DNA from: Pseudoalteromonas sp. EB27
GTDB taxonomy: Bacteria; Pseudomonadota; Gammaproteobacteria; Enterobacterales; Alteromonadaceae
Reading direction: 5' to 3'
DNA: 64,000 bases
Assembly (NCBI RefSeq): GCF_001974875.1
Contig: NZ_MTQD01000011.1
Coordinates: forward strand, 1-64,000
The position numbers were made by a program, and so were the translations under genes. The notes beneath the pieces were generated by a model. It did no database searches. It saw nothing but the letters and a program-made list of their open reading frames with translations, and was not told where the DNA came from. Numbering within the stretch: position 1 is the first letter of the stretch; every line of letters starts with the position of its first letter. Shown in pieces: positions 1 to 64,000 of the stretch.

Positions 1-193
1 CGGATAAAGTACCGTCTCTTCATTGGCTGTACTATAGTTTAGCGAAATTGGGAGGGTGGTATGACAGTAAAAGAAATGGTCGAGTTGGCGTAAAAGCACT
101 CTGGAAGGGGTGGTTGAAATTAGCAGAAATGGTCGAATCTGCCGAATTGTTAATATCAATTCAGCAGACAGAAAAGTTGTGATCAAGAGACAG
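1..193 (+). mobile_element. Right end of an IS50-group (IS4 family) insertion sequence, cut by the window edge
   Basis: The outer 18 bases at 176-193, read inward from 193, are CTGTCTCTTGATCACAAC. This closely resembles the inside end of IS50/Tn5 (CTGTCTCTTGATCAGATCT). It sits directly on the 3' end of a transposase reading frame whose stop lies inside the terminal repeat. IS50-type elements normally make 9-bp target duplications, so 194-202 (ggttgtagg) would be one copy; the other copy lies outside the window. Family assignment is from memory of the Tn5 ends and the transposase tail. Confidence 0.72.
3..182 (+). CDS. IS4 family (Tn5/IS50-like) transposase, C-terminal fragment
   Basis: An open frame enters from the left edge and stops with TGA at 180-182. 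It encodes about 59 residues, including the stretches HWLYYSLAKLGGWYDSKRNG and ALWKGWLKLAEMVE. This is the typical C-terminal tail of Tn5-like transposases (AYYALARLGGWKDSKRTG...LWEGW), a region linked to dimerisation and end contact. The catalytic DDE core would lie upstream, outside the window, so I cannot tell whether the gene is intact. The stop codon overlaps the terminal inverted repeat, as is common in compact IS elements. Confidence 0.75.
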   Translation, partial: DKVPSLHWLYYSLAKLGGWYDSKRNGRVGVKALWKGWLKLAEMVESAELLISIQQTEKL

Positions 194-367
194 GGTTGTA
201 GGTAAGGGGCGTGAGCAGGACGCGGAAGCTTTGCTCGGTTTTTACTTATTCTTAAATGGATGTAAGCCAGTAGAATAACGCAGGAGCAGTTATCGAGCCC
301 ACTAGGTTACAAACCTCACGCCGCGATTAAATCGCCCCTAGATTGAATAAATTTCAATCCACAAAAA

Positions 368-547
368 TCAACACGCCCTAGGTTTATTCCTACTCAAAGC
401 ACTTACTACTAGCCCAATTCCCATCCCAAGCGCTGGCCATACTACCCAGATATAACTAGGCGAAGTTAGTAAATTTATAACGCTTAGCAAAGTTAAAATA
501 AGTAAATATGCTTTAACTTTTTTGCCTATTGTAATTGTATTGCTCAT
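368..547 (-). CDS. Small two-transmembrane-helix (2TM domain) protein, 59 aa
   Basis: The complement strand encodes a 59-residue protein starting with ATG at 547, preceded by a good GGAG ribosome binding site 7 bases upstream. It has two hydrophobic segments (about residues 13-27 and 33-51) around SPSYIWVVWPALGMGIGL. That string matches the core of the Pfam '2TM domain' family, whose members carry a loop of the form GPGYxWFxWP followed by WGIGL. The family occurs alone or fused to sensor proteins and has no defined enzymatic role. It ends with a short basic tail. The gene lies 174 bp from the IS end and appears intact. Confidence 0.7.
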   Translation of the reverse strand: MSNTITIGKKVKAYLLILTLLSVINLLTSPSYIWVVWPALGMGIGLVVSALSRNKPRAC

Positions 548-610
548 TTATATTCTCCAAGTAATGTATGTCGCTATTATTGTTTTAATAAGCAACGTAC
601 ACACCTGCCA

Positions 611-634
611 AATGTCACTAAGTGATCTGACATT
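611..634. repeat. Inverted repeat upstream of the EAL gene
   Basis: AATGTCA and TGACATT face each other across 10 bases, inside the 218-bp gap between the divergent 2TM and EAL genes. It could be an operator, but I do not recognise a regulator. There is no T-run, so it is not a terminator. Confidence 0.3.
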
Positions 635-765
635 AGTCATTATTTTTCATTTAATTACATAGTTATTTATTACGTATAAAAACATAAAAAACAATACTTT
701 AATCTATTTGTGTTAGAATCTAATCTCAACTAACCTAAACAAATATGCATAAGAGGATGAGCTAA

Positions 766-1542
766 ATGAGCGAAAAATCAAAAGATTGCGAAAAAGTGAC
801 GTGTAGTAACTGTGCTGACGCTAACGATCTCGAATTTGATTTTTCTATGGCTTTTCAACCGATTATAAACTGTAAAACTAATCTCATTTACGGCTATGAA
901 GCGCTGGTTAGAGGTTTAAATGGCGAGTCTGCCTATTCAATTATTTCAAAAGTGAATGAAGACAACCGCTATGCATTTGATCAGCTTTGCCGTATTAAGG
1001 CCATTCAACTAGCTTCAAAGCTAGGCATAACATCAATGCTAAGTATTAATTTTTTACCTAATGCTATTTATAAACCAGAGCGATGTATACGCACCACACT
1101 AGAAGCTGCAAAAAAGTATAACTTTCCAATTCAAAATATTATGTTTGAATTTACTGAAGTAGAAAAAATAGAAGACACCGCACACATTAAACGCGTTATT
1201 GATTACTACCAGTCTCTCGGATTTAAAACGGCTACCGATGACTTTGGTGCAGGTTATTCTGGTTTAAATCTACTGGCTGACTTTCAAACAGATATTATCA
1301 AGCTTGATATGGCGCTAATACGCGATATAAGCAACGATAAAAAGCGCCAATTAATAGTAACTCATTGCTTAAATATGTTTCGCGACTTAAACATTACCGC
1401 ACTGGCTGAAGGAATTGAAACAGTAGAAGAATATACATGGCTAAAGAACGCAGGTGTTGAGCTTATGCAAGGGTATTTATTTGCCAAACCAATCTTTGAA
1501 AACTTGCCCGAAGTAAATTTTGAGGACATAGGTGCTGATTAA
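766..1542 (+). CDS. Stand-alone EAL domain protein (probable cyclic di-GMP phosphodiesterase)
   Basis: The protein has 258 residues and is almost entirely one EAL domain, which hydrolyses c-di-GMP to pGpG in the cytoplasm. The signature residues are present: E45 in YEALVRG, N95 in INFLPN, E128 in FEFTE, DDFGAGYS at 158-165, K179 in IIKLD, E215 in LAEGIE and the QGYLFAKP loop at 235-242. An active enzyme is therefore expected. The first 30 residues carry three cysteines (C8, C13, C16) ahead of FDFSMAFQPI, an arrangement seen in other stand-alone EAL proteins that could bind metal or sense redox. There is no transmembrane segment. The ribosome binding site AGAGGATG precedes the ATG. It is apparently monocistronic. 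Confidence 0.9.
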   Translation: MSEKSKDCEKVTCSNCADANDLEFDFSMAFQPIINCKTNLIYGYEALVRGLNGESAYSIISKVNEDNRYAFDQLCRIKAIQLASKLGITSMLSINFLPNAIYKPERCIRTTLEAAKKYNFPIQNIMFEFTEVEKIEDTAHIKRVIDYYQSLGFKTATDDFGAGYSGLNLLADFQTDIIKLDMALIRDISNDKKRQLIVTHCLNMFRDLNITALAEGIETVEEYTWLKNAGVELMQGYLFAKPIFENLPEVNFEDIGAD

Positions 1543-1591
1543 TGCCCAACACCTATTATTTATATCTTATTGAATCTAAGTAATGCTAAAA

Positions 1592-3091
1592 CTACATATT
1601 ACCCAGCTCTATCATCATAGCTGTATACATACGCAAATTAAGCTCTAGTTGCTCAAGTGTCATAAATTCATGCTCTGAGTGACCTGTGTAGCGCTTACCT
1701 GGCATTGAAGGACCAAACGATACCGCGTTATCAAAAAGCTTTGCGTTAGTGCCACCACCAATCGATACAAAGTCAGCTTTTTCGTCACCCGTAAAATGCT
1801 TGAAAATATCAAGTAGCTTTTGCGCATGTGGCGCGCCATCAAGTAGCATAGGTGTGCCAATAATTGTTTCTATGTTAGCAAGCGTTACATTGTTAGCAGC
1901 CTGCCAATTCGCGAGTGCATCATCAATTTGCTTTTGCAGTACAGCTTCGTCTTTACCCATAGGGCGACGTGCATTTACAGCAAGTGTTAGCGCATTACCA
2001 TCGCGCTCAATAACTGTTGGTGCAACCGTCATCGGGCCCATAAAGTCGTGCTTATAGGCTATTTCGCCAAATTGTTTACCGTGAATGTCTAACCCAATTA
2101 ACTGGTTTACAAAGTCGATTAGCTCGCCGTCGCTATTATTTTCAAGCTCCACGCCTTTAAATAATTCAGCCAAATACGCAATGGCATTTATACCTGACTC
2201 TGGCTCTGATGAATGTGCCGACATACCTTTAACACTTATTGCTAAGCCATTGCTTTTTTCACTAAAGTTAAATTCAACTTTATCTAATCTTTTAGCTTTT
2301 GCCTTTAATGTATCAATAAGTACCGCGTCTGCATTGTGCAGAACTAAGCTTGCGTCTTCTGGAATTTGGCTTCTAAACGCACCACCAGTAACATCACTTA
2401 CATACACACCCGATTGTGGCGATGTTGCATTAAAGGTAGGCGCAATTAAACTCCAGCCTTTCTCAGCAACCACTACAGGGTATGATGCATCAATCGTAAC
2501 TGCATATTTTGGCTGCTCGTACTTTTTCATAAACTCTGTAAGCGGACCCCAATCAGACTCCTCAGCAAGATAAATCATTAGCTCAATACGATTATTAAGC
2601 GTTATGCCTTTATCTTTAATTGCTTTCATGGCGTAAAGCGCTGTCGCTATTGCGCCTTTGTCGTCCTCAGTACCACGGCCAACTAATTTACCTGGCTCAG
2701 ACGTATCAATAATAAAAGGACTTTGTTTCCATTTGCTGGCATTAGCCGGTTGCACGTCGCCGTGCGTTACTACCGTTACTTTTTCGCTTTGCTCGCCCAT
2801 ACCTATTAATACGGTGTAACCTAAATCTTGATAGTCAAAACCAAGCTCTGCGGCTTTCATTTTTAACAGTGCTTTAAAGCCAATAAAATCGGGATTTTGA
2901 GGAGCTGTAATGTCGCTTTTATTAACCGTCGGAAAAGCCACTAAGTTAGTTAGTGTGTGTATTTGAGCATTTTGGTAGGTATTTACTGCGTAATCGGCAA
3001 CGCTATCAATATTTTTATTTAACTGCGCATGAGCACCAAACGCAAATAAAGCAATACTGGCTAAAGCTAACTTTTTCAAAACAATTCCCAT
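1592..3091 (-). CDS. Secreted M20 family metallopeptidase (dipeptidase)
   Basis: This 499-residue protein has an N-terminal signal peptide (LKKLALASIALFAFGAHA), so it probably acts in the periplasm. The M20 di-zinc signature is complete: H110-x-D112 in THGDVQPA, the bridging aspartate in GRGTEDDKG (142-146), the catalytic base and ligand glutamates in AEESDW (176-181), and a late histidine in TGHSEHEF. The lid-domain motif HSSEPESG is also present. The GRGTEDDKG form and overall length fit the PepV/Sapep dipeptidase branch rather than amino acid deacylases, so the likely role is trimming peptides during peptide uptake. It converges with the EAL gene across about 50 bp. Confidence 0.85.
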   Translation of the reverse strand: MGIVLKKLALASIALFAFGAHAQLNKNIDSVADYAVNTYQNAQIHTLTNLVAFPTVNKSDITAPQNPDFIGFKALLKMKAAELGFDYQDLGYTVLIGMGEQSEKVTVVTHGDVQPANASKWKQSPFIIDTSEPGKLVGRGTEDDKGAIATALYAMKAIKDKGITLNNRIELMIYLAEESDWGPLTEFMKKYEQPKYAVTIDASYPVVVAEKGWSLIAPTFNATSPQSGVYVSDVTGGAFRSQIPEDASLVLHNADAVLIDTLKAKAKRLDKVEFNFSEKSNGLAISVKGMSAHSSEPESGINAIAYLAELFKGVELENNSDGELIDFVNQLIGLDIHGKQFGEIAYKHDFMGPMTVAPTVIERDGNALTLAVNARRPMGKDEAVLQKQIDDALANWQAANNVTLANIETIIGTPMLLDGAPHAQKLLDIFKHFTGDEKADFVSIGGGTNAKLFDNAVSFGPSMPGKRYTGHSEHEFMTLEQLELNLRMYTAMMIELGNM

Positions 3092-3215
3092 TTAATTAAT
3101 AACTAAGAGCGGTAATTATAACGCTATGAAGCGCTTACTTATAGCTCTTTACGCTAAACACACAGGTAACTTAAGCTGAATATTTATATAGCAGCTTTTA
3201 TAGGGTGGTTGTATA

Positions 3216-3407
3216 ATGCGCGACTTAAAATTAACAGGGCATTTAATTGTGAACCGTCGTAAAAAAATCGTCACTAAATTTCAAAAGAAAGATAAACGCA
3301 CTAACGCTAAACTACACAAAAGCAACAAACCTGGTTATGTGTCAAAAGCTGAGCGCGAAAAACTAGCTGAGCAAGAAAATAATGAGCCACAGGTAATCCA
3401 AGAGTAA
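3216..3407 (+). CDS. Small basic DUF2986-like protein
   Basis: A 63-residue lysine-rich protein of unknown function. From residue 12 it reads VNRRKKIVTKFQKKDKR, then NAKLHKSNKPGYVSKAEREK. I recall this pattern (NRRKKI...NAKL...NKPxYxSKAxRxKL) from DUF2986, a short family of marine gammaproteobacteria. Family members usually start at the M-N-R motif, so the in-frame GTG at 3249 is an alternative start giving 52 residues. The ATG at 3216 has a GGTGG ribosome binding site and is kept here. The tail is acidic (EQENNEPQVIQE). There is no membrane segment or Cys/His cluster. It is convergent with the SLAC1/TDT gene, only 2 bp apart. Confidence 0.65.
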   Translation: MRDLKLTGHLIVNRRKKIVTKFQKKDKRTNAKLHKSNKPGYVSKAEREKLAEQENNEPQVIQE

Positions 3408-3409
3408 CT

Positions 3410-4372
3410 TTACGTTACCTGTTGCTTTGATAATTTAAAGTGGCAAAAGTACCGACCACTTACATAACATACCACTGCCGTGGCAACTATAAGTTCAAAC
3501 GTAGCTAAGTAATTAACTGTATCTACATATGGCATTGCGAGGTTTATACTTTGCATCCAGTCTTTCATTTTAAATAATGCAGTTGCCCCAATAACCATTG
3601 GAAATGTAAAAGCAGCGTAGCTCGGCGTAAAAGGTCTGCGTAATAACTTTATAAATAACACATAAACAATCAGTGTTTTTATTATCGCTAATATAAATAA
3701 TGCGCCCACTATAACAAGTGATGGATTAGCTACAATATGAAAATACCCCGCTAATGTTAAACTGGCAGGCGCCGCTAAAATGGCAAGTGTAGGCTGTATT
3801 TCGTAGTCACTTTTTAAGGCTAATAAAAAACGATAAAACATAATTGGCAGCATTATGGCGTACGTTGATATACCAATAACTAACGCACTATAAGCTAACC
3901 ATGCTAATGTCGGATTACCCGAAAAAGTAACATCTGCAATAATTATCCCCACTGGTGGCACAAACCAGCTAGGTGCCATATCTTCAAAATCAAACTTTTT
4001 TGCCCGCTGGTATAAAAAGCTCACCAAAAATGTGAGATGCAGCACAAAAGCTAAAACCCACATAATATCACCAGCTAATGGGTTGAATTGCCCAACTGAG
4101 TTTGAAATAACAAGATTAGCCATTGCAAATGTAGGGATCACACTTCCTGCAACTGGGTGTGCTAAATCGGCTTTTAATAAATGAGGGTGTAGTAAAAACT
4201 TAGCAGCCAAAAGTAAAACTAATACGCCAGCTAGTACCGCTCCCAAAAATTGCCCTTGGGAGTTTAAATTAAAAACGTTTTCCCATGTCCATCCCATACT
4301 AGCAATACCTAAAGCTAAACCGGCCATGGCTGTTGGCGCACCCATCACTTTATTTTTAAATTGCTTAAACAC
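3410..4372 (-). CDS. SLAC1/TDT family anion channel or transporter
   Basis: A 320-residue inner-membrane protein with about ten hydrophobic helices and almost no soluble parts. The order of motifs (N-terminal APTAMAGLALGIASMGWTWE, a middle SGNPTLAWLAY, and SYAAFTFPMVIGATALFK) is typical of the tellurite-resistance/dicarboxylate transporter (TehA, SLAC1) family, PF03595. Members conduct small anions or C4-dicarboxylates; the substrate cannot be read from the sequence. The ATG is followed by a basic stretch (KQFKNK), as expected for the cytoplasmic N-terminus. A heptamer repeat tract lies about 145 bp upstream of the start and might influence expression. Confidence 0.82.
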   Translation of the reverse strand: MFKQFKNKVMGAPTAMAGLALGIASMGWTWENVFNLNSQGQFLGAVLAGVLVLLLAAKFLLHPHLLKADLAHPVAGSVIPTFAMANLVISNSVGQFNPLAGDIMWVLAFVLHLTFLVSFLYQRAKKFDFEDMAPSWFVPPVGIIIADVTFSGNPTLAWLAYSALVIGISTYAIMLPIMFYRFLLALKSDYEIQPTLAILAAPASLTLAGYFHIVANPSLVIVGALFILAIIKTLIVYVLFIKLLRRPFTPSYAAFTFPMVIGATALFKMKDWMQSINLAMPYVDTVNYLATFELIVATAVVCYVSGRYFCHFKLSKQQVT

Positions 4373-4515
4373 TGTATTTCCTAATCATTGGGTGATGAAC
4401 AAGTTACTGCTTTTTACAGCATTGCCTTATAGTAACGCTGTAAAATTAGTATAAGCGTGCTTAATAGAACGCTTTTTGCGTACAAACATTTCATAAAATA
4501 AGTTTACGGCTTACG

Positions 4516-4576
4516 TATTAGTTATTAGTTATTAGTTATTAGTTATTAGTTATTAGTTATTAGTTATTAGTTATTA
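4516..4576. repeat. Heptanucleotide tandem repeat, about 8.5 copies of TTATTAG
   Basis: Seven perfect TTATTAG units run from 4522 to 4570, flanked by partial units on both sides (61 bp in all). The tract lies between the TonB receptor gene and the SLAC1/TDT gene, outside any reading frame. Perfect short tandem repeats of this kind are prone to copy-number change by replication slippage. Confidence 0.9.
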
Positions 4577-4585
4577 AAGCGCAAA

Positions 4586-4612
4586 AAAAGCCATAACGTG
4601 GTTATGGCTTTT
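4586..4612 (-). terminator. Rho-independent terminator of the copper-type TonB receptor gene
   Basis: The perfect stem GCCATAAC/GTTATGGC (4590-4597 and 4601-4608) is flanked by A and T runs on both sides, so it could act on either strand. It lies 31 bp past the receptor stop codon. Confidence 0.8.
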
Positions 4613-4642
4613 GCTTTATTTTAAATTTGAATATGACGTTAA

Positions 4643-6778
4643 TTAAAACGCGTAACTAACACTTACATTAAATGAACGCCCCTGCCCTGCAAGTTGTTCA
4701 AACCCGCTGCTACTACCTTGCTTAAGTGCCGCAATACTTACACCACCGAGTGGGAGTTGGTAATACTCATCAAACACATTACTCACTTCTGCGCTTAGCG
4801 TTAATGCATCCCATGTGGCTTTAGAGCTTAAATTAACCAAGCTGTAGCTGTCTGTTTGGTTTTCAAAACGATTATTATCTACACGGCTTTTAGTATCTAC
4901 CCACTGCCAAGATAATGCATTTTCAAATCGACCTAGTTGCTGGCTAATACCTAGCTGGGTTTGCAGTGGTTTAATTTGATAAAGCGGCTGGTTAGTATCG
5001 TCGCGCTTGCCTCTAGTGTTAGTAACATTGGCGCGTAACTGCCAGTTACCTAAATCCTTAGATTCATAAATGTTGGCTGTTAAATCTATTTTTGCACCAT
5101 ACAAAATGGCATCTACATTAGTGAACTGAAAAATGTTACGCGCCGTGTTGTCCAAGTCATAACTATTGAAGCTTCTTACAATATCAGCATCAATATAGTC
5201 GCTCACATCGGTATACCACACATTGGTACTTAATCGCCAACGGTCATCTTTAGCCGATTTAATATAAGTAGCACTTATTGTATGCGCAGTTTCAACGTCT
5301 AAATCAGGGTTACCAATATAGCCATTACCATCGCCATACCAACCAATCATGGTGGTTGCCATGGTGCTTACACCCCAACTGTATCGCTCGTATAAATTAG
5401 GCGCGCGGTTTTTACGGGCAAGACCAAATTGCAGCTCATCATAATTTGTTATTTGGTAGTTAATTAATAAGTTAGCATCAACTATGGTGTCGGTTTTATC
5501 TCTGTCTCCAGCATTAAATGTCTTAGCTGCAACAGCATTATTTATAGAAGTATCCATAACCATACCGCCCATGCTCATCATACTCATACCATCGTTGTAT
5601 GATTGAACCTCTCCAACGTGGGTATTAATACTTTCAATACGTATACCTGCGTTTAACCATAACTTTGTATTTACTTGGCTCTCAAATTCTGCAAATGCCG
5701 CTATCCGCTCTCGTTTACCGTTATTTATATTTATGTAATCGTTGGGGCCCATCATGGTTGAGCCTTCAATACCTGGCCACCAATCATCAATGCTGTAATT
5801 GTAATATTCTTGACCGATTAAAATGCTGCTGTTTTTATCAAGCGCGATACGCCATTTTAGCTGCGTACTTATATCTTGTGCATCAGTTTTCATTGGCATC
5901 ATGCCTGTTTTTTCTTCACTGAAAAAACCCATTTCGTGCTTTACGCTATGCCAGTTAACTTGCCCTTCAAGCTCGCTGTTTTCAAAGAAGCGCTTGTATT
6001 GAGCTATTGCACCGTAACTGGTGTTATCGGTCATATCCATATACTGATTTGCAAATCCCTGATACGGGATTTTTTGATGGGTTAGCTTTATAACTAATTG
6101 CTGTTTATCATCGCGTATAGCTGCGGTTAAACTGTGATTTTGTGCTCGGTACAATGTATCAAGTACTACGTCGCCGTTACCGTCTTCATAGCTATCTGCG
6201 TCACTAAACGAACCTTGATAATTAAGGCTAAACGTATCACTTGCTAAACGTGCACCCACGCCAAGTTTACGTCCGTTATCAACGCTACTGTACTTTGCTG
6301 ACACATAACCTGAGTGCCAACCTAATTCATTGCTATCGCTATACTGTGGTGAAATAGAATTAACGCTTATTACACCGGCAATATTATCTCCGCCCGCGCT
6401 TACTGGTGACACGCCTGCAACCACATTGTAAGACGTAATTTGATTAGCCGAGATATACGAAAGTGGGGGGTTCATATGATTAGCGCATGCAGCGGTTACA
6501 TCTGCACCATCAATTAACACTTTAACTCTGTCGCCCATTAAACCATTTAAAATAGGTAGATTAGATACGCCGCCCGCTGCTGAAAAGTCGACACCTAAAT
6601 CACTTAATAACGATTCTGACGAACCAAGTGCTAAATGCTTATTTTGAGCATGTCCGTGTACTTCAATTACTTCTAAAGGCGTATCGTCGGCAAATGCAAA
6701 AGGAGATAGCACACCGCTAATAAAAAGTGCGACAGGGGAAAGTAAGTAAGTTTTTTGAGTTTTGCTTTTATAAACCAT
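4643..6778 (-). CDS. TonB-dependent outer membrane receptor, copper type (OprC/NosA-like)
   Basis: A 711-residue outer membrane receptor with a signal peptide, a plug domain and a 22-stranded barrel ending in VSYAF, a C-terminal aromatic barrel signal. In the plug, VLIDGADVTAACANHMNPPL places C98 and M102 in a C-x3-M-x-PP arrangement. This is the same spacing as the copper-binding C-x3-M-x-PP site of Pseudomonas OprC. Methionine clusters (GMMPMK, GMSMMSMGGMVMD, TMMGPND) occur in extracellular-loop-like regions, which fits Cu(I) binding. The likely role is high-affinity copper import through TonB. There is no TonB-box match that I trust. It is the only gene between two terminators. The 130-bp upstream region holds an imperfect palindrome around 6792-6819 that could be an operator. 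Confidence 0.8.
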   Translation of the reverse strand: MVYKSKTQKTYLLSPVALFISGVLSPFAFADDTPLEVIEVHGHAQNKHLALGSSESLLSDLGVDFSAAGGVSNLPILNGLMGDRVKVLIDGADVTAACANHMNPPLSYISANQITSYNVVAGVSPVSAGGDNIAGVISVNSISPQYSDSNELGWHSGYVSAKYSSVDNGRKLGVGARLASDTFSLNYQGSFSDADSYEDGNGDVVLDTLYRAQNHSLTAAIRDDKQQLVIKLTHQKIPYQGFANQYMDMTDNTSYGAIAQYKRFFENSELEGQVNWHSVKHEMGFFSEEKTGMMPMKTDAQDISTQLKWRIALDKNSSILIGQEYYNYSIDDWWPGIEGSTMMGPNDYININNGKRERIAAFAEFESQVNTKLWLNAGIRIESINTHVGEVQSYNDGMSMMSMGGMVMDTSINNAVAAKTFNAGDRDKTDTIVDANLLINYQITNYDELQFGLARKNRAPNLYERYSWGVSTMATTMIGWYGDGNGYIGNPDLDVETAHTISATYIKSAKDDRWRLSTNVWYTDVSDYIDADIVRSFNSYDLDNTARNIFQFTNVDAILYGAKIDLTANIYESKDLGNWQLRANVTNTRGKRDDTNQPLYQIKPLQTQLGISQQLGRFENALSWQWVDTKSRVDNNRFENQTDSYSLVNLSSKATWDALTLSAEVSNVFDEYYQLPLGGVSIAALKQGSSSGFEQLAGQGRSFNVSVSYAF

Positions 6779-6839
6779 TGTTAATTTATGCCACTGTAAT
6801 AATTGGCGTAATTATAGTGTGAACTGCAAAAGCAAAAGC

Positions 6840-6854
6840 GCGACATATTGTCGC
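6840..6854 (-). terminator. Terminator of the chemoreceptor gene
   Basis: The stem GCGACA/TGTCGC with a 3-base loop is followed on the minus strand by GCGCTTTTGCTTTT. It lies 57 bp beyond the chemoreceptor stop codon. Confidence 0.65.
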
Positions 6855-6910
6855 ACTTTATCAATTTAGAACGTTGTTAGGTGTGTTTTATCTAAAGGTC
6901 ATACAATAAA

Positions 6911-8209
6911 TTAAGCATTTAACTTAGCGACTGTTTGAGAAACTATATCAGCTCCGCGCTCAATCTCTTTAATAACCTCAGATACATTAGCAATAAGCTC
7001 TCGCCCTTGCTCTGAAGAGTCTGAAACTGACGTTATTTGCTTTGATATATCGTTGGTTAACTCTTGGTTATTTTTAACAACCGTTGCTATTTCATTAGTT
7101 GAACTACTCGTACTAGCTGCCAGCTGCCTTACTTCATCAGCTACTACGGCAAAACCTCGGCCATAGTCACCAGCACGCGCTGCTTCTATTGCGGCATTAA
7201 GAGCCAGTAAATTAGTTTGATCGGCAATGCTGCTAATTGTAGAAACAATGGAACCTATTACAGCGGATTGTTCATTAAGGTTTTTAATTAAATCTACCGA
7301 TTTAAGTACTTGGCTTACAATCGCGTCGGAGTTTGAGACAGAGCTTTGTAATATTTCAGAGCCTTTTTTAGCAGTTTGCGCAGTAGATACCGCCGATTCA
7401 TATGCTATTGCAGCAGCTTCAGTTACAGCACTATTATTTTTAATACGGGCAGTGATATTCGACGCAAACTTAATTATTTTAATTACATTACCTTTGCTAT
7501 CTAAAATTGGGTTATAAGTTGCTTCTAACCAAATTTCTGAACCATCGGCGGCAATACGTTTAAACTTTCCTGACTTAAATTGCCCCTGTGCCAACTCATT
7601 CCAAAAGTGTGGGTTTTTCTCATAAAATACTTCAGTACAAAACATTTTATGATGCTTACCTACAATATCTTTTAAGCTGTAACCTACTGTTGCTAAAAAG
7701 TTTTGGTTCGCCTTTAAAATATTACCTTCAGGGGTAAACTCTATGGTGGCTAATGCTTTATCGAGTGCGTTTGCAATAGCTTCTTGCGCTTTTCTTTGTA
7801 TGTAACTATTTGTAATATCAGAGGCTATTTTAATAACTTTGGTAACGACGCCGCGCTCTTCTACCGGGAAGTAAGTTGCTTCAAGCCAAAGTTTATCGCC
7901 ATTCGCTTTATATCTTAGAAACGCTCCTGCTTTAGAGTCACCAGCCTTTAATTCTTGCCAAAACTTACTGTATTCGTGTGAGCTGGCATACTCACTTTCG
8001 CAAAACATACGATGATGCTTACCTATTATTTTCTCTTTACTGTAACCAATGGTTTTTAAAAACAATTGGTTTGCGTCTAATATTATTCCTTCAGGTGTAA
8101 ATTCTATATAAGCTACATGCTTATTAATTGCAGATAATACAGACTGCTTTTGAATTAATTGAAGCTCCATTTCTTCAATTTTTGCGTTTCTTTTAGAAAT
8201 ACCAAACAT
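6911..8209 (-). CDS. Soluble two-PAS methyl-accepting chemotaxis protein (BdlA-like)
   Basis: A 432-residue cytoplasmic receptor with no transmembrane segment. Two tandem PAS domains (about 35-132 and 154-254) are close copies, each containing IEFTPEG near the start, GKHHxMFC in the middle and WLEATYxP later. They are followed by a methyl-accepting signalling domain whose hairpin tip ([26 protein letters not shown], 338-363) contacts CheA/CheW. This PAS-PAS-MCP layout and length match BdlA, which links energy or redox cues to biofilm dispersal. The C-terminal methylation helix is short, and no CheR-docking pentapeptide is present. PAS cofactor (haem or flavin) cannot be assigned. Confidence 0.88.
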
Positions 8210-8567
8210 ATAAAAACCTTAAGGAGTAAATTAGTACAAACATTAGCAAATCAATGTGATATCAATATGTAACTATACTGTAAATATAAGCTTTAAATAG
8301 CCTTTCTGCTAATATTTAATACCTTATAGGCACCTGCTTTATAAATAGTTTTTTTATTTTATAAATATTAAGTAGTGTTTTCTTCTAATTAACATTTTAA
8401 AAACCTAACAAAACCACTAATTTATGCATGACTCTGTACTTTTTTTAACTTAAAATAACGCTCTCACAGACTACCCTCTCACACCAAAATTTAAGCATAC
8501 ATATAATATTTTCTATTCAGAATTTATTGTGCAGTTTTATTTTTAAATTAAACCTAAGGGATCATCT
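8210..8567. other. 358-bp AT-rich intergenic region between divergent genes
   Basis: This region separates the divergent chemoreceptor and MFS genes and must hold both promoters. The MFS gene has AAGGGATC just ahead of its ATG. I see no convincing operator, RNA gene or small coding sequence here. Confidence 0.5.
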
Positions 8568-9773
8568 ATGACATCAGATGTAACGTCGGCATCTAGTCAA
8601 CTTAACAGAACTGCTATTTTACTCGTATTAGCGCTTGGCACATTTATTTTAGGATTATCTGAATTTTCGATGATGCCTATGCTGCCATTAATTAGCGAAA
8701 CATTTGGCTCAACGCCATCACAAAGTGGTTATGCAATTAGTGCTTATGCCATTGGTGTTGTAGTGGGGGCGCCTATTTTAATGCTAACAACTGCTAATAT
8801 GAGAAAGCGCAAAGCATTGCTCATTTTTATAAGCTTAATGTTTGTCTCAAATGGGCTCAGTGCAATGGCAACCTCGCTTGAGCAGTTGGTTATATTTAGA
8901 TTTTTAAGTGGCTTACCTCATGGTGCATATTTTGGCGCGGCTATTTTATTAGCATCTGATATTGCCCCAAAAGGTAAACGTGCTAGCTTTATGTCAAAGG
9001 TGTTTATGGGTTTAACTGTGGCTACTATTGTTGGCGTGCCTATAGTCACACTTGTAGGTCAAAATTTAAGTTGGCGTTATTGTTTAGCTGGCGCTGCAGT
9101 ACTGGCCTTTATTGCTTTTGTTTTTGTTTATAAAGTAGTGCCTAGTATCGATAACGCTAAGCCTTCTAACTTACTAAACGAGTTTGGCGTACTTAAAAAT
9201 AAACTGGTTTGGTCCATTTTGGGTATTGTAATTATTGGCTTTGGCGGAGTGTTTTGTATTTATACTTACATTGCCGACACCATATTAGTGGTAACAAAAA
9301 CAGCTCCGTATACTATTTCTATCGCAATGGTAATGTTTGGTATCGGTTGTACACTCGGTAACTATGTACTGGGTAAAGCTGCCGATAAATCAGCAATTAA
9401 AACGACTGGCCTTGCGCTTGTATGTACTATTGTATTTGCCTTTGCATATGTAACGGCAAGCCATAATATTTGGGCTCTTTACGCGGTGATCTTCTTTATT
9501 GGTTGCAGTGTGGGCTTGGCTACGCTGATTCAAACGCTTTTAATGGACGTTGCGCCCGAAGGCCACGCTATGATTGGTGCCTTAGTACAGTGCGCATTTA
9601 ATACTGCCAATGCTATAGGTCCTTGGGTTGGCGGAATAGCAATAGCGCAAGGTGCTGCACCTAATCAAACAGGTTACGTAGCAGCTGCATTGTTTTTAGG
9701 TGGTTTGGGTATGTGGCTATTAAGTTACTTACAACTAAACAAACAGCAACCAACAGCGCAAGCTACTAATTAA
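8568..9773 (+). CDS. MFS efflux transporter (DHA1, AraJ/SotB-like)
   Basis: A 401-residue, 12-helix major facilitator. The first helix contains ALGTFILGLSEFSMMPMLP, typical of the AraJ/sugar-efflux/chloramphenicol-resistance branch of the DHA1 family (consensus GTFxxGxxEFxxxGLLP). RFLSGLPHGAYFGAA in helix 4 matches the family motif around RxxxGxxHGxxF. Members are proton-driven exporters of small molecules; the substrate is unknown. It is transcribed toward the alcohol dehydrogenase gene, with a shared bidirectional terminator between them, so the two genes are probably unrelated in regulation. Confidence 0.83.
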   Translation: MTSDVTSASSQLNRTAILLVLALGTFILGLSEFSMMPMLPLISETFGSTPSQSGYAISAYAIGVVVGAPILMLTTANMRKRKALLIFISLMFVSNGLSAMATSLEQLVIFRFLSGLPHGAYFGAAILLASDIAPKGKRASFMSKVFMGLTVATIVGVPIVTLVGQNLSWRYCLAGAAVLAFIAFVFVYKVVPSIDNAKPSNLLNEFGVLKNKLVWSILGIVIIGFGGVFCIYTYIADTILVVTKTAPYTISIAMVMFGIGCTLGNYVLGKAADKSAIKTTGLALVCTIVFAFAYVTASHNIWALYAVIFFIGCSVGLATLIQTLLMDVAPEGHAMIGALVQCAFNTANAIGPWVGGIAIAQGAAPNQTGYVAAALFLGGLGMWLLSYLQLNKQQPTAQATN

Positions 9774-9800
9774 CTGAGTTCGAGTTAATTTAAAATACAA

Positions 9801-9826
9801 AAAGAGCCGCTAATTAGCGGCTCTTT
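9801..9826. terminator. Bidirectional terminator between MFS and alcohol dehydrogenase genes
   Basis: AAAGAGCCGC and its complement GCGGCTCTTT flank the loop TAATTA. A-tract and T-tract on the two sides let it serve both convergent genes. Confidence 0.85.
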
Positions 9827-9848
9827 TATTTTTAATTTACCTAGTAAA

Positions 9849-10895
9849 TTAAGCGTTTAACGATGCCATATCAATAACAAAGCGGTATCGTACGTCAGAT
9901 TTTTCCATACGCTCGTATGCCGTGTTAATTTCGTCAATGTTGATCATTTCGCACTCAGGTAGCACGTTGTTTTCACCACAAAAGTCGAGCATTTGTTGTG
10001 TTTCTGCAATACCACCAATAAGTGAACCTGCAATACGACGGCGACCCATTAATAATGGCACCGTGCTTAGCTCATCTACAGGACCAACTTGGCCAACAAT
10101 AACTAATGTACCATCTACATCAAGTAGCGGTGTGTAAATAGATAAATCATGTTTTACAGGGACTGTATCTATAATGACGTCAAAGGCAGATTGCGAGTCT
10201 TTCATTTCGTCATCATTAGATGACACTAAATAGTGCTGAGCGCCTAATTTAACCGCATCATCTTTTTTAGACTCACTACGGCCAATTACCGTAACGCTTG
10301 CGCCCATTGCAACTGCATTTTTAACGGCCATGTGACCAAGCCCACCTAGACCAACAACACCAACACGGCTACCTTTTTGTACTCCCCACTTATGAAGTGG
10401 CGAATACGTAGTAATACCTGCACAAAGTAGCGGTGCAACGCGTGAAAGGTCTAAATTTTCTGGTACAGAAAGTACAAATTCTTCGCGTACAACAACATGC
10501 TTAGAATATCCACCTTGGGTCATTTCACCACTAACGCGGTCTTTGCCTGCGTACGTACCAACCATGCCTTCGCGGCAAAATTGCTCTTCGTCGTTATCAC
10601 ATTGATCGCAACTTTGGCACGAATCAACCATACAACCCACAGCAACTGTGTCGCCTTGCTTATATTTTTTAACGTCGCTACCTACCGACATAACTTTACC
10701 AACAATTTCGTGCCCAGGTACTAGCGGGTAGTCACTGCCACCCCAATCATTTCGTACGGCGTGTAAATCTGAATGGCACACACCACAGTATAAAATTTCA
10801 ATTTCTACATCGTTATTTCGCAAATCGCGGCGCTCAAAAGAAAACTCTGTCAATTCAGAACCTTGGCTTTTTGCTGCATATCCTACTGTTTTCAT
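9849..10895 (-). CDS. Zinc-dependent NAD(P) alcohol dehydrogenase (CAD/AdhA-like)
   Basis: A 348-residue cytosolic medium-chain dehydrogenase that interconverts alcohols and aldehydes. Catalytic zinc ligands are C40 (CGVCHSD), H62 with E63 (PGHEIVG) and C158 (PLLCAG). The structural zinc is held by C93, C96, C99 and C107. The nucleotide-binding motif is GLGGLGH (182-188). The motif CGVCHSDLHAVRNDWG and a serine/arginine pair (GRSESKK) after the second strand suit the cinnamyl-alcohol/YahK branch, which prefers NADP(H) and broad aldehyde substrates. It is a single gene with terminators on both sides. Confidence 0.88.
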   Translation of the reverse strand: MKTVGYAAKSQGSELTEFSFERRDLRNNDVEIEILYCGVCHSDLHAVRNDWGGSDYPLVPGHEIVGKVMSVGSDVKKYKQGDTVAVGCMVDSCQSCDQCDNDEEQFCREGMVGTYAGKDRVSGEMTQGGYSKHVVVREEFVLSVPENLDLSRVAPLLCAGITTYSPLHKWGVQKGSRVGVVGLGGLGHMAVKNAVAMGASVTVIGRSESKKDDAVKLGAQHYLVSSNDDEMKDSQSAFDVIIDTVPVKHDLSIYTPLLDVDGTLVIVGQVGPVDELSTVPLLMGRRRIAGSLIGGIAETQQMLDFCGENNVLPECEMINIDEINTAYERMEKSDVRYRFVIDMASLNA

Positions 10896-10987
10896 AATAA
10901 CTCCATAGTGGTTAAAAATTTAAATCATCAACAGCATAGTCCATAGCCCGTGAATAGAACCTGACAATATAAAATAGGCACAAAAAA

Positions 10988-11006
10988 GCCCAAACAGTGT
11001 TTGGGC
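10988..11006 (-). terminator. Terminator of the DUF1499 gene
   Basis: GCCCAAAC/GTTTGGGC with a 3-base loop, followed by TTTTTTG on the minus strand, 32 bp after the DUF1499 stop codon. Confidence 0.85.
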
Positions 11007-11037
11007 TCAATCGTTAGTACTAGGGCGCTAAATTTAA

Positions 11038-11751
11038 TTATTTTGCAAGTAAGCTGTTTAGTTCATTAATAATTGAATGAATGCGCTCTGCATTTTTTCC
11101 TAAATCACTACGCCCTACTCGCGATTTACTACGAATATCAACAAAACGCTGGCTGCCTTCATCTTTAATACGAATTACCACATCGTCTTTAAAACCAAAC
11201 CATGTGGTTGTATCAGTAGCTTCTACAATACCTGTAGCCGTGTTTGCACTTACCACTGCAAAACCAAGATTTTTAACTGCTTGTTCGCTTGCTGCCATCA
11301 AATCGGCTTTAGATTGTGCAAAGCTTAACGTTGCCAGTTCAGGGTATGCTTTGCGTTGCTGTACTGCCGTTTCTTCACCTGCGTACTCTACTGGATTTGG
11401 TGCTTCAACACGCAGTGGCGCAATTGCTACAAATTTTGGTGGGTTAACTAAATCTGTTGAAATATCATGAATTGCCGGTACGCTTTTAGCTTTGTTCATC
11501 ATGTTAAGTGGCATAGCAATAGCCACAACCGAAAACACAAGCGCAATAACACCACTGCTTAGCGTTAACGTTTTACGCATAAATAACGCTTGTACTATAA
11601 GTAGCACCAATGCAGCGCCACCAGCGTAAACACCAAATTTAAAACCAGCAAACGCAGTTCCTAGCTCTACAATACCAAATTTATACAAAGGCCCCGGCAG
11701 TATGACGAGTAAAAAGGCGATTAGACTAACTAAGCTCACTAAAACTTTCAT
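11038..11751 (-). CDS. DUF1499 domain membrane protein
   Basis: A 237-residue protein with three hydrophobic helices in the first 105 residues (about 4-20, 40-58 and 66-86), followed by a soluble DUF1499 domain. That domain is marked by LSFAQSKADLMAASEQAVKN, the central IVEATDTTTWFGFKDDVVIR, and VDIRSKSRVGRSDLGKNAER. The RSxSRVGxxDxGxNAxRI block is the most conserved part of the family. The function of DUF1499 is not known; the domain would lie on one face of the inner membrane. It is a single gene with its own terminator. Confidence 0.82.
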   Translation of the reverse strand: MKVLVSLVSLIAFLLVILPGPLYKFGIVELGTAFAGFKFGVYAGGAALVLLIVQALFMRKTLTLSSGVIALVFSVVAIAMPLNMMNKAKSVPAIHDISTDLVNPPKFVAIAPLRVEAPNPVEYAGEETAVQQRKAYPELATLSFAQSKADLMAASEQAVKNLGFAVVSANTATGIVEATDTTTWFGFKDDVVIRIKDEGSQRFVDIRSKSRVGRSDLGKNAERIHSIINELNSLLAK

Positions 11752-11858
11752 TTTATGATTCCTATATTGTGTGATTTTTTATTATTAAAACAATTAAGCA
11801 CTATTAAACAGTAGCTTATACTACTAACAAGCGCTTTTAGATTACTATTAGCGACTAA

Positions 11859-13199
11859 TTACACAAAAAAGTCCAATGTTGTGTGATCAAAGTTACTCAA
11901 GTTTGGAAAAATATCAACAAGCTCAGAGCTTGGCACACCAAACCACTGAGCCAATGTGGCAAAGTACTGCTCATTAGCAACACTTGGAATTAAACGCCCG
12001 CCACCGGTATCTTGTGCGCCATCCAAATGTTGAGTTAATAGCTCGCCATATATATTGCCGCCTTTTACTGCGCCGCCCATTACTATTTGGTTCCCTGCCC
12101 AACCATGGTCAGTGCCATCGCCATTTGAGGTCAACGTGCGACCAAAATCAGACATAGTAAACGTAGTCACTTTATCAGCCATATCAAGCTCTTTCATCGC
12201 ACTATCAAATTCACTTAACCCTTGAGCTAACGTATTTAATAAAGCAGGGTGCGTTGTTAATTGGTTGTCGTGGGTATCATACCCCCCCATAGAAACAAAA
12301 AACACTTGGCGTTGAGTACTCAACTTTGCCTGTACGCTAATTGTTTTAGCGACTGCGGCAAATTGCTCACTAAGGCTATTATCGCTAAATGGGGTAATAA
12401 GTGCAGGCGCGCTTTCTAACGCGCTGTTCATTGCTTGAGTGTTATTTATCGCACTTGTTAAGCCATTGGCATAAGCAGTACTTAACGGATGGCTCGTATT
12501 GCCTAGTAAGCGGTTCATAATAGCGGTTACGTGCTCGCTACGAGGTTGATACCCTCCAAACGCGTTAATACTACTAATGCCGCTTTTGTTAAGCGCAAAT
12601 GCATTGCTAGCACTTCCCGTTTGCCATAAATTAGTACCGTCGAGTGATACATTAGCTGCAAACTCATCTTGTAACTCTAAACGCTCTAAAAGTCGTGCGC
12701 CCCACCCGCTATTAAGTGATTGTTTTTCTCGACCATACATCCACGCAGCTTGCTGATCGTTATGCGAAAACAAATGCTTAGGCAAACCTATTGTTTTATT
12801 TTTATAGTCATTCAATGTTGTGGGAGCGAGTAAAGTACCTACCCCGCCTATAAATGCTAAATTTTGAGATTCAAACACATTTTGTATCGGTTCAAGTGAA
12901 GGATGAATACCTACGCCACCTGCAAACTGGCTTTTAATGCTTAGCTCAAGTGGGCTCTCTACCGCTAGGTTTTGCCTGCTTTGCTTGTACAAACTCCGTT
13001 GCTCGCCTTCAAGCGGAACGAGCATATTTAACGAATCATTCCCCCCGTATAAATACACACACACTAATGCTTTATAATCACCTAGCTCAACGGCATTAGT
13101 CGCTCCAGTTAATGCTTGTAATTGCAGGCTCGTTAACGCGGCAGCCGATACGCTGCCTTTTACACATAACGACAAAAACTCTCTTCTATTAATGCTCAT
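11859..13199 (-). CDS. DUF1501 family protein with Tat signal
   Basis: A 446-residue protein starting SINRREFLSLCVKGSVSAAA, a twin-arginine signal, so it is exported folded. The body matches DUF1501, a sulfatase/alkaline-phosphatase-fold family: LVCVYLYGGNDSLNMLVPL near the start, SHNDQQAAWM, and TMSDFGRTLTSNGDGTDHGWAGNQIVMGG near the end. It lies 9 bp downstream of a DUF1800 gene in the same operon. This pairing is very common in marine bacteria, but the biochemical role is not established; roles in extracellular polymer handling or the outer surface have been suggested. A conserved DxG-H-GW set in the C-terminal block suggests a metal site. Confidence 0.87.
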   Translation of the reverse strand: MSINRREFLSLCVKGSVSAAALTSLQLQALTGATNAVELGDYKALVCVYLYGGNDSLNMLVPLEGEQRSLYKQSRQNLAVESPLELSIKSQFAGGVGIHPSLEPIQNVFESQNLAFIGGVGTLLAPTTLNDYKNKTIGLPKHLFSHNDQQAAWMYGREKQSLNSGWGARLLERLELQDEFAANVSLDGTNLWQTGSASNAFALNKSGISSINAFGGYQPRSEHVTAIMNRLLGNTSHPLSTAYANGLTSAINNTQAMNSALESAPALITPFSDNSLSEQFAAVAKTISVQAKLSTQRQVFFVSMGGYDTHDNQLTTHPALLNTLAQGLSEFDSAMKELDMADKVTTFTMSDFGRTLTSNGDGTDHGWAGNQIVMGGAVKGGNIYGELLTQHLDGAQDTGGGRLIPSVANEQYFATLAQWFGVPSSELVDIFPNLSNFDHTTLDFFV

Positions 13200-13208
13200 T
13201 ATGCGCTC

Positions 13209-15116
13209 CTAATACTGCACGTTAAATTCAGGTGAAATAGCAATCATATATAATAAATACGAAACCCGTTCACGGTATTGCTCTTCATTAAAGTAGGCAT
13301 CTAAATCAAGTAATGCTTGGCGTGTGCCACTGCTCATTGCGCCTGCAAAATATAACGTGTTGTACTGAGTTAATAGCGCACTAACACCGTTTTTCTCTAA
13401 AACATTCATGTCGTCTTGAATATAAACATAAATACCATTTGAATTTAAATCACTGTGTGCTTCAGCGGTACTCCACACTAAACTTGCGTAAAGCGCGTTC
13501 ATGGTGCCAATCAGTGTCGCATCGTTTGCTATTTGTAACTCTGGCGCAACAATACCTTCATTTCGCAAAGCTGCGGTTTGATAATCAGGCCTAAAAAAGT
13601 TAAATACCGAAGCCGACTGCATGGGTCCTTGCCCGTAGCTATTTATTAAATTCCATGTTTTATAGTAACCAGCCAAAGATTTAGCATCGAGATTTCGCCA
13701 AAACTGTACGGTTTTTAAAATAGGCTCTTTAATTTTACCTTGATAGTTAAGCACTGAGCCAAAATGCCGTGCTTCATCATCTAAATATATAGCCTTTACT
13801 ACAGCCGCTAAATCGCCGCGTACACCGGCGCCATTATCAATAAATACATTAGCTACTCGTTCAACGTATTGGGGGGTTGGATTTGACGTAATTAATCGCT
13901 GAATAAGTTGCTTAGTAATAAATGGCGCAACATTTTGATGGTTAAATAAATTATCGAGCGCTATTTGCAATGACTCTTCTGCTGTATAACCTTGTGGTAT
14001 AACCTCGCCATTTAGTAAGGTTTTTTGTTTACTAGAATGGTACTCGTCAAATGCTTCCATTGGTTTAATATAGTCACGACTTTTACGCTTAAATGTTTCA
14101 CTATCGGCAAACGTCCAACCAGTAAATACGCGTGCAAAACCCTCTATTTCGACCTGTCCGTAAGTAGCAATAGTATTACCTTGTGCATCAAGCTTGGCGC
14201 TGCCATCTAGGTTTAGCTCTTCAAGGCCAATAGTAAATAACTGCATTACTTCACGTGCGTAATTTTCATCTGGGCGAATATTAAGTGCATCGTCTGCTTT
14301 TTCGTTACCCAAATGGCTTAAGTAAGTTCCCATAATAGGCGAAAGCGTGACCTCTTCGAGTAAGTCACGATAATTACCAAAGGCATGCTTTAGTAGCAAA
14401 TCGTAATAAGTGATCATGCCCTCAGGTTGGCCTCTTAAGGCACTGTTTTCATCCGACACTACTAATATTTCACTTAACGCAAATGCAACACGTTGACGAA
14501 GTTGATCGTCACTTTGCATTACTGCCTTCCACCATGCGTCTATGCGGCTTATGTATTTAAAGTCATCATCGTCATTTAACTTTACTAAATAATCACGGTG
14601 ATAATTAATAGGTAGCGCTATTTGTTTATCAAGCCATTGCTGCTCGCTTAAACCTTGTGCGTTTTGTATTTCACTAAGCTTAGGTCCCATTGTTGCTTGG
14701 TGTAGTAACCGTGCGGCGCTAATGTCATCCATATTATTACGTGCAGTAAAGCTTAGCGTTTTTACACTGCTTGCCCCTTCGTTATCGGTTGCTGTTACCG
14801 AAAAAGCATAATCAACAGGCTTGTAACTTTGCGCATTTAGCAGTGTTACTGAAGTAGTTGTTGCCTCTAAAGGCCCACTAATTAGTTCAGGCCCTTGCGT
14901 TTGTTGCCACACAACAGATGTAATAGTGCCGTCTTTATCACTGGCTGTTGCTGTTAGCTCAATTGTTTGGCCTTTACTTAATTCACTAGGAATATCAGCG
15001 ACTGACAAAATGGGGATTTTATTTCCGTTAACGGTTGGCGTATCATCGGAGCCTGAACCACCGCAAGCGCTTAGTATAAAAACCGAGCTTGCGATAAGGG
15101 CAAATTTATAATGCAT
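13209..15116 (-). CDS. DUF1800 lipoprotein with N-terminal PKD/K319-like domain
   Basis: A 635-residue protein with a lipoprotein signal (SSVFILSACGGSG), so it is probably outer-membrane anchored. Residues about 35-130 form a beta-sandwich of the PKD/Ig type, marked by ELTATASDKDGTITSVVWQQ and YAFSVTATDNEGASS, suggesting adhesion or spacing from the membrane. The rest is a DUF1800 domain: ARLLHQATMGP, YYDLLLKHAFGNYRDLLEEV, NYAREVMQLFTIGLEELN and GFARVFTGWTF. DUF1800 is nearly always encoded next to DUF1501, as here, and the two are presumably partners. No catalytic residues are established. It is the first gene of the two-gene operon. Confidence 0.87.
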   Translation of the reverse strand: MHYKFALIASSVFILSACGGSGSDDTPTVNGNKIPILSVADIPSELSKGQTIELTATASDKDGTITSVVWQQTQGPELISGPLEATTTSVTLLNAQSYKPVDYAFSVTATDNEGASSVKTLSFTARNNMDDISAARLLHQATMGPKLSEIQNAQGLSEQQWLDKQIALPINYHRDYLVKLNDDDDFKYISRIDAWWKAVMQSDDQLRQRVAFALSEILVVSDENSALRGQPEGMITYYDLLLKHAFGNYRDLLEEVTLSPIMGTYLSHLGNEKADDALNIRPDENYAREVMQLFTIGLEELNLDGSAKLDAQGNTIATYGQVEIEGFARVFTGWTFADSETFKRKSRDYIKPMEAFDEYHSSKQKTLLNGEVIPQGYTAEESLQIALDNLFNHQNVAPFITKQLIQRLITSNPTPQYVERVANVFIDNGAGVRGDLAAVVKAIYLDDEARHFGSVLNYQGKIKEPILKTVQFWRNLDAKSLAGYYKTWNLINSYGQGPMQSASVFNFFRPDYQTAALRNEGIVAPELQIANDATLIGTMNALYASLVWSTAEAHSDLNSNGIYVYIQDDMNVLEKNGVSALLTQYNTLYFAGAMSSGTRQALLDLDAYFNEEQYRERVSYLLYMIAISPEFNVQY

Positions 15117-15286
15117 GTAAAGTCGTCATCATTTGTTAATTAAAGTACGTTAGTGTGTACCGAGTTTAATGCATTTATTGAAACACAAAATTTACAATTT
15201 AACTCTTTATTTTTTGTAACCGAATCATGAACGCCCCATTAATAATGCGCTAGCAGCTGGGGTAAACAGCCAGAGCTTTATTATTT

Positions 15287-15502
15287 ATGAAAACAGAAAT
15301 TCGCTATTGTTTTGAATCTTCACAAGTTGCTAACCGATTTTTACACGAGCTCAAAGACTGGCCGGTTAACGATGTAAAAACACGACTTTTTAATGGCGGC
15401 GATAGTGTAAAAGTGATATACGAATACGACGAAAGTGGTTTTGATTACACCTCAGCAGAGCTCGACGACCTAGCAGAAAAGCATGGCGGTAAAGAAGTTT
15501 AA
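15287..15502 (+). CDS. Uncharacterised small protein, 71 aa
   Basis: I do not recognise the family. The protein is small and acidic at its C-terminus. It begins MKTEIRYCFESSQVANRFLHELKDWP and carries a run of charged residues (YEYDESGFDYTSAELDDLAE), with a predicted mix of strands and helices. There is no signal peptide, membrane helix or metal motif. The ribosome binding site is weak. It lies 32 bp upstream of the esterase start on the same strand, so the two may be co-transcribed. Confidence 0.5.
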   Translation: MKTEIRYCFESSQVANRFLHELKDWPVNDVKTRLFNGGDSVKVIYEYDESGFDYTSAELDDLAEKHGGKEV

Positions 15503-15534
15503 ATTAAGTGATAACAATAACTAAAGGCAATCTA

Positions 15535-16359
15535 ATGAAAAATAAAATGTTAAGTTTATTTACAATAATATGTTTAGCTTTTAGCTTATTAAGCCATGCA
15601 GAACCGATTAAAACAAAACCTTTTAGTATTGGTGAAACCTTTACCTTTAAATCAACCACGCTTGAGCAGCAACGCACTATAAACGTTTACTTACCTAATA
15701 GTTATGAGCAATCAAGCGATAAGCATTACCCTGTTATTTACTTACTCGATGGCTCAAAAGATGAAGACTTTATTCATATTGCAGGGCTTGTACAATTTGC
15801 TTCTTTTCCGTGGATAAACCATATACCCGAAGCCATCGTTGTGGGTATAGCAAATATCGATCGTAAACACGATTTTACATCACCGAGTAATAATGCCCTC
15901 GATTTAAAAGACTTGCCAACGCACGGTGGCTCAAAAAAGTTCATTAGTTCTATAAACGACGAACTACGCCCACTGATCAATAAAACTTACCGTACCAACT
16001 CAACAAGCACTTTAATTGGTCAGTCGTTAGGTGGCCTATTAGCTACCGATATTTTGTTTAATCACCCTGCAATGTTTAATCATTACGTAATAATTAGCCC
16101 AAGCCTATGGTGGGCCGATAATGAATTACTAAATGGCCCTTTTGAGCCAACTGCCTTTCCTCAATCGGTTTATATTGGTGTAGGTAAAGAAGGTGAGCTA
16201 ATGGAAGGTTTAGCAAAGCAATTACATAAAAAAGTCACGCCTATTCTTAGTAGTAAAAGCCAAGTACAATTTGGCTATTTTGAAAACCTAGATCACACTG
16301 AAACACTACATTTAGCTGTATACGACGCTTTTAAAAAAATGAACTATCATCCCGAATAG
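15535..16359 (+). CDS. Secreted alpha/beta-hydrolase esterase (IroE/esterase-D-like)
   Basis: Starting at the ATG at 15535 gives 274 residues with a clean signal peptide (KNKMLSLFTIICLAFSLLSHA). An upstream in-frame GTG at 15508 would extend it by 9 residues but has no better ribosome binding site. The nucleophile serine is in GQSLGG (S164 in this numbering). An aspartate-containing DGS motif follows the YPVIYLL strand, and the catalytic histidine is probably in LDHTETLH near the C-terminus. The family (PF00756) includes periplasmic siderophore esterases such as IroE and other acyl esterases. The substrate is not deducible, and no siderophore gene is nearby. Confidence 0.82.
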   Translation: MKNKMLSLFTIICLAFSLLSHAEPIKTKPFSIGETFTFKSTTLEQQRTINVYLPNSYEQSSDKHYPVIYLLDGSKDEDFIHIAGLVQFASFPWINHIPEAIVVGIANIDRKHDFTSPSNNALDLKDLPTHGGSKKFISSINDELRPLINKTYRTNSTSTLIGQSLGGLLATDILFNHPAMFNHYVIISPSLWWADNELLNGPFEPTAFPQSVYIGVGKEGELMEGLAKQLHKKVTPILSSKSQVQFGYFENLDHTETLHLAVYDAFKKMNYHPE

Positions 16360-16385
16360 TTAAATATAAATAATTTCATATAAAA

Positions 16386-16414
16386 ACGCCAATAATGCAC
16401 TGCATCATTGGCGT
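16386..16414. terminator. Terminator-like hairpin between esterase and lipoprotein genes
   Basis: ACGCCAATAATGCA pairs with TGCATCATTGGCGT (one G-U/A-C position) around a single-base centre, between two convergent genes. Flanking A/T tracts make it usable in both directions. Confidence 0.7.
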
Positions 16415-16443
16415 AAAATTATATTGTAACTAACAAAATAATT

Positions 16444-16788
16444 TTACTCTTCTACAGAAAATTCAACTTTTGATGGAGACGAACTCGCAAGATCCAGTAC
16501 TTCGTAATAATTTAAACCATCTATTTTTTTGCCAATAATAAAGTAATTCATTTCCCCCATCATGGTCGGGTCGCCTATTATATCTTCTGCGCTTTGCACG
16601 TCAGAAAACTGAATTGCGATTAAAGCGCCTAAAAAACGCATGGAATCTTGAGGCTTTAATGCTTTTAAAACTTTATTAACTCCCACTTGAGTTGTCTCTG
16701 GTGTGGAGCCATCAAATCTAAAATCATTTTTTGTGCTAACGCATGCACTGAGCATTAATATTGATAATGCGATAAGTAAATGTTTCAT
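16444..16788 (-). CDS. Small lipoprotein of unknown function, 114 aa
   Basis: It has a lipobox in ALSILMLSACVS with the lipidated cysteine at residue 16. The mature part (about 98 residues) is a soluble domain containing TQVGVNKVLKALKPQDSMRFLGALIAIQ, which resembles the DUF6694-type small lipoproteins as I remember them; this is a weak resemblance. It is the second gene after an NTF2-like secreted protein, 15 bp downstream of that gene's stop, so the two probably form an operon. Confidence 0.65.
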   Translation of the reverse strand: MKHLLIALSILMLSACVSTKNDFRFDGSTPETTQVGVNKVLKALKPQDSMRFLGALIAIQFSDVQSAEDIIGDPTMMGEMNYFIIGKKIDGLNYYEVLDLASSSPSKVEFSVEE

Positions 16789-16803
16789 ATATATCCTTAT
16801 TTG

Positions 16804-17268
16804 TTATTCGTGATACTTGCGGATCATCGCCACTTTACCGTTTTCAACTTCTATTACTTCCATCATTGTGGAGGTGTATTCTATTGGCTGCTTACTTTGC
16901 GGATGAATACCTTTTACATAGTTTTTATAACGAATAGCAAAGCCTGTATTGTTAAACACAAATGTATTAAGCAGTGTGCTCTCAAACAACGTGTGCGCAC
17001 CTAAGTAAAAACTCATACCTTTGCGCATCTGCTCTTTGCCATCAGGAGTACGTGAGTCATCCGGTTGATACGGAATATGCTGATTGCCAATATCATCGGT
17101 TAACAATGCAAGATAAGCCTCAAGCTCTTTAGCACCTGCGTTAGGTGCTTGTGTGGCGGTCATTGTTTTATAGTATTGCTGCGCAAATGCATTTAAGTCG
17201 AGTGGCTTTTCAGCATAAGCCGAAAAAGCAGTTACTAGAGCCAAACCTAACGTTAAAAGTAACCTCAT
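16804..17268 (-). CDS. Secreted NTF2/SnoaL-like protein
   Basis: A 154-residue protein with a signal peptide (RLLLTLGLALVTAFSAYA). The mature chain has the cone-like NTF2/SnoaL pattern: a long first helix (LNAFAQQYYKTMTATQAP), YLALLTDDIGNQHIPYQPDD, GKEQMRKGMSFYLG, then paired strands (FNNTGFAIRYKNYVKG and TSTMMEVIEVENGKVAMIRKYH). The fold binds small hydrophobic ligands or acts as a small enzyme; catalytic residues cannot be assigned. The location is periplasmic. It is co-transcribed with the small lipoprotein downstream. Confidence 0.75.
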   Translation of the reverse strand: MRLLLTLGLALVTAFSAYAEKPLDLNAFAQQYYKTMTATQAPNAGAKELEAYLALLTDDIGNQHIPYQPDDSRTPDGKEQMRKGMSFYLGAHTLFESTLLNTFVFNNTGFAIRYKNYVKGIHPQSKQPIEYTSTMMEVIEVENGKVAMIRKYHE

Positions 17269-17359
17269 TGACTATTCCCTGTAGTTAAAAATATTTTATA
17301 GGTACATTACCTTAGTAAGTTCAATAATCAAACAAAATCAGTTTTAAGTAAATTAACAC

Positions 17360-19786
17360 CTACATTTTGCTCTTTACTCTATTTGTTGCAACGCTGTTGG
17401 CTGGGTCGTCTGGCCAAAAATGTTTAGGGTAGCGGCCTTTCATTTCCTTTTGCACATCGCGGTAACTGCTAGCCCAAAAGTGGGCTAAATCTTGAGTAAG
17501 TTGCAATGAACGTTTACCTGGCGATAGCAGCTCCATAAGCAATGGCAATTTACCATTGGCAAGCATAGGCGTACTGGTCAAGCCATAAACTTCTTGCATA
17601 CGCACGCTTAGCTTTGCGGGGCCATCAAGTTGGTATTCTATTTTTATATTTGAGCCACTGGGCACCGTTAAGCGCAAAGGTAACAAAGCTTTTAACGTGG
17701 TTTGTTGTTGCCAATCAAAGCAGTTTTGTAATGCTTCAAAGTAGTTAAACTTTTTAAGCTGCGTGAGCGTTTTAATATCTTCTAAAAACACGCCTAGCCA
17801 CTGCGCTGCATTTTGAATAAGTTGTTGCTCGTTTATTTGCGGGAATTTATCGGGCATTAAATTACTTGCTAGGCTCATACGTATCAGCAATTGTTGCGCA
17901 TCAGGTTGCTCGTTAAATAAATCAAAACCGTGTTTAGTAAATAAGCTAAGCCACGCTTTAGCACGCTCGCTCTTATCTAGTTTTTGTTTACTAGGCTGGC
18001 TGCTGAGCGTTATAGCCCCGAGTTTCACTTCATCTTGATGAATAAAGCGCGCTGATTTTTCATCAAACTCACAACGAGTAAGTTCACTAAATAAATGCGG
18101 TAAAAATTCTTGTAACTCAAATGGGTTAAGTGCGGTGGCTGCAAATATACGCCCACCTTTGTGCCCGCCCATGGTTGCTATGGCTAAGTAATCGTCGTTG
18201 TGCCAGTAATCTGCATTTAACTCAGCACCTGCACCATTGGCAAGTAAATAACCATTACCGCGTTTTTTAGCGATGCGATCGGGGTAAGCGAGTGCCACAA
18301 GCAAACTTATATAATGCGTATTTAATTTTCTGGTTTCGTCTTTTACTTTTAAGCGGCTTTGCCAATATTTTAACTGTTGTTTAAATACCGGATGCGGACG
18401 TTGCTGCTGGCTATGCAGCGCTAAACTCAACTCGTTTGCACTATTTACTCGGCTCTCAAGTAATGCCACTAAATAAATAGCGAGCCTAAAAATACCAGGG
18501 AGTTGGTCATCAAGTATTTGTGCTTTTAATAGCATATGCGCCAAACGAATATCAGCACCAAAACCTAACATTTTACTGCCAAGCGGTGTGAGCTTACCTT
18601 TGCTATCAATAGCTTCAAGCATATTAAGCAAATTACTTGCTTGCTCGCCTTGTTGCTCAGTGGGCTTATCAAGTAGGGTTAACTCATCAATACTGGCTCC
18701 CCACTGCTTTGCCTCAAGCATAAGTTGGCTTATGTCTGATGTGAGTATTTCGGGATTGTCGTGGCTATTACGTCGCTCAAAGGTTTGCTTTGAGCCAAGC
18801 CTATATACAATACCCGGCTCTATTCGCCCCGCACGCCCAGCACGCTGCACAGCAGACGAGCGCGATATACTTTGTGTTGTGAGCTCAGTAACCCCTGTTT
18901 TTAAATTAAAGGTAGCTGCACGGCGCTTGCCGCTGTCAATTACAATGCGTATGCCTTCAATAGTTAAACTGGTTTCGGCTACATTGGTGGTAAGCACTAC
19001 TTTGCGCATACCGTTTGGTGCAGGGGCAATAGCAGCTTGCTGATTAGCTTTATCTTGCTCGCCAAATAGCGTGGCAACTAGGCAGTTACTAGGTAAGTCG
19101 GTGAGTGCTTGTTGCACGCGTAGTATCTCAAATTGCCCAGGTAAAAATACCAATGCACTACCTGTTTGCTCATTAAGTGCTTGTTTTATTATGGTAGGGA
19201 TTGCATCAAGCCAGCGGCTTTCATCTTTTATGGGTATGTATACTTCGTCTATTGGGTAGCTGCGACCATTTGATTGAATTACAGGGCAATCAAAAAATGC
19301 TGTGTAACGCTCAGTATCTAGCGTTGCCGACATAAGCATGATGGTTAAATCTTCGCGCAGCGCACTTTGGGTCTCTAAAGCAAAGGCAAGTGAAGTATCG
19401 GCTGCAATTGAGCGCTCATGGAATTCATCAAATACTAGTAAATCTATATCGCTTAATTCGGGGTCGTTTTGCAGCATGCGTGTGAGCATGCCTTCGGTGA
19501 CTATTTCGAGGCGCGTATTAGCGCTTACTTTACTCTCGCCCCTAATCCGCAAACCTACACTTTGCCCAACACTCTCGTTTTGGCACTTTGCTAAATAACT
19601 GGCAATATTACGTGCAGCTAAACGGCGAGGCTCTAGCATTACAATACGTTTAAAATGTCCATCGCGCATAAGTTGTAACGGCAACCATGTAGATTTACCC
19701 GCACCAGGCGGCGCTTGTAATAACGTAATAGGATTACTTTGTAATGTAGTAACGAGTTGTTGATATATGTCTTGAACCGGCAGCAC
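17360..19786 (-). CDS. hrpB: ATP-dependent helicase HrpB
   Basis: An 808-residue DEAH-box helicase starting with GTG. Walker A is APPGAGKST (25-33), Walker B/DExH is VFDEFHERS, motif III is LMSATLD, and the C-terminal RecA domain ends with SRSSAVQRAGRAGRIEPG. The HA2/ratchet region and the HrpB-specific C-terminal domain (LTVPSGSNIKIEYQLDGPAKLSVRMQ, then YPKHFWPDDP) are complete, so this is HrpB rather than HrpA. It is a probable RNA helicase; its cellular substrate is not well defined. It is a single gene. Confidence 0.93.
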   Translation of the reverse strand: MLPVQDIYQQLVTTLQSNPITLLQAPPGAGKSTWLPLQLMRDGHFKRIVMLEPRRLAARNIASYLAKCQNESVGQSVGLRIRGESKVSANTRLEIVTEGMLTRMLQNDPELSDIDLLVFDEFHERSIAADTSLAFALETQSALREDLTIMLMSATLDTERYTAFFDCPVIQSNGRSYPIDEVYIPIKDESRWLDAIPTIIKQALNEQTGSALVFLPGQFEILRVQQALTDLPSNCLVATLFGEQDKANQQAAIAPAPNGMRKVVLTTNVAETSLTIEGIRIVIDSGKRRAATFNLKTGVTELTTQSISRSSAVQRAGRAGRIEPGIVYRLGSKQTFERRNSHDNPEILTSDISQLMLEAKQWGASIDELTLLDKPTEQQGEQASNLLNMLEAIDSKGKLTPLGSKMLGFGADIRLAHMLLKAQILDDQLPGIFRLAIYLVALLESRVNSANELSLALHSQQQRPHPVFKQQLKYWQSRLKVKDETRKLNTHYISLLVALAYPDRIAKKRGNGYLLANGAGAELNADYWHNDDYLAIATMGGHKGGRIFAATALNPFELQEFLPHLFSELTRCEFDEKSARFIHQDEVKLGAITLSSQPSKQKLDKSERAKAWLSLFTKHGFDLFNEQPDAQQLLIRMSLASNLMPDKFPQINEQQLIQNAAQWLGVFLEDIKTLTQLKKFNYFEALQNCFDWQQQTTLKALLPLRLTVPSGSNIKIEYQLDGPAKLSVRMQEVYGLTSTPMLANGKLPLLMELLSPGKRSLQLTQDLAHFWASSYRDVQKEMKGRYPKHFWPDDPANSVATNRVKSKM

Positions 19787-20059
19787 AGCTATTTACCCTA
19801 AATTACTTTGCAGGCATTGTAGCAAAAACCAAGAATAAACGCGCCGCTAAAGCTATGTGGTTATAAAGAGCATCATAATCAGAAATAATTACAGACCGCT
19901 CTGTATATTTTTTAAGGATGTGCTCACAGCATTAATCATTACTTGCTCAATAAAAACATAACAATATGATTACAAACGAAAAATGAAAATTTTACTTATT
20001 GGTACACGCCTTGCTCCTTTTATACTGAACGTTAATTAAATCTAAGTAAGGAGAAACTT

Positions 20060-20257
20060 ATGAACAGCGATCGTATGAAAGGTAATTGGAACGAACTTAA
20101 AGGTAAGGCTCAACAAAAATGGGGCGATCTTACCAACGACGATTTAGACAAAATTGAAGGTAGCCGTACAGAGCTAGTTGGTAAAATCCAACAGCAGTAT
20201 GGTAAATCTAAAGAAGAAGCAGAGCGTGAAGTTGATGAGTTTGAAAAAACTCACTAA
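20060..20257 (+). CDS. CsbD family stress protein
   Basis: A 65-residue hydrophilic protein that is all CsbD domain: MNSDRMKGNWNELKGKAQQK, then WGDLTNDDLDKIEGSRTELVG, KIQQQYGKSKEEAEREVDEF. CsbD proteins (E. coli YjbJ, Bacillus CsbD) are abundant small stress-induced proteins of unknown mechanism. A strong AAGGAG ribosome binding site lies 7-8 bp before the ATG, and a strong terminator follows, consistent with a highly expressed single-gene unit. Confidence 0.92.
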   Translation: MNSDRMKGNWNELKGKAQQKWGDLTNDDLDKIEGSRTELVGKIQQQYGKSKEEAEREVDEFEKTH

Positions 20258-20270
20258 TCGCTAACTTCTA

Positions 20271-20298
20271 AAAAAACCGCCATTTTGGCGGTTTTTTT
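20271..20298 (+). terminator. Terminator of the CsbD gene
   Basis: The stem CCGCCA/TGGCGG, flanked by A-run and T7, starts 14 bp past the CsbD stop. It also faces the convergent oxidoreductase gene. Confidence 0.9.
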
Positions 20299-20320
20299 GT
20301 TTAAGCTGTAGGTTATTTAG

Positions 20321-22582
20321 CTACGCTTTTAATTGGTTACCAATCGGTAACTGCCTAATACGCTTTCCGCACGCTGCAAAAATAGCATTACATAATGCTG
20401 GCGCATAAACTGGTGTAGATGGCTCGCCTACCCCTGCTGGTGGTGCATCACTTTGTACTATTTCAACTTCAATCTCAAGAGGTGAGTCGCTCATACGCGG
20501 TACGCGATAATCATGAAAGTTACTTTGCTGCACGCGGCCTTTATCAAAGGTAATACCATCGCTGATTGCAGTTGTAATCCCATAAATAGAGCCACCTTGG
20601 GTTTGGTTTTTAACGGTGTCGGTGTTTACAACCGTACCCGCATCAATGGCAACCCACGATTTAATTACGTTTAAATCGCCAGCATCCGACACTTCTACTT
20701 CAACTACCGTAGCTACGTAAGTTAAAAAGCTTCTGTGTGCTGCTATGCCTAAACCTCGCCCTTTAGGAAGTTCTCGCCCCCATTTACTCATGTCAGCTAC
20801 TTTTTCAATAACATGGCGCAGTCTGCCAATATCTAAAGGGTAAACCTCTTTATCGCCACCGTAATTATCGTATGTGGCATTTTGCTCAGTTACATCAACA
20901 ATGCGACTCGGACCTATGGTGTCTAGTAAATAGTCTTTTTGGTCGCGACCGGCTTTGTGCGCCGCTTCGCCAATAAATGACTGAATAGCAAAGGCATGAA
21001 AAATATTTGATACAGAGCGCATCCAACCAATTCGTGCTTTGGCTTGCGCATCACCGTTTTCTAACTTCATGTTAGGTGTGTTAATTGGGTTATCGGTAAA
21101 CCCTAAACGCAGTTCAAAGCTTCCTGGCGTAGTCGCCCCTTCTGAAAAGGTAGACGTAATTGGTGAAAACGCGGTGCGGTGTAAATAAGATTCTATAGCG
21201 CCATTTTTATCTAGCGATGCTTCAATATGCTGAGCCGAAACCGCATGGTAAAAACCATGTTGTATGTCATCTTCACGCGTCCATTGCACACGAATAGGTT
21301 TGCCTACTTTCATTGAAAGGTAAGCTGCTTCTGCTGAAAAGTCAGGTTTTGACTTACGCCCAAAGCCGCCTCCTAACATGGTAACGTGAACATTAATTTT
21401 GCTCTCATCCATGCCAAGCATGGCAGCCACTGTTTTCATATCGGCTTGTGGATTTTGCGTAGCAGCCCATATATCAACACTGTCTTTGTTGTACATAGCT
21501 GTTGCACACGGCGGCTCCATTGGTGCTTGAGCAAGATGCGGCGCGTAATAATCAGCTACGAGTTTATTGCTCGATTTAGCCAACACGCCCATGGCATCGC
21601 CTTTATCACGTATGTTTGCCTGTGGAGTTTGTACTGTGTTTAGTAATGACTTTTTAAATTCTTCTGAATTGTAATCGCCATTTTTGCCATCATCCCACAC
21701 GACTTTTAATGCTTTACGCCCTTGCCATGCAGCCCATGTGTTTTTAGCTATAATCGCAATACCGCCTTTTGGCTGAAACTGCGGTGCGCCTTTTGGTGCA
21801 GGAATTTCAATAACATCTACAACGCCGTTTATCGCTTTTGTAGCACTGGCATCAAATGACTTAACAACACCGCCTACTACCGGCGGGCGTTCAATTATAG
21901 CCACCAGCGCTTTTGGTTCGCGTACATCGGCTGCAAATATTGCTTTACCTGTTACTAAATCGGCTAAATCTATGTGCGCCATGCCAGTATTAATGTAGCG
22001 CCATTCTTTGCGTGTTTTAAGTGTTAGTTTGTCAGCTTCTGGTGGCGTTATTGTAAGCGCTAAGTCTATTAAATCTTTATAAGTAAGCGATTTACCTGAG
22101 CTGTGTGTAACAACGTGTTGATTGGCTGTACAGGTCTGCGGGTCAACTTTCCAATACTTAGCGGCAGCGTGCTGCATCATGTAACGTACACTTGCGCCCA
22201 TTTCACGCAGGCGTTGCATGTTGTAGCGAATACTGCGCGAGCCATCGGTATTTTGATCGCCATATTTAGGGTCGCCCTTACCCTGAATAACAATAACCTT
22301 ATCCCACGCGGCTTCCATTTCATCGGCAACTATTTGTGCAATCGCGGTGCGAATTTGCTGACCCATTTCAGAGCGATGACAGGTTATTTCAACCATGCCG
22401 TCTGGGCGCAGTGCAATAAATAAGTTTGCGCGCTTTGCTTGCTCAGATGGCTGCTCTAACACACCCGCGAATGCTCTTGGCGCACTGCCTACAAAATAAG
22501 TACCAAGTACCAATGCACCTATTGCACTGGTTTTTAAAAACTTACGGCGGTTTAAATCAAAATATTTGTTATCTTGGCTCAT
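20321..22582 (-). CDS. Xanthine-oxidase family aldehyde/isoquinoline oxidoreductase, molybdopterin subunit (IorB-like)
   Basis: A 753-residue molybdenum hydroxylase large subunit with a Tat signal ([18 protein letters not shown]), so it is exported folded with cofactor. The two-part layout ([27 protein letters not shown] early; [22 protein letters not shown] in the middle; [20 protein letters not shown] late) is that of isoquinoline 1-oxidoreductase beta and membrane-anchored aldehyde dehydrogenases. The GVGEP motif holds the catalytic glutamate. Electrons would pass to the 2Fe-2S subunit encoded just upstream, with which it overlaps by 4 bp. There is no cytochrome c subunit next to it, so the final acceptor is unclear. 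The natural substrate is unknown; aldehydes or N-heterocycles are likely. Confidence 0.88.
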
Positions 22583-23076
22583 ACTTCTTCCCCTTGTTCA
22601 TTTGGGTCAAAATATTGAACACTCGCCATTGTTTTAGCGGCTGATTTAATTGCTTTATGAATGCGCGGGTATGTACCACAACGGCAAATATTTCCCGACA
22701 TATTACTTACTATTTCATCGTCAGTTGGGGTTGGGTTTGCTGCTAATAAACTCGCAGCTTGCATCATTTGGCCGCACTGGCAAAAACCACACTGCGGTAC
22801 TTTATGCTCAACCCATGCTTGTTGCACTGGATGGTCGCCCTGCTCGCTTAGCCCTTCAATTGTCGTAATTGAACGCCCTGCTGCTGCCGCTACAGGTAAT
22901 ACACACGAGCGCTGAGCTACCCCATCAATATGCACGGTACACGCACCGCACTGAGCCATACCACAGCCAAATTTAGGCCCTGTTAAATTCAATTCATCTC
23001 GGAGATACCATAATACTGGCGTTGACGGATCGCCAGAAAACTCATGTTTATTACCATTAATGGTAAGCGTGATCAT
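22579..23076 (-). CDS. 2Fe-2S subunit of the molybdenum oxidoreductase (IorA-like)
   Basis: A 165-residue protein with two [2Fe-2S] clusters. The plant-type ferredoxin cluster is held by [17 protein letters not shown] and the following RSCVLPV. The second, all-helical cluster is held by CGFCQCGQ and [15 protein letters not shown]. This is the standard small subunit of the xanthine oxidase family, passing electrons from Mo-MPT. It has no signal peptide and is probably co-exported with the Tat-tagged large subunit. Its stop overlaps the large-subunit start by 4 bp, indicating translational coupling. Confidence 0.9.
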
Positions 23077-23179
23077 ACTAAACTCCTTGGCAAAGCGCTT
23101 TACAGGAGGGTTCCTTGTTGCGCGAGAACTATTTTTAATTACTTACTATTTTATACTTACTACTTTTAGCCTACCACTT

Positions 23180-23236
23180 AGATCTGTTTTATAAAAATAC
23201 TAATTATTAGAACGTTTTACTGTTAAAAACAGATCT
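23180..23236. repeat. 11-bp inverted repeat with 35-bp spacer
   Basis: AGATCTGTTTT (23180-23190) and AAAACAGATCT (23226-23236) are perfect complements in the 187-bp gap before iorA. The spacer is AT-rich. It could be a processing hairpin, an operator pair or a tiny mobile-element remnant. There is no T-run directly after the minus-strand arm. Confidence 0.5.
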
Positions 23237-23263
23237 ACATTATCAAGCATACTAAAACATACA

Positions 23264-24019
23264 TTAATAAGTGCTCATAACATCTTCAGACAACAATTGC
23301 TCATCGTCTTTATAGACTTCAAGCCAACCTGGTGGTGATGTATCACAGCCAATAATGGTTACATGTAGTATGTAACTATAACGTCCATTTTTAAACGTAT
23401 AATGGTGATTACCGCCAGTGCCACTAACCGTTACATCGCCGTTAAATAAAACCATATCAGGCTTATCCTTTGCTCTTTTATCAATATTCCACACTGCATA
23501 TCGATAATTATGATCGCCTAAATCATCAACACGAATATGGTAGTTAGCTGTTCTCCAATCGAGTACTGGTTTTTCAAAGTTATTAATACTTGAATGCAAA
23601 GATTGCTTATCGTCTTCGATTAAGCTTTTTGCAAGTGTCTGCTCTTTAGATGTTCCGCTATTTATACCGATAATTTTACCATCAGTATCAACCCACATAA
23701 CGCCGTTATTTAGCATAATGCCGCGCCAACCTACTTTCTCCCAATCAGTTTTAATGTTTGAACTGGCAATAACTGCCGCTAGCTCATCATTAAATACTTC
23801 ATCAAAGCGGTTAATAAACTCGGCTTCATTTTTAATGTCAGGTATGGGATATCGTCGTTTTAGCGGGTAGCGAATAAGTGCTGCAATCGCAGTTTTATCA
23901 TGCGCTTTAAAAGCAGCAATAACAGGTAAAACACTCTCGTGATACTTTTGCTCAAGCGCAAATATGTGTGATGTGAAAAGTAGTGATAAGCAAAAGAAGA
24001 TGAAATTTAGATACTTCAT
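23264..24019 (-). CDS. Uncharacterised secreted protein, 251 aa
   Basis: I do not recognise the family as a whole. A signal peptide (KYLNFIFFCLSLLFTSHIFA) leads a two-part mature protein. Residues about 20-125 contain KYHESVLPVIAAFKAHDKTAIAALIRYPLKRRYPIPDIK, with the look of a small NTF2-like or DUF4440-related helical start, followed by strands ending WVDTDGKIIGINSG. Residues 145-250 look like a beta-rich domain (NYRYAVWNIDKRAKDKPDMV and NGDVTVSGTGGNHHYTFKNG). It begins 2 bp after the stop of the HEPN-like gene, so the two are an operon. Similar stand-alone secreted proteins occur in enteric bacteria, without known function. Confidence 0.6.
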   Translation of the reverse strand: MKYLNFIFFCLSLLFTSHIFALEQKYHESVLPVIAAFKAHDKTAIAALIRYPLKRRYPIPDIKNEAEFINRFDEVFNDELAAVIASSNIKTDWEKVGWRGIMLNNGVMWVDTDGKIIGINSGTSKEQTLAKSLIEDDKQSLHSSINNFEKPVLDWRTANYHIRVDDLGDHNYRYAVWNIDKRAKDKPDMVLFNGDVTVSGTGGNHHYTFKNGRYSYILHVTIIGCDTSPPGWLEVYKDDEQLLSEDVMSTY

Positions 24020-24021
24020 TC

Positions 24022-24780
24022 TTAGTCCTTTAGTTTTTGATTCGCTATTATTTTCTGCAACTTATCGACCAGATTTTTTATATCAGTAATAGCCTGATAT
24101 AAATCATGAGGAAGAATATCAATTACCTCATTTTCTTTGGTATACCCATTTCTATGAACAATATCATGCCTTATGTCGATGATTAATTTCACTTTAGAAG
24201 TGTCTATATTTATTTTACAACCAAGTACTTTTTTGTACATTTCCATGGTTTTATCAATTTTGTGAAATAATACCTCGCTAACGCACTTAATTGCCAACCC
24301 ACTTAAATCCATTCCTGATTTAGATAAATCAAATAATGAATATTTCGTATTTCTTATTTGATCCACACGCTCTAACGCATTATTTAGATAGACACTATTT
24401 TCAGATATTAAGGCTTTTATTGTGTCCCCTAAAAAAGCTTCAAGAAGTGTTACTGAGTATGAATAACACATTTTAATTATTAAATTTTCATTAAGAGGTA
24501 TAGGTTCAGAAAGTGAATTTTCAGCAAGTTTTTTGATATTGGTTAACTCAGTCACAAAATTTTGATAGATATCAACTGAGCCATTTTCTTTTAACCATTT
24601 TATCTCTGAAATCCATTCATATTCATCATTTAAATAATCTTGATAAGCTGAATAGTCATTGAGTAAACTTTGCCACTCCTCAGATTCAACTGTTAAATTT
24701 TGATCAGTAAGCCTTTCGCGAACCCATTTTTCAGCCTGTTTCTCTTGTTCACCAAATAAAACTTCTTTTATAGAGCTCAA
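24022..24780 (-). CDS. HEPN-like domain protein, 252 aa
   Basis: The start is TTG, 7 bp after a strong AAGGA ribosome binding site; there is no ATG nearby. The protein is helical throughout, with no membrane segment. The C-terminal half (about 100-240) resembles RiboL-PSP/MAE_28990-type HEPN domains: a first long helix (NENLIIKMCYSYSVTLLEAF), and then R204-H-D-I-V-H209, the R-x4-H motif of HEPN ribonucleases, followed by R-N-G. HEPN proteins often act in RNA cleavage, defence or toxin-antitoxin roles. No classical antitoxin (MNT) gene is adjacent. Codon use is notably AT-rich compared with neighbours, hinting at recent gain. Function is not proven. Confidence 0.6.
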   Translation of the reverse strand: MSSIKEVLFGEQEKQAEKWVRERLTDQNLTVESEEWQSLLNDYSAYQDYLNDEYEWISEIKWLKENGSVDIYQNFVTELTNIKKLAENSLSEPIPLNENLIIKMCYSYSVTLLEAFLGDTIKALISENSVYLNNALERVDQIRNTKYSLFDLSKSGMDLSGLAIKCVSEVLFHKIDKTMEMYKKVLGCKINIDTSKVKLIIDIRHDIVHRNGYTKENEVIDILPHDLYQAITDIKNLVDKLQKIIANQKLKD

Positions 24781-24864
24781 AATATTTCCTTATAATTTAT
24801 GTTTAAATAATGAATATATTAACTATTTTTAATACTTTAAAATTAAGTTTTCTTAATAAAAAAT

Positions 24865-24894
24865 AAAAAACGAGCCAAATTAGGCTCGTTTTTT
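24865..24894. terminator. Terminator of the methionine operon
   Basis: AAAAAACGAGCC pairs with GGCTCGTTTTTT around AAATTA, 36 bp beyond the stop of metH. The A/T runs allow function on both strands. Confidence 0.9.
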
Positions 24895-24929
24895 GTTTTA
24901 ACTGATAGCTAGAAACTAACCGTTTCGCT

Positions 24930-27560
24930 TTACTCCGGATCATACCCCAAATTAGGCGATAGCCATCTTTCAGCTTCTGCTAGCGTCATATTAGTTCGTT
25001 TAGCGTAGTCTTCTACTTGATCGCGTTGTACCGCTGCTACTGCGTAGTATTTAGCCTCAGGGTGTGAGAAGTACCAACCCGAAACAGCAGCACCTGGCCA
25101 CATGGCGTACGAGCTGGTTAGCTGCATGCCAATGCGTTTTTCGGTGTCGAGCAACTGCCAAATTTTCTTTTTCTCAGTGTGCTCTGGGCACGCAGGGTAA
25201 CCTGGCGCTGGACGAATACCTTGGTAGTTTTCGCGTATTAGCTCATCGTTTGCTAGGTTTTCGTCTGGTGCAAAACCCCAATACTCTTTACGTACTTTTT
25301 CATGTAAGTATTCTGCAAACGCTTCGGCGAGCCTGTCGGCAACGGCTTTAACCATTATTTTGTTGTAGTCGTCTTGCTGTGCGTCAAACGCATTGGCTAA
25401 GTCGTCTTCTTCTAGGCCGCCCGTTACTGCAAACGCGCCAAAGTAATCAGGCGTGCCTTTGGGTGCTATGTAGTCGGCTAGGCAGTAGTTAGCAAAGTCG
25501 GTTTTTTCGGTTTGCTGACGTAAATGGCACGAAGTAGTTAATACTTCTTTGCGTGTTTCGTCGGTGTATATTTCTATGTCGTCCCCAACGCGGTTTGCTG
25601 GGAATAAACCAATTACGCCAAGTGGTTGCAAACTACCTGCTTTTTCAAGGTCGTCTAACATGTCGTTAGCGTCTTTAAATAAGCTTTGTGCTTGCTCGCC
25701 TACTACTTCGTCGTCCATTATGCGTGGGTATTTACCGGCGATTGACCACGTCATAAAGTATGGCGTCCAATCTATGTATTTACGTAAAGTCGCGATGGAT
25801 ACGTTTTTAAATTCAGTCACACCCAGCTTTTTAGGCACTGGTGGCGTGTAGTTGTCCCAATCAAGTTGTGCAGCGTTATCGCGGGCGCGCCCAATGGTAA
25901 CCGGCTTAGAGCGTGGTTTTTTACGCGCTTGCTGCTCGCGCACTTTTACATATTCAGCTTTAGTTTTAGCTAAAAAGTCAGGTTTAATATCTTTTGATAA
26001 TAAGTTTGAAACCACACCAACCGCACGACTGGCATTATTTACATACACAACGCCTTTGTCATATTGCGGCTCAATTTTTACTGCGGTATGCGCTTTAGAG
26101 GTAGTTGCACCACCAATTAGTAGCGGCAGTTCAAAACCACGGCGTTTCATTTCTTTTGCTACGTGTACCATTTCGTCAAGCGATGGGGTAATTAAGCCCG
26201 ATAACCCAATAATATCGGCTTTTTCGTCGATGGCGGTTTGTAGTATTTTATCAGCCGGTACCATTACGCCTAAATCGATTACTTCATAGTTATTACATTG
26301 CAGTACCACGCCCACAATATTTTTACCTATGTCGTGTACGTCGCCTTTTACGGTCGCCATCACTATTTTACCGTTAGTTGAGCCTTCTTCTTTTTCAAGC
26401 TCAATGTATGGGTCTAAGTAGGCTACAGCTCGCTTCATTACGCGCGCCGATTTAACCACTTGTGGTAAAAACATTTTACCTGCGCCAAATAAGTCGCCTA
26501 CTACGTTCATGCCGTCCATTAACGGCCCTTCAATTACGTGAATAGGTTTATCGGCAGCAGCACGGCATTCTTCGGTATCTTCATCAATAAAGGTAGTAAT
26601 ACCTTTAACAAGCGCGTGCTCAAGGCGTTTTGCCACGGGCCATGTGCGCCACTCTAAATCTTCTACTCGCTCGGCTTGTGCCATGCCCGAATACTTAGGT
26701 GCAAGCTCAACTAAGCGCTCACCTGCGCCTGGGTCGGTGTTAAGTATTACGTCGGTAACGGCTTTACGAAGCTCTGCTGGTATATCATCGTAAACGGCGA
26801 GTTGCCCCGCATTTACAATACCCATGTCCATACCCGCTTGAATGGCATGATATAAAAACACCGAGTGAATAGCTTCACGTACGGGGTTATTACCCCTAAA
26901 CGAAAACGATACATTTGATACACCGCCCGACACTTTACAGTGCGGCAAATTTTGCTTAATGCGGCGTGTACCTTCAATAAATTCTACGGCGTAGTTGTCG
27001 TGCTCTTCAATACCGGTGGCTACGGCAAAAATATTAGGATCGAAAATAATATCTTCTGGCGCAAAGCCAATGTCTTCTACCAATATTTTATAACTGCGCG
27101 CACATATTGCGAACTTTCGGTCGGCGGTATCTGCTTGTCCGTCGGTATCAAACGCCATTACAACAGCGGCTGCACCAAAGCGTTTTATTATTTTAGCCTG
27201 GCGAATAAACGGCTCTTCGCCCTCTTTTAACGATATTGAGTTAACAATAGCCTTGCCTTGAATACACTTTAAGCCGGCTTCTATTACTTCCCACTTTGAG
27301 GAGTCGACCATAATTGGTACGCGTGAAATATCAGGCTCTGAGGCTATTAAGTTTAAAAACTTAACCATGGCGGCTTTTGAATCCAACATGGCTTCGTCCA
27401 TGTTTATATCAATAACCTGTGCGCCGTTTTCTACTTGTTCACGTGCAACTGTTAACGCTGCTTCAAAATCTTCTTCCATGATTAGGCGTTTAAACATAGC
27501 CGAACCAGTTACATTGGTACGCTCACCAACATTGGTAAATACTGCTATTTGCTGTGTCAT
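24930..27560 (-). CDS. metH: Methionine synthase, folate-, cobalamin- and AdoMet-binding part (split MetH, C-terminal protein)
   Basis: An 876-residue protein carrying the folate-binding barrel ([15 protein letters not shown] at 13-27), the cobalamin cap and B12 domain with DVHDIGKN (407-414, H409 being the axial cobalt ligand), and the AdoMet activation domain ([16 protein letters not shown], then [15 protein letters not shown]). It corresponds to E. coli MetH from about residue 356 to the end. The homocysteine-binding barrel is in the separate upstream gene. The start has its own AGGAG ribosome binding site, 9 bp after that gene's stop, so the split is a designed gene boundary, not a sequencing error in the middle of a domain. 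The two proteins must associate to catalyse methyl transfer from methyl-folate to homocysteine. Confidence 0.92.
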
Positions 27561-27569
27561 GCTGGCTCC

Positions 27570-28643
27570 TTAATTTAAGTTACAGGCTTCAAGGCCCGAT
27601 AAACGCATGCGTACTTCAAGCTCTGGCAATTGGCGAGGCTTAACGCCTTCAAGCCCTTTTGCAAACGCGCGAATATGCGCAGGTGTTGTACCGCAGCATC
27701 CGCCTACTATATTAATAAAGCCCGATTTACCCCAGTCAATAATCTCGGTTGCCATTTCAGGCGCTTCTAAGTCATATTCACCAAACTCATTAGGCAAGCC
27801 CGCATTAGGGTGTACCGATGTAAATGTTTCGCACACGCGTGATAGCTCTTCTACGTATTGACGCAGTAAATCAGGACCAAGCGCACAGTTTAGACCAATC
27901 GAAATAGGCTTAATATGGCGAATAGAGTTATAAAATGCTTCGGTTGTTTGCCCTGAAAGCGTACGGCCAGAGGCGTCGGTAATAGTCCCCGAAATCATAA
28001 CTGGCAATGTGCGCCCTGCTTGCTCAAAAGCTTCTTCTACGCCAAACGAGGCGGCTTTTGCATTAAGGGTGTCGAATATAGTTTCGATTAATATTAAATC
28101 GGCGCCGCCTTCCATTAATGCAAGGGTAGACTCCACATACGCAGTAACTAGCTTATCAAAAGTAACATTTCGATAACCCGGATCGTTTACGTCTGGCGAA
28201 ATTGAGCACGTTTTCGATGTCGGCCCTAAAACACCGGCTACATAGCGCGGTTTTTCTGGCGTTTTAGCCGTAAATTCATCGCAAATTGCGCGTGCTAATT
28301 TAGCTGACTCTACGTTTATTTCGCGGCTTAGGCTCGCCATATCGTAATCTTCCATCGAAATAGTGGTCGAGTTAAACGTGTTGGTTTCGATAATATCTGC
28401 GCCTGCTGATAAAAAACCACTATGAATATCAGTGATTAAGTCGGGCTTGGTTAGGCTTAATAAATCGTTATTGCCTTTAATTAATACATGCCAGTCTTTA
28501 AAACGCTCGCCGCGATAGTCTTCTTCTTCTAGCTTATGATCTTGGATCATTGTGCCCATAGCACCATCTAAAATTAAAATGCGTTCTTTTAATGCTGCAC
28601 TTATTTCGGCGTGTTTATTATTTGTAGGCGCGTTATTCGGCAT
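27570..28643 (-). CDS. Methionine synthase, homocysteine-binding part (split MetH, N-terminal protein)
   Basis: A 357-residue zinc homocysteine S-methyltransferase domain, equivalent to residues 1-355 of E. coli MetH. The zinc cysteines are present: C253 in GLNCALGP and C316, C317 in GGCCGTTP. The start of the domain is [11 protein letters not shown]. The chain stops just after RLSGLEACN, exactly in the linker before the folate domain. It could use MeB12 bound to the partner protein, or act as a stand-alone homocysteine methyltransferase. Its start overlaps the end of metA by 11 bp (ATG at 28641-28643 inside metA), indicating translational coupling. Confidence 0.9.
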
Positions 28644-29580
28644 AGTTGTTAGTCCTCACATCTTGGCTAACTAAATTAATATCATACGGTGTGGTTTGGT
28701 ACACGTAGTAATTTAACCAGTTCGAAAAAAGTAAAAAAGCATGGCTTTGCCACGTTTTTGAAGGTTGTTTGGTTGCATCATCATCTGGGAAGTAATTTTC
28801 GGGTTTTGGTGCATTAGGACTTTTTTTACAATCGCGCTCGTATTCTGCTTTTAGCGAGTCGGCGTCGTATTCTGGGTGACCAGTTATAAACACTTGGCTA
28901 CCCGATTTATTTTTAAGTAAGTAAGCCCCTACTCGCTCAGAACCAGCCAGTACAACTAGCTCATCGCAGGCGTTTATTTTATTTATATCAATGTGGCCAT
29001 AACGTGAGTGCGGTACTAAAAAGGTGTCGTCGAATCCGCGAGTCAGTGCGCCGTGATCAAAGTAACATTGGTGGGTAAATACGCCACACAGTTTGTCGTC
29101 TTTTAAATCACGCTTTAAATTGTAACGGTGATATAGCGCTGCATGTGCTGCCCAGCACGAAAATAACGTAGAGGTAACGTGTTGCTCAGCCCAATCAATA
29201 ATAACCTTTAGCTCATCCCAATACGCTACATCGTCGTATTCTAAATGAGCAAGTGGCGCACCGGTTATAATTAACGCATCGTAATTGTTGTCTTTAACCT
29301 CAGAAAAATAACGATAAAAGGTATCAAGGTGTTCTTCTGAATTACTGCTACTGCGGTGAGTGTCGAGGCGCAGTAGCTCTACGTTCACTTGCAAAGGCGA
29401 GTTGGCAAGCAAGCGAATAAACTGAACTTCGGTTTCTACTTTATTAGGCATTAAGTTTAAAATAGCCAAACGCATTGGGCGTATTTCTTGCGTTTTTGCA
29501 CGTGTTTTTGGCATTACAAATACGTTTTCTTGACGTAAACGTGCAATGGCCGGCAACTCGTCTTTTACTGTAATTGGCAT
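28633..29580 (-). CDS. metA: Homoserine O-succinyltransferase MetA
   Basis: A 315-residue enzyme of the MetA family that acylates homoserine in the first committed step of methionine synthesis. Catalytic C142 (LFSCWAAHA), H235 and E237 (TGHPEYD) fall at the same numbers as in E. coli. Residue 111, which helps set acyl-donor choice (Gly for succinyl-CoA, Glu for acetyl-CoA), is Ala here (TGAPLAHLE), so a small residue that favours succinyl-CoA is likely but not certain. It is the first gene of a three-gene methionine operon, with a MetJ-type operator just upstream. Confidence 0.93.
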
Positions 29581-29637
29581 ACTTTACTCCTGCTCATAAA
29601 AACCGAAGGTTAATTATGAACTGAAAGTAAAAAATAT

Positions 29638-29669
29638 CAACCTCTAGATGTATAGATGTCTAAATGAAA
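29638..29669 (-). promoter_or_regulatory. MetJ operator (tandem met boxes) upstream of metA
   Basis: Four adjacent 8-mers match the met box AGACGTCT: caacctct (5/8), AGATGTAT (6/8), AGATGTCT (7/8) and aaatgaaa (4/8), from 29638 to 29669. MetJ binds two or more contiguous boxes with S-adenosylmethionine as corepressor. It starts 58 bp upstream of the metA start codon, a position expected to overlap the promoter. The match is by eye. Confidence 0.7.
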
Positions 29670-29794
29670 TTTATTCATTCTATTAAATTAGGATTTACTG
29701 AGGTGGTATGTATGAGGAAAAACGTCTTTATTATAAAATAACCTGTTTTAATATTTTGAAGTAGCGCTACTAAAAACGAGTAGCGCATATGCAG

Positions 29795-30442
29795 TTAAAA
29801 ACGGTAAATCACAGATAAATTAAGTGCGTAAATATCGCCTTGGTCTGCATCAAAATATTGATATTCTGCACTTAATTGCCAGCGTTGAGTTAGCCTAAAG
29901 TCAACGCCAGTTCCGTACGTTACGCCGCCTTCGTCGTAGTTTTGCTCCGTTATTAGCGTAGAGTTTGTATCTGTACCAGTTATTGATTCTGCCAGGTTTT
30001 TTAAGTCGCCTTCATTGTAACTTAATTTATTTCTACCATAGCCACCAAATAAAAACACATCAGCGCGAGATGAAATTGGATAATTAGCTTTTACAAATAT
30101 ACTTGTTTGCAAATCAAGGCTTGAATCGATTTCGCTCTTAATGAATTCTGAGCTAAGCGAACCGTCCTGTGGGTTCTGAGTGTAAACAATTCCGTTTAGA
30201 GGAGTTGACTCATCATTTAACCCAAAACCTATACGCCCTTCTAATGCAAAGTATCGCGAAAACTGATACCCAAACCGGCCGTAAAGCGTTGTAAACTGTA
30301 TGCTATCACTCTCGTATACATCAATTTGCGTAGACCCTATCCCTACTCCTTGGTAATAACCATTTACGTGGAGTATGTCTGCTTCGCTCGAAAATGAGTA
30401 TAAACCTAAAAGTAATGCCCCTAACTTTGTAACTATTTTCAT
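29795..30442 (-). CDS. Outer membrane beta-barrel protein, OmpA/OmpW-like porin family
   Basis: The start is set at the ATG at 30442, which follows AAAGGA by 6 bp. The longer frame (to 30586) would add 48 residues with no signal character. The resulting 215-residue protein has a signal peptide (KIVTKLGALLLGLYSFSSEA) and an eight-stranded barrel pattern: YYQGVGIGSTQIDVY, FTTLYGRFGYQFSRYFALEGRIG, ADVFLFGGYGRNKLSY, a late YGTGVDFRLTQRWQLSAEYQYF, and C-terminal LSVIYRF. It belongs to the outer-membrane-beta-barrel (OMP_b-brl) group. Function unknown. It is a single gene. Confidence 0.78.
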   Translation of the reverse strand: MKIVTKLGALLLGLYSFSSEADILHVNGYYQGVGIGSTQIDVYESDSIQFTTLYGRFGYQFSRYFALEGRIGFGLNDESTPLNGIVYTQNPQDGSLSSEFIKSEIDSSLDLQTSIFVKANYPISSRADVFLFGGYGRNKLSYNEGDLKNLAESITGTDTNSTLITEQNYDEGGVTYGTGVDFRLTQRWQLSAEYQYFDADQGDIYALNLSVIYRF

Positions 30443-30773
30443 GTTCATTCCTTTAAACCTTTGTAATATTAACAATATGATGTCTAACAACAAACTAAGT
30501 GTGGCCTGCCTATATAATTTACTTATACTTTGCAGCTTGTAAATATTCTGTACCACTTTTGTTAAAAATGGAATGTATTTGAACAATATAAAACAATAGA
30601 TTACAGAATTTTACACAATAGAAATCCTGTAATAATAGTGTTTAAACGAGCAATCAAAACAAAGTACCGCTTAGGTAAGCGTATTGTTCTATTCAGCATT
30701 CGTTGACTGTTTAACCCCTCAACAACTACAATACAACATTGAAATTTTTATTATTATTTGAAGGCTTTCCTCC

Positions 30774-32447
30774 ATGGTTTTACCTGATAAATTTATATTC
30801 TCGATGAGTCGAGTATCTAAGGTTGTGCCACCTAAGCGCACTATCTTAAAAGATATTTCGTTACACTTTTTCCCTGGCGCTAAAATTGGTGTGCTTGGTT
30901 TAAACGGTTCTGGTAAATCTACGTTACTACGTATTATGGCCGGTGTTGACCAAGATTTTGAAGGTGATGCACATCCTCAGCCTGGTACAAAAATTGGTTA
31001 TTTACCGCAAGAGCCTGTTTTAGACGAAAGTAAAACAGTTCGTGAAATTGTTGAAGAAGCTGTTGGCGAAGTTAAACACGCACTTAAACGTCTTGACGAA
31101 GTGTATAACGAATACGCCATGGAAGACGCTGACTTTGACGCACTTGCAAAAGAGCAAGGCGAGCTTGAAGCTGTTATTCAAGCGCACGATGGACACAACA
31201 TTGATAACGTTTTAGAACGTGCTGCTGATGCACTTCGCCTGCCAGAATGGGATGCTAAAATTGAGCACCTTTCAGGTGGTGAGCGTCGTCGCGTTGCTAT
31301 ATGTCGATTATTGCTTGAAAAACCAGACATGCTTATTCTCGATGAACCAACTAACCACTTGGATGCTGAGTCGGTTGCATGGTTAGAGCGCTTCTTACAC
31401 GATTACGAAGGTACTGTTGTGGCGGTAACGCATGACCGTTACTTCCTTGATAATGTAGCTGGCTGGATATTGGAGCTTGACCGTGGTGAAGGTATTCCAT
31501 GGGAAGGTAACTACTCTTCTTGGCTTGAACAAAAAGATGCGCGCTTACAGCAAGAACAAAAATCTGAAAAAGCACGTCAAAAATCAATTGCGCAAGAACT
31601 TGAATGGGTTCGTTCAAATCCTAAAGGTCGCCAAGCTAAGTCAAAAGCACGTATGGCTCAGTTTACTGAGATGCAGCAGTCTGATTACCAAAAACGTAAC
31701 GAAACTAACGAGATGTTTATTCCACCTGGCCCGCGTTTAGGCGACCAAGTACTTGAAGTAACTAATCTTCGTAAGAGTTTTGGCGATCGCGTTTTAATTG
31801 ACGATTTAAGCTTTAGCATGCCAAAAGGTGCCATTGTGGGCATTATCGGTGCGAATGGTGCGGGTAAATCAACGTTATTTAAAATGATCAGTGGTGAGCA
31901 AGAGCAAGACAGCGGTAGCATCACCGTTGGCGAAACTGTACACCTTGCGACAGTTGATCAGTTCCGCGATGGTATGGACGAAAGCAAAACTGTTTTCCAA
32001 GAAATATCAGACGGCCAAGACGTACTAAAAATTGGTAACTTTGAGTTCCCAAGCCGTGCGTATGTAAGTCGCTTTAACTTTAAAGGTAACGATCAGCAAA
32101 AGTTTGTTAAAGACCTATCAGGTGGTGAGCGTAACCGTTTACACCTTGCTAAGTTATTAAAAGCTGGCGGCAATGTGTTACTACTCGATGAGCCAACCAA
32201 TGACTTGGACGTTGAAACACTACGTGCACTAGAGAACGCTATTTTAGAGTTCCCTGGTTGTGTAATGTGTATCTCGCATGACCGTTGGTTCCTTGACCGT
32301 ATTGCTACGCACATTTTAGATTACCGCGACGAAGGTCAAATTAACTTCTTTGATGGTAACTATACTGAATACGAAGAGTGGCTTAAAAAGACACTAGGTG
32401 CAGCAGCAACTGAACCTAAACGTATTAAGTACAAAAAAATCGGTTAA
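30774..32447 (+). CDS. ettA: Energy-dependent translational throttle protein EttA (ABC-F)
   Basis: A 557-residue ABC-F ATPase that binds the ribosomal E site and gates the first elongation steps according to ATP/ADP. The N-terminus FSMSRVSKVVPPKRTILKDI closely matches E. coli EttA. Two ABC domains carry Walker A (GLNGSGKST and GANGAGKST), signature (LSGGERRR and LSGGERNR) and Walker B (LILDEPTNHLD and LLLDEPTNDLD). The arm and linker between them are full length. It has no transmembrane part. It is a single gene with a terminator. Confidence 0.95.
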   Translation: MVLPDKFIFSMSRVSKVVPPKRTILKDISLHFFPGAKIGVLGLNGSGKSTLLRIMAGVDQDFEGDAHPQPGTKIGYLPQEPVLDESKTVREIVEEAVGEVKHALKRLDEVYNEYAMEDADFDALAKEQGELEAVIQAHDGHNIDNVLERAADALRLPEWDAKIEHLSGGERRRVAICRLLLEKPDMLILDEPTNHLDAESVAWLERFLHDYEGTVVAVTHDRYFLDNVAGWILELDRGEGIPWEGNYSSWLEQKDARLQQEQKSEKARQKSIAQELEWVRSNPKGRQAKSKARMAQFTEMQQSDYQKRNETNEMFIPPGPRLGDQVLEVTNLRKSFGDRVLIDDLSFSMPKGAIVGIIGANGAGKSTLFKMISGEQEQDSGSITVGETVHLATVDQFRDGMDESKTVFQEISDGQDVLKIGNFEFPSRAYVSRFNFKGNDQQKFVKDLSGGERNRLHLAKLLKAGGNVLLLDEPTNDLDVETLRALENAILEFPGCVMCISHDRWFLDRIATHILDYRDEGQINFFDGNYTEYEEWLKKTLGAAATEPKRIKYKKIG

Positions 32448-32471
32448 TAGCTGATTTTAGATAAATTCTTA

Positions 32472-32499
32472 AGCCCTGCATTTATGCGGGGCTTTTTTA
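32472..32499 (+). terminator. Terminator of ettA
   Basis: AGCCCTGCA pairs with TGCGGGGCT (one G-U), followed by TTTTTT, 24 bp past the stop codon. Confidence 0.88.
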
Positions 32500-32593
32500 T
32501 GCCACCAGCATTACAGGAGCATATATTGCTAGCATGTAGAGAATTACCCGCTATGCTTAATTTATTATAAAAACAGTAAGGCTAAATTGGGTT

Positions 32594-32962
32594 ATGCAAA
32601 ATCGTCGTCAGTTTTCTCGTGTGTTATTTTCGACTACCGCTTTGTTATGTTTTGATGACCACAAGTATCCATGTAAATTACTTGATGTATCGTTACATGG
32701 CGCATTGATTACAAATTGTGATGCTTTTATTGGCAACCAAAATAGCCAAGCTGCTTTGCATTTTTCGCTTCCTCAAAGCGATATAGAAATTAAAATGGAA
32801 GTGGTAATTTGCCACATTGAAGCCGATCATATTGGTTTAAAATGCCATCATATTGATATAGATAGCATTACCTATTTAAAGCGTTTAATAGAGCTAAACT
32901 TAGCTGATGACGAACTATTACATCGCGAACTCGCCATGTTGATTCACGACACACAAGAATAG
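32594..32962 (+). CDS. PilZ domain protein (cyclic di-GMP receptor)
   Basis: A 122-residue single PilZ domain. The c-di-GMP-binding residues are in place: R-R-x-x-x-R at 4-9 (RRQFSR) and D-V-S-L-H-G at 31-36. It therefore probably binds c-di-GMP and acts as an adaptor. It is cytoplasmic, with no other domain. Neighbours are not functionally linked, but the window also encodes an EAL protein and a degenerate GGDEF protein. Confidence 0.88.
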   Translation: MQNRRQFSRVLFSTTALLCFDDHKYPCKLLDVSLHGALITNCDAFIGNQNSQAALHFSLPQSDIEIKMEVVICHIEADHIGLKCHHIDIDSITYLKRLIELNLADDELLHRELAMLIHDTQE

Positions 32963-33015
32963 ACTCATTTGGATTAGTTGATTACCATAGTGCAAACTTT
33001 TTAACTTGTGCAAAC

Positions 33016-33924
33016 ATGACTTTAAATCCACATTTACCTTTGGTATATCACCCTAACTACTCGTTTAATTTTGATCCAAAGCATCGTTTTGCAATGAGTA
33101 AGTTTGCACATTTATATCAGCATGTTGCAGAGCTTGGTTTAATCGGCAGTAACCTGGTAGAACCAATTCTCGGTACGCCAGAGCCGCTTGAGCTAATACA
33201 CTGCGAAAACTATATACATGACTTGTGGAATAACCGCCTAGATGAAAAAGCAATGCGCCGCATTGGCCTACCTTGGTCAAAAGAGCTTATGGCACGTACC
33301 TTTACAGCACCTCAAGGTACGCTGCAAACAGCTCGTTTAGCACTTAAACATGGTATAGCGTGCCACTTAGCTGGTGGTACACACCATGCGCATACCGATT
33401 TTGGCTCAGGCTACTGCATGGTTAACGATTTAGCCTTTACTACGCAAACTTTAATTGAATCGGGTGAAGTAACTAACGTACTTATTTTTGATTTAGACGT
33501 GCACCAAGGTGATGGCACAGCCGCAATGTTAGAGCATCAAGCATACGCTTATACTTGTTCTATCCATTGTGAAAAAAACTTCCCCTTTAGAAAGTCCGCT
33601 AGCGATTTAGATATTGGTTTAGCCGACAACATGAAAGACGACGAATACCTTGCCATAGTTGACGAAACCTTGAGTTATTTACTAAAAGAGCTAAACCCAA
33701 GCTTGGTACTTTACGATGCAGGCGTTGATATTTGGCAAGGTGATGGCTTGGGTAAATTAGATATCAGTTGGGATGGAATAATCAAACGCGACCACTTAGT
33801 GCTTAAACGCTGCCTTGAGCACAACACGCCCGTTGCCACAGTAATAGGTGGTGGCTACGATAAAGACCACCTTCGCCTCGCTAAACGCCACGCTATTGTT
33901 GTTGAGCAAGCTGCTGGCTTTTAG
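33016..33924 (+). CDS. Histone deacetylase-like zinc hydrolase
   Basis: A 302-residue member of the HDAC/AcuC/acetylpolyamine amidohydrolase superfamily. Characteristic motifs are GGTHHAHTDFGSGYCMVND (catalytic tandem histidines), LIFDLDVHQGDGTA (zinc Asp and His) and LVLYDAGVDIWQGDGLG (second zinc Asp). GGGYDKD near the end is the tyrosine-bearing loop. It would deacetylate a protein lysine or small amide; the bacterial target is unknown. It is a single gene on the plus strand, between the PilZ and thioredoxin genes. Confidence 0.88.
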   Translation: MTLNPHLPLVYHPNYSFNFDPKHRFAMSKFAHLYQHVAELGLIGSNLVEPILGTPEPLELIHCENYIHDLWNNRLDEKAMRRIGLPWSKELMARTFTAPQGTLQTARLALKHGIACHLAGGTHHAHTDFGSGYCMVNDLAFTTQTLIESGEVTNVLIFDLDVHQGDGTAAMLEHQAYAYTCSIHCEKNFPFRKSASDLDIGLADNMKDDEYLAIVDETLSYLLKELNPSLVLYDAGVDIWQGDGLGKLDISWDGIIKRDHLVLKRCLEHNTPVATVIGGGYDKDHLRLAKRHAIVVEQAAGF

Positions 33925-33986
33925 TTTGAAATAAAAATGTTAAATTCTCGTTCTTATTTAATATGTAAAATAAGAACGAACATATT

Positions 33987-34490
33987 ATGAAACAACTATT
34001 TATTGCCATCGCACTAATTTTTATAAGCTTTACAAGCTATTCGCAAGAAGAAAGCACGCAAGAAACATACCCTAAGCTACCTACATTAAATTTACAAATG
34101 GCTGATGGTTCTGCTCTCAATACTCAAGATTTATTAGGCCAACCTTACGTTTTACACTTTTGGGCAACGTGGTGTCCGTACTGTAAAAAGCTACAGCCAG
34201 CACTTCAAAAAATTGATGATATGGGCTTAAAAGTTATTGCTGTGAGCTTTAAAGAAGATGACGGTGCTACTCCCGCTAAAACGCTTAGCGATAGAGGTTA
34301 TACTTTTAAAACAGCCGTAAAAGCCGATGCAATAGCACTGCAATTAGGTATACGAGGCACACCTACTACATTATTTGTAAATAAAGAAGGCAATGTAATT
34401 TGGCTGACTAATACGTCAAACCCAGAAGATCCAAACCTACATTTAAAGGCACGAACTTTGTTGCACTCCATCGATATGGCAACTGAGTGA
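33987..34490 (+). CDS. Secreted TlpA-like thioredoxin
   Basis: A 167-residue protein with a signal peptide (KQLFIAIALIFISFTSYS) and a TlpA/ResA-type thioredoxin fold. The active site is C63-P-Y-C66 within FWATWCPYCKK, and the cis-proline loop is RGTPTTLF. It is a likely periplasmic disulfide reductase, as in cytochrome c or envelope protein maturation; the client is unknown. The stop lies 1 bp before that of the convergent AraC gene. Confidence 0.87.
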   Translation: MKQLFIAIALIFISFTSYSQEESTQETYPKLPTLNLQMADGSALNTQDLLGQPYVLHFWATWCPYCKKLQPALQKIDDMGLKVIAVSFKEDDGATPAKTLSDRGYTFKTAVKADAIALQLGIRGTPTTLFVNKEGNVIWLTNTSNPEDPNLHLKARTLLHSIDMATE

Positions 34491-34491
34491 C

Positions 34492-35493
34492 TTATTGCGT
34501 TTTTAATTGATTAGGTGTTAGACCTGTCCAGCGCTTAAAGGCTCGCCGAAAGTTAGGTATATCGTAAAAAGCTAAATGCTCAGCGACTTGTTCGTTATGT
34601 TTAGCGCACAGAGTAAGTAGGTAAATAGCTTTGTGCTTATTTTGCTCATCTATTAACGCTGAAAAGCGTACCCCATTGAGTTTGAGCCTGCGCTTAAATG
34701 TAGCTGAACTCATAGCAAAGTGCTTTGCGGTACACTCTAAATTAGCACTTGGGTGAGAGTATAAGTATCTGCAGACGGCTTCAATAAAAGTCATGCTAAC
34801 TACGCTTTTATTATGCAGCTGTGACTGCGCTTGCATAAATCGTAATTGACTCGCATGCGGGTTTTTAGCCCTTAACATGGTTTTATTTAATACCCAGCGA
34901 GTACATGGCTTATCAAAACTTACCTTTAGCCCTAAATTTTGCTCGTACTCTTGAATATGCCTAGGGCGTTTAAAAGCAAAGTCGAACTGACAATGCGGGT
35001 AACTTTCGCTCACTCGTTTAAGTAAACTATAAAATGCAGTGCTATATATCTCTAGCACATAGCGGTAAAGGCTTTCATCAAGCCCATGTGCTGGCTGAAT
35101 ATAAATATAAACGTTATCGTTTTTAATATACGTTTGACTAAACAGCAATGGTGCTAATTGCATTCTTAAAAGTGATAATTGCTTTAATACTTGAGCTAAA
35201 TTATCGCTATATATTAATGCCTGTGCTTCGGCTCGAGTGTCGTTAATAAGTTGACTACCGAGTAAAAAACCACTGTCAGTACTTTTCATCAATAACTTAA
35301 ATTGAGCTAATAAACGCACCTGCTGAGACACACTAAATGCATGTTGAAAATTAAGTAAGTCTTGTTCAAAAATGCCGGTACCGCGTAGCAGTTTATGTAA
35401 ATTTATATCTCGGCTTTGAGCAAGCTCTACAGCTGACGTAATAAGCCCTTGAGCGCTTAAATATTTATCGTCTTGGCTAACAAACGTATGCAC
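34492..35493 (-). CDS. AraC family transcriptional regulator with OruR-like ligand domain
   Basis: A 333-residue regulator starting with GTG. The N-terminal part (about 20-210) is an Arabinose_bd-type sensor (ILLRGTGIFEQDL-like LHKLLRGTGIFEQDLLN, then LLGSQLINDTRAEAQ). The C-terminal 100 residues hold two helix-turn-helix motifs (LECTAKHFAMSSATFKRRLK, and VAEHLAFYDIPNFRRAFKRW) and the family ending GLTPNQLK. The ligand and targets are unknown. Its first 17 bases overlap the end of the upstream membrane GGDEF-like gene, suggesting co-expression and a shared signalling role. Confidence 0.87.
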   Translation of the reverse strand: MHTFVSQDDKYLSAQGLITSAVELAQSRDINLHKLLRGTGIFEQDLLNFQHAFSVSQQVRLLAQFKLLMKSTDSGFLLGSQLINDTRAEAQALIYSDNLAQVLKQLSLLRMQLAPLLFSQTYIKNDNVYIYIQPAHGLDESLYRYVLEIYSTAFYSLLKRVSESYPHCQFDFAFKRPRHIQEYEQNLGLKVSFDKPCTRWVLNKTMLRAKNPHASQLRFMQAQSQLHNKSVVSMTFIEAVCRYLYSHPSANLECTAKHFAMSSATFKRRLKLNGVRFSALIDEQNKHKAIYLLTLCAKHNEQVAEHLAFYDIPNFRRAFKRWTGLTPNQLKTQ

Positions 35494-36397
35494 GGTGCAC
35501 TACTTTTTGTTGATGCTTTTTTTGTTGTAATTGACTATGCAGTTGGCTTGTTAGTTTACTTGTACTGCTATGCTTATTACCTTGTATTAAGGCGGTAGTG
35601 ACATATTGAAATTTTGCTTTTTTAGATGCTTCAACTTTAAATGCACAGTGTTTTAGCGCTCCTTTAATTTGCGCCATCAGCTCTTTAGCTTGCTGCTCTG
35701 TAGTGGCTGGCATTAATACCATAAAGCAATCTCCTGCGTAGCGGCACACTACATCACTTAGTCGGCAGTTCATTAATAATAACTCGCTAATTTCACGTAG
35801 TAACCGGTCGCCTTCACTAAAGCCAAACTCACTATTAAAATGAGAAAAGTCGCGTATATCAATAGCTCCCAACCAAAACGGCTGTGTGTTAATTGATTGC
35901 TCATTAATTGCTGAATCTAGATACTGCGCCTTATAAAGACCCGTTATTGAACACACCTTATCGTGCTCACGTAAATGCGCTTCACGGCGGCGTAGCTGAC
36001 GATTTAATACATACTGCTCTTGATGCCAATAATACAAACCTATACTTGTTAATAACATGCCTAACGGAGCGGGCAGAGATTCAATCCAACTCAGCCATTG
36101 GTGCGCGGGGTGCATTAGCCATTCATCAAGTAAATCGAGCGTTGCCGAGAACATAAATAGCCCAACACCTATCACTAAGTAAGTGGTTACTTTACTCGGT
36201 GGTCTTGAAATTAATAACGCGATAATCCATACAAGTGTCATTAATACAATACCGCCCTCTCCCATAATATCGAGCCACTGAATACTGGCGTAAGTTTTTA
36301 ATACTCCTAAATAACTACTTAAAAACACAGCGCTAAAAAACATCGCAATAATAGCGTTTATTAGTAATCGGTGGCTGATAAAAGGGTTAAATCGCAT
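35477..36397 (-). CDS. Membrane protein with degenerate GGDEF domain
   Basis: A 306-residue protein with four to five hydrophobic helices (about 12-32, 48-63, 70-90, 107-124) and a C-terminal GGDEF-type domain from about 140. The active-site loop reads A221-G-D-C-F225 instead of GGDEF or GGEEF, and the substrate motif is DIRDFSHFNSEFGFSEGD, with several substitutions from DxDxFKxxND...GH...GD. Diguanylate cyclase activity is therefore doubtful; it may be a nucleotide-binding sensor. It overlaps and precedes the AraC gene by 17 bp. It is transcribed away from the phytase system. Confidence 0.82.
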   Translation of the reverse strand: MRFNPFISHRLLINAIIAMFFSAVFLSSYLGVLKTYASIQWLDIMGEGGIVLMTLVWIIALLISRPPSKVTTYLVIGVGLFMFSATLDLLDEWLMHPAHQWLSWIESLPAPLGMLLTSIGLYYWHQEQYVLNRQLRRREAHLREHDKVCSITGLYKAQYLDSAINEQSINTQPFWLGAIDIRDFSHFNSEFGFSEGDRLLREISELLLMNCRLSDVVCRYAGDCFMVLMPATTEQQAKELMAQIKGALKHCAFKVEASKKAKFQYVTTALIQGNKHSSTSKLTSQLHSQLQQKKHQQKVVHRAYVC

Positions 36398-36694
36398 GTG
36401 CAGTATCTCGTTTATAAATGAGCTTTAAAGTTAGTTCATACAAGCTTGTGTTAGCAGGGTCATATTAGCTCAGCTATGTGACAACTAGATGATACATACC
36501 TTAAAAACAGCCCTGCACAGTAGATAACACCAGCCTTTACAGGGAGTGATAAAAGCTCAATACGCTCTACATATTGCTCAAGTACCTCTAAATACATGTA
36601 TTTAAAATAAACCCTGTCACATTTACGTAATCAATTATCTTTAGCTTGCTCGCCATACCAAGAAACAACCCTGTAATAACCAAGAGCAAATACA

Positions 36695-38998
36695 ATGAAA
36701 CACTTTAAAATAAAAGCACTGGTAGCCGCATTAGCTTTATGTAACTTAACGGCTTATGCAGAAGATGATGCAAAAGAAACTACAAAAAAAGATATAGAAG
36801 TTTCTGATAAAATTGTTGTATACGGTGAAATTGGTTATAGAAATCGCTCTGACGAACTCGCGCCAACCTTAGAATACTCACAAGAGTACTTTCAGCGTTT
36901 TGAGCCATTAACTGCGGGCGATGCATTAAAGCGTGTACCTAGTGTTACATTTTTATCGGATGTACTTGAATCTGACGGTGCACGTATGCGGGGCTTGAGC
37001 CCTGCTTATACAAAGGTACTTATAAACGGTGAAGAAGTACCTGGCGCAGGTGCCGACCGTTCATTTTTTGTTGACCGAATTCCGGCTGAATTAATTGAAC
37101 GCGTTGAAATTATTCGCTCATCAAGTGCCAATCGTTCAGCCGATGCGATAGCGGGCACATTAAATATTGTACTGCGCGATGGTTACAGCTTAGATGGTGG
37201 TTACTTACGCGCTGGTGGCTTGCTTTATGATGATGGCGAGTTTAAAGAAAGCTTGGCTGCTGTGTACGGTACTGAATTTGCGGGGGGTCGTTTATTACTT
37301 GGTGCAAATTTACAAGGCCGATATAACCCAAAACAAAAAACGAGCCTGCGCTACGGCGATAGCCCAGAAAACAATGTAAATTTTCAAACCGAAGAGTTTG
37401 ATAACCGCGAAGACCAATCTGACACTCGCGATGGCGACGACACATCACTAAACGCCAGTTACGAAATTGTTTTTGATAACGATAGTCAGTTTAATATTAG
37501 CGCTATGTGGGTTGATACAGAGCGCACTGAAGATGAACGTTCGTTTGAATACGACGATACCACTGCAACCAGCAATGATATTGTAAATGGCGGAAACCTA
37601 GAAACCGATAATGCCAATGTTAAGTATATTGACCAAACTAATTACAACATCAATACCGCCTATGAATTTCCACTGCTAAACGGCACAAGTAAATTAAAGT
37701 TTGGTATCGCCAAATTTGACGAGTCGGTATACGAGCAAGAAGTAGAGCTTGATACGTCAGAGCTGCCAATGATATTTGAAGAAGAACAAGCTCAAAGTGA
37801 CATAGACGATAAAGAATGGACCCTGCAGTGGCAACATAGCCAACCTTGGGGTGACAGCAAAGAAATTCAGTTTGGTGCATTTTTACAAAATAAAAAGCGC
37901 GATAGCAATATTTTTGAAGCCGAAGACGAGCTTGAATTAGCACTTACAAGCTGGGATCAATATGCGGGAACACCTTTATCTTTGGCTGTATTTACCAGTG
38001 AATTTGAACCGGTTTTTGGTGGCGTAAACACGCTAGAGGAAGACCGCTTTGATGTGTTTGCCCTTATTAAACACCAAGATGATTTATTTGCCTGGGAATT
38101 GGGCGTTCGCTGGGAGTCTACTGATTCAAAAATTAATGATAAAACAATTGGTGTAACCGAAGATAACAACTACGATTTTGTTCTACCTTCAGCACATTTT
38201 CGTTATAACGTGAGTGAAAATGGACGCGTTAGCGCCTCTGTTGCGCGTAGTTTACGACGCCCCGAGTTTGATTTTTTAACACCAGCACTTATCGAAAAAG
38301 AACTTGGCGATAACGACCAACTAGGTAATCCAGAATTAAAACCAGAATCAGCTTGGGGTATGGATTTAGGCTACGAATATCGCTTAGGTAAAAGTGGCGT
38401 TGTAGGCATTAATTTATTTTACCGCAAAGTAAACGACCTAATAGAAATAGCAAATACAGGACAAGAAGGCTCTGAAGGAGAAGGTACATTTGTATTGCAG
38501 CCTCGCAACACAGGCGACGGTAACGTAAAAGGAGTTGAGCTTGATTTATCTACTCCGCTTGGCGCATTTAGCATGCCTAATACGGGAGTATTTTTAAATT
38601 ACTCATGGCTTGATAGTGAAGTAACCGACTTTTTTGGGTCTCGAAAATTTAACGATCAATCAGACTACGTTTATAACGTTGGGTTTATTCAAGACTTACC
38701 CGATCTCAAAGCTGCATTTGGTGCAACTTACCGTAAGCAAGGTGATGCTTATGGGCGTATTGTAGGTGAAGAAGTAACAACATCTTACAGTGCCGATTTT
38801 GAAGTGTTTATAGAAAAACGCTGGGAAAACGTAACGCTGCGTTTAGTGGGCTCAAACCTGCTTGATGCAAGTAAAGACGAAACCTTTAATAAGTTTGATA
38901 CCGTATCAGATCAGTTCGATCGTAGCTTTGATGAGTACGAAATTGAATCTGAAGAAGCAGGTCCTGTTTATCAATTAATGCTGCGTTACGCATTTTAA
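36695..38998 (+). CDS. TonB-dependent receptor paired with phytase
   Basis: A 767-residue outer membrane receptor: signal peptide (FKIKALVAALALCNLTAYA), plug (LTAGDALKRVPSVTFLSD and RMRGLSPAYTKVLINGEEVP and AIAGTLNIVLRDG) and barrel, ending YQLMLRYAF. It has no Ton-box I can place with confidence. It lies 78 bp upstream of a beta-propeller phytase gene, so the cargo is probably phytate or its metal complex. The 297-bp upstream region contains repeats of an AACCCTGT-like element and one CTGTCAC, reminiscent of a half pho box. I cannot confirm phosphate control. Confidence 0.85.
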   Translation: MKHFKIKALVAALALCNLTAYAEDDAKETTKKDIEVSDKIVVYGEIGYRNRSDELAPTLEYSQEYFQRFEPLTAGDALKRVPSVTFLSDVLESDGARMRGLSPAYTKVLINGEEVPGAGADRSFFVDRIPAELIERVEIIRSSSANRSADAIAGTLNIVLRDGYSLDGGYLRAGGLLYDDGEFKESLAAVYGTEFAGGRLLLGANLQGRYNPKQKTSLRYGDSPENNVNFQTEEFDNREDQSDTRDGDDTSLNASYEIVFDNDSQFNISAMWVDTERTEDERSFEYDDTTATSNDIVNGGNLETDNANVKYIDQTNYNINTAYEFPLLNGTSKLKFGIAKFDESVYEQEVELDTSELPMIFEEEQAQSDIDDKEWTLQWQHSQPWGDSKEIQFGAFLQNKKRDSNIFEAEDELELALTSWDQYAGTPLSLAVFTSEFEPVFGGVNTLEEDRFDVFALIKHQDDLFAWELGVRWESTDSKINDKTIGVTEDNNYDFVLPSAHFRYNVSENGRVSASVARSLRRPEFDFLTPALIEKELGDNDQLGNPELKPESAWGMDLGYEYRLGKSGVVGINLFYRKVNDLIEIANTGQEGSEGEGTFVLQPRNTGDGNVKGVELDLSTPLGAFSMPNTGVFLNYSWLDSEVTDFFGSRKFNDQSDYVYNVGFIQDLPDLKAAFGATYRKQGDAYGRIVGEEVTTSYSADFEVFIEKRWENVTLRLVGSNLLDASKDETFNKFDTVSDQFDRSFDEYEIESEEAGPVYQLMLRYAF

Positions 38999-39076
38999 GT
39001 CATGGTGTTTGCGTGGTAACAATGAAGTGACTTTCGATACGTTACTCAGAATGCTCTGATCAGCAAAGGAATTATA

Positions 39077-41035
39077 ATGAATTTTAAATTAAATAAAGCA
39101 AAAGGTTTAGTGCTTACAAGCCTGCTAATAAGCACCTTAAGTGCTTGTAGCTATAACATATCAACTAAAAAAGCATTTGAGTCTATCGAGAGCAATGCCT
39201 TTGGCCCAAGCGAGAATATGCAAGGCTCGCAAGCCGTATGGATTAATGACAACAACTGGCTACTAGCAAGCGAAAGCCAAGGCTTGGTAATGGTAAACAG
39301 CCAAAACCAGCAGAGTAAAAACATTGCTAAAGGTAGTTTTGAGGCGCTTTCTATAAGTGCACTTAATAACTCCACTTATTTATTAGCGACCATTGATAAT
39401 GACCAAGATAATGTCGTTATTTTTAAATTACAGCAAGCCAATAACAGCTGGAATTTAAAAGAGTTAACTCGTATTAGTCCACCACAAGCTCAGCCCGATA
39501 CAGTGTGTTTATTTAATAATAAAAACAATAATACCGTGTCGGCATTTGTGCCTGATGTACGTGGTTTGATCACCGAAACTGTTATTTACGATACAAGTAA
39601 TAATGAAACAACAAATGTAAGCATGCGTGAATTTGCAGGAGTAAGCGAAGCTGCAGGATGCGCTGTGAGCGAGCAAAGCAACACACTTTTTGTAAGTGAA
39701 GGTGAAGTGGGCATTTGGGCTATAAATGCCAATACAGAGTCGCAAGCTGATAAAAAACCAATAGCACTCGTTGCTCCTTTTGGCTCACTAAATAGCGAAA
39801 TAGGCGCTCTTTTTACATCAACCGACGGCACGCTGTGGTTTACAAGTACACATGATAATACAATGTATGCCTATAACCCTGTTACTAAAAGCATTAATAA
39901 TTGGCAACTAAATGGCAATTTAGCTTTAGAGTCTGTTGCGGTTAAATACACCGCAAACAATAAGGCTATTGCGGTGTTATATAACGATGAAACAGGCGCA
40001 TATACACAAAGTACAATACCAGCAACACCAGTTAAAAATGCGGGTAAAAACATTGTTAAAAAATTGACACATATACATGCCAGTGCACAAACAACGCCAG
40101 TACAAGCATTTGGTGATGCTGCAGATGATCCCGCTATTTGGGTAAACTCAAGTAACCCTGCAAAAAGCTTAATTTTAGGCACAGATAAACGTCGAGGCTT
40201 AATGGTTTACAACTTACAAGGCTGGCTTGAACAATCAATTGAGATTGGTCGCTTAAATAATGTAGATGTTCGCCAACACCCTAGTATTAAAAATAGTACG
40301 AATACTTTAATAACCGCGAGTAATCGGACAAATAACAGCATAAGTGTTTTAACAGTTGATAATAACGAGGTAAAACACCTTAATGATATTTCAACCAATC
40401 TCAGCGAAATATATGGCATGTGTATGTATTCATCAGCAACAGGGAATTATGTATTTGTTAATGATAAATCAGGTCTTTATCAGCAATATAAACTCAACGA
40501 AAGTGGCGATAAAGTAACAGGTAAATTAGTTCGAGAATTTAATCTACCTAGCCAACCAGAAGGCTGTAGTGCAGATGATGCGCGTGGTGAACTTTTTGCA
40601 GGTGAAGAAGACGCCGGTATTTGGTATATAGGCGCTGAGCCTACAGCTGATAATACACCGGTTATGCTACAAGGCATAAATGAGCAACTTGTTGATGATG
40701 TTGAGGGTATGGAAATTTACCACGGCACAAACGCACGTTACTTAGTTGTTTCAAGCCAAGGCGATGATAGCTACGTGCTATATAAAATAAGTAATAATAC
40801 TCAGGATGTTAAAACACCCAGTTTAGAGTTTGCAGGTAAGTTTAATATAGTAAGTGACTTGGTTAACGGTATTGATGGCGCATCAGAAACTGATGGGTTA
40901 ACCGTAACATCGAAAGCGCTACCGGGTTATCCTGAAGGTATTTTAGTCGTACAAGATGGATATAACCGACTACCGCAGCAACCACAAAACTTTAAAATAA
41001 TAGATTGGCGAGAAGTGAAAAAAGCAATTAAGTAA
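39077..41035 (+). CDS. Two-domain beta-propeller phytase lipoprotein
   Basis: A 652-residue lipoprotein (lipobox SLLISTLSAC, C24). The second half (about 335-652) is a calcium-dependent beta-propeller phytase, which removes phosphates from myo-inositol hexakisphosphate: DAADDPAIWVNSSNP, ILGTDKRRGLMVYNLQG, EIGRLNNVDVRQ, AEGCS-type EGCSADDARGELFAGEEDAGIW, and DVEGMEIY. The first half (about 30-320) looks like a degenerate propeller repeat (EAAGCAVSEQSNTLFVSEGEVGIW mirrors the later EGCS...EEDAGIW block). Such dual-domain phytases are known from Shewanella, Bacillus and others. It should be surface or periplasmic and feed inositol and phosphate, with the adjacent TonB receptor for uptake. Confidence 0.88.
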   Translation: MNFKLNKAKGLVLTSLLISTLSACSYNISTKKAFESIESNAFGPSENMQGSQAVWINDNNWLLASESQGLVMVNSQNQQSKNIAKGSFEALSISALNNSTYLLATIDNDQDNVVIFKLQQANNSWNLKELTRISPPQAQPDTVCLFNNKNNNTVSAFVPDVRGLITETVIYDTSNNETTNVSMREFAGVSEAAGCAVSEQSNTLFVSEGEVGIWAINANTESQADKKPIALVAPFGSLNSEIGALFTSTDGTLWFTSTHDNTMYAYNPVTKSINNWQLNGNLALESVAVKYTANNKAIAVLYNDETGAYTQSTIPATPVKNAGKNIVKKLTHIHASAQTTPVQAFGDAADDPAIWVNSSNPAKSLILGTDKRRGLMVYNLQGWLEQSIEIGRLNNVDVRQHPSIKNSTNTLITASNRTNNSISVLTVDNNEVKHLNDISTNLSEIYGMCMYSSATGNYVFVNDKSGLYQQYKLNESGDKVTGKLVREFNLPSQPEGCSADDARGELFAGEEDAGIWYIGAEPTADNTPVMLQGINEQLVDDVEGMEIYHGTNARYLVVSSQGDDSYVLYKISNNTQDVKTPSLEFAGKFNIVSDLVNGIDGASETDGLTVTSKALPGYPEGILVVQDGYNRLPQQPQNFKIIDWREVKKAIK

Positions 41036-41064
41036 CGTTTATTTAATTGTGATTACCCTCAATT

Positions 41065-41090
41065 GTAAAAGGCTCATTTGAGCCTTTTAC
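41065..41090 (+). terminator. Terminator after the phytase gene
   Basis: GTAAAAGGCTCA pairs with TGAGCCTTTTAC, 30 bp past the phytase stop codon. The T-run forms part of the stem, so strength is moderate. Confidence 0.7.
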
Positions 41091-41184
41091 AATACGCCTA
41101 ACATTTGAATATTAAGTACAATTAGCTAAATGTAATATATATTTTTATACTACAATTTAAGCTCATAAATTAATTGAGATTATA

Positions 41185-41850
41185 ATGCGCCTACTACTTA
41201 CTTTATTACTAATCACTTTAAGTGGCTTTGCCGCAGCTGAAGAAGAAAAAGCAGAACTTCCACCGGTAGACCCCGCTTACAATGCTGAGCATCCAATGGT
41301 GTTGGTTAATCAAGGCTCGTCTATTATAGCAATGAATTTACCTACTTATAATTTACCCAATAATGTGCAAGTAGTTTATAAAATAGGGAACCCCGATGTT
41401 GCATTTTTGGGCTTTGTTAGAAATGCAGAACTAATCACCGTAAAGCCACAAGCGTTTAATATTCAGCATTTAATGCGTGGTGAGGAAATTACAATTACTG
41501 CCGATATTTACGAGGGTGATTATCAACAAGGTGGCAGTTTAATTTATTCAAAAAAAGAACTGGTCTTGGATAAGCAATTGTATGCTAGAGAGCTTAAAGA
41601 GTTGAGTGAATCATCACAATGGCAAGACTACGACATGATCACACTAAACGGTACTGAGCGTATTTATATTCATAAAATCCAAAAAGCGCCGAGCTATAAC
41701 CATCTTATTTTTGTCGATTTAGTTAACGCCTGTATGCAAAAGTTTCGGACATCTAAACGTGTACCACCTGAAAATGAGCTTACCTATAAATTTATTAATT
41801 GCGGTACGCTTAAACCACTTTATTACAATGCGGATGATTTTAAAAAGTAA
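41185..41850 (+). CDS. Uncharacterised secreted protein, 221 aa
   Basis: I do not recognise the family. A signal peptide (RLLLTLLLITLSGFAAA) leads a mature protein of about 200 residues with beta-rich character (VLVNQGSSIIAMNLPTYNLP, VVYKIGNPDVAFLGFVRNAELITV). Two cysteines (in VNACMQKF and FINCGTL) could form a disulfide. It contains GEEITITADIYEGDYQQGGS, suggesting a beta sandwich. It is a single gene on the plus strand between two terminators, convergent with cyoE. Confidence 0.6.
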   Translation: MRLLLTLLLITLSGFAAAEEEKAELPPVDPAYNAEHPMVLVNQGSSIIAMNLPTYNLPNNVQVVYKIGNPDVAFLGFVRNAELITVKPQAFNIQHLMRGEEITITADIYEGDYQQGGSLIYSKKELVLDKQLYARELKELSESSQWQDYDMITLNGTERIYIHKIQKAPSYNHLIFVDLVNACMQKFRTSKRVPPENELTYKFINCGTLKPLYYNADDFKK

Positions 41851-41898
41851 AAGAGCGAGAATAAAAATGTTCAATTACTTTAATATTTAGGCATAAAA

Positions 41899-41918
41899 AA
41901 AGGCTCTTTCGAGCCTTT
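41899..41918. terminator. Bidirectional terminator between the secreted-protein gene and cyoE
   Basis: AAAGGCTC/GAGCCTTT around TTTC, in an A-rich and T-flanked setting. It serves both convergent transcripts, ending cyoABCDE on the minus strand. Confidence 0.85.
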
Positions 41919-41951
41919 GGATTAACTTTGGAATAGTTAAAAATTTTTAAA

Positions 41952-42836
41952 TTAGGTAAGCGTTAATAGCTGTGGAGCAACGCTGTGATAATCAACAGCC
42001 ATAGCAATACTTAACGCTGTAATATTAATAATCGAAAATGCGAACACTTTACGTGCCCAACTGCTCATATCAATATTACGACGATAACCGCGCAGCGCCA
42101 TTAACAACCACCAAAAGCTGGTAATACAAGCAACAGCCATAAAAGCAGCACCTGTGTAGCCAGTAATTGGCAATAACATCACAACTAATGCGTATACAGC
42201 GATGTAAAGTACGATATGGCGCTTTGCTTTATCAATACCTTGCGCTACTGGTAATACAGGAATACCTGCAGCTTGGTAATCTTTAAAGCGAAAAATAGCG
42301 ATAGCGTAAGAGTGCGGCATTTGCCACAAGCTAAACATAACTAGCAGTATTAATGCGCCCATATCGAACAGCCCTGTTACGGCGCAGTAACCTACTACTG
42401 GCGGTACAGCGCCAGAAAGGCTGCCTACAAAAGTGCCATATACTGAGTTACGTTTCATGTAGAGACTATAAACCCCTACATAAATTACGTAGCCAAAGGC
42501 TGCAAAAAATACCGCGGCTTGAGTGGTATAGGCGATAAGTAAACCAAAGCCAATAACGCCCAATAAAATACCGTGGCTAAGTGCAGCAAAGGCCGACATT
42601 TCGCCTGTTACTGTTACTCGCGTACGAGTACGAGCCATGGCTACATCTATGTCTCTATCAATTACATTATTGATAGCACAACCCGATGCAACCACTAGCG
42701 ACAAGCCAATTAATGTGGCAATCATTAACCATGGATCTATATCACCGCGCGAGGCAAGTAAAAACCCGCCCGCTACGCTGATTAAATTGCCCATGATAAT
42801 ACCCGGCTTAGTCACTGATAAATAACGACGAAACAT
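41952..42836 (-). CDS. cyoE: Protohaem IX farnesyltransferase (haem O synthase)
   Basis: A 294-residue polytopic inner-membrane prenyltransferase that adds farnesyl to haem b, making the haem O used by cytochrome bo3. The first aspartate-rich motif is [19 protein letters not shown], the second [13 protein letters not shown] region with the YxxKR-type loop around [12 protein letters not shown]. It has about seven to nine membrane helices. It is the last gene of the cyo operon, 9 bp after cyoD, and ends at a terminator. Confidence 0.94.
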
Positions 42837-42845
42837 CTTAAACTC

Positions 42846-43202
42846 CTAGTACATCATCATTGCGTTAGATTCATAAATGATCCAAACAGATAACCCAACC
42901 ACCATTACGATGATCAGGGCACTGAATAGGAATGAGAAAGTACTTGCACGGCCATTTTCGGTCGTAAAATTAAGGTGTAAAAAGTATTTTAAATGCACCC
43001 AAATTTGTACGATTGCCAAAGTAACAATGCTCCAAAGCGTTGTTACTTTTGAGAAGTCACCTTCCATTACCATGTAAAACGGTATAGCAGTTAAAATTAC
43101 CGATAGCACAAAGCCAATTAAGTAAGTTTTAACACTGCCATGAGATTCATCATGATGATCACTTTGCGTTTGCTTTAACGCATGCGTTTCGCTGTGGCTC
43201 AT
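42846..43202 (-). CDS. cyoD: Cytochrome bo3 ubiquinol oxidase subunit IV
   Basis: The start is the ATG at 43202, which overlaps the stop of cyoC (TAATG arrangement); a longer frame to 43268 would run back through cyoC. This gives 118 residues beginning SHSETHALKQTQ, with three membrane helices (TYLIGFVLSVILTAIPFYMV, VTLAIVQIWVHLKYFLHL, FLFSALIIVMVVGLSVWIIY). The spacing and the FLHLNF segment are typical of CyoD. It helps assembly and stability of the oxidase. Confidence 0.93.
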   Translation of the reverse strand: MSHSETHALKQTQSDHHDESHGSVKTYLIGFVLSVILTAIPFYMVMEGDFSKVTTLWSIVTLAIVQIWVHLKYFLHLNFTTENGRASTFSFLFSALIIVMVVGLSVWIIYESNAMMMY

Positions 43203-43843
43203 TACATTGCTCCCATCAAATAAACAACGGTAAATACACAAATCCAGACAATGTCTAAGAAGTGCCAAAATAGGCTTAAGCAGCTTAAACGCGTTACGGT
43301 TGCTTTACCTAGACCACGTTTAGCAACTTCAATCATCATTATGGTCATCCAAATTAGACCGGCTGTTACATGTAAACCATGTAGGCCAACTAATGAGAAA
43401 AACGATGTTAAAAAGGCACTTTGTTGTGGGCCATTACCGTGCACAATTAGATGATGAAATTCGTATACTTCCATACCAATAAACACAGCACCTAAACAAA
43501 ACGTAACAAATAACCAAGTCAGTGTTAGTGCCTTTTTTTGCCCTTGAGCGGCAATCATGGCAAAGCCAAAGGTAATACTACTAATAAGTAGTGCAGCAGT
43601 TTCTACTGCTACAAAGTCGAGTTCAAAAATATCTTTACCCGATACACCACCTGCTGTGTTCATAAATAAAACAGCGTAAGTGGCAAAAAACGAGGCAAAC
43701 AATAGGCAATCGGTCATTAGATATAACCAAAAGCCAAATATCGTATCGCCAGATGTGTCGTGATGATCATGCGCGTGGGCATGGTCATCGTGTGATACAG
43801 AGTCTAAACTTGCTGATTCTAAATTTGCTGAAAGTGTACTCAC
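43202..43843 (-). CDS. cyoC: Cytochrome bo3 ubiquinol oxidase subunit III
   Basis: A 213-residue, five-helix subunit of the haem-copper oxidase. A histidine-rich N-terminus ([18 protein letters not shown]) precedes [21 protein letters not shown], which is the CyoC signature. EAAL-type residues [12 protein letters not shown] and [10 protein letters not shown] are also present. It overlaps cyoB by 4 bp at its start and touches cyoD at its stop, so translation is coupled. Confidence 0.94.
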
Positions 43844-45828
43844 GCTTTTAGCTCCTTATTCCCACTTGAATTATATGCAGCTTCAATGCGTGCAATTTCA
43901 TCAGGTTGTATGTAGTAGTCAACATCGCTGGTGTAACAACGCTTGATAAATATGGCAATTCCGCCCACTAGCCCTACAACAGCTAACCACCAAATGTGCC
44001 AAATCATTGCAAAACAAAAAGCGGTTAGGCTGGCTGCCATAAATACACCTGCGGAGGTATTCTTAGGCATATGAATTGGGCTGTAGCTTGCTTTTGTTTG
44101 ATAAGCTTGGCCTTTTTCTTTCGCCTCGGTCCATGCATCAATGTCATCAATGTGTGGAATAGTTGCAAAGTTATAAATTTGTGGCGGAGAACTTGTAGCC
44201 CACTCAAGTGTGTGGCCGTTCCACGGATCACCTGTTGTATCGTCAAGCGCTTCGCGGTCTCTAAAGCTCACATATAGTTGAATAACTTGGCTAATAATAC
44301 CGAACATAATAATTACAGCGCCGCCTGCAGCAATGTATAACCATATGTTCCAATCTGGATTATTAGTGTGGTTTAAGCGACGTGTCATACCTAAGAAACC
44401 AAGTACGTACAGCGGCATAAATGCTACGAAGAAACCAATAATCCAACACCAAAATGATGCTTTGCCCCATTTTTCGTTAAGTTTAAAGCCCATTGCTTTA
44501 GGGAACCAAAATACAAAACCGGCAAGATAACCAAATACAGCACCACCAATAATTGTGTTATGGAAATGTGCAATTAAAAATAAGCTGTTATGCAGTACGT
44601 AATCGGCACCTGGAATAGCAAGTAATACACCAGTCATACCGCCTACGGTAAAGGTAACCATAAAACCAAGAGTCCAAAGTACGGGTACACTAATACGTAA
44701 ACGACCTCGGTAAATGGTAAATAACCAGTTAAACAACTTAACCCCAGTTGGTACGGCAATAACCATGGTCATTACCCCAAAGAAAGCGTTAACGTTAGCA
44801 CTCGACCCCATCGTAAAGAAGTGATGTAGCCAAACAATAAAACCTAAAATTGAGATTGCACCGCTGGCGTAAACCATCGATTTGTAACCAAATAAACGCT
44901 TACCTGCAAAGGTCGAAATAATTTCAGAGAAAATACCAAACGCTGGTAATACTAATATGTATACCTCGGGGTGACCCCATGCCCAAAACAGGTTGATGTA
45001 CATCATGGCGTTACCGCCCGCTGCATTGGTAAAGAAGTGAAAGTCGAGATAACGGTCAAGCGTTAGCATTGCAAGTACTGCAGTTAAGATTGGGAATGAT
45101 GCTGCAATTAAGATGTTTGCCCATGTACATGCCCATGTAAAAATAGGCATTTTCATTAGGGTCATACCTGGTGCACGCATTTTAAACACGGTCGCTAAAA
45201 AGTTTACTGCTGTTAGAAGTGTACCGAGCCCGGATATTTGCAAGGCCCAAATATAATAATCTACCCCCACCCCAGGGCTAAAGGTCAACTCCGAAAGCGG
45301 CGGATAGGCCACCCAACCTGTTTTAGCAAACTCACCAAACACTAGCGACATATTAATTAAAATGGCACCGCTGGCTGTAAACCAAAAGCTTAAGTTATTT
45401 AAAAATGGGAATGCAACATCGCGAGCACCAATTTGAAGTGGTAATACAATGTTCATTAAGCCAATCATAAATGGCATTGCCATAAATATGATCATAATTA
45501 CGCCGTGGGCAGTAAATATTTGGTCGTAGTGCTCAGGTGGTAAGTAACCTGGCGCACCACTGGTAGCAAGTGCCAACTGCGCACGCATCATTATTGCATC
45601 AGAAAAGCCACGAAACAGCATTATTAGTGCTAAAAGAATATACATTACGCCTAAGCGTTTATGATCAACAGACGTGATCCAGTCGCGCCAAAGCACGCCC
45701 CACTTTTTATACTTTGTAATAAGCCCAGCAATAATAAGCCCAGCTATCGCAATAACCGACATCGTGAACACAAGAATTGGCTCATGAAACGGAATTGCGT
45801 CGAGAGAAAGATTACCTAATAACGACAT
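43840..45828 (-). CDS. cyoB: Cytochrome bo3 ubiquinol oxidase subunit I
   Basis: A 662-residue catalytic subunit holding haem b, haem o3 and CuB. The CuB histidine-tyrosine pair is in [13 protein letters not shown], the tandem CuB histidines in [10 protein letters not shown], and the haem histidines in [11 protein letters not shown]. The N-terminal quinone-facing part [13 protein letters not shown] is present. Fifteen membrane helices are expected. It pumps protons while reducing O2 with quinol electrons. It starts 2 bp after cyoA. Confidence 0.96.
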
Positions 45829-45830
45829 TA

Positions 45831-46784
45831 TTATTCCTCGCCTTGGCTGTGAGATGAAGGCATTGAATGCTCATCCATTTCATGATGTTTTTTACTCATT
45901 TGCCCATGTTCGCCCATTGCATGATGTTTTTTATTCATGTCGCCATGTGCCTGCATGTATTTCATAACGATGGTATGAAATAAGCCGTCATCAACTTTGC
46001 CGTAATAAGCAACAGGGTTATTTTCGCTCGCTTTTGCAAGCTCAACATAATTTGCATGAGTTAGGTTATTAGCATTTGTTTTAATGTTACTAACCCACTT
46101 ATCAAAGTCTGCTTGAGTAGGGGTAGCAATGGCATTAAATTTCATACCAGTAAAACCAGCGCCACTGTAATTTGCCGAAAAACCTTTAAACGTGCCGGGC
46201 TCATTTGCAATTAAGTGAAGCTTGGTTTCCATCCCAGCCATTGAGTATATTTGACTACCCAATTGCGGAATAAAAAATGAATTCATTGTGCTCTCTGAAG
46301 TGATTTTATATTCAACAGGTACATTTGCCGGAAAAACTAGTTCGTTCACCGTAGCAATACCTTGCTCAGGATATATAAATAGCCACTTCCAGTTTAATGA
46401 AACCACTTCAACAGTAAGATGTTTACCTTTACCTTCAATTGGTTTGTATGGGTCAAGCTCTTGAGTAGACACCCAAGTAATAACACCTAAAATGATTACA
46501 ATAACAACAGGGACTGCCCAAACTGCGGCTTCAATTTTATTTGAATGAGCCCATTTTGGAGCATAAATTTCATGAGTTTGCGTGTCTCTATATTTCCATG
46601 CGAAATACAAAGTCATCACAATAACGGGAACGACTACAAGCAACATAAGCACGGTTGCGATGATGATTAAATTTTTCTCATCAATGCCTATCTGCCCTTT
46701 TGGATCGAGTATCCCGCCTTTACAGCCTGACAACGCCAGCACTGTACTAGCTAAAGCAATATTACAAAGGTTACGAATTAACAA
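45831..46784 (-). CDS. cyoA: Cytochrome bo3 ubiquinol oxidase subunit II
   Basis: A 317-residue lipoprotein subunit (lipobox [10 protein letters not shown]21) with two membrane helices and a cupredoxin domain lacking the CuA ligands, as expected for a quinol oxidase ([36 protein letters not shown]). The start is TTG with AGGA about 7 bp upstream; no ATG occurs in the first 45 codons, so this start is needed to keep the lipoprotein signal. The last 35 residues are unusually rich in His and Met ([20 protein letters not shown]) and may bind copper. E. coli CyoA has a similar but shorter tail. It is preceded by a 318-nt leader after an upstream reading frame. Confidence 0.94.
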
Positions 46785-46858
46785 GGGAGTATCCTACAAA
46801 CCTAGAGTTTCAATTTGCTGCTTAAAATAAAAACCAAAGCAACGATTTTTCAATAAAA

Positions 46859-46991
46859 ACCCAAGTTAACTAGAATTAAATTATAAAAATAAGGGGGCTA
46901 TTCAAAACCTAAAGCTCATGCCATTAATGACCTAGCAACAAACCCAGCTTTCTAAACGCATTTATATAACGTAATAAAAGTTAACTTGGGT
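46859..46991 (-). repeat. Long-range inverted repeat in the cyo leader, terminator-like
   Basis: ACCCAAGTTAACT (46859-46871) and AGTTAACTTGGGT (46979-46991) are perfect 13-bp complements separated by 107 bp. On the minus (cyo) strand the second arm is followed by TTTTTATT. Folding would give a stem with a T-run between the upstream reading frame and cyoA, the arrangement of an attenuator. Each arm also contains the self-complementary AGTTAACT, so alternative pairings are possible. Confidence 0.5.
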
Positions 46992-47049
46992 GAGTGGTGG
47001 TTGGCTGAAATGTGTTTAAAAAACACAGAGCTACTTTGTTTTAGCTAAC

Positions 47050-47082
47050 TTTAATTATTTACAGCAAGAACAAATAATTAAA
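47050..47082 (-). repeat. AT-rich hairpin directly after the upstream reading frame of cyo
   Basis: TTTAATTATTT pairs with AAATAATTAAA around an 11-base loop, 20 bp past the stop codon of the 141-codon frame. It is a good candidate for a transcript element that a paused ribosome could affect. Confidence 0.5.
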
Positions 47083-47102
47083 ACCAGCAACAAGGTGTAA
47101 CC

Positions 47103-47528
47103 TTACAGACAACCTGTAAAGCTAGGTGGAGCACGACAACCATGTGAAGAGATCACAGGCTGAAGAATTTTAGCCTCGCTTAAAGCAAAGGCTGCTTTAC
47201 GGAGGATAATTCCAGCACGACGCGCTGGAAAAATATGGAACAATAACCAACAAAGGCCAATAAGTAACTGACTTGAAATGATTGGATGAGCTAAAAATCC
47301 AGCAATAGTAAGTAACAGGGGCTCTACAATAAACCCATCACTCAATAATGCTTCAAGCTTGAAGGCATCTTCTAATGCACCGCTTAGCAACATTACAGTA
47401 TTAAACACTAATAAAGTTATAGCTACACATACGCCCTTACCCGCTTTATTCAAGCGCTCACACGTAACTGGTTCGCTTGGGGCGAAATCAGTATTAGTAT
47501 GACGTAAAGAAAGTATGTTCAAAGACAT
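47103..47528 (-). CDS. Putative regulatory leader peptide of cyo: membrane protein ending in a C-R-A-P-P motif
   Basis: A 141-residue protein of no family I can name, encoded just upstream of cyoABCDE on the same strand. It has an N-terminal soluble part, a first hydrophobic segment (about 33-50), a second long hydrophobic segment (70-100), a basic linker, and the ending SSHGCRAPPSFTGCL, with R132-A-P-P135 and cysteines at 131 and 140. RAPP near the C-terminus is the stalling motif of the arrest peptides ApdA and ApdP. With P135 in the ribosome, about 35 residues fill the tunnel and the second hydrophobic segment would just be emerging. The start ATG has AGG 3-6 bp upstream. It could also be an ordinary small membrane protein. 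Confidence refers to it being translated. Confidence 0.65.
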   Translation of the reverse strand: MSLNILSLRHTNTDFAPSEPVTCERLNKAGKGVCVAITLLVFNTVMLLSGALEDAFKLEALLSDGFIVEPLLLTIAGFLAHPIISSQLLIGLCWLLFHIFPARRAGIILRKAAFALSEAKILQPVISSHGCRAPPSFTGCL

Positions 47529-47668
47529 TAACCTACTAAAATGACTATAACAAAATTAGAGTAATACAGTTTGCAATGGAAAAATTAAAAAAACATTGCT
47601 GCTGTAAGCCCTAAAACCAGGTGCTAAATACGATCAAATCCGGTTAGCACAAATTCACCTTGTGAAAA

Positions 47669-47682
47669 TTGATCCGTATCAA
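47669..47682. promoter_or_regulatory. FNR/CRP-family binding site, perfect TTGAT-N4-ATCAA
   Basis: TTGATCCGTATCAA is an exact match to the FNR consensus. It lies 141 bp upstream of the leader-peptide start and therefore in the probable cyo promoter region. In E. coli FNR represses cyo under low oxygen, so an analogous role for the Alteromonadales FNR homologue (EtrA) is expected. A second inverted repeat, AATTCAC...GTGAA, is adjacent. Confidence 0.65.
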
Positions 47683-47894
47683 TCAAACTTTCAAAACTTA
47701 CTGAAAGTTCGAACGTGAGTATAACAAAGAGAATTTTCTGTTCAACTAAAAATCAATTAATTTGAGTTAAGCTTTCGAAGCTATTTTGTTAATAAAAAAT
47801 AACACGATAAAAAACAATAAATTAGATCAAATAAAAAACGATTTAAATAGAAATATTTAATAGAATTATAGCTTTTTAGGAGGGAGTAATAATT

Positions 47895-48440
47895 GTGTGG
47901 CACAAATAAAAACAGCCCAAATTCAGTCACCACCGAACTTGAGCCGCCTTTCACACTGACAACATCTTCACACACAATATAAAGATTTTTGGTTTACACT
48001 GCGTGGCATTGTAAGGAATAAAAACAACTCAAATACAGTCACCACCGGATTTGAGCTGCCTTTCACACTGACAACATCTTCACACACAATATAAAGATTT
48101 TTTGTTTACACTGCGTGGCATTGTAAGGAAATAAAAACAACTCAAATGCAGTCACCACCGAATTTGAGTTGCCTTTCACACTGACAACATCTTCACACAC
48201 AATATAAAGATTTTTGGTTTACACTGCATGGCAATTGTAGGGAATAAAAACAACTCAAACTCAGTCACCACCGAACTTGAGTTGCCTTTCACACTGACAA
48301 CATCTTCACACACAATATAAAGATTCTTGGTTTACACTGCGTGGCATTGTAGGGAATAAAAACAACTCAAACTCAGTCACCACCGAACTTGAGTTGCCTT
48401 TCACACTGACAACATCTTCACACACAATATAAAGATTCTT
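47895..48440. repeat. Five tandem repeats of about 112-113 bp between nqrM and cyo
   Basis: The marker CAGTCACCACC recurs at 47924, 48036, 48149, 48262 and 48374, giving periods of 112-113 bp. A 42-base block from GCCTTTCACACTGACAACAT to AATATAAAGATT is identical in all five copies. Each unit contains (a) on the minus strand a hairpin CAACTCAA/TTGAGTTG followed by TTTTTATT, like a terminator (perfect in copies 3-5, imperfect in 1-2), and (b) on the plus strand a promoter-like CTGACA-N16-TATAAA inside the invariant block. No reading frame is conserved. The unit could be a repeated small RNA, a repeated promoter/terminator, or a binding array. It is not CRISPR, because whole units repeat with no unique spacers. 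Flanks 47683-47894 and 48441-48644 hold nothing else that I recognise. Confidence 0.85.
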
Positions 48441-48644
48441 TTAAGCGAGGCTAACTTATGCCTCAAGCTTATGACGAGAGCCTTGCTCTTTGTCTATGGT
48501 TAAACTTTAGAGTGTTAGCTCCAATTTGACAAACGAGAAAAATAAACCTAATAAGTGAAAAAAACTAAACTATATACTTTCGTCTAATACATTAAGATTG
48601 GATTGCTTTGGAAGCCAAGGAGTTGATGAGTTTTACAGGCACAA

Positions 48645-48668
48645 AAAAAGCGCTATAAAGCGCTTTTT
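48645..48668 (-). terminator. Terminator after nqrM
   Basis: AAAAAGCGC pairs with GCGCTTTTT around TATAAA, 17 bp past the nqrM stop codon. It marks the end of the nqr region. Confidence 0.9.
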
Positions 48669-48684
48669 AATATTTAAGACGGGC

Positions 48685-48897
48685 TTAAATAATTTGATTT
48701 TCTTTCCAAGCTTGCTCTTTTGCTAAACGGTTTTTGCGTTTATCACATGGATCATCGCAATCACAGGCTTTATCAATACCGACCGAGCCTAAACCACCAC
48801 AGCTACTCGCCATAGATTTTTTTTGCACGATCATACCAACGGCCATAGCCGAAACTATCAAAATTAGTAAGCCAAAAGTAAGAAGAAAAAGTGACAT
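48685..48897 (-). CDS. nqrM: Na+-NQR maturation protein NqrM
   Basis: A 70-residue protein of the former DUF539 family. One N-terminal helix (FLLTFGLLILIVSAMAVGMIV) is followed by the four conserved cysteines C33, C45, C47 and C51 in SSCGGLGS and CDCDDPCDKRKNR. NqrM is thought to deliver iron for the membrane Fe site of Na+-NQR (between NqrD and NqrE). Its position just after apbE on the same strand fits. Confidence 0.92.
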   Translation of the reverse strand: MSLFLLTFGLLILIVSAMAVGMIVQKKSMASSCGGLGSVGIDKACDCDDPCDKRKNRLAKEQAWKENQII

Positions 48898-48998
48898 TGC
48901 TTAGCCCCTATTGATCAGCAATTAATTAAACTCAAACATTTTTGAGCAACTGCTATTATATACCCAAATAACGTGAAAATAAACAAGCCAGCGCCATA

Positions 48999-50030
48999 CT
49001 ACAAATAAGGTTTGAATGCAGGGCTTGAGTAAGTAACTAAACCATCTTTTGATTTACCTATTAAGTACACTGGTAAATCGTGCTGCTGAGCATAGGCTTG
49101 CGCTTTCTCCATACCCATCACAGTAAGTGCAGTTGCTAAGCCATCTGCTGTCATAGCGCTTGGATGAAGCACTGTTACTGACACTAAGTCGTGCTTAATA
49201 GGCATGCCGGTTACGGGATCAATTAAATGAGTATAGATCTCGCCATCCATTTTATAAAAAATACGGTAATCACCCGACGTAGCAATACCATTTGTACCTG
49301 GCGATAAAACACGATGTACTTTACGCTCACCTGGCGCTGCATCTGGTTGCTCTATCGCAATTTTCCAATCCTGATTATTTGGCTTTTCACCTGCTATACG
49401 CAGCTCTCCACCAATCTCAACCATGTAATTGGTAATACTGTGGCTTTCTAATAACTGCGCTATTTTATCAATACCATAGCCTTTAGCCGTTGCCGAAAAA
49501 GAAAGCTCTAGTCCATTAACTGTTTTAGCCAAGCCTTGCTTATTTAAAATAAGTTTATCAATACCTATTTTTTCGACCATACTCGCAAGCTCTTCATCAC
49601 TAGGGCGATTTGTTGGTTTTTTATCAGGACCAAAGCCCCATAAATCAATTAAAGGCCCCATAGTGACATCGAGTGTTTTAGTTGACTCACCTAAGCGGAT
49701 GGACTCACTGATAACGGCCCTAAAATCTTCGCTAATTGGCATAACTTGATTTGCTGGTAATCTGTTAAATGTATTTATTTCAGAGTCTTCTATATAAGTA
49801 GACATAGACTGATTCACATCTTTTAAAACAGCATCTATTTGCAGCTGTAACTGTGAGGCAGATAGCTGGCCCTGCTCATCGTAATATTTAATATGATAAG
49901 TGGTGCCCATAGTCTTACCTTCTAAAAAGGTTTCTTTCGACTCTGGTTTTTCACCACACCCAGACAGTAATAAGGTCAGTGTGATTAGTAAAAAGGCCAT
50001 TATGCCTTGTGAAGTACTTACTCGATTCAT
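48999..50030 (-). CDS. apbE: FMN transferase ApbE (flavinylation of NqrB and NqrC)
   Basis: A 343-residue lipoprotein-type ApbE (LLSGCGEKPE lipobox, C25). It attaches FMN through a phosphoester to threonine in S-G-A-T motifs. Signature regions are GTTYHIKYYDEQG, VDVxM-type LDVTMGPLIDLWGFGP, ATAKGYGIDKIAQLL and HLIDPVTGMPIKH. Both targets are encoded here: SGAT in NqrB and NqrC. It is downstream of nqrF but separated by a terminator, so it may rely on read-through or its own promoter. Confidence 0.93.
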   Translation of the reverse strand: MNRVSTSQGIMAFLLITLTLLLSGCGEKPESKETFLEGKTMGTTYHIKYYDEQGQLSASQLQLQIDAVLKDVNQSMSTYIEDSEINTFNRLPANQVMPISEDFRAVISESIRLGESTKTLDVTMGPLIDLWGFGPDKKPTNRPSDEELASMVEKIGIDKLILNKQGLAKTVNGLELSFSATAKGYGIDKIAQLLESHSITNYMVEIGGELRIAGEKPNNQDWKIAIEQPDAAPGERKVHRVLSPGTNGIATSGDYRIFYKMDGEIYTHLIDPVTGMPIKHDLVSVTVLHPSAMTADGLATALTVMGMEKAQAYAQQHDLPVYLIGKSKDGLVTYSSPAFKPYL

Positions 50031-50073
50031 AACAGCTCTACTTAATAGATTGATAAAATTAAAGAATAAAAAA

Positions 50074-50101
50074 AGCCTCGTAACACAAGTGCTACGAGGC
50101 T
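50074..50101 (-). terminator. Terminator between nqrF and apbE
   Basis: AGCCTCGTA pairs with TACGAGGCT around a 10-base loop, and TTTTTTTATT follows on the minus strand. It lies about 39 bp beyond nqrF and before apbE. Confidence 0.88.
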
Positions 50102-50139
50102 GGTATTTTAACCAAAACTAAACTGTTTTGGTATTAGTG

Positions 50140-51369
50140 TTAGCCACCGAAGTCATCTAGTAAGATATTTTCGTCTTCAACACCTAAATCTTTAAGCATA
50201 GTAATAACTGCCGCGTTCATCATTGGAGGACCACACATGTAGTACTCACAATCTTCCGGCGCTTCGTGATCTTTAAGATAGTTCTCAAATAACACGTTAT
50301 GGATAAAGCCAGTATAGCCTTCCCAGTTATCTTCAGGTTGTGGATCTGAAAGTGCTGTATGCCATACGAAATTAGGATTTTCAGCGGCTAGGCCGTCAAA
50401 ATCTTCTACGTAGAACATTTCACGTTCAGAACGTGCACCATACCAAAAGCTCATCTTACGTTTAGAGTTCAAACGTTTAAGTTGGTCAAAGATATGTGAA
50501 CGCATTGGCGCCATACCAGCACCACCGCCAACAAAGATCATTTCAGCATCTGTGTCTTTAGCAAAGAACTCACCAAATGGACCTGAAATAGTTACCTTGT
50601 CGCCTTTTGTAAGTGACCAAATGTACGAAGACATTTTACCACATGGCAAGCTTAGGTTTCTTGGAGGCGGAGCAGCAATACGCACGTTAAGCATAATGAT
50701 GCCTTCTTCTTCTGGGTAGTTAGCCATTGAGTATGCACGAATTGTTTCTTCGTCTACTTTTGACTCCAGATCGAAGAAACCAAAATGGTTCCAATCGCCA
50801 CGATATTCTTCAGGAACATCAAAATCTGCATATTTAACATGATGAGGTGGCGCTTCAATTTGGATGTAACCACCCGCACGGAAAGGCACTGACTCATCAC
50901 CAGGGATTTGCAGTTTAAGTTCTTTAATGAACGTTGCTTTGTTATCGTTAGAGATAACTTCACAATCCCATTTTTTAACACCGAAAATTGACTCTTCAAG
51001 TTCAATTTCCATGTCGTTTTTAACATTTACCTGACACGCTAAACGACAGCCTTCACGGGCTTCACCTTTAGAAATGTGATCAAGTTCAGTTGGCAGGATA
51101 TCGCCGCCACCTTCTTTAATGTGAACACGACACTGACCACAAGAGCCACCGCCACCACATGCAGATGATACGAAAATACCTGACTCAGATAATGCACTTA
51201 AAAGCTTATTACCTGCTGATGTAGTAATGGCTTTATCTTTGTCGCCATTAATACCGATGATGATGTCGCCGCTTGCAACTAACTGAGATTTAGCACCAAT
51301 GATCACTAAAACTAGTAGTACAACGATAGCGATGAAAACACCAACGCCTAAGAAAATCTGATAATCCAT
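50140..51369 (-). CDS. nqrF: Na+-translocating NADH:quinone reductase subunit F
   Basis: A 409-residue NADH-oxidising subunit. One N-terminal membrane helix ([20 protein letters not shown]) anchors a [2Fe-2S] ferredoxin domain (C71, C77, C80, C112: [15 protein letters not shown] ... CRLACQV) and a ferredoxin-NADP reductase-like FAD/NADH domain (RAYSMANYP for [19 protein letters not shown] for NADH). It ends with [14 protein letters not shown], as in Vibrio NqrF. It is the last gene of the nqrABCDEF operon. Confidence 0.96.
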
Positions 51370-51387
51370 GATTTATCCTCGCTACCT

Positions 51388-51996
51388 TTACAGTGAAATA
51401 CCAGAGAATGACATAAAGCCAAGTCCCATTAAACCAACAGTGATAAAGGTAATACCTAAACCACGTAAGCCGTCTGGCACGTCTGAATACTTCAGTTTCT
51501 CACGGATACCTGCAAGTAATGTAATTGCAAGCGCCCAACCAACACCAGCGCCAATACCATAAACTACAGACTCGCCGAAGTTATAGTTACGCTCAACCAT
51601 GAATGATACCGCACCAAATATTGCACAGTTAACTGTGATAAGTGGTAAGAAGATACCTAACGCGTTGTATAGTGCAGGGAAAAACTTATCTAATGCCATT
51701 TCAAGAATTTGCACAAGTGCTGCAATAACACCAATGAAAGTTAAGAAACGTAAAAAGCTAAGATCCGCATCTGGGTAACCTAACCAAGTAAGTGAACCTG
51801 GTGCAAGTACCGCATGATAAACCAAGTTGTTAACAGGTACCGAAATACCCAATACAACTATAACCGCTATACCTAGGCCAATTGATGTAGTTACTTTTTT
51901 AGATACTGCTAAAAAAGTACACATGCCTAAGAAGAATGACAACGCTAAGTTCTCAATAAAAACGGCTTTTACAAATAAACTAATATAATGTTCCAC
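51388..51996 (-). CDS. nqrE: Na+-translocating NADH:quinone reductase subunit E
   Basis: A 202-residue, six-helix subunit. [28 protein letters not shown] and [21 protein letters not shown] are signatures; its cysteine (NCAIFG), together with one in NqrD, ligates the membrane-embedded iron centre. It forms part of the Na+ channel path. It is located 10 bp downstream of nqrD and 18 bp upstream of nqrF. Confidence 0.95.
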
Positions 51997-52006
51997 TATT
52001 TGCCCC

Positions 52007-52639
52007 TTACGCTTTAGCTTCTACTTGGTCTTTCTTATAAGTACGAAGTACCCATATGAATAAACCAATGATGAAGAATGCACTCGGTGGTAAGATCAAT
52101 AGACCCATTGGCTGATACCAACCGCCATCTTGTACTAATGGGATAATATCAACACCGAATAGTGAACCCTTACCGAATAGCTCACGAATGAAACCAACAG
52201 TAAGCAGTACTACAGAGTAACCTAAGCCATTACCAATACCGTCAAGGAAAGACATAATTGGTGGCGACTTCATCGCGTATGCTTCAGCACGACCCATTAC
52301 AATACAGTTAGTAATGATTAGACCAACGAATACAGAAAGCTCTTTTGCCGTAGCGTAAGAGAAAGCCTGTAATACTTGGTCAACAACGATTACCAATGAT
52401 GCAATAATTGTCATTTGTACGATGATACGTACAGATGATGGGATCTGGTTACGAATAAGCGAGATAAAGAAGCTCGAAAATGCTGTTACTAGTGTCAATG
52501 CGATTGACATGATTAATGCATTTTTTAAGCTAGACGTTACCGCTAGCGCCGAACAAATACCAAGTACTTGTAGTGCGATTGGGTTGTTAGCTAAAACCGG
52601 ACCAAATAGGACCGCCTTCATTTCTTTAGTATCAGCCAT
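52007..52639 (-). CDS. nqrD: Na+-translocating NADH:quinone reductase subunit D
   Basis: A 210-residue, six-helix subunit paralogous to NqrE with inverted topology. [20 protein letters not shown] and [18 protein letters not shown] are characteristic; the cysteines in ICSAL and NCIVMG are iron-centre ligands. Its start overlaps the nqrC stop by 1 bp (shared base at 52639), suggesting coupling. Confidence 0.95.
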
Positions 52640-53391
52640 TATTTCAATGCTCCTTTACGTACTTTCGCAAGGAAAGGGCCAAAGCCATTTTCGCCAGTCC
52701 AAAAATCAACTGCATGATCAACACCGTTAGACGTTAATGTAGCACCTGAAAGACCATCGATCTTATGCTCATCATTGCCCGCAGTACCTTTAACAATTTG
52801 AATTGGAAGCTCTTTACCTTCCCATGTAGCAGTCCATTGTGGATTTTGGATTTCGCCACCTAAGCCAGGGGTTTCATTATGCTTGTAAAAGATAATGCCC
52901 TTAACTGTTTCACCATCGCTTTCAAGCGAGATAAAACCGTACATTAAGCCCCATAAGCCGTAGCCTTGGATAGGAAGAATGATTGCATCAACTGAGCCAT
53001 CTTCTTTCTTAGAGATATACACCGGCGACTCTTTAGTCACACGTTGAATACCAGCAATATCCTTAACGCCTTTCTCTTTAAGAGAAACACTTAGCGCTGC
53101 ATCATATTTGCTTTTTTCAAAGTCGAAAATTGTTGGGTCTGTATCTACAAACTCACCTGTAGTCATATTTACAACGCGCGCTTCGATTTTTGCATCAAAT
53201 GTTTCTAAAACATTTTCAACTTTATCGATACCCGCAGCAGCCAAAATATTGCTTTGAATATCTTTTTCTTTATTAGCTTGCTGTAAAGGACGAAGCTGTA
53301 CAGAAGCAAACGATACAATGATTGCGCACACTAAACATAGTGCGACAACAACTGTTAACGTTTTGCCGATTGATTCGTTATTACTAGACAT
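52639..53391 (-). CDS. nqrC: Na+-translocating NADH:quinone reductase subunit C
   Basis: A 250-residue subunit with one N-terminal membrane helix and a periplasmic FMN domain. FMN is covalently bound to T218 in GLSGATLTS, the ApbE target. The segment [14 protein letters not shown] is also typical. It overlaps nqrB by 8 bp at its start and shares one base with nqrD at its end. Confidence 0.95.
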
Positions 53392-54586
53392 TACGTGCCA
53401 ACCTCCGCTTAATATTAGCCTGCACTACAAAGTGATCGAACAGTGGAGCGAATAAGTTAGCAAATAAGATTGCTAGCATCATACCTTCTGGGAAAGCAGG
53501 ATTCACAACACGTATCATAACCACCATAAAGCCAATTAATAGACCATATGCTAATTTACCTTTGTCAGTAAATGCAGCTGATACAGGGTCAGTAGCCATA
53601 AAGAACATACCAAACGCAAAGCCACCAAGTACTAAATGCCAATACCAAGGCATTGCAAATACAGGGTTAGTTTCTGAGCCTACAGCATTTAACAAAAATG
53701 CAGTCGCTACCATACCTAGGAATACACCTAGTACAATGCGCCAAGAAGCGATGCGAACATAAATTAAGAATAAACCACCTACTAACAATGCAAGTGTAGA
53801 TGTTTCACCTACAGAACCTTGAATGAAACCGTAAAACGCATTCCACCATAATTCCATGTTTGCAAAATCAAGTGTGCCAGCAAATGCTTGGCCTAGCATA
53901 GTTGCACCAGAGAAAGAATCTACTGCTGTCCATACTGTGTCACCTGAGATTTGAGCTGGGTATGCGAAGAATAAAAACGCACGGCCGGCTAAAGCAGGGT
54001 TTAAGAAGTTACGGCCAGTACCACCAAAGATTTCTTTAGCGATTACTACACCAAACGTAATACCTAACGCAACTTGCCATAAAGGAATTGTTGCAGGCAG
54101 AATAAGTGCAAATAAAACTGAAGTAACGAAGAAACCTTCGTTAATTTCATGCTTACGCACAGAAGCAAATATTACTTCCCAAAAGCCACCCACTGCAAAC
54201 GTTACCGCGTAGATAGGTAGGAAGAAACATGCTCCATAGAACATTTTAGCGCCCCAGCCTGCATCAGCGGTTAATTCACCACCGAATAACTGGAACAAAC
54301 CAACTTGCCATGTGTTTGCTAGTTCAAAGCCTTGTGCTAAAGCACCTGCGGCCTGATGACCGATATTGAACATACCAAAAAACATAGCTGGGAACGTCGC
54401 CATCCACACTAAAATCATCATGCGTTTTAGGTCGATGTTATCGCGTACGTGTGTCGCGCCTTTATTTACGTAGCCTGGTGTATAAAAAATAGTTGCAGCT
54501 GCTTCATACAGTGCATAAAACTTTTCATATTTACCACCGGCTTCAAAATTCGGCTCGATATCTTCTAGATATTTTTTTAAACCCAT
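53384..54586 (-). CDS. nqrB: Na+-translocating NADH:quinone reductase subunit B
   Basis: A 400-residue, ten-helix core subunit carrying riboflavin, covalent FMN (T229 in [10 protein letters not shown]) and the Na+ path. N-terminal [21 protein letters not shown] and [20 protein letters not shown] are signature strings. It begins 4 bp after nqrA and overlaps nqrC by 8 bp. Confidence 0.96.
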
Positions 54587-54590
54587 CTCT

Positions 54591-56036
<1,446 letters not shown>

Positions 56037-56130
56037 CTAGAAATATTAAACAAGCAACGTAGTAAAACTCATCACATATTGTCGAGATTTTAACATCATT
56101 TTAGATGACTATGCGAGTGTATTTATGAAA

Positions 56131-56136
56131 ATTATA
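56131..56136 (-). promoter_or_regulatory. Possible -10 element for the nqr operon, in a 363-bp intergenic region
   Basis: The minus strand reads TATAAT at 56136-56131, about 197 bp before the nqrA start codon. A matching -35 is weak (AAACTA at 17 bp). The rest of 55935-56297 holds the fabV-side terminator and otherwise no recognisable gene, operator or RNA. Confidence 0.3.
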
Positions 56137-56263
56137 CGACAGAAACACTTATTTAGTTTTGTTAACTGATTTAAATAAAAATCAAGGTAGACCAAAGTGG
56201 TAGCCTAAGCAATTATCATTCCTGATTTCATCGTAAATTAAACAAATAGCATAATACAAAAAA

Positions 56264-56283
56264 AGCCGCTATTGCGGCTTTTT
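56264..56283 (-). terminator. Terminator of fabV
   Basis: AGCCGC pairs with GCGGCT around TATT, with A-run and T-run flanks, about 15 bp past the fabV stop. Confidence 0.85.
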
Positions 56284-56297
56284 ATATCTAAATTCTG

Positions 56298-57491
56298 TTA
56301 GTCAATCATATTAGCAATTGGCTTAACTGAATCTATGTCTTGATCGTAGTCAACACCGTCTATACCAAAACCAAATAAGCGTAAAAACTCATTATGGTAA
56401 CCAACATAGTCTGTTAGCTCATCAATGCTGCTTGTATCAACACTATCCCATACAGCTTGAACTCGTGCTTGCACATCGTCTTCTAGCTCTTTATAGTTTT
56501 GGAATAAATGCCCACCGTCGTCAAAGCGAGGTGATTCACCATATAGGTTTTCACTAAATAATGCGTGAATTTGCTCAATGGTGCCTTCATATGTGCCATC
56601 TGCTTTCATAACTTTAAATAAAGCAGAAATATATAACGGCATAATAGGAATAGCAGAACTTGCTTGTGTCACTACTGCATTAAGTGATGAAACATACGCC
56701 TCACCATTTAAATCTTTTGTTGATTCTTTAATAGCAGCCGTTGCACGGTCTAAATCTTCTTTAGCTTTACCAATAGTAGCGTGTCCGTATATTGGCCATG
56801 TTAGTTCTTTACCAATATAAGTATAAGCAGTCGTTTTAAAGTTATCAGCAAGTACATCGGCTTCTTTTAAAGCGTCAATCCACATTTCCCAATCTTCACC
56901 ACCCATTACTTTAATAGTGTTGTCGATATCGTCTTGGTTTGCTGCTTCTACCGTAATTTCATCAATTTCACGCTTTGATGTATTTAGGTTTTTAGTAGTA
57001 ACGGCACTGCCAATTGGTTTAAGGGTAGAAGAAAACACTTCACCAGTGTTTGGATCAGTACGACGAGGCGATGCAAGGCTGTAAATAATGCAGTCTATTT
57101 TACCTAAATCGGCTTTGATAGTATCGATTGCTTTTTGCTTGATTTCGTTAGAAAACGCATCGCCATTAATATTTTTAGACCAAAGACCTGCTTCGTCTGC
57201 AGCTTCTTGAAAAGCAGCCGTATTGTACCAACCGGCAGAACCTGTTTTACGATCGGTACCTTCTTTTTCAAAGAAAATACCTAATGTTTTAGCACCACCA
57301 CCAAACGCAGCAGTAATGCGCGATGCCAAGCCGTAGCCTGTTGATGCGCCAATAACTAATACATTTTTTGGTGCACTTTTTAATGCGCCTTGTTGTTTTA
57401 CATAGTTAATTTGTTCTTGAACATGCTCTGCACAACCAGCTGGGTGTGCGTTTGTGCAGATAAATCCACGAATTTTAGGCTTAATGACCAT
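56298..57491 (-). CDS. fabV: Enoyl-ACP reductase FabV
   Basis: A 397-residue NADH-dependent trans-2-enoyl reductase, the last step of fatty acid elongation. The active-site pair Y235-x8-K244 (IYGHATIGKAK) has the FabV spacing, and the Rossmann motif VIGASTGYGLASR (46-58) is at the N-terminus. The start KPKIRGFICTNAHPAGC is diagnostic of FabV. FabV enzymes are typically less sensitive to triclosan than FabI. It is a single gene. Confidence 0.95.
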   Translation of the reverse strand: MVIKPKIRGFICTNAHPAGCAEHVQEQINYVKQQGALKSAPKNVLVIGASTGYGLASRITAAFGGGAKTLGIFFEKEGTDRKTGSAGWYNTAAFQEAADEAGLWSKNINGDAFSNEIKQKAIDTIKADLGKIDCIIYSLASPRRTDPNTGEVFSSTLKPIGSAVTTKNLNTSKREIDEITVEAANQDDIDNTIKVMGGEDWEMWIDALKEADVLADNFKTTAYTYIGKELTWPIYGHATIGKAKEDLDRATAAIKESTKDLNGEAYVSSLNAVVTQASSAIPIMPLYISALFKVMKADGTYEGTIEQIHALFSENLYGESPRFDDGGHLFQNYKELEDDVQARVQAVWDSVDTSSIDELTDYVGYHNEFLRLFGFGIDGVDYDQDIDSVKPIANMID

Positions 57492-57598
57492 TGATCATCC
57501 TATATCTTTTACAATAAAAATTAGCGCTAGTTTAAAGGCTAATACTAAAAACACTGATCTGATCAGTTAAACACTCATCAAATACTCTAAAACATTAC

Positions 57599-57910
57599 TT
57601 AGCTAATTTTAGAGCCACCCATACAATTAGGTGAATCAGGCGCTTCGCCGCCCTGCTCTGTATACTCATCTGGTGTATATGTATGAATAGCGAGTGCATG
57701 AATATGATTTGCTAACTCATCTTTTAAAATTTCATTAATTTCGCGATGACGTTGTAATAAACGCTTACCCGCAAAACCTTCGCTAACAACTACTACTTTA
57801 AAGTGTGATTCAGTGCCAGCACTGTGCATATGACTTTCATTGATTACGTTTAAATGTTTACACGCAATGGCGTTGCTTATTTTTTCTTGGATCTGTTGCT
57901 GCATTGACAT
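57599..57910 (-). CDS. bolA: BolA family protein
   Basis: A 103-residue BolA protein. The conserved fold is visible as LNVINESHMHSAGTESHFKVVVVSEGFAGKRLLQRHREI, then DELANHIHALAIHTYTPDEY, with histidines that can join a [2Fe-2S] BolA-monothiol glutaredoxin complex. Roles are iron-sulfur trafficking and stress morphology. The C-terminal NCMGGSKIS tail has an extra cysteine. It is a single gene. Confidence 0.92.
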   Translation of the reverse strand: MSMQQQIQEKISNAIACKHLNVINESHMHSAGTESHFKVVVVSEGFAGKRLLQRHREINEILKDELANHIHALAIHTYTPDEYTEQGGEAPDSPNCMGGSKIS

Positions 57911-57972
57911 AAAAAGACCGTTTTAATTAGCTAATTTATACACTTACTATAACAATTTAACGCAGCGATTGG

Positions 57973-58584
57973 CTAACTAAATTGCTTTTGCTTAATGTGT
58001 TTAATAAATCGGTAAGTTAAACTTATTCGCGGATGCGCAAGTGTTGTTTGCCTAGGTATTGCATGTTGGTAGTCTCGTTGGCTATGCCCATTCATTATTA
58101 AGCAGCTGCCACTTTGTAATTTTAAGTCAGTTACTTTATTGCTTGCCTTGTGCTTTAACTTTAAAACCCTATCAGCTCCTAAAGATACACACACAATTGT
58201 TGGTTTATCACCAAGCTCTATTTCATCATCACTATGCCATCCCATCGTATCATTACCATCTCGGTAATAATTAACGAGCAATGAGTTCAGAGGCTGGTTT
58301 AAATGTGCTTCTAAACGCTTTCTCATATTAAGTAACAATTCATCCCATGGTTCTACTATTTGCTTACTACTTGAATACCCGTATTCAATATTTAAATCAC
58401 TCATGAAACATTGCAGTCGTGGAATAGGCCCCGTTTTGCCGTAAACGGTTACATCGGGTTGCTGCCAACGTAGGTTTTTTTGCAAATAATAAAATAGATC
58501 GAGGCTTTTTTGCGCACTAAGTGCCCTACTTTGATAAGAAAAGCCATTTGGTAACTGTTGGGGGTTGGCGTTTTGCCGTTGCAT
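57973..58584 (-). CDS. AlkB-like 2-oxoglutarate/Fe(II) dioxygenase
   Basis: A 203-residue member of the AlkB superfamily that removes alkyl groups from DNA or RNA bases oxidatively. Iron ligands are H and D in MGWHSDDEIELG and a later H in DYQHAIPR; the 2-oxoglutarate arginine is in RISLTYR. The substrate-loop NYYRDGNDTMGWHSD is typical of the AlkB group close to ALKBH2/3. The N-terminal part contains PRLQCFMSD and YGYSS. It is divergent from rlmG across 42 bp. Confidence 0.9.
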   Translation of the reverse strand: MQRQNANPQQLPNGFSYQSRALSAQKSLDLFYYLQKNLRWQQPDVTVYGKTGPIPRLQCFMSDLNIEYGYSSSKQIVEPWDELLLNMRKRLEAHLNQPLNSLLVNYYRDGNDTMGWHSDDEIELGDKPTIVCVSLGADRVLKLKHKASNKVTDLKLQSGSCLIMNGHSQRDYQHAIPRQTTLAHPRISLTYRFIKHIKQKQFS

Positions 58585-58626
58585 GTTAGAATTTACCTAC
58601 ATTAGATTACTGATCAACGAACCATT

Positions 58627-59769
58627 ATGACGACGCAAGCCCAGCTAGGCGATAAAACCTTTACTCTTGAACGCTTTCCATTGGATCAAAAAAACCGCAG
58701 CTTACAAGCGTGGGATTCGGCAGATGAGTACCTTATCAATTATGTTAACGAACATCACCCTGATTGTCGCTCATTGCTTATTTTAAACGATAGCTTTGGT
58801 GCGCTTGCTTGTTATTTTAATAAGTTAACGGTTTGTTCAGTTAATGATTCTTATATTAGCCACCAAGCTGCGGCTTATAACTTACAAGAAAACAAGCTGC
58901 CTACAGCAGAGTTTACGCAAGTAGATAGTTTGTCGGCATTACCAGAGGATGTAGATTTAGTACTTATTAAAATCCCTCGTAATGTGGGTTTTTTACAGTT
59001 CCAATTAAGTGAACTTAGTGAAGTACTTGCACCTGGTACACCAGTAATTGCCGCAGGTAAAACAAAAGAAATTCATAATTCAACAATAAAATCATTTGAG
59101 CAATTTATTGGTGAAACAACAACAAGCCTAGCAGTTAAAAAATCACGTCTAATATTAAGCAATGCCAAAGGCGGATATAAAGCAGCAGACTTCCCTACAA
59201 CATGGGAACTTGAAGGTACTGAGTTTAATATAACAAATCATGCAAATGTGTTTTCGCGTGATTCGTTAGATATTGGTGCGCGCTTCTTTTTTAACTACTT
59301 ACCAGAAACACCAAAAGCTAAAAGTATTATTGATTTAGGGTGTGGTAATGGGGTTGTTGGATTAATGACGCTAGCTCGCTGCCCTAATGCATCAGTTACC
59401 TTTGTTGATGAGTCTTACATGGCTGTGGAGTCGGCTCGGTTAAATGTAGAGATTAACCTAGGCGATAAGTTTGACAACTGTGAGTTCATCGAAAACGACT
59501 GTTTAACAGGCTTTGAAAGAGACAGTGTGGATATGGTGCTATGTAATCCTCCATTTCACCAAGCTCAAGCTGTTACCGATCACATTGCTTGGCAAATGTT
59601 CAAGCAAGCAAAAGATACTTTAAAAGAAGGCGGCGAACTGCGCATTATTGGTAATCGTCATTTAGATTATCATGATAAATTGAACCGCATGTTCGGAAAC
59701 TGTAAGTTGTTAGGGTCAAACAAAAAGTTTGTCGTTCTAAGTGCAACTAAAAATAGTGGAATGCTATAA
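58627..59769 (+). CDS. rlmG: 23S rRNA (guanine-1835-N2)-methyltransferase RlmG
   Basis: A 380-residue protein with two Rossmann-like halves, as in E. coli RlmG. The N-terminal half (ERFPLDQKNRSLQAWDSADEYLI; LILNDSFGALAC) matches RlmG closely. The C-terminal catalytic half has the SAM motif IIDLGCGNGVVGL and the catalytic NPPFHQ. It methylates N2 of G1835 on 23S rRNA. Its stop is immediately followed by the yajG start (TAA ATG), so it leads a four-gene unit. Confidence 0.93.
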   Translation: MTTQAQLGDKTFTLERFPLDQKNRSLQAWDSADEYLINYVNEHHPDCRSLLILNDSFGALACYFNKLTVCSVNDSYISHQAAAYNLQENKLPTAEFTQVDSLSALPEDVDLVLIKIPRNVGFLQFQLSELSEVLAPGTPVIAAGKTKEIHNSTIKSFEQFIGETTTSLAVKKSRLILSNAKGGYKAADFPTTWELEGTEFNITNHANVFSRDSLDIGARFFFNYLPETPKAKSIIDLGCGNGVVGLMTLARCPNASVTFVDESYMAVESARLNVEINLGDKFDNCEFIENDCLTGFERDSVDMVLCNPPFHQAQAVTDHIAWQMFKQAKDTLKEGGELRIIGNRHLDYHDKLNRMFGNCKLLGSNKKFVVLSATKNSGML

Positions 59770-60330
59770 ATGAAATTAACAAACATTATACTTGGGTGTT
59801 GTGTATTACTAATACTTGGTGGCTGTGCAAATCAGCCTAGCCAAGTAATACTTAACCCTGTTTATAAAAGTGGCCAAATAAGCTCTATAAATAGTAGCTT
59901 AAGTACTAGTGTAATTGATTTACGAGGTGATACATCAACACTTAAACTTATTGGGTCAGACAAAACTAAAACCTTTGCAAGCCAAGGTATTACTAGCTCT
60001 ATTAAAAATGTTTTAGATAGTGCACTTAGCCGCAATGGCGCCAGTATTTCTAATTTGGCAAGTGTACGCTTTGAAGTAGATATTCATGCACTACAAGCGG
60101 TAGTAACCGAAAAATTAGTGAGCCATACCAGTGAAGCCCATATAGAACTTGGCGTGCGAGTTATTCGCGCCTCAAGTAACTTTAGTAAAGTGTATAGAGG
60201 TAGTGCTAATTTAGAAGGACCATTTAGTCACGAGCGAGCAAAAATAGAAGGTCAGCTCAATAAGTTGACTGAGCAAATTATTACCCGCATTGTATCTGAC
60301 CCTGAATTAATAGAATTTTTAGAAGGTTAA
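59770..60330 (+). CDS. yajG: YajG family lipoprotein
   Basis: A 186-residue lipoprotein with lipobox LLILGGCANQ (C19). The mature chain follows YajG: QVILNPVYKSGQ, then SVIDLRGDTSTLKLIGSDK, SIKNVLDSALSRNGAS and ELGVRVIRASSNFSKVYRGSA. Function unknown; it lies upstream of ampG in many gammaproteobacteria, as here with one gene in between. It starts right after the rlmG stop. Confidence 0.88.
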   Translation: MKLTNIILGCCVLLILGGCANQPSQVILNPVYKSGQISSINSSLSTSVIDLRGDTSTLKLIGSDKTKTFASQGITSSIKNVLDSALSRNGASISNLASVRFEVDIHALQAVVTEKLVSHTSEAHIELGVRVIRASSNFSKVYRGSANLEGPFSHERAKIEGQLNKLTEQIITRIVSDPELIEFLEG

Positions 60331-60332
60331 CT

Positions 60333-60953
60333 ATGAAACGACTTTTTTTAATCTGCTTAGGCCTATTCTTTAGTGTAAGTAGCTTAGCAGCCCAAGAAGG
60401 CCGCTTTGTGCAAAAGGATAATATTTTTCCACGCGTCGAAATTGTAACGACTATGGGTAGCATAGTGGTTGAACTTGATCGTTCAAGAGCCCCTATCACA
60501 GTCAATAACTTTTTAACTTACGTGTCAGATAAAAGCTATCAAGGTAGTGTTTTTCACCGTATTGAACGTGATGTAGAAAACGAGCGCGACTTTGTTATTC
60601 AAGGTGGTGGCTACGATAAAGATTACGACGGCCTACACGAAAATGACCCTATTTTTAATGAAAGCGGTAACGGTATGAAAAACGATATGTATAGCATTGC
60701 TATGGCGTATCAGGACCGTGAGCCTCACTCTGGTACTCGTCAGTTCTTTTTTAATATGGATAACAACGATCACTTAAACCCAGGTAAAGATTGGGGTTTT
60801 GCTGTTTTTGGTAATGTGATGGAAGGCTACGAAACACTAGACAAAATTATGGCTGTAGAAACGGGCTTTAATGAAAAAATTGGTTACGATTTTGTACCTG
60901 TAAAACCAGTGGTTATTTTAAACATAAAAATGCTTGAGCAAGTCCCACTGTAA
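60333..60953 (+). CDS. Secreted cyclophilin-type peptidyl-prolyl isomerase
   Basis: A 206-residue protein with a signal peptide (RLFLICLGLFFSVSSLAA). The cyclophilin fold is marked by VEIVTTMGSIVVELDRSRAPITVNNF, SVFHRIERD, FVIQGGGYDKDYDG, SGTRQFFFNM and WGFAVFGNVMEGYETLDKI. It catalyses proline cis-trans isomerisation in the periplasm, aiding folding. It sits 2 bp after yajG, between yajG and ampG, probably all one operon. A hairpin (AGAGCAGC/GCTGCTCT) without T-run follows. Confidence 0.9.
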   Translation: MKRLFLICLGLFFSVSSLAAQEGRFVQKDNIFPRVEIVTTMGSIVVELDRSRAPITVNNFLTYVSDKSYQGSVFHRIERDVENERDFVIQGGGYDKDYDGLHENDPIFNESGNGMKNDMYSIAMAYQDREPHSGTRQFFFNMDNNDHLNPGKDWGFAVFGNVMEGYETLDKIMAVETGFNEKIGYDFVPVKPVVILNIKMLEQVPL

Positions 60954-61002
60954 TTTTTTAAGAGCAGCTTAGCTGCTCTGCATCTAAGCCAATGAAGGCC
61001 CT

Positions 61003-62382
61003 ATGAGCAAATCACTCTCTATTAGCGAATATTTTTCTTATTTTAAAGACAAACGCTTAATCCATATTTTTATATTTGGTATGAGTAGCGGTTTTCCGTG
61101 GGTACTAATTGGCTCTGTTATGTCGGCTTGGTTAAAGGATGAAGGGCTAAGCCGCAGTATGATTGGCCTATTTGGCATTGTATTTGGCGCCTACAGTATC
61201 AACTTTTTATGGTCGCCACTCATTGACCGTATAAAACTCCCTGTTTTATATAAATGGCTAGGCCAACGCCGCAGTTGGATACTATTTTGCCAAAGCTTTA
61301 TTTTTATTGGCACCCTGCTACTAGCTGGTCTTGATTTAAAAGCTAATCTGGCAATTGTTGCTGCAATTTGTTTATTAATCGCAATTGCTTCTGCGACACA
61401 AGACATTGCAATTGATGCATTTAGAATAGATACACTAAGCGAAAAAGAATCGCACAAAGCAACAGCAGCTGCAGCTATGGCAACGTCTGGTTGGTGGACA
61501 GGTTATGCGCTTTTAGGTGCCATCCCGTTTTATATGGCCGATATCCCCTCGCTCGACTGGCCACAAATTTATTACTTTTTAGCTGCTGTAATGCTGCTGC
61601 TAATGAGTGGAGCACTGTTTGCAAAAGAGCCTGAATCTAACCGCGAAGCAGTACATGCCGAACTTGAACGTGTGTACCTTGAAAAGCTCTCATCAGCAAA
61701 ACAAACGCCACTTACCAAAACGGTTGCCTGGCTTGCAGTAACCGTTATTGACCCCTTTAGAGCTTTTTTTACTAAAAACGGCGTTAAAACAGCATTGGCA
61801 TTACTTGCGTTTATTTTCTTATTTAAGATAGGCGAAGCGTTTTTAGGGCGTATGTCGATTGTGTTTTATAAAGAAATTGGTTTTAGTAATAGCGACATAG
61901 CAACATTCTCAAAGGTAGGTACGGCGGTGCTTACAATCATATTTACCTTTGTTGGTAGTTTATTTAATCAAAAATATGGCATTGTTAGAGGTTTATTTAT
62001 AAGTGGCATTGCAATGGCTGCTTCAAACTTAGCCTTTTCGTGGATCGCTTTAGTTGGCCCTGATTTAAGGCTATATGCCTTTGCTATTGTTATTGATGGG
62101 TTTACGCAAGCATGGTCGTTAGTGGCTATGGTCGCCTTTATATCGATGTTATGCGATAGAGCATTTAGTGCAACGCACTATGCATTACTGGCATCATTAG
62201 GAAATTTAGGACGAACATTACTTTCGAGCTACAGTGGTGTCGTCATTGATGATTGGTTAATGGGGAATTGGTCGCTGTTTTTTGTTTTAACAGCCTTAAT
62301 GGTTTTACCTTCACTGATATTTTTATATCTGATTAGGCATAAGTTGTATGAGCTTGAGAGAAATTATCATCAAAATATTTAA
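61003..62382 (+). CDS. ampG: Muropeptide permease AmpG
   Basis: A 459-residue, 12- to 14-helix major facilitator that imports anhydro-muropeptides for cell wall recycling. GMSSGFPWVLIGSVMSAWLKDEGLSRSMIGLFG is the AmpG N-terminal signature, followed by FLWSPLIDRI and GQRRSWIL; SATQDIAIDAFRID is the helix-4 motif. It is the last gene of the rlmG-yajG-ppi-ampG unit and ends at a hairpin terminator. Confidence 0.93.
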   Translation: MSKSLSISEYFSYFKDKRLIHIFIFGMSSGFPWVLIGSVMSAWLKDEGLSRSMIGLFGIVFGAYSINFLWSPLIDRIKLPVLYKWLGQRRSWILFCQSFIFIGTLLLAGLDLKANLAIVAAICLLIAIASATQDIAIDAFRIDTLSEKESHKATAAAAMATSGWWTGYALLGAIPFYMADIPSLDWPQIYYFLAAVMLLLMSGALFAKEPESNREAVHAELERVYLEKLSSAKQTPLTKTVAWLAVTVIDPFRAFFTKNGVKTALALLAFIFLFKIGEAFLGRMSIVFYKEIGFSNSDIATFSKVGTAVLTIIFTFVGSLFNQKYGIVRGLFISGIAMAASNLAFSWIALVGPDLRLYAFAIVIDGFTQAWSLVAMVAFISMLCDRAFSATHYALLASLGNLGRTLLSSYSGVVIDDWLMGNWSLFFVLTALMVLPSLIFLYLIRHKLYELERNYHQNI

Positions 62383-62401
62383 TGCATCCCTGCATTAACA
62401 T

Positions 62402-62447
62402 ATTGCTTAGCACTATAAGTGCCCCTTAAGTGTACTAAGCAATTTTT
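62402..62447 (+). terminator. Terminator of ampG
   Basis: ATTGCTTAG pairs with CTAAGCAAT, with an inner imperfect stem, followed by TTTT. It lies 20 bp after ampG and before the convergent XRE gene. Confidence 0.75.
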
Positions 62448-62450
62448 GAG

Positions 62451-62690
62451 TTAATCTACTTTTAGCAAGCTAAGTGCTTCATGTGGATCAACTTCAAGAG
62501 CTGTACAATAACGAACAAACTCAATTACATCTAAACGGCGTTCTTGATTTTCAATCTTGCCGATAAACGAATGAGGCGTTCCAAGCACTTGTGCTAGGCT
62601 TCGCATTGTATGACCCTTTTCGTGGCGTTTACTTTTAAGCCACTTTGTTAGCTTTGCATTTTCTTCAGAAGAAACTGTTTTGCCCATCAT
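62451..62690 (-). CDS. Small XRE-type transcriptional regulator
   Basis: The ATG at 62690 is preceded by GGAG at 7 bp, giving 79 residues; a longer frame to 62804 has no ribosome binding site or domain extension. The protein is a single Cro/C1 helix-turn-helix: GHTMRSLAQVLGTPHSFIGKIENQERRLDVIEF, with the second helix of the HTH in PHSFIGKIEN. No effector domain is present. It could be a single-domain repressor. Palindromes in its upstream region may be its operators. The target is unknown. Confidence 0.83.
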   Translation of the reverse strand: MMGKTVSSEENAKLTKWLKSKRHEKGHTMRSLAQVLGTPHSFIGKIENQERRLDVIEFVRYCTALEVDPHEALSLLKVD

Positions 62691-62780
62691 TTTACATCTC
62701 CTACTAGATGATTTGACGTACCTATTAAAGCAGTAGTCTCTATCAATAGCTGTAGGCAAGTAAGTAGTCATACTTACATT

Positions 62781-62796
62781 CAATAGCAAGCTATTG
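62781..62796. promoter_or_regulatory. Candidate operator upstream of the XRE gene
   Basis: CAATAGC-AA-GCTATTG is a perfect palindrome, and the half site CAATAGC recurs at 62744-62750, 37 bp away and closer to the XRE start. This looks like an autoregulation site for a dimeric repressor. The remaining 451-bp gap (62691-63141) also has a weak repeat AGAATGA/TCATTCT (62882-62908) and otherwise nothing I can name. Confidence 0.45.
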
Positions 62797-63141
62797 CTTA
62801 ACAAAGCATGTGTTGCTACTCACTCCACCAATATAGCTAAAAGAACTACGCTAATAATATGGTAAAGATTTATTTTTATTGAGAATGAAATTTTGCCCGT
62901 CTCATTCTTGGATACATTATATACTATTAACACTTTGGTTAAATAACTAATTACATACTCGGTACAAATATGAACACGAGTGAATATTTATAAACGCTGA
63001 ATACTGACCTAAGTACTCAAAAAATATTAATAAATTATTTCTAGTTATAAAATATTTAAAGGAATATTTATAACAATTTTGTTCCAATTTATCGTCATAT
63101 GTTTATGATTAAGCAATAATTAGCACCAAAAAGGCCGAATA

Positions 63142-63330
63142 ATGTTCAGACTTCTTTTTTTATTACCTATCGTATTGTGCCTGAGTTGGTACTTTTTTTT
63201 GCACCATAACGGCGTACCAATTAAGCAAGGCAAAAAAGGCTTCATATACATTTTAGCGTTTTCTGCTTTTGTACTTGGCTTTTTTGTATTGATAATGCAA
63301 ATAACCGAATACGCCCCAACCGATTTGTAG
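63142..63330 (+). CDS. Small two-helix membrane protein, 62 aa
   Basis: I do not recognise a named family. There are two hydrophobic segments (about 3-20: RLLFLLPIVLCLSWYFFL, and 35-55: IYILAFSAFVLGFFVLIMQI) joined by a basic loop GVPIKQGKKG. Such short proteins are common and often uncharacterised near ampG/erpA. A ribosome binding site is not strong. It is followed by a good terminator. Confidence 0.6.
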   Translation: MFRLLFLLPIVLCLSWYFFLHHNGVPIKQGKKGFIYILAFSAFVLGFFVLIMQITEYAPTDL

Positions 63331-63339
63331 GCATTAAAA

Positions 63340-63361
63340 AAGCCGCAAAAGCGGCTTTATT
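63340..63361 (+). terminator. Terminator between the small membrane protein gene and erpA
   Basis: AGCCGC pairs with GCGGCT around AAAA, with A-run before and T-run after; usable for both convergent genes. Confidence 0.85.
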
Positions 63362-63379
63362 CTATTTAGCATTTAGCTG

Positions 63380-63718
63380 TTAAACGCTAAAGCTTGCACC
63401 ACAACCACAGGTTGTTGTTGCATTAGGATTAGATACAAAAAAGCGTGCGCCTTCTAATCCTTCTGTGTAATCAACTTCACCGTCAACCAAATATTGAATG
63501 CTCATTGGATCGATAACGAGTGTTACACCATTTTTTACAATTTCTAAATCGCCAGGATTCGCTTTTTCATCAAAAGTAAAACCATATTGAAAACCCGAAC
63601 AACCACCACCTGTTACGTAAACACGCAGTTTTAAATCTGGATTTTCTTCTTCGTCGATTAACTGTTTAACGCGAACAGCAGCTGCATCGCTGAACTTAAT
63701 TGGTAATTCTTCAGACAT
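63380..63718 (-). CDS. erpA: Iron-sulfur cluster insertion protein ErpA
   Basis: A 112-residue A-type carrier that delivers [4Fe-4S]/[2Fe-2S] clusters to apoproteins. The three cysteine ligands are C40 (GGGCSGFQY), C104 and C106 ([12 protein letters not shown]), in the order typical of A-type carriers. [15 protein letters not shown] and the [11 protein letters not shown] block point to ErpA rather than IscA or SufA. It is a single gene. The 282 bp beyond its start, to the window edge, contain nothing further I can identify. Confidence 0.93.
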
Positions 63719-64000
63719 TCTAAAACCCTCAATATCGCAATGGCGTGATTATCTAATACCCGAGTGTTTTAATCAAGTATAGTAAAACAACTCTTTACTC
63801 TAAGTTATACCTATAAATAAGTAAAAAAGTGGCTAAACGTTAGCTCACTAAAATAATACTTAAGCAAACTAAAAGCGACCCTTGTAAACTAAAAGTTCGT
63901 TAAAAATTTTAGTTATAAATAATAGGTCTTAATCTTTACTGCAAATTGTTAATATAAATTACAAAAATTTCAAAATCACAACGACTTAGCTAAACTCTTT

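Follow-up and report, generated by a model that had tools for sequence, protein, structure and literature searches.

The window, i.e. the whole stretch of 64,000 nucleotides that was analysed, carries on its minus strand the cyoABCDE operon of the cytochrome bo3 oxidase and, upstream of it, an open reading frame of 141 codons (uORF), referred to here as the cyo leader. The features of the locus are listed below in the direction of the minus strand.

47718–47745, minus strand: sigma-70-like site 5′ of the uORF, TTGAAC-16-TATACT with a preceding TG (consensus match only)
47103–47528, minus strand: cyo leader uORF, 141 codons, ATG start, TAA stop (frame, homologues and purifying selection)
47376–47432, minus strand: predicted first transmembrane segment (TM1), residues about 33–51 (hydropathy; AF2 helix 22–48, low confidence)
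47322–47372, minus strand: acidic loop, residues 53–69, predicted periplasmic; acidic positions 54, 64 and 69 conserved
47229–47315, minus strand: second hydrophobic stretch, residues about 72–100, predicted TM2 (hydropathy; AF2 helices 68–80 and 82–99)
47145–47228, minus strand: basic tail, residues 101–128 (charge profile), expected to be largely inside the exit tunnel at the proposed stall
47124–47144, minus strand: HGCRAPP codons, residues 129–135, the proposed arrest motif
47124–47135, minus strand: RAPP codons; P134 is the predicted P-site codon and P135 the A-site codon (register from the literature)
46785–47102, minus strand: 318-nt intergenic region between uORF and cyoA, without an intrinsic terminator on the minus strand (scan)
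46782–46795, minus strand: cyoA initiation region with Shine-Dalgarno sequence (SD) AGGA (46792–46795), possible short pairing to UCC, and TTG start
45831–46784, minus strand: cyoA (NCBIfam TIGR01433, above cut-off)
43840–45828, minus strand: cyoB (NCBIfam TIGR02843, above cut-off)
43202–43843, minus strand: cyoC (NCBIfam TIGR02842, above cut-off)
42846–43268, minus strand: cyoD (NCBIfam TIGR02847, above cut-off)
41952–42836, minus strand: cyoE, heme o synthase (NCBIfam match)

The preliminary description of this DNA had placed a 141-codon frame on the cyo strand, 318 nt before cyoA, and reading of the frame bore this out. The uORF ends in HGCRAPPSFTGCL followed by the stop codon, and 318 nt separate it from the TTG start of cyoA at 46784. 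It is a genuine coding frame under purifying selection: dN/dS lies between 0.07 and 0.47 in 21 of 22 compared pairs of leader homologues, the remaining pair being saturated. A degenerate DNA pattern that takes in most ways of encoding the ending gave two matches in the 4.5 Mb genome, of which one, that of the uORF, encodes an HGCRAPP ending. The window protein has no match in Pfam up to E 10 and none in NCBIfam. Among 33 leader members only weak, scattered matches to these libraries were seen, the best being PspB (E 0.0019 in Pfam, 0.0061 in NCBIfam). No relative was found in the PDB up to E 1, and Rfam gave only sub-threshold matches. The scan for sigma-70-like sites returned 9 sites, compared to 5.4 (sd 2.2) in shuffled sequences. 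Further 5′ of the leader on the cyo strand lies a tandem array (47905–48437; 112-bp unit, 4.7 copies, 94% matches) with a plus-strand promoter-like match in each copy. At 48543–48675 on the plus strand, a match to Rfam STnc130 falls below threshold (31.2 bits against a gathering score of 55, E 0.12) and overlaps STnc420.

Distribution of the leader was studied at several levels. A search of 60 relatives gave matches at E ≤0.01 in 20 genomes, 18 with full-length homologues and 2 with weak matches within long frames. Full-length homologues are thus found in 18 of 36 same-genus genomes, the source genome counted. HGCRAPP is invariant in the alignment of these 18, and cyoA is the next gene on the same strand in every case. 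Two leaderless genomes of the genus from a separate sample (G279, G337) also lack cyo. At 34 of 34 further loci from Pseudoalteromonas, Psychromonas and Colwellia, fetched by patterns from the middle of the protein (residues 87–94 and 106–114) and not from its C-terminus, the frame ends in HGCRAPP and cyoA lies directly downstream. The association with cyo put forward in the preliminary description, and the conserved R-A-P-P end, are seen in the 18 genus homologues as well as at these 34 loci. When a profile of the 18 homologues was run against 394 genomes of the order, 27 matches were obtained in 26 genomes; 26 of the matches have the RAPP end and cyoA downstream, and the other is weak, covers 31 residues and has no cyo genes in its neighbourhood. 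The sequences support a strict linkage of the leader to cyo.

Of the 394 order-wide genomes, 119 have CyoA, and upstream DNA was covered for 116 of these cyo loci. Homologues of the C-terminal end, for which the preliminary description had proposed a search upstream of cyo operons, were found at 33 of the 116, in four families: 8/8 loci of f1, 7/7 of f11, 9/9 of g25 in f25 and 9/12 of f6. Seven of the 33 were not detected by the profile. No leader was seen at the other 80 loci, which include 33 of f18, 14 of f21 and 16 of g51 in f25. Outside the order, a frame ending in [GS][CS]RAPP was found at 0 of 93 CyoA loci of a phylum-wide sample comprising some of the matches. At seven of these 93 loci a frame has R[AG]PP, RAGP or RAPG as its end; at three of the seven the end is RAPP, in frames 34–46 codons long and 844–993 nt away.

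To follow descent, a CyoA tree was made from N-terminal parts (116 rows, 99 columns); many of its forks are weak because of the 99 columns. The 33 carriers and three non-carriers of f6 form one clade of 36 rows (support 99/98), and the leader label changes 2 times on the tree versus 28.8 in shuffles. A single gain and one loss are enough, since no frame comparable to the leader was found upstream of cyo in the three non-carriers of the clade (L154, L156, L166). As these three relatives of carriers retain cyo without it, the leader is dispensable. The carriers of g25 in f25 lie inside the carrier clade and g51 of the same family lies elsewhere on the tree; therefore, the leader goes with the operon and not with the host.

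Strict linkage to cyo and the presence of two membrane segments would also be seen if the product of the frame served the bo3 oxidase in trans, either as a small membrane-bound subunit or in its assembly, with the RAPP end as a functional tail. Such a role appears improbable. Conservation is highest at the arrest-like end and not in the membrane part; only R, A, P and P are invariant among 33 members (a motif-collected set). RAPP motifs are reported, in part of PMC12992588, to be avoided in proteomes and enriched where small secretory or membrane proteins encoded by uORFs end. The loss of the leader at three cyo loci argues against it as well.

Sixty-seven non-redundant proteins were gathered by requiring [GS][CS]RAPP, so that the invariance of RAPP in this set is partly by construction. 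Identity within the family falls to about 20%, and the RAPP end, the predicted transmembrane hairpin, three acidic loop positions and a hydrophobic segment with its centre usually 43–50 residues before the proposed stall site are still kept. Next to the motif, His129 is found in 61, Gly130 in 62 and Cys131 in 62 of the 67, the remainder at 130 and 131 being Ser. Across 96 loci (a redundant set) the motif is written with many codons: Arg as CGT, CGC, CGG, CGA and AGG, Ser as TCG, TCC, AGC and AGT, and Ala and both Pro in all four of their codons. This synonymous variation indicates that the peptide and not the RNA is conserved; judged from the codons and dN/dS, the selected unit is the peptide.

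The preliminary description took R-A-P-P for an arrest ending of the ApdA/ApdP class, and homology supports this assignment, the RAPP end being conserved among the homologues. It is highly probable, from sequence conservation, that the leader is a regulatory arrest peptide of cyo. The sections of PMC10987492 and PMC10951233 on RAPP peptides place the third motif residue in the P-site, and therefore P134, not P135, is expected there. It counts against the arrest reading that E. coli and B. subtilis proteins with a RAPP motif mostly did not stall, as described in part of PMC10987492. RAPP uORFs upstream of diverse genes and the chemistry of RAPP are on record (parts of PMC12992588 and PMC10951233). 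RAPP arrest peptides are a known kind, and none is tied to a terminal oxidase in the literature searched. HGCRAPP had no match there, CRAPP had unrelated titles among the matches listed, and a query for arrest peptides with cyoA listed only reviews. No uORF or arrest peptide joined to bo3 oxidase was among the matches listed. The main text of PMC12992588 contains no oxidase, quinol, cyo, respirat, heme, oxygen or cytochrome; cyo may be in its figure lists or supplements.

Comparison with known systems shows both shared and separate traits. With ApdA, ApdP and the RAPP-like (RQH) peptides the leader shares a C-terminal RAPP, an N-terminal membrane segment (two or three segments are predicted from hydropathy), the uORF position and a conserved C-terminus. 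A spacer of more than 30 residues, as in RAPP-like peptides, is also present, TM1 ending about 80 and the second segment about 35 residues before P134. Those peptides precede secA, secDF or yidC, and the original definition of RAPP-like peptides includes a sec or yidC gene downstream; the leader is followed by cyoA, and its predicted hairpin carries an acidic loop. Later work, in part of PMC12992588, extends RAPP uORFs to other genes. SecM (FxxxxWIxxxxGIRAGP) has in common with the leader only G-x-R-A-x-P, which resembles its GIRAGP end (arrest sequence per part of PMC12992588). It differs in its FxxxxWI, absent from the leader, its secA target and its secretion signal. VemP of Vibrio resembles the leader as a force-sensed arrest and is linked in part of PMC11470409 to ion-driven translocation and the choice between sodium and protons, but it has another arrest sequence, is exported and acts on secDF2. 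MifM, the YidC monitor of Bacillus, is alike in the short, narrow distance between membrane segment and stall site and unlike in its arrest sequence, its single N-terminal segment and its yidC2 target.

CruR (DUF2946) of Bordetella is a C-terminal RAPP uORF with a long gap to the regulated gene and a Rho read-out; it has a signal peptide in place of the two membrane segments of the leader, and acts on another target. Since CruR senses copper (part of PMC9426467), and Cyo is a heme-copper oxidase, the leader could be a copper or redox sensor of the CruR or CutF kind; the His and Cys beside RAPP (61/67 and 62/67) would suit such a role. The likelihood of this is very small. CXXC, located about 45 residues before RAPP in CruR, is absent from the leader; Cys is seen at −39 and −46 in some members and is missing in many. 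The window protein does not match PF11162 up to E 10, and DUF2946 is absent from the 7 weak families matched by 33 members. CutF-like copper uORFs are likewise small cis-acting leaders of copper enzyme genes, but the leader has no CXXXCXC, other Cys-rich metal motif, poly-Pro or Pro-rich C-terminus. The residue next to RAPP would sit by the peptidyl transferase centre, unexposed. The pair C131/C140, offered in the preliminary description as a copper or redox site, was rejected on grounds of conservation. Three of the 18 genus homologues lack C140, and it could not occur in 29 of 67 family members, whose chains go on for four residues at most beyond RAPP; Ser replaces C131 in 5 of 67, and there is no further conserved Cys. 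The genome also has a separate CutF-like frame, unlike the leader, of 102 codons (L281:1483–1791, plus strand, contig C3). It is His/Cys-rich with HxHQHCHC and a Pro-rich end, matches DUF2946 at 19.5 bits, under the cut-off, and precedes a 420-codon frame resembling an outer-membrane efflux protein.

Asp or Glu occupies positions 54, 64 and 69 in 94, 93 and 94% of the 67 proteins, and Gly50 (65/67), Leu92 (65/67), Pro82 (60/67) and a basic residue at 104 (87%) are kept. By hydropathy, TM1 lies about 80–100 residues before the motif; in the loop, from −90 to −56, the median count is 5 for acidic and 1 for basic residues, and basic charge is maximal 30–32 residues before P134, just after the hydrophobic segment. 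At the threshold used, 13 of the 67 proteins have three hydrophobic segments, and in the window protein the scan divides residues 66–108 into two. An AF2 model from 33 sequences has five helices but is poor (pLDDT 63.7, pTM 0.27), and topology was therefore based on hydropathy and charge. The prediction is a transmembrane hairpin with both termini inside (N-in/C-in).

Spacing between hydrophobic segment and motif is narrow. With the search restricted to 30–72 residues before P134, the centre of the best 19-residue window lies at a median of 44 residues (quartiles 43 and 50, range 39–60, n=67). The window protein, centred at 59, departs from this value because its hydrophobic stretch (66–100) is long. 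Force studies place the maximum at about 45 residues (part of PMC7886326), which the family median fits. According to part of a review (PMC6028853), acidic segments in transit release SecM arrest via the membrane potential; basic and neutral segments also release it to some degree. The proposal of an insertion sensor is built on the spacing and this release of SecM, and the proton motive force is its boldest form. Sensing of membrane insertion by the leader is probable from these sequence features. Homology supports the insertion-sensor layout of the preliminary description, here with a predicted transmembrane hairpin whose hydrophobic segment would already have left the tunnel when the ribosome stalls; P134, and not P135, is predicted in the P-site.

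In the proposed mechanism, the ribosome would stall during entry of the hairpin into the membrane, its P-site occupied by P134 and its A-site by P135-tRNA. The second segment as it inserts, and the acidic loop as it crosses, would pull on the chain and release the stall. Were insertion slow, through poor membrane energisation or short insertase capacity, the stall would last and cyo expression would rise. The sign, stall leading to more cyo, is set by analogy with SecM, MifM, VemP, CruR (part of PMC9426467) and the Alteromonas secDF2 leader (part of PMC10987492). We thus favour, as the probable reading, a new lineage of RAPP-class arrest peptide that would act in cis on cyo and sense insertion of its own hairpin.

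The same arrest peptide might instead monitor Sec/YidC capacity in the manner of MifM, and cyo would be the target as a large client of YidC/Sec. A short, narrow distance from segment to stall is typical of YidC monitors (MifM median 54, part of PMC10987492), and the leader, at about 35 residues from the segment end (44 minus 9), has such a spacing. Unless the sign were negative, there would be little sense in raising an insertion client during insertion shortage. The genes downstream include neither sec nor yidC, and a capacity monitor would not need the conserved acidic positions. We regard this signal as doubtful. Likewise tentative is the form of insertion sensing in which the leader would be a nascent-chain voltmeter: the acidic loop would have to cross the membrane, the membrane potential would free the stall, and the stall would raise a proton-pumping oxidase. 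Low proton motive force would then give a lasting stall and more cytochrome bo3, and restored force would free the ribosome and end induction.

If stall and insertion release are true, a respiratory terminal oxidase would be under direct control of translation arrest, a case beyond protein export and metal handling. Through its conserved acidic loop, a nascent protein would offer the cell a possible way to read membrane energisation and feed it back to a proton pump. The family offers a comparative set in which only arrest motif, loop and spacing are kept.

A read-out via transcription (shielding from Rho) or mRNA stability is more likely than unmasking of the cyoA ribosome binding site; a Rho-type read-out as in CruR is suggested by elimination. 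Unmasking of the SD, the read-out of SecM and of the Alteromonas secDF2 leader, would agree with the start codons of cyoA: TTG or GTG in 31 of 33 genes with the uORF (TTG 29, GTG 2, ATG 2, the ATG as script-placed) versus 6 of 83 without it (ATG 77, GTG 4, TTG 2). It would also agree with a short SD-pairing hairpin at many uORF-bearing cyoA genes. This preference for TTG/GTG may, on the other hand, reflect shared ancestry. The leader-to-cyoA gap varies from 133 to 626 nt across carriers, and when folding was computed with and without a stalled ribosome, accessibility changed by more than 0.1 upwards in 6 and downwards in 8 of 66 cases. SD unmasking is thus an unlikely read-out. An RNA switch in the gap was rejected, as consensus folding of the intergenic sequences, done for six clades, brought out no shared structure and the accessibility test was negative.

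A mechanical scan found a terminator-like site in 3 of 71 distinct intergenic sequences. In the window the intergenic region has no intrinsic terminator on the minus strand, the one site lying inside the uORF. C-over-G bubbles are modest, with a largest excess per 70 nt of 0.01–0.20 (scan without control). A long stem is present in the intergenic region of clade A. In the three f6 non-carriers (L154, L156, L166), the cyoA initiation region is similar to that of carriers and has a GTG start.
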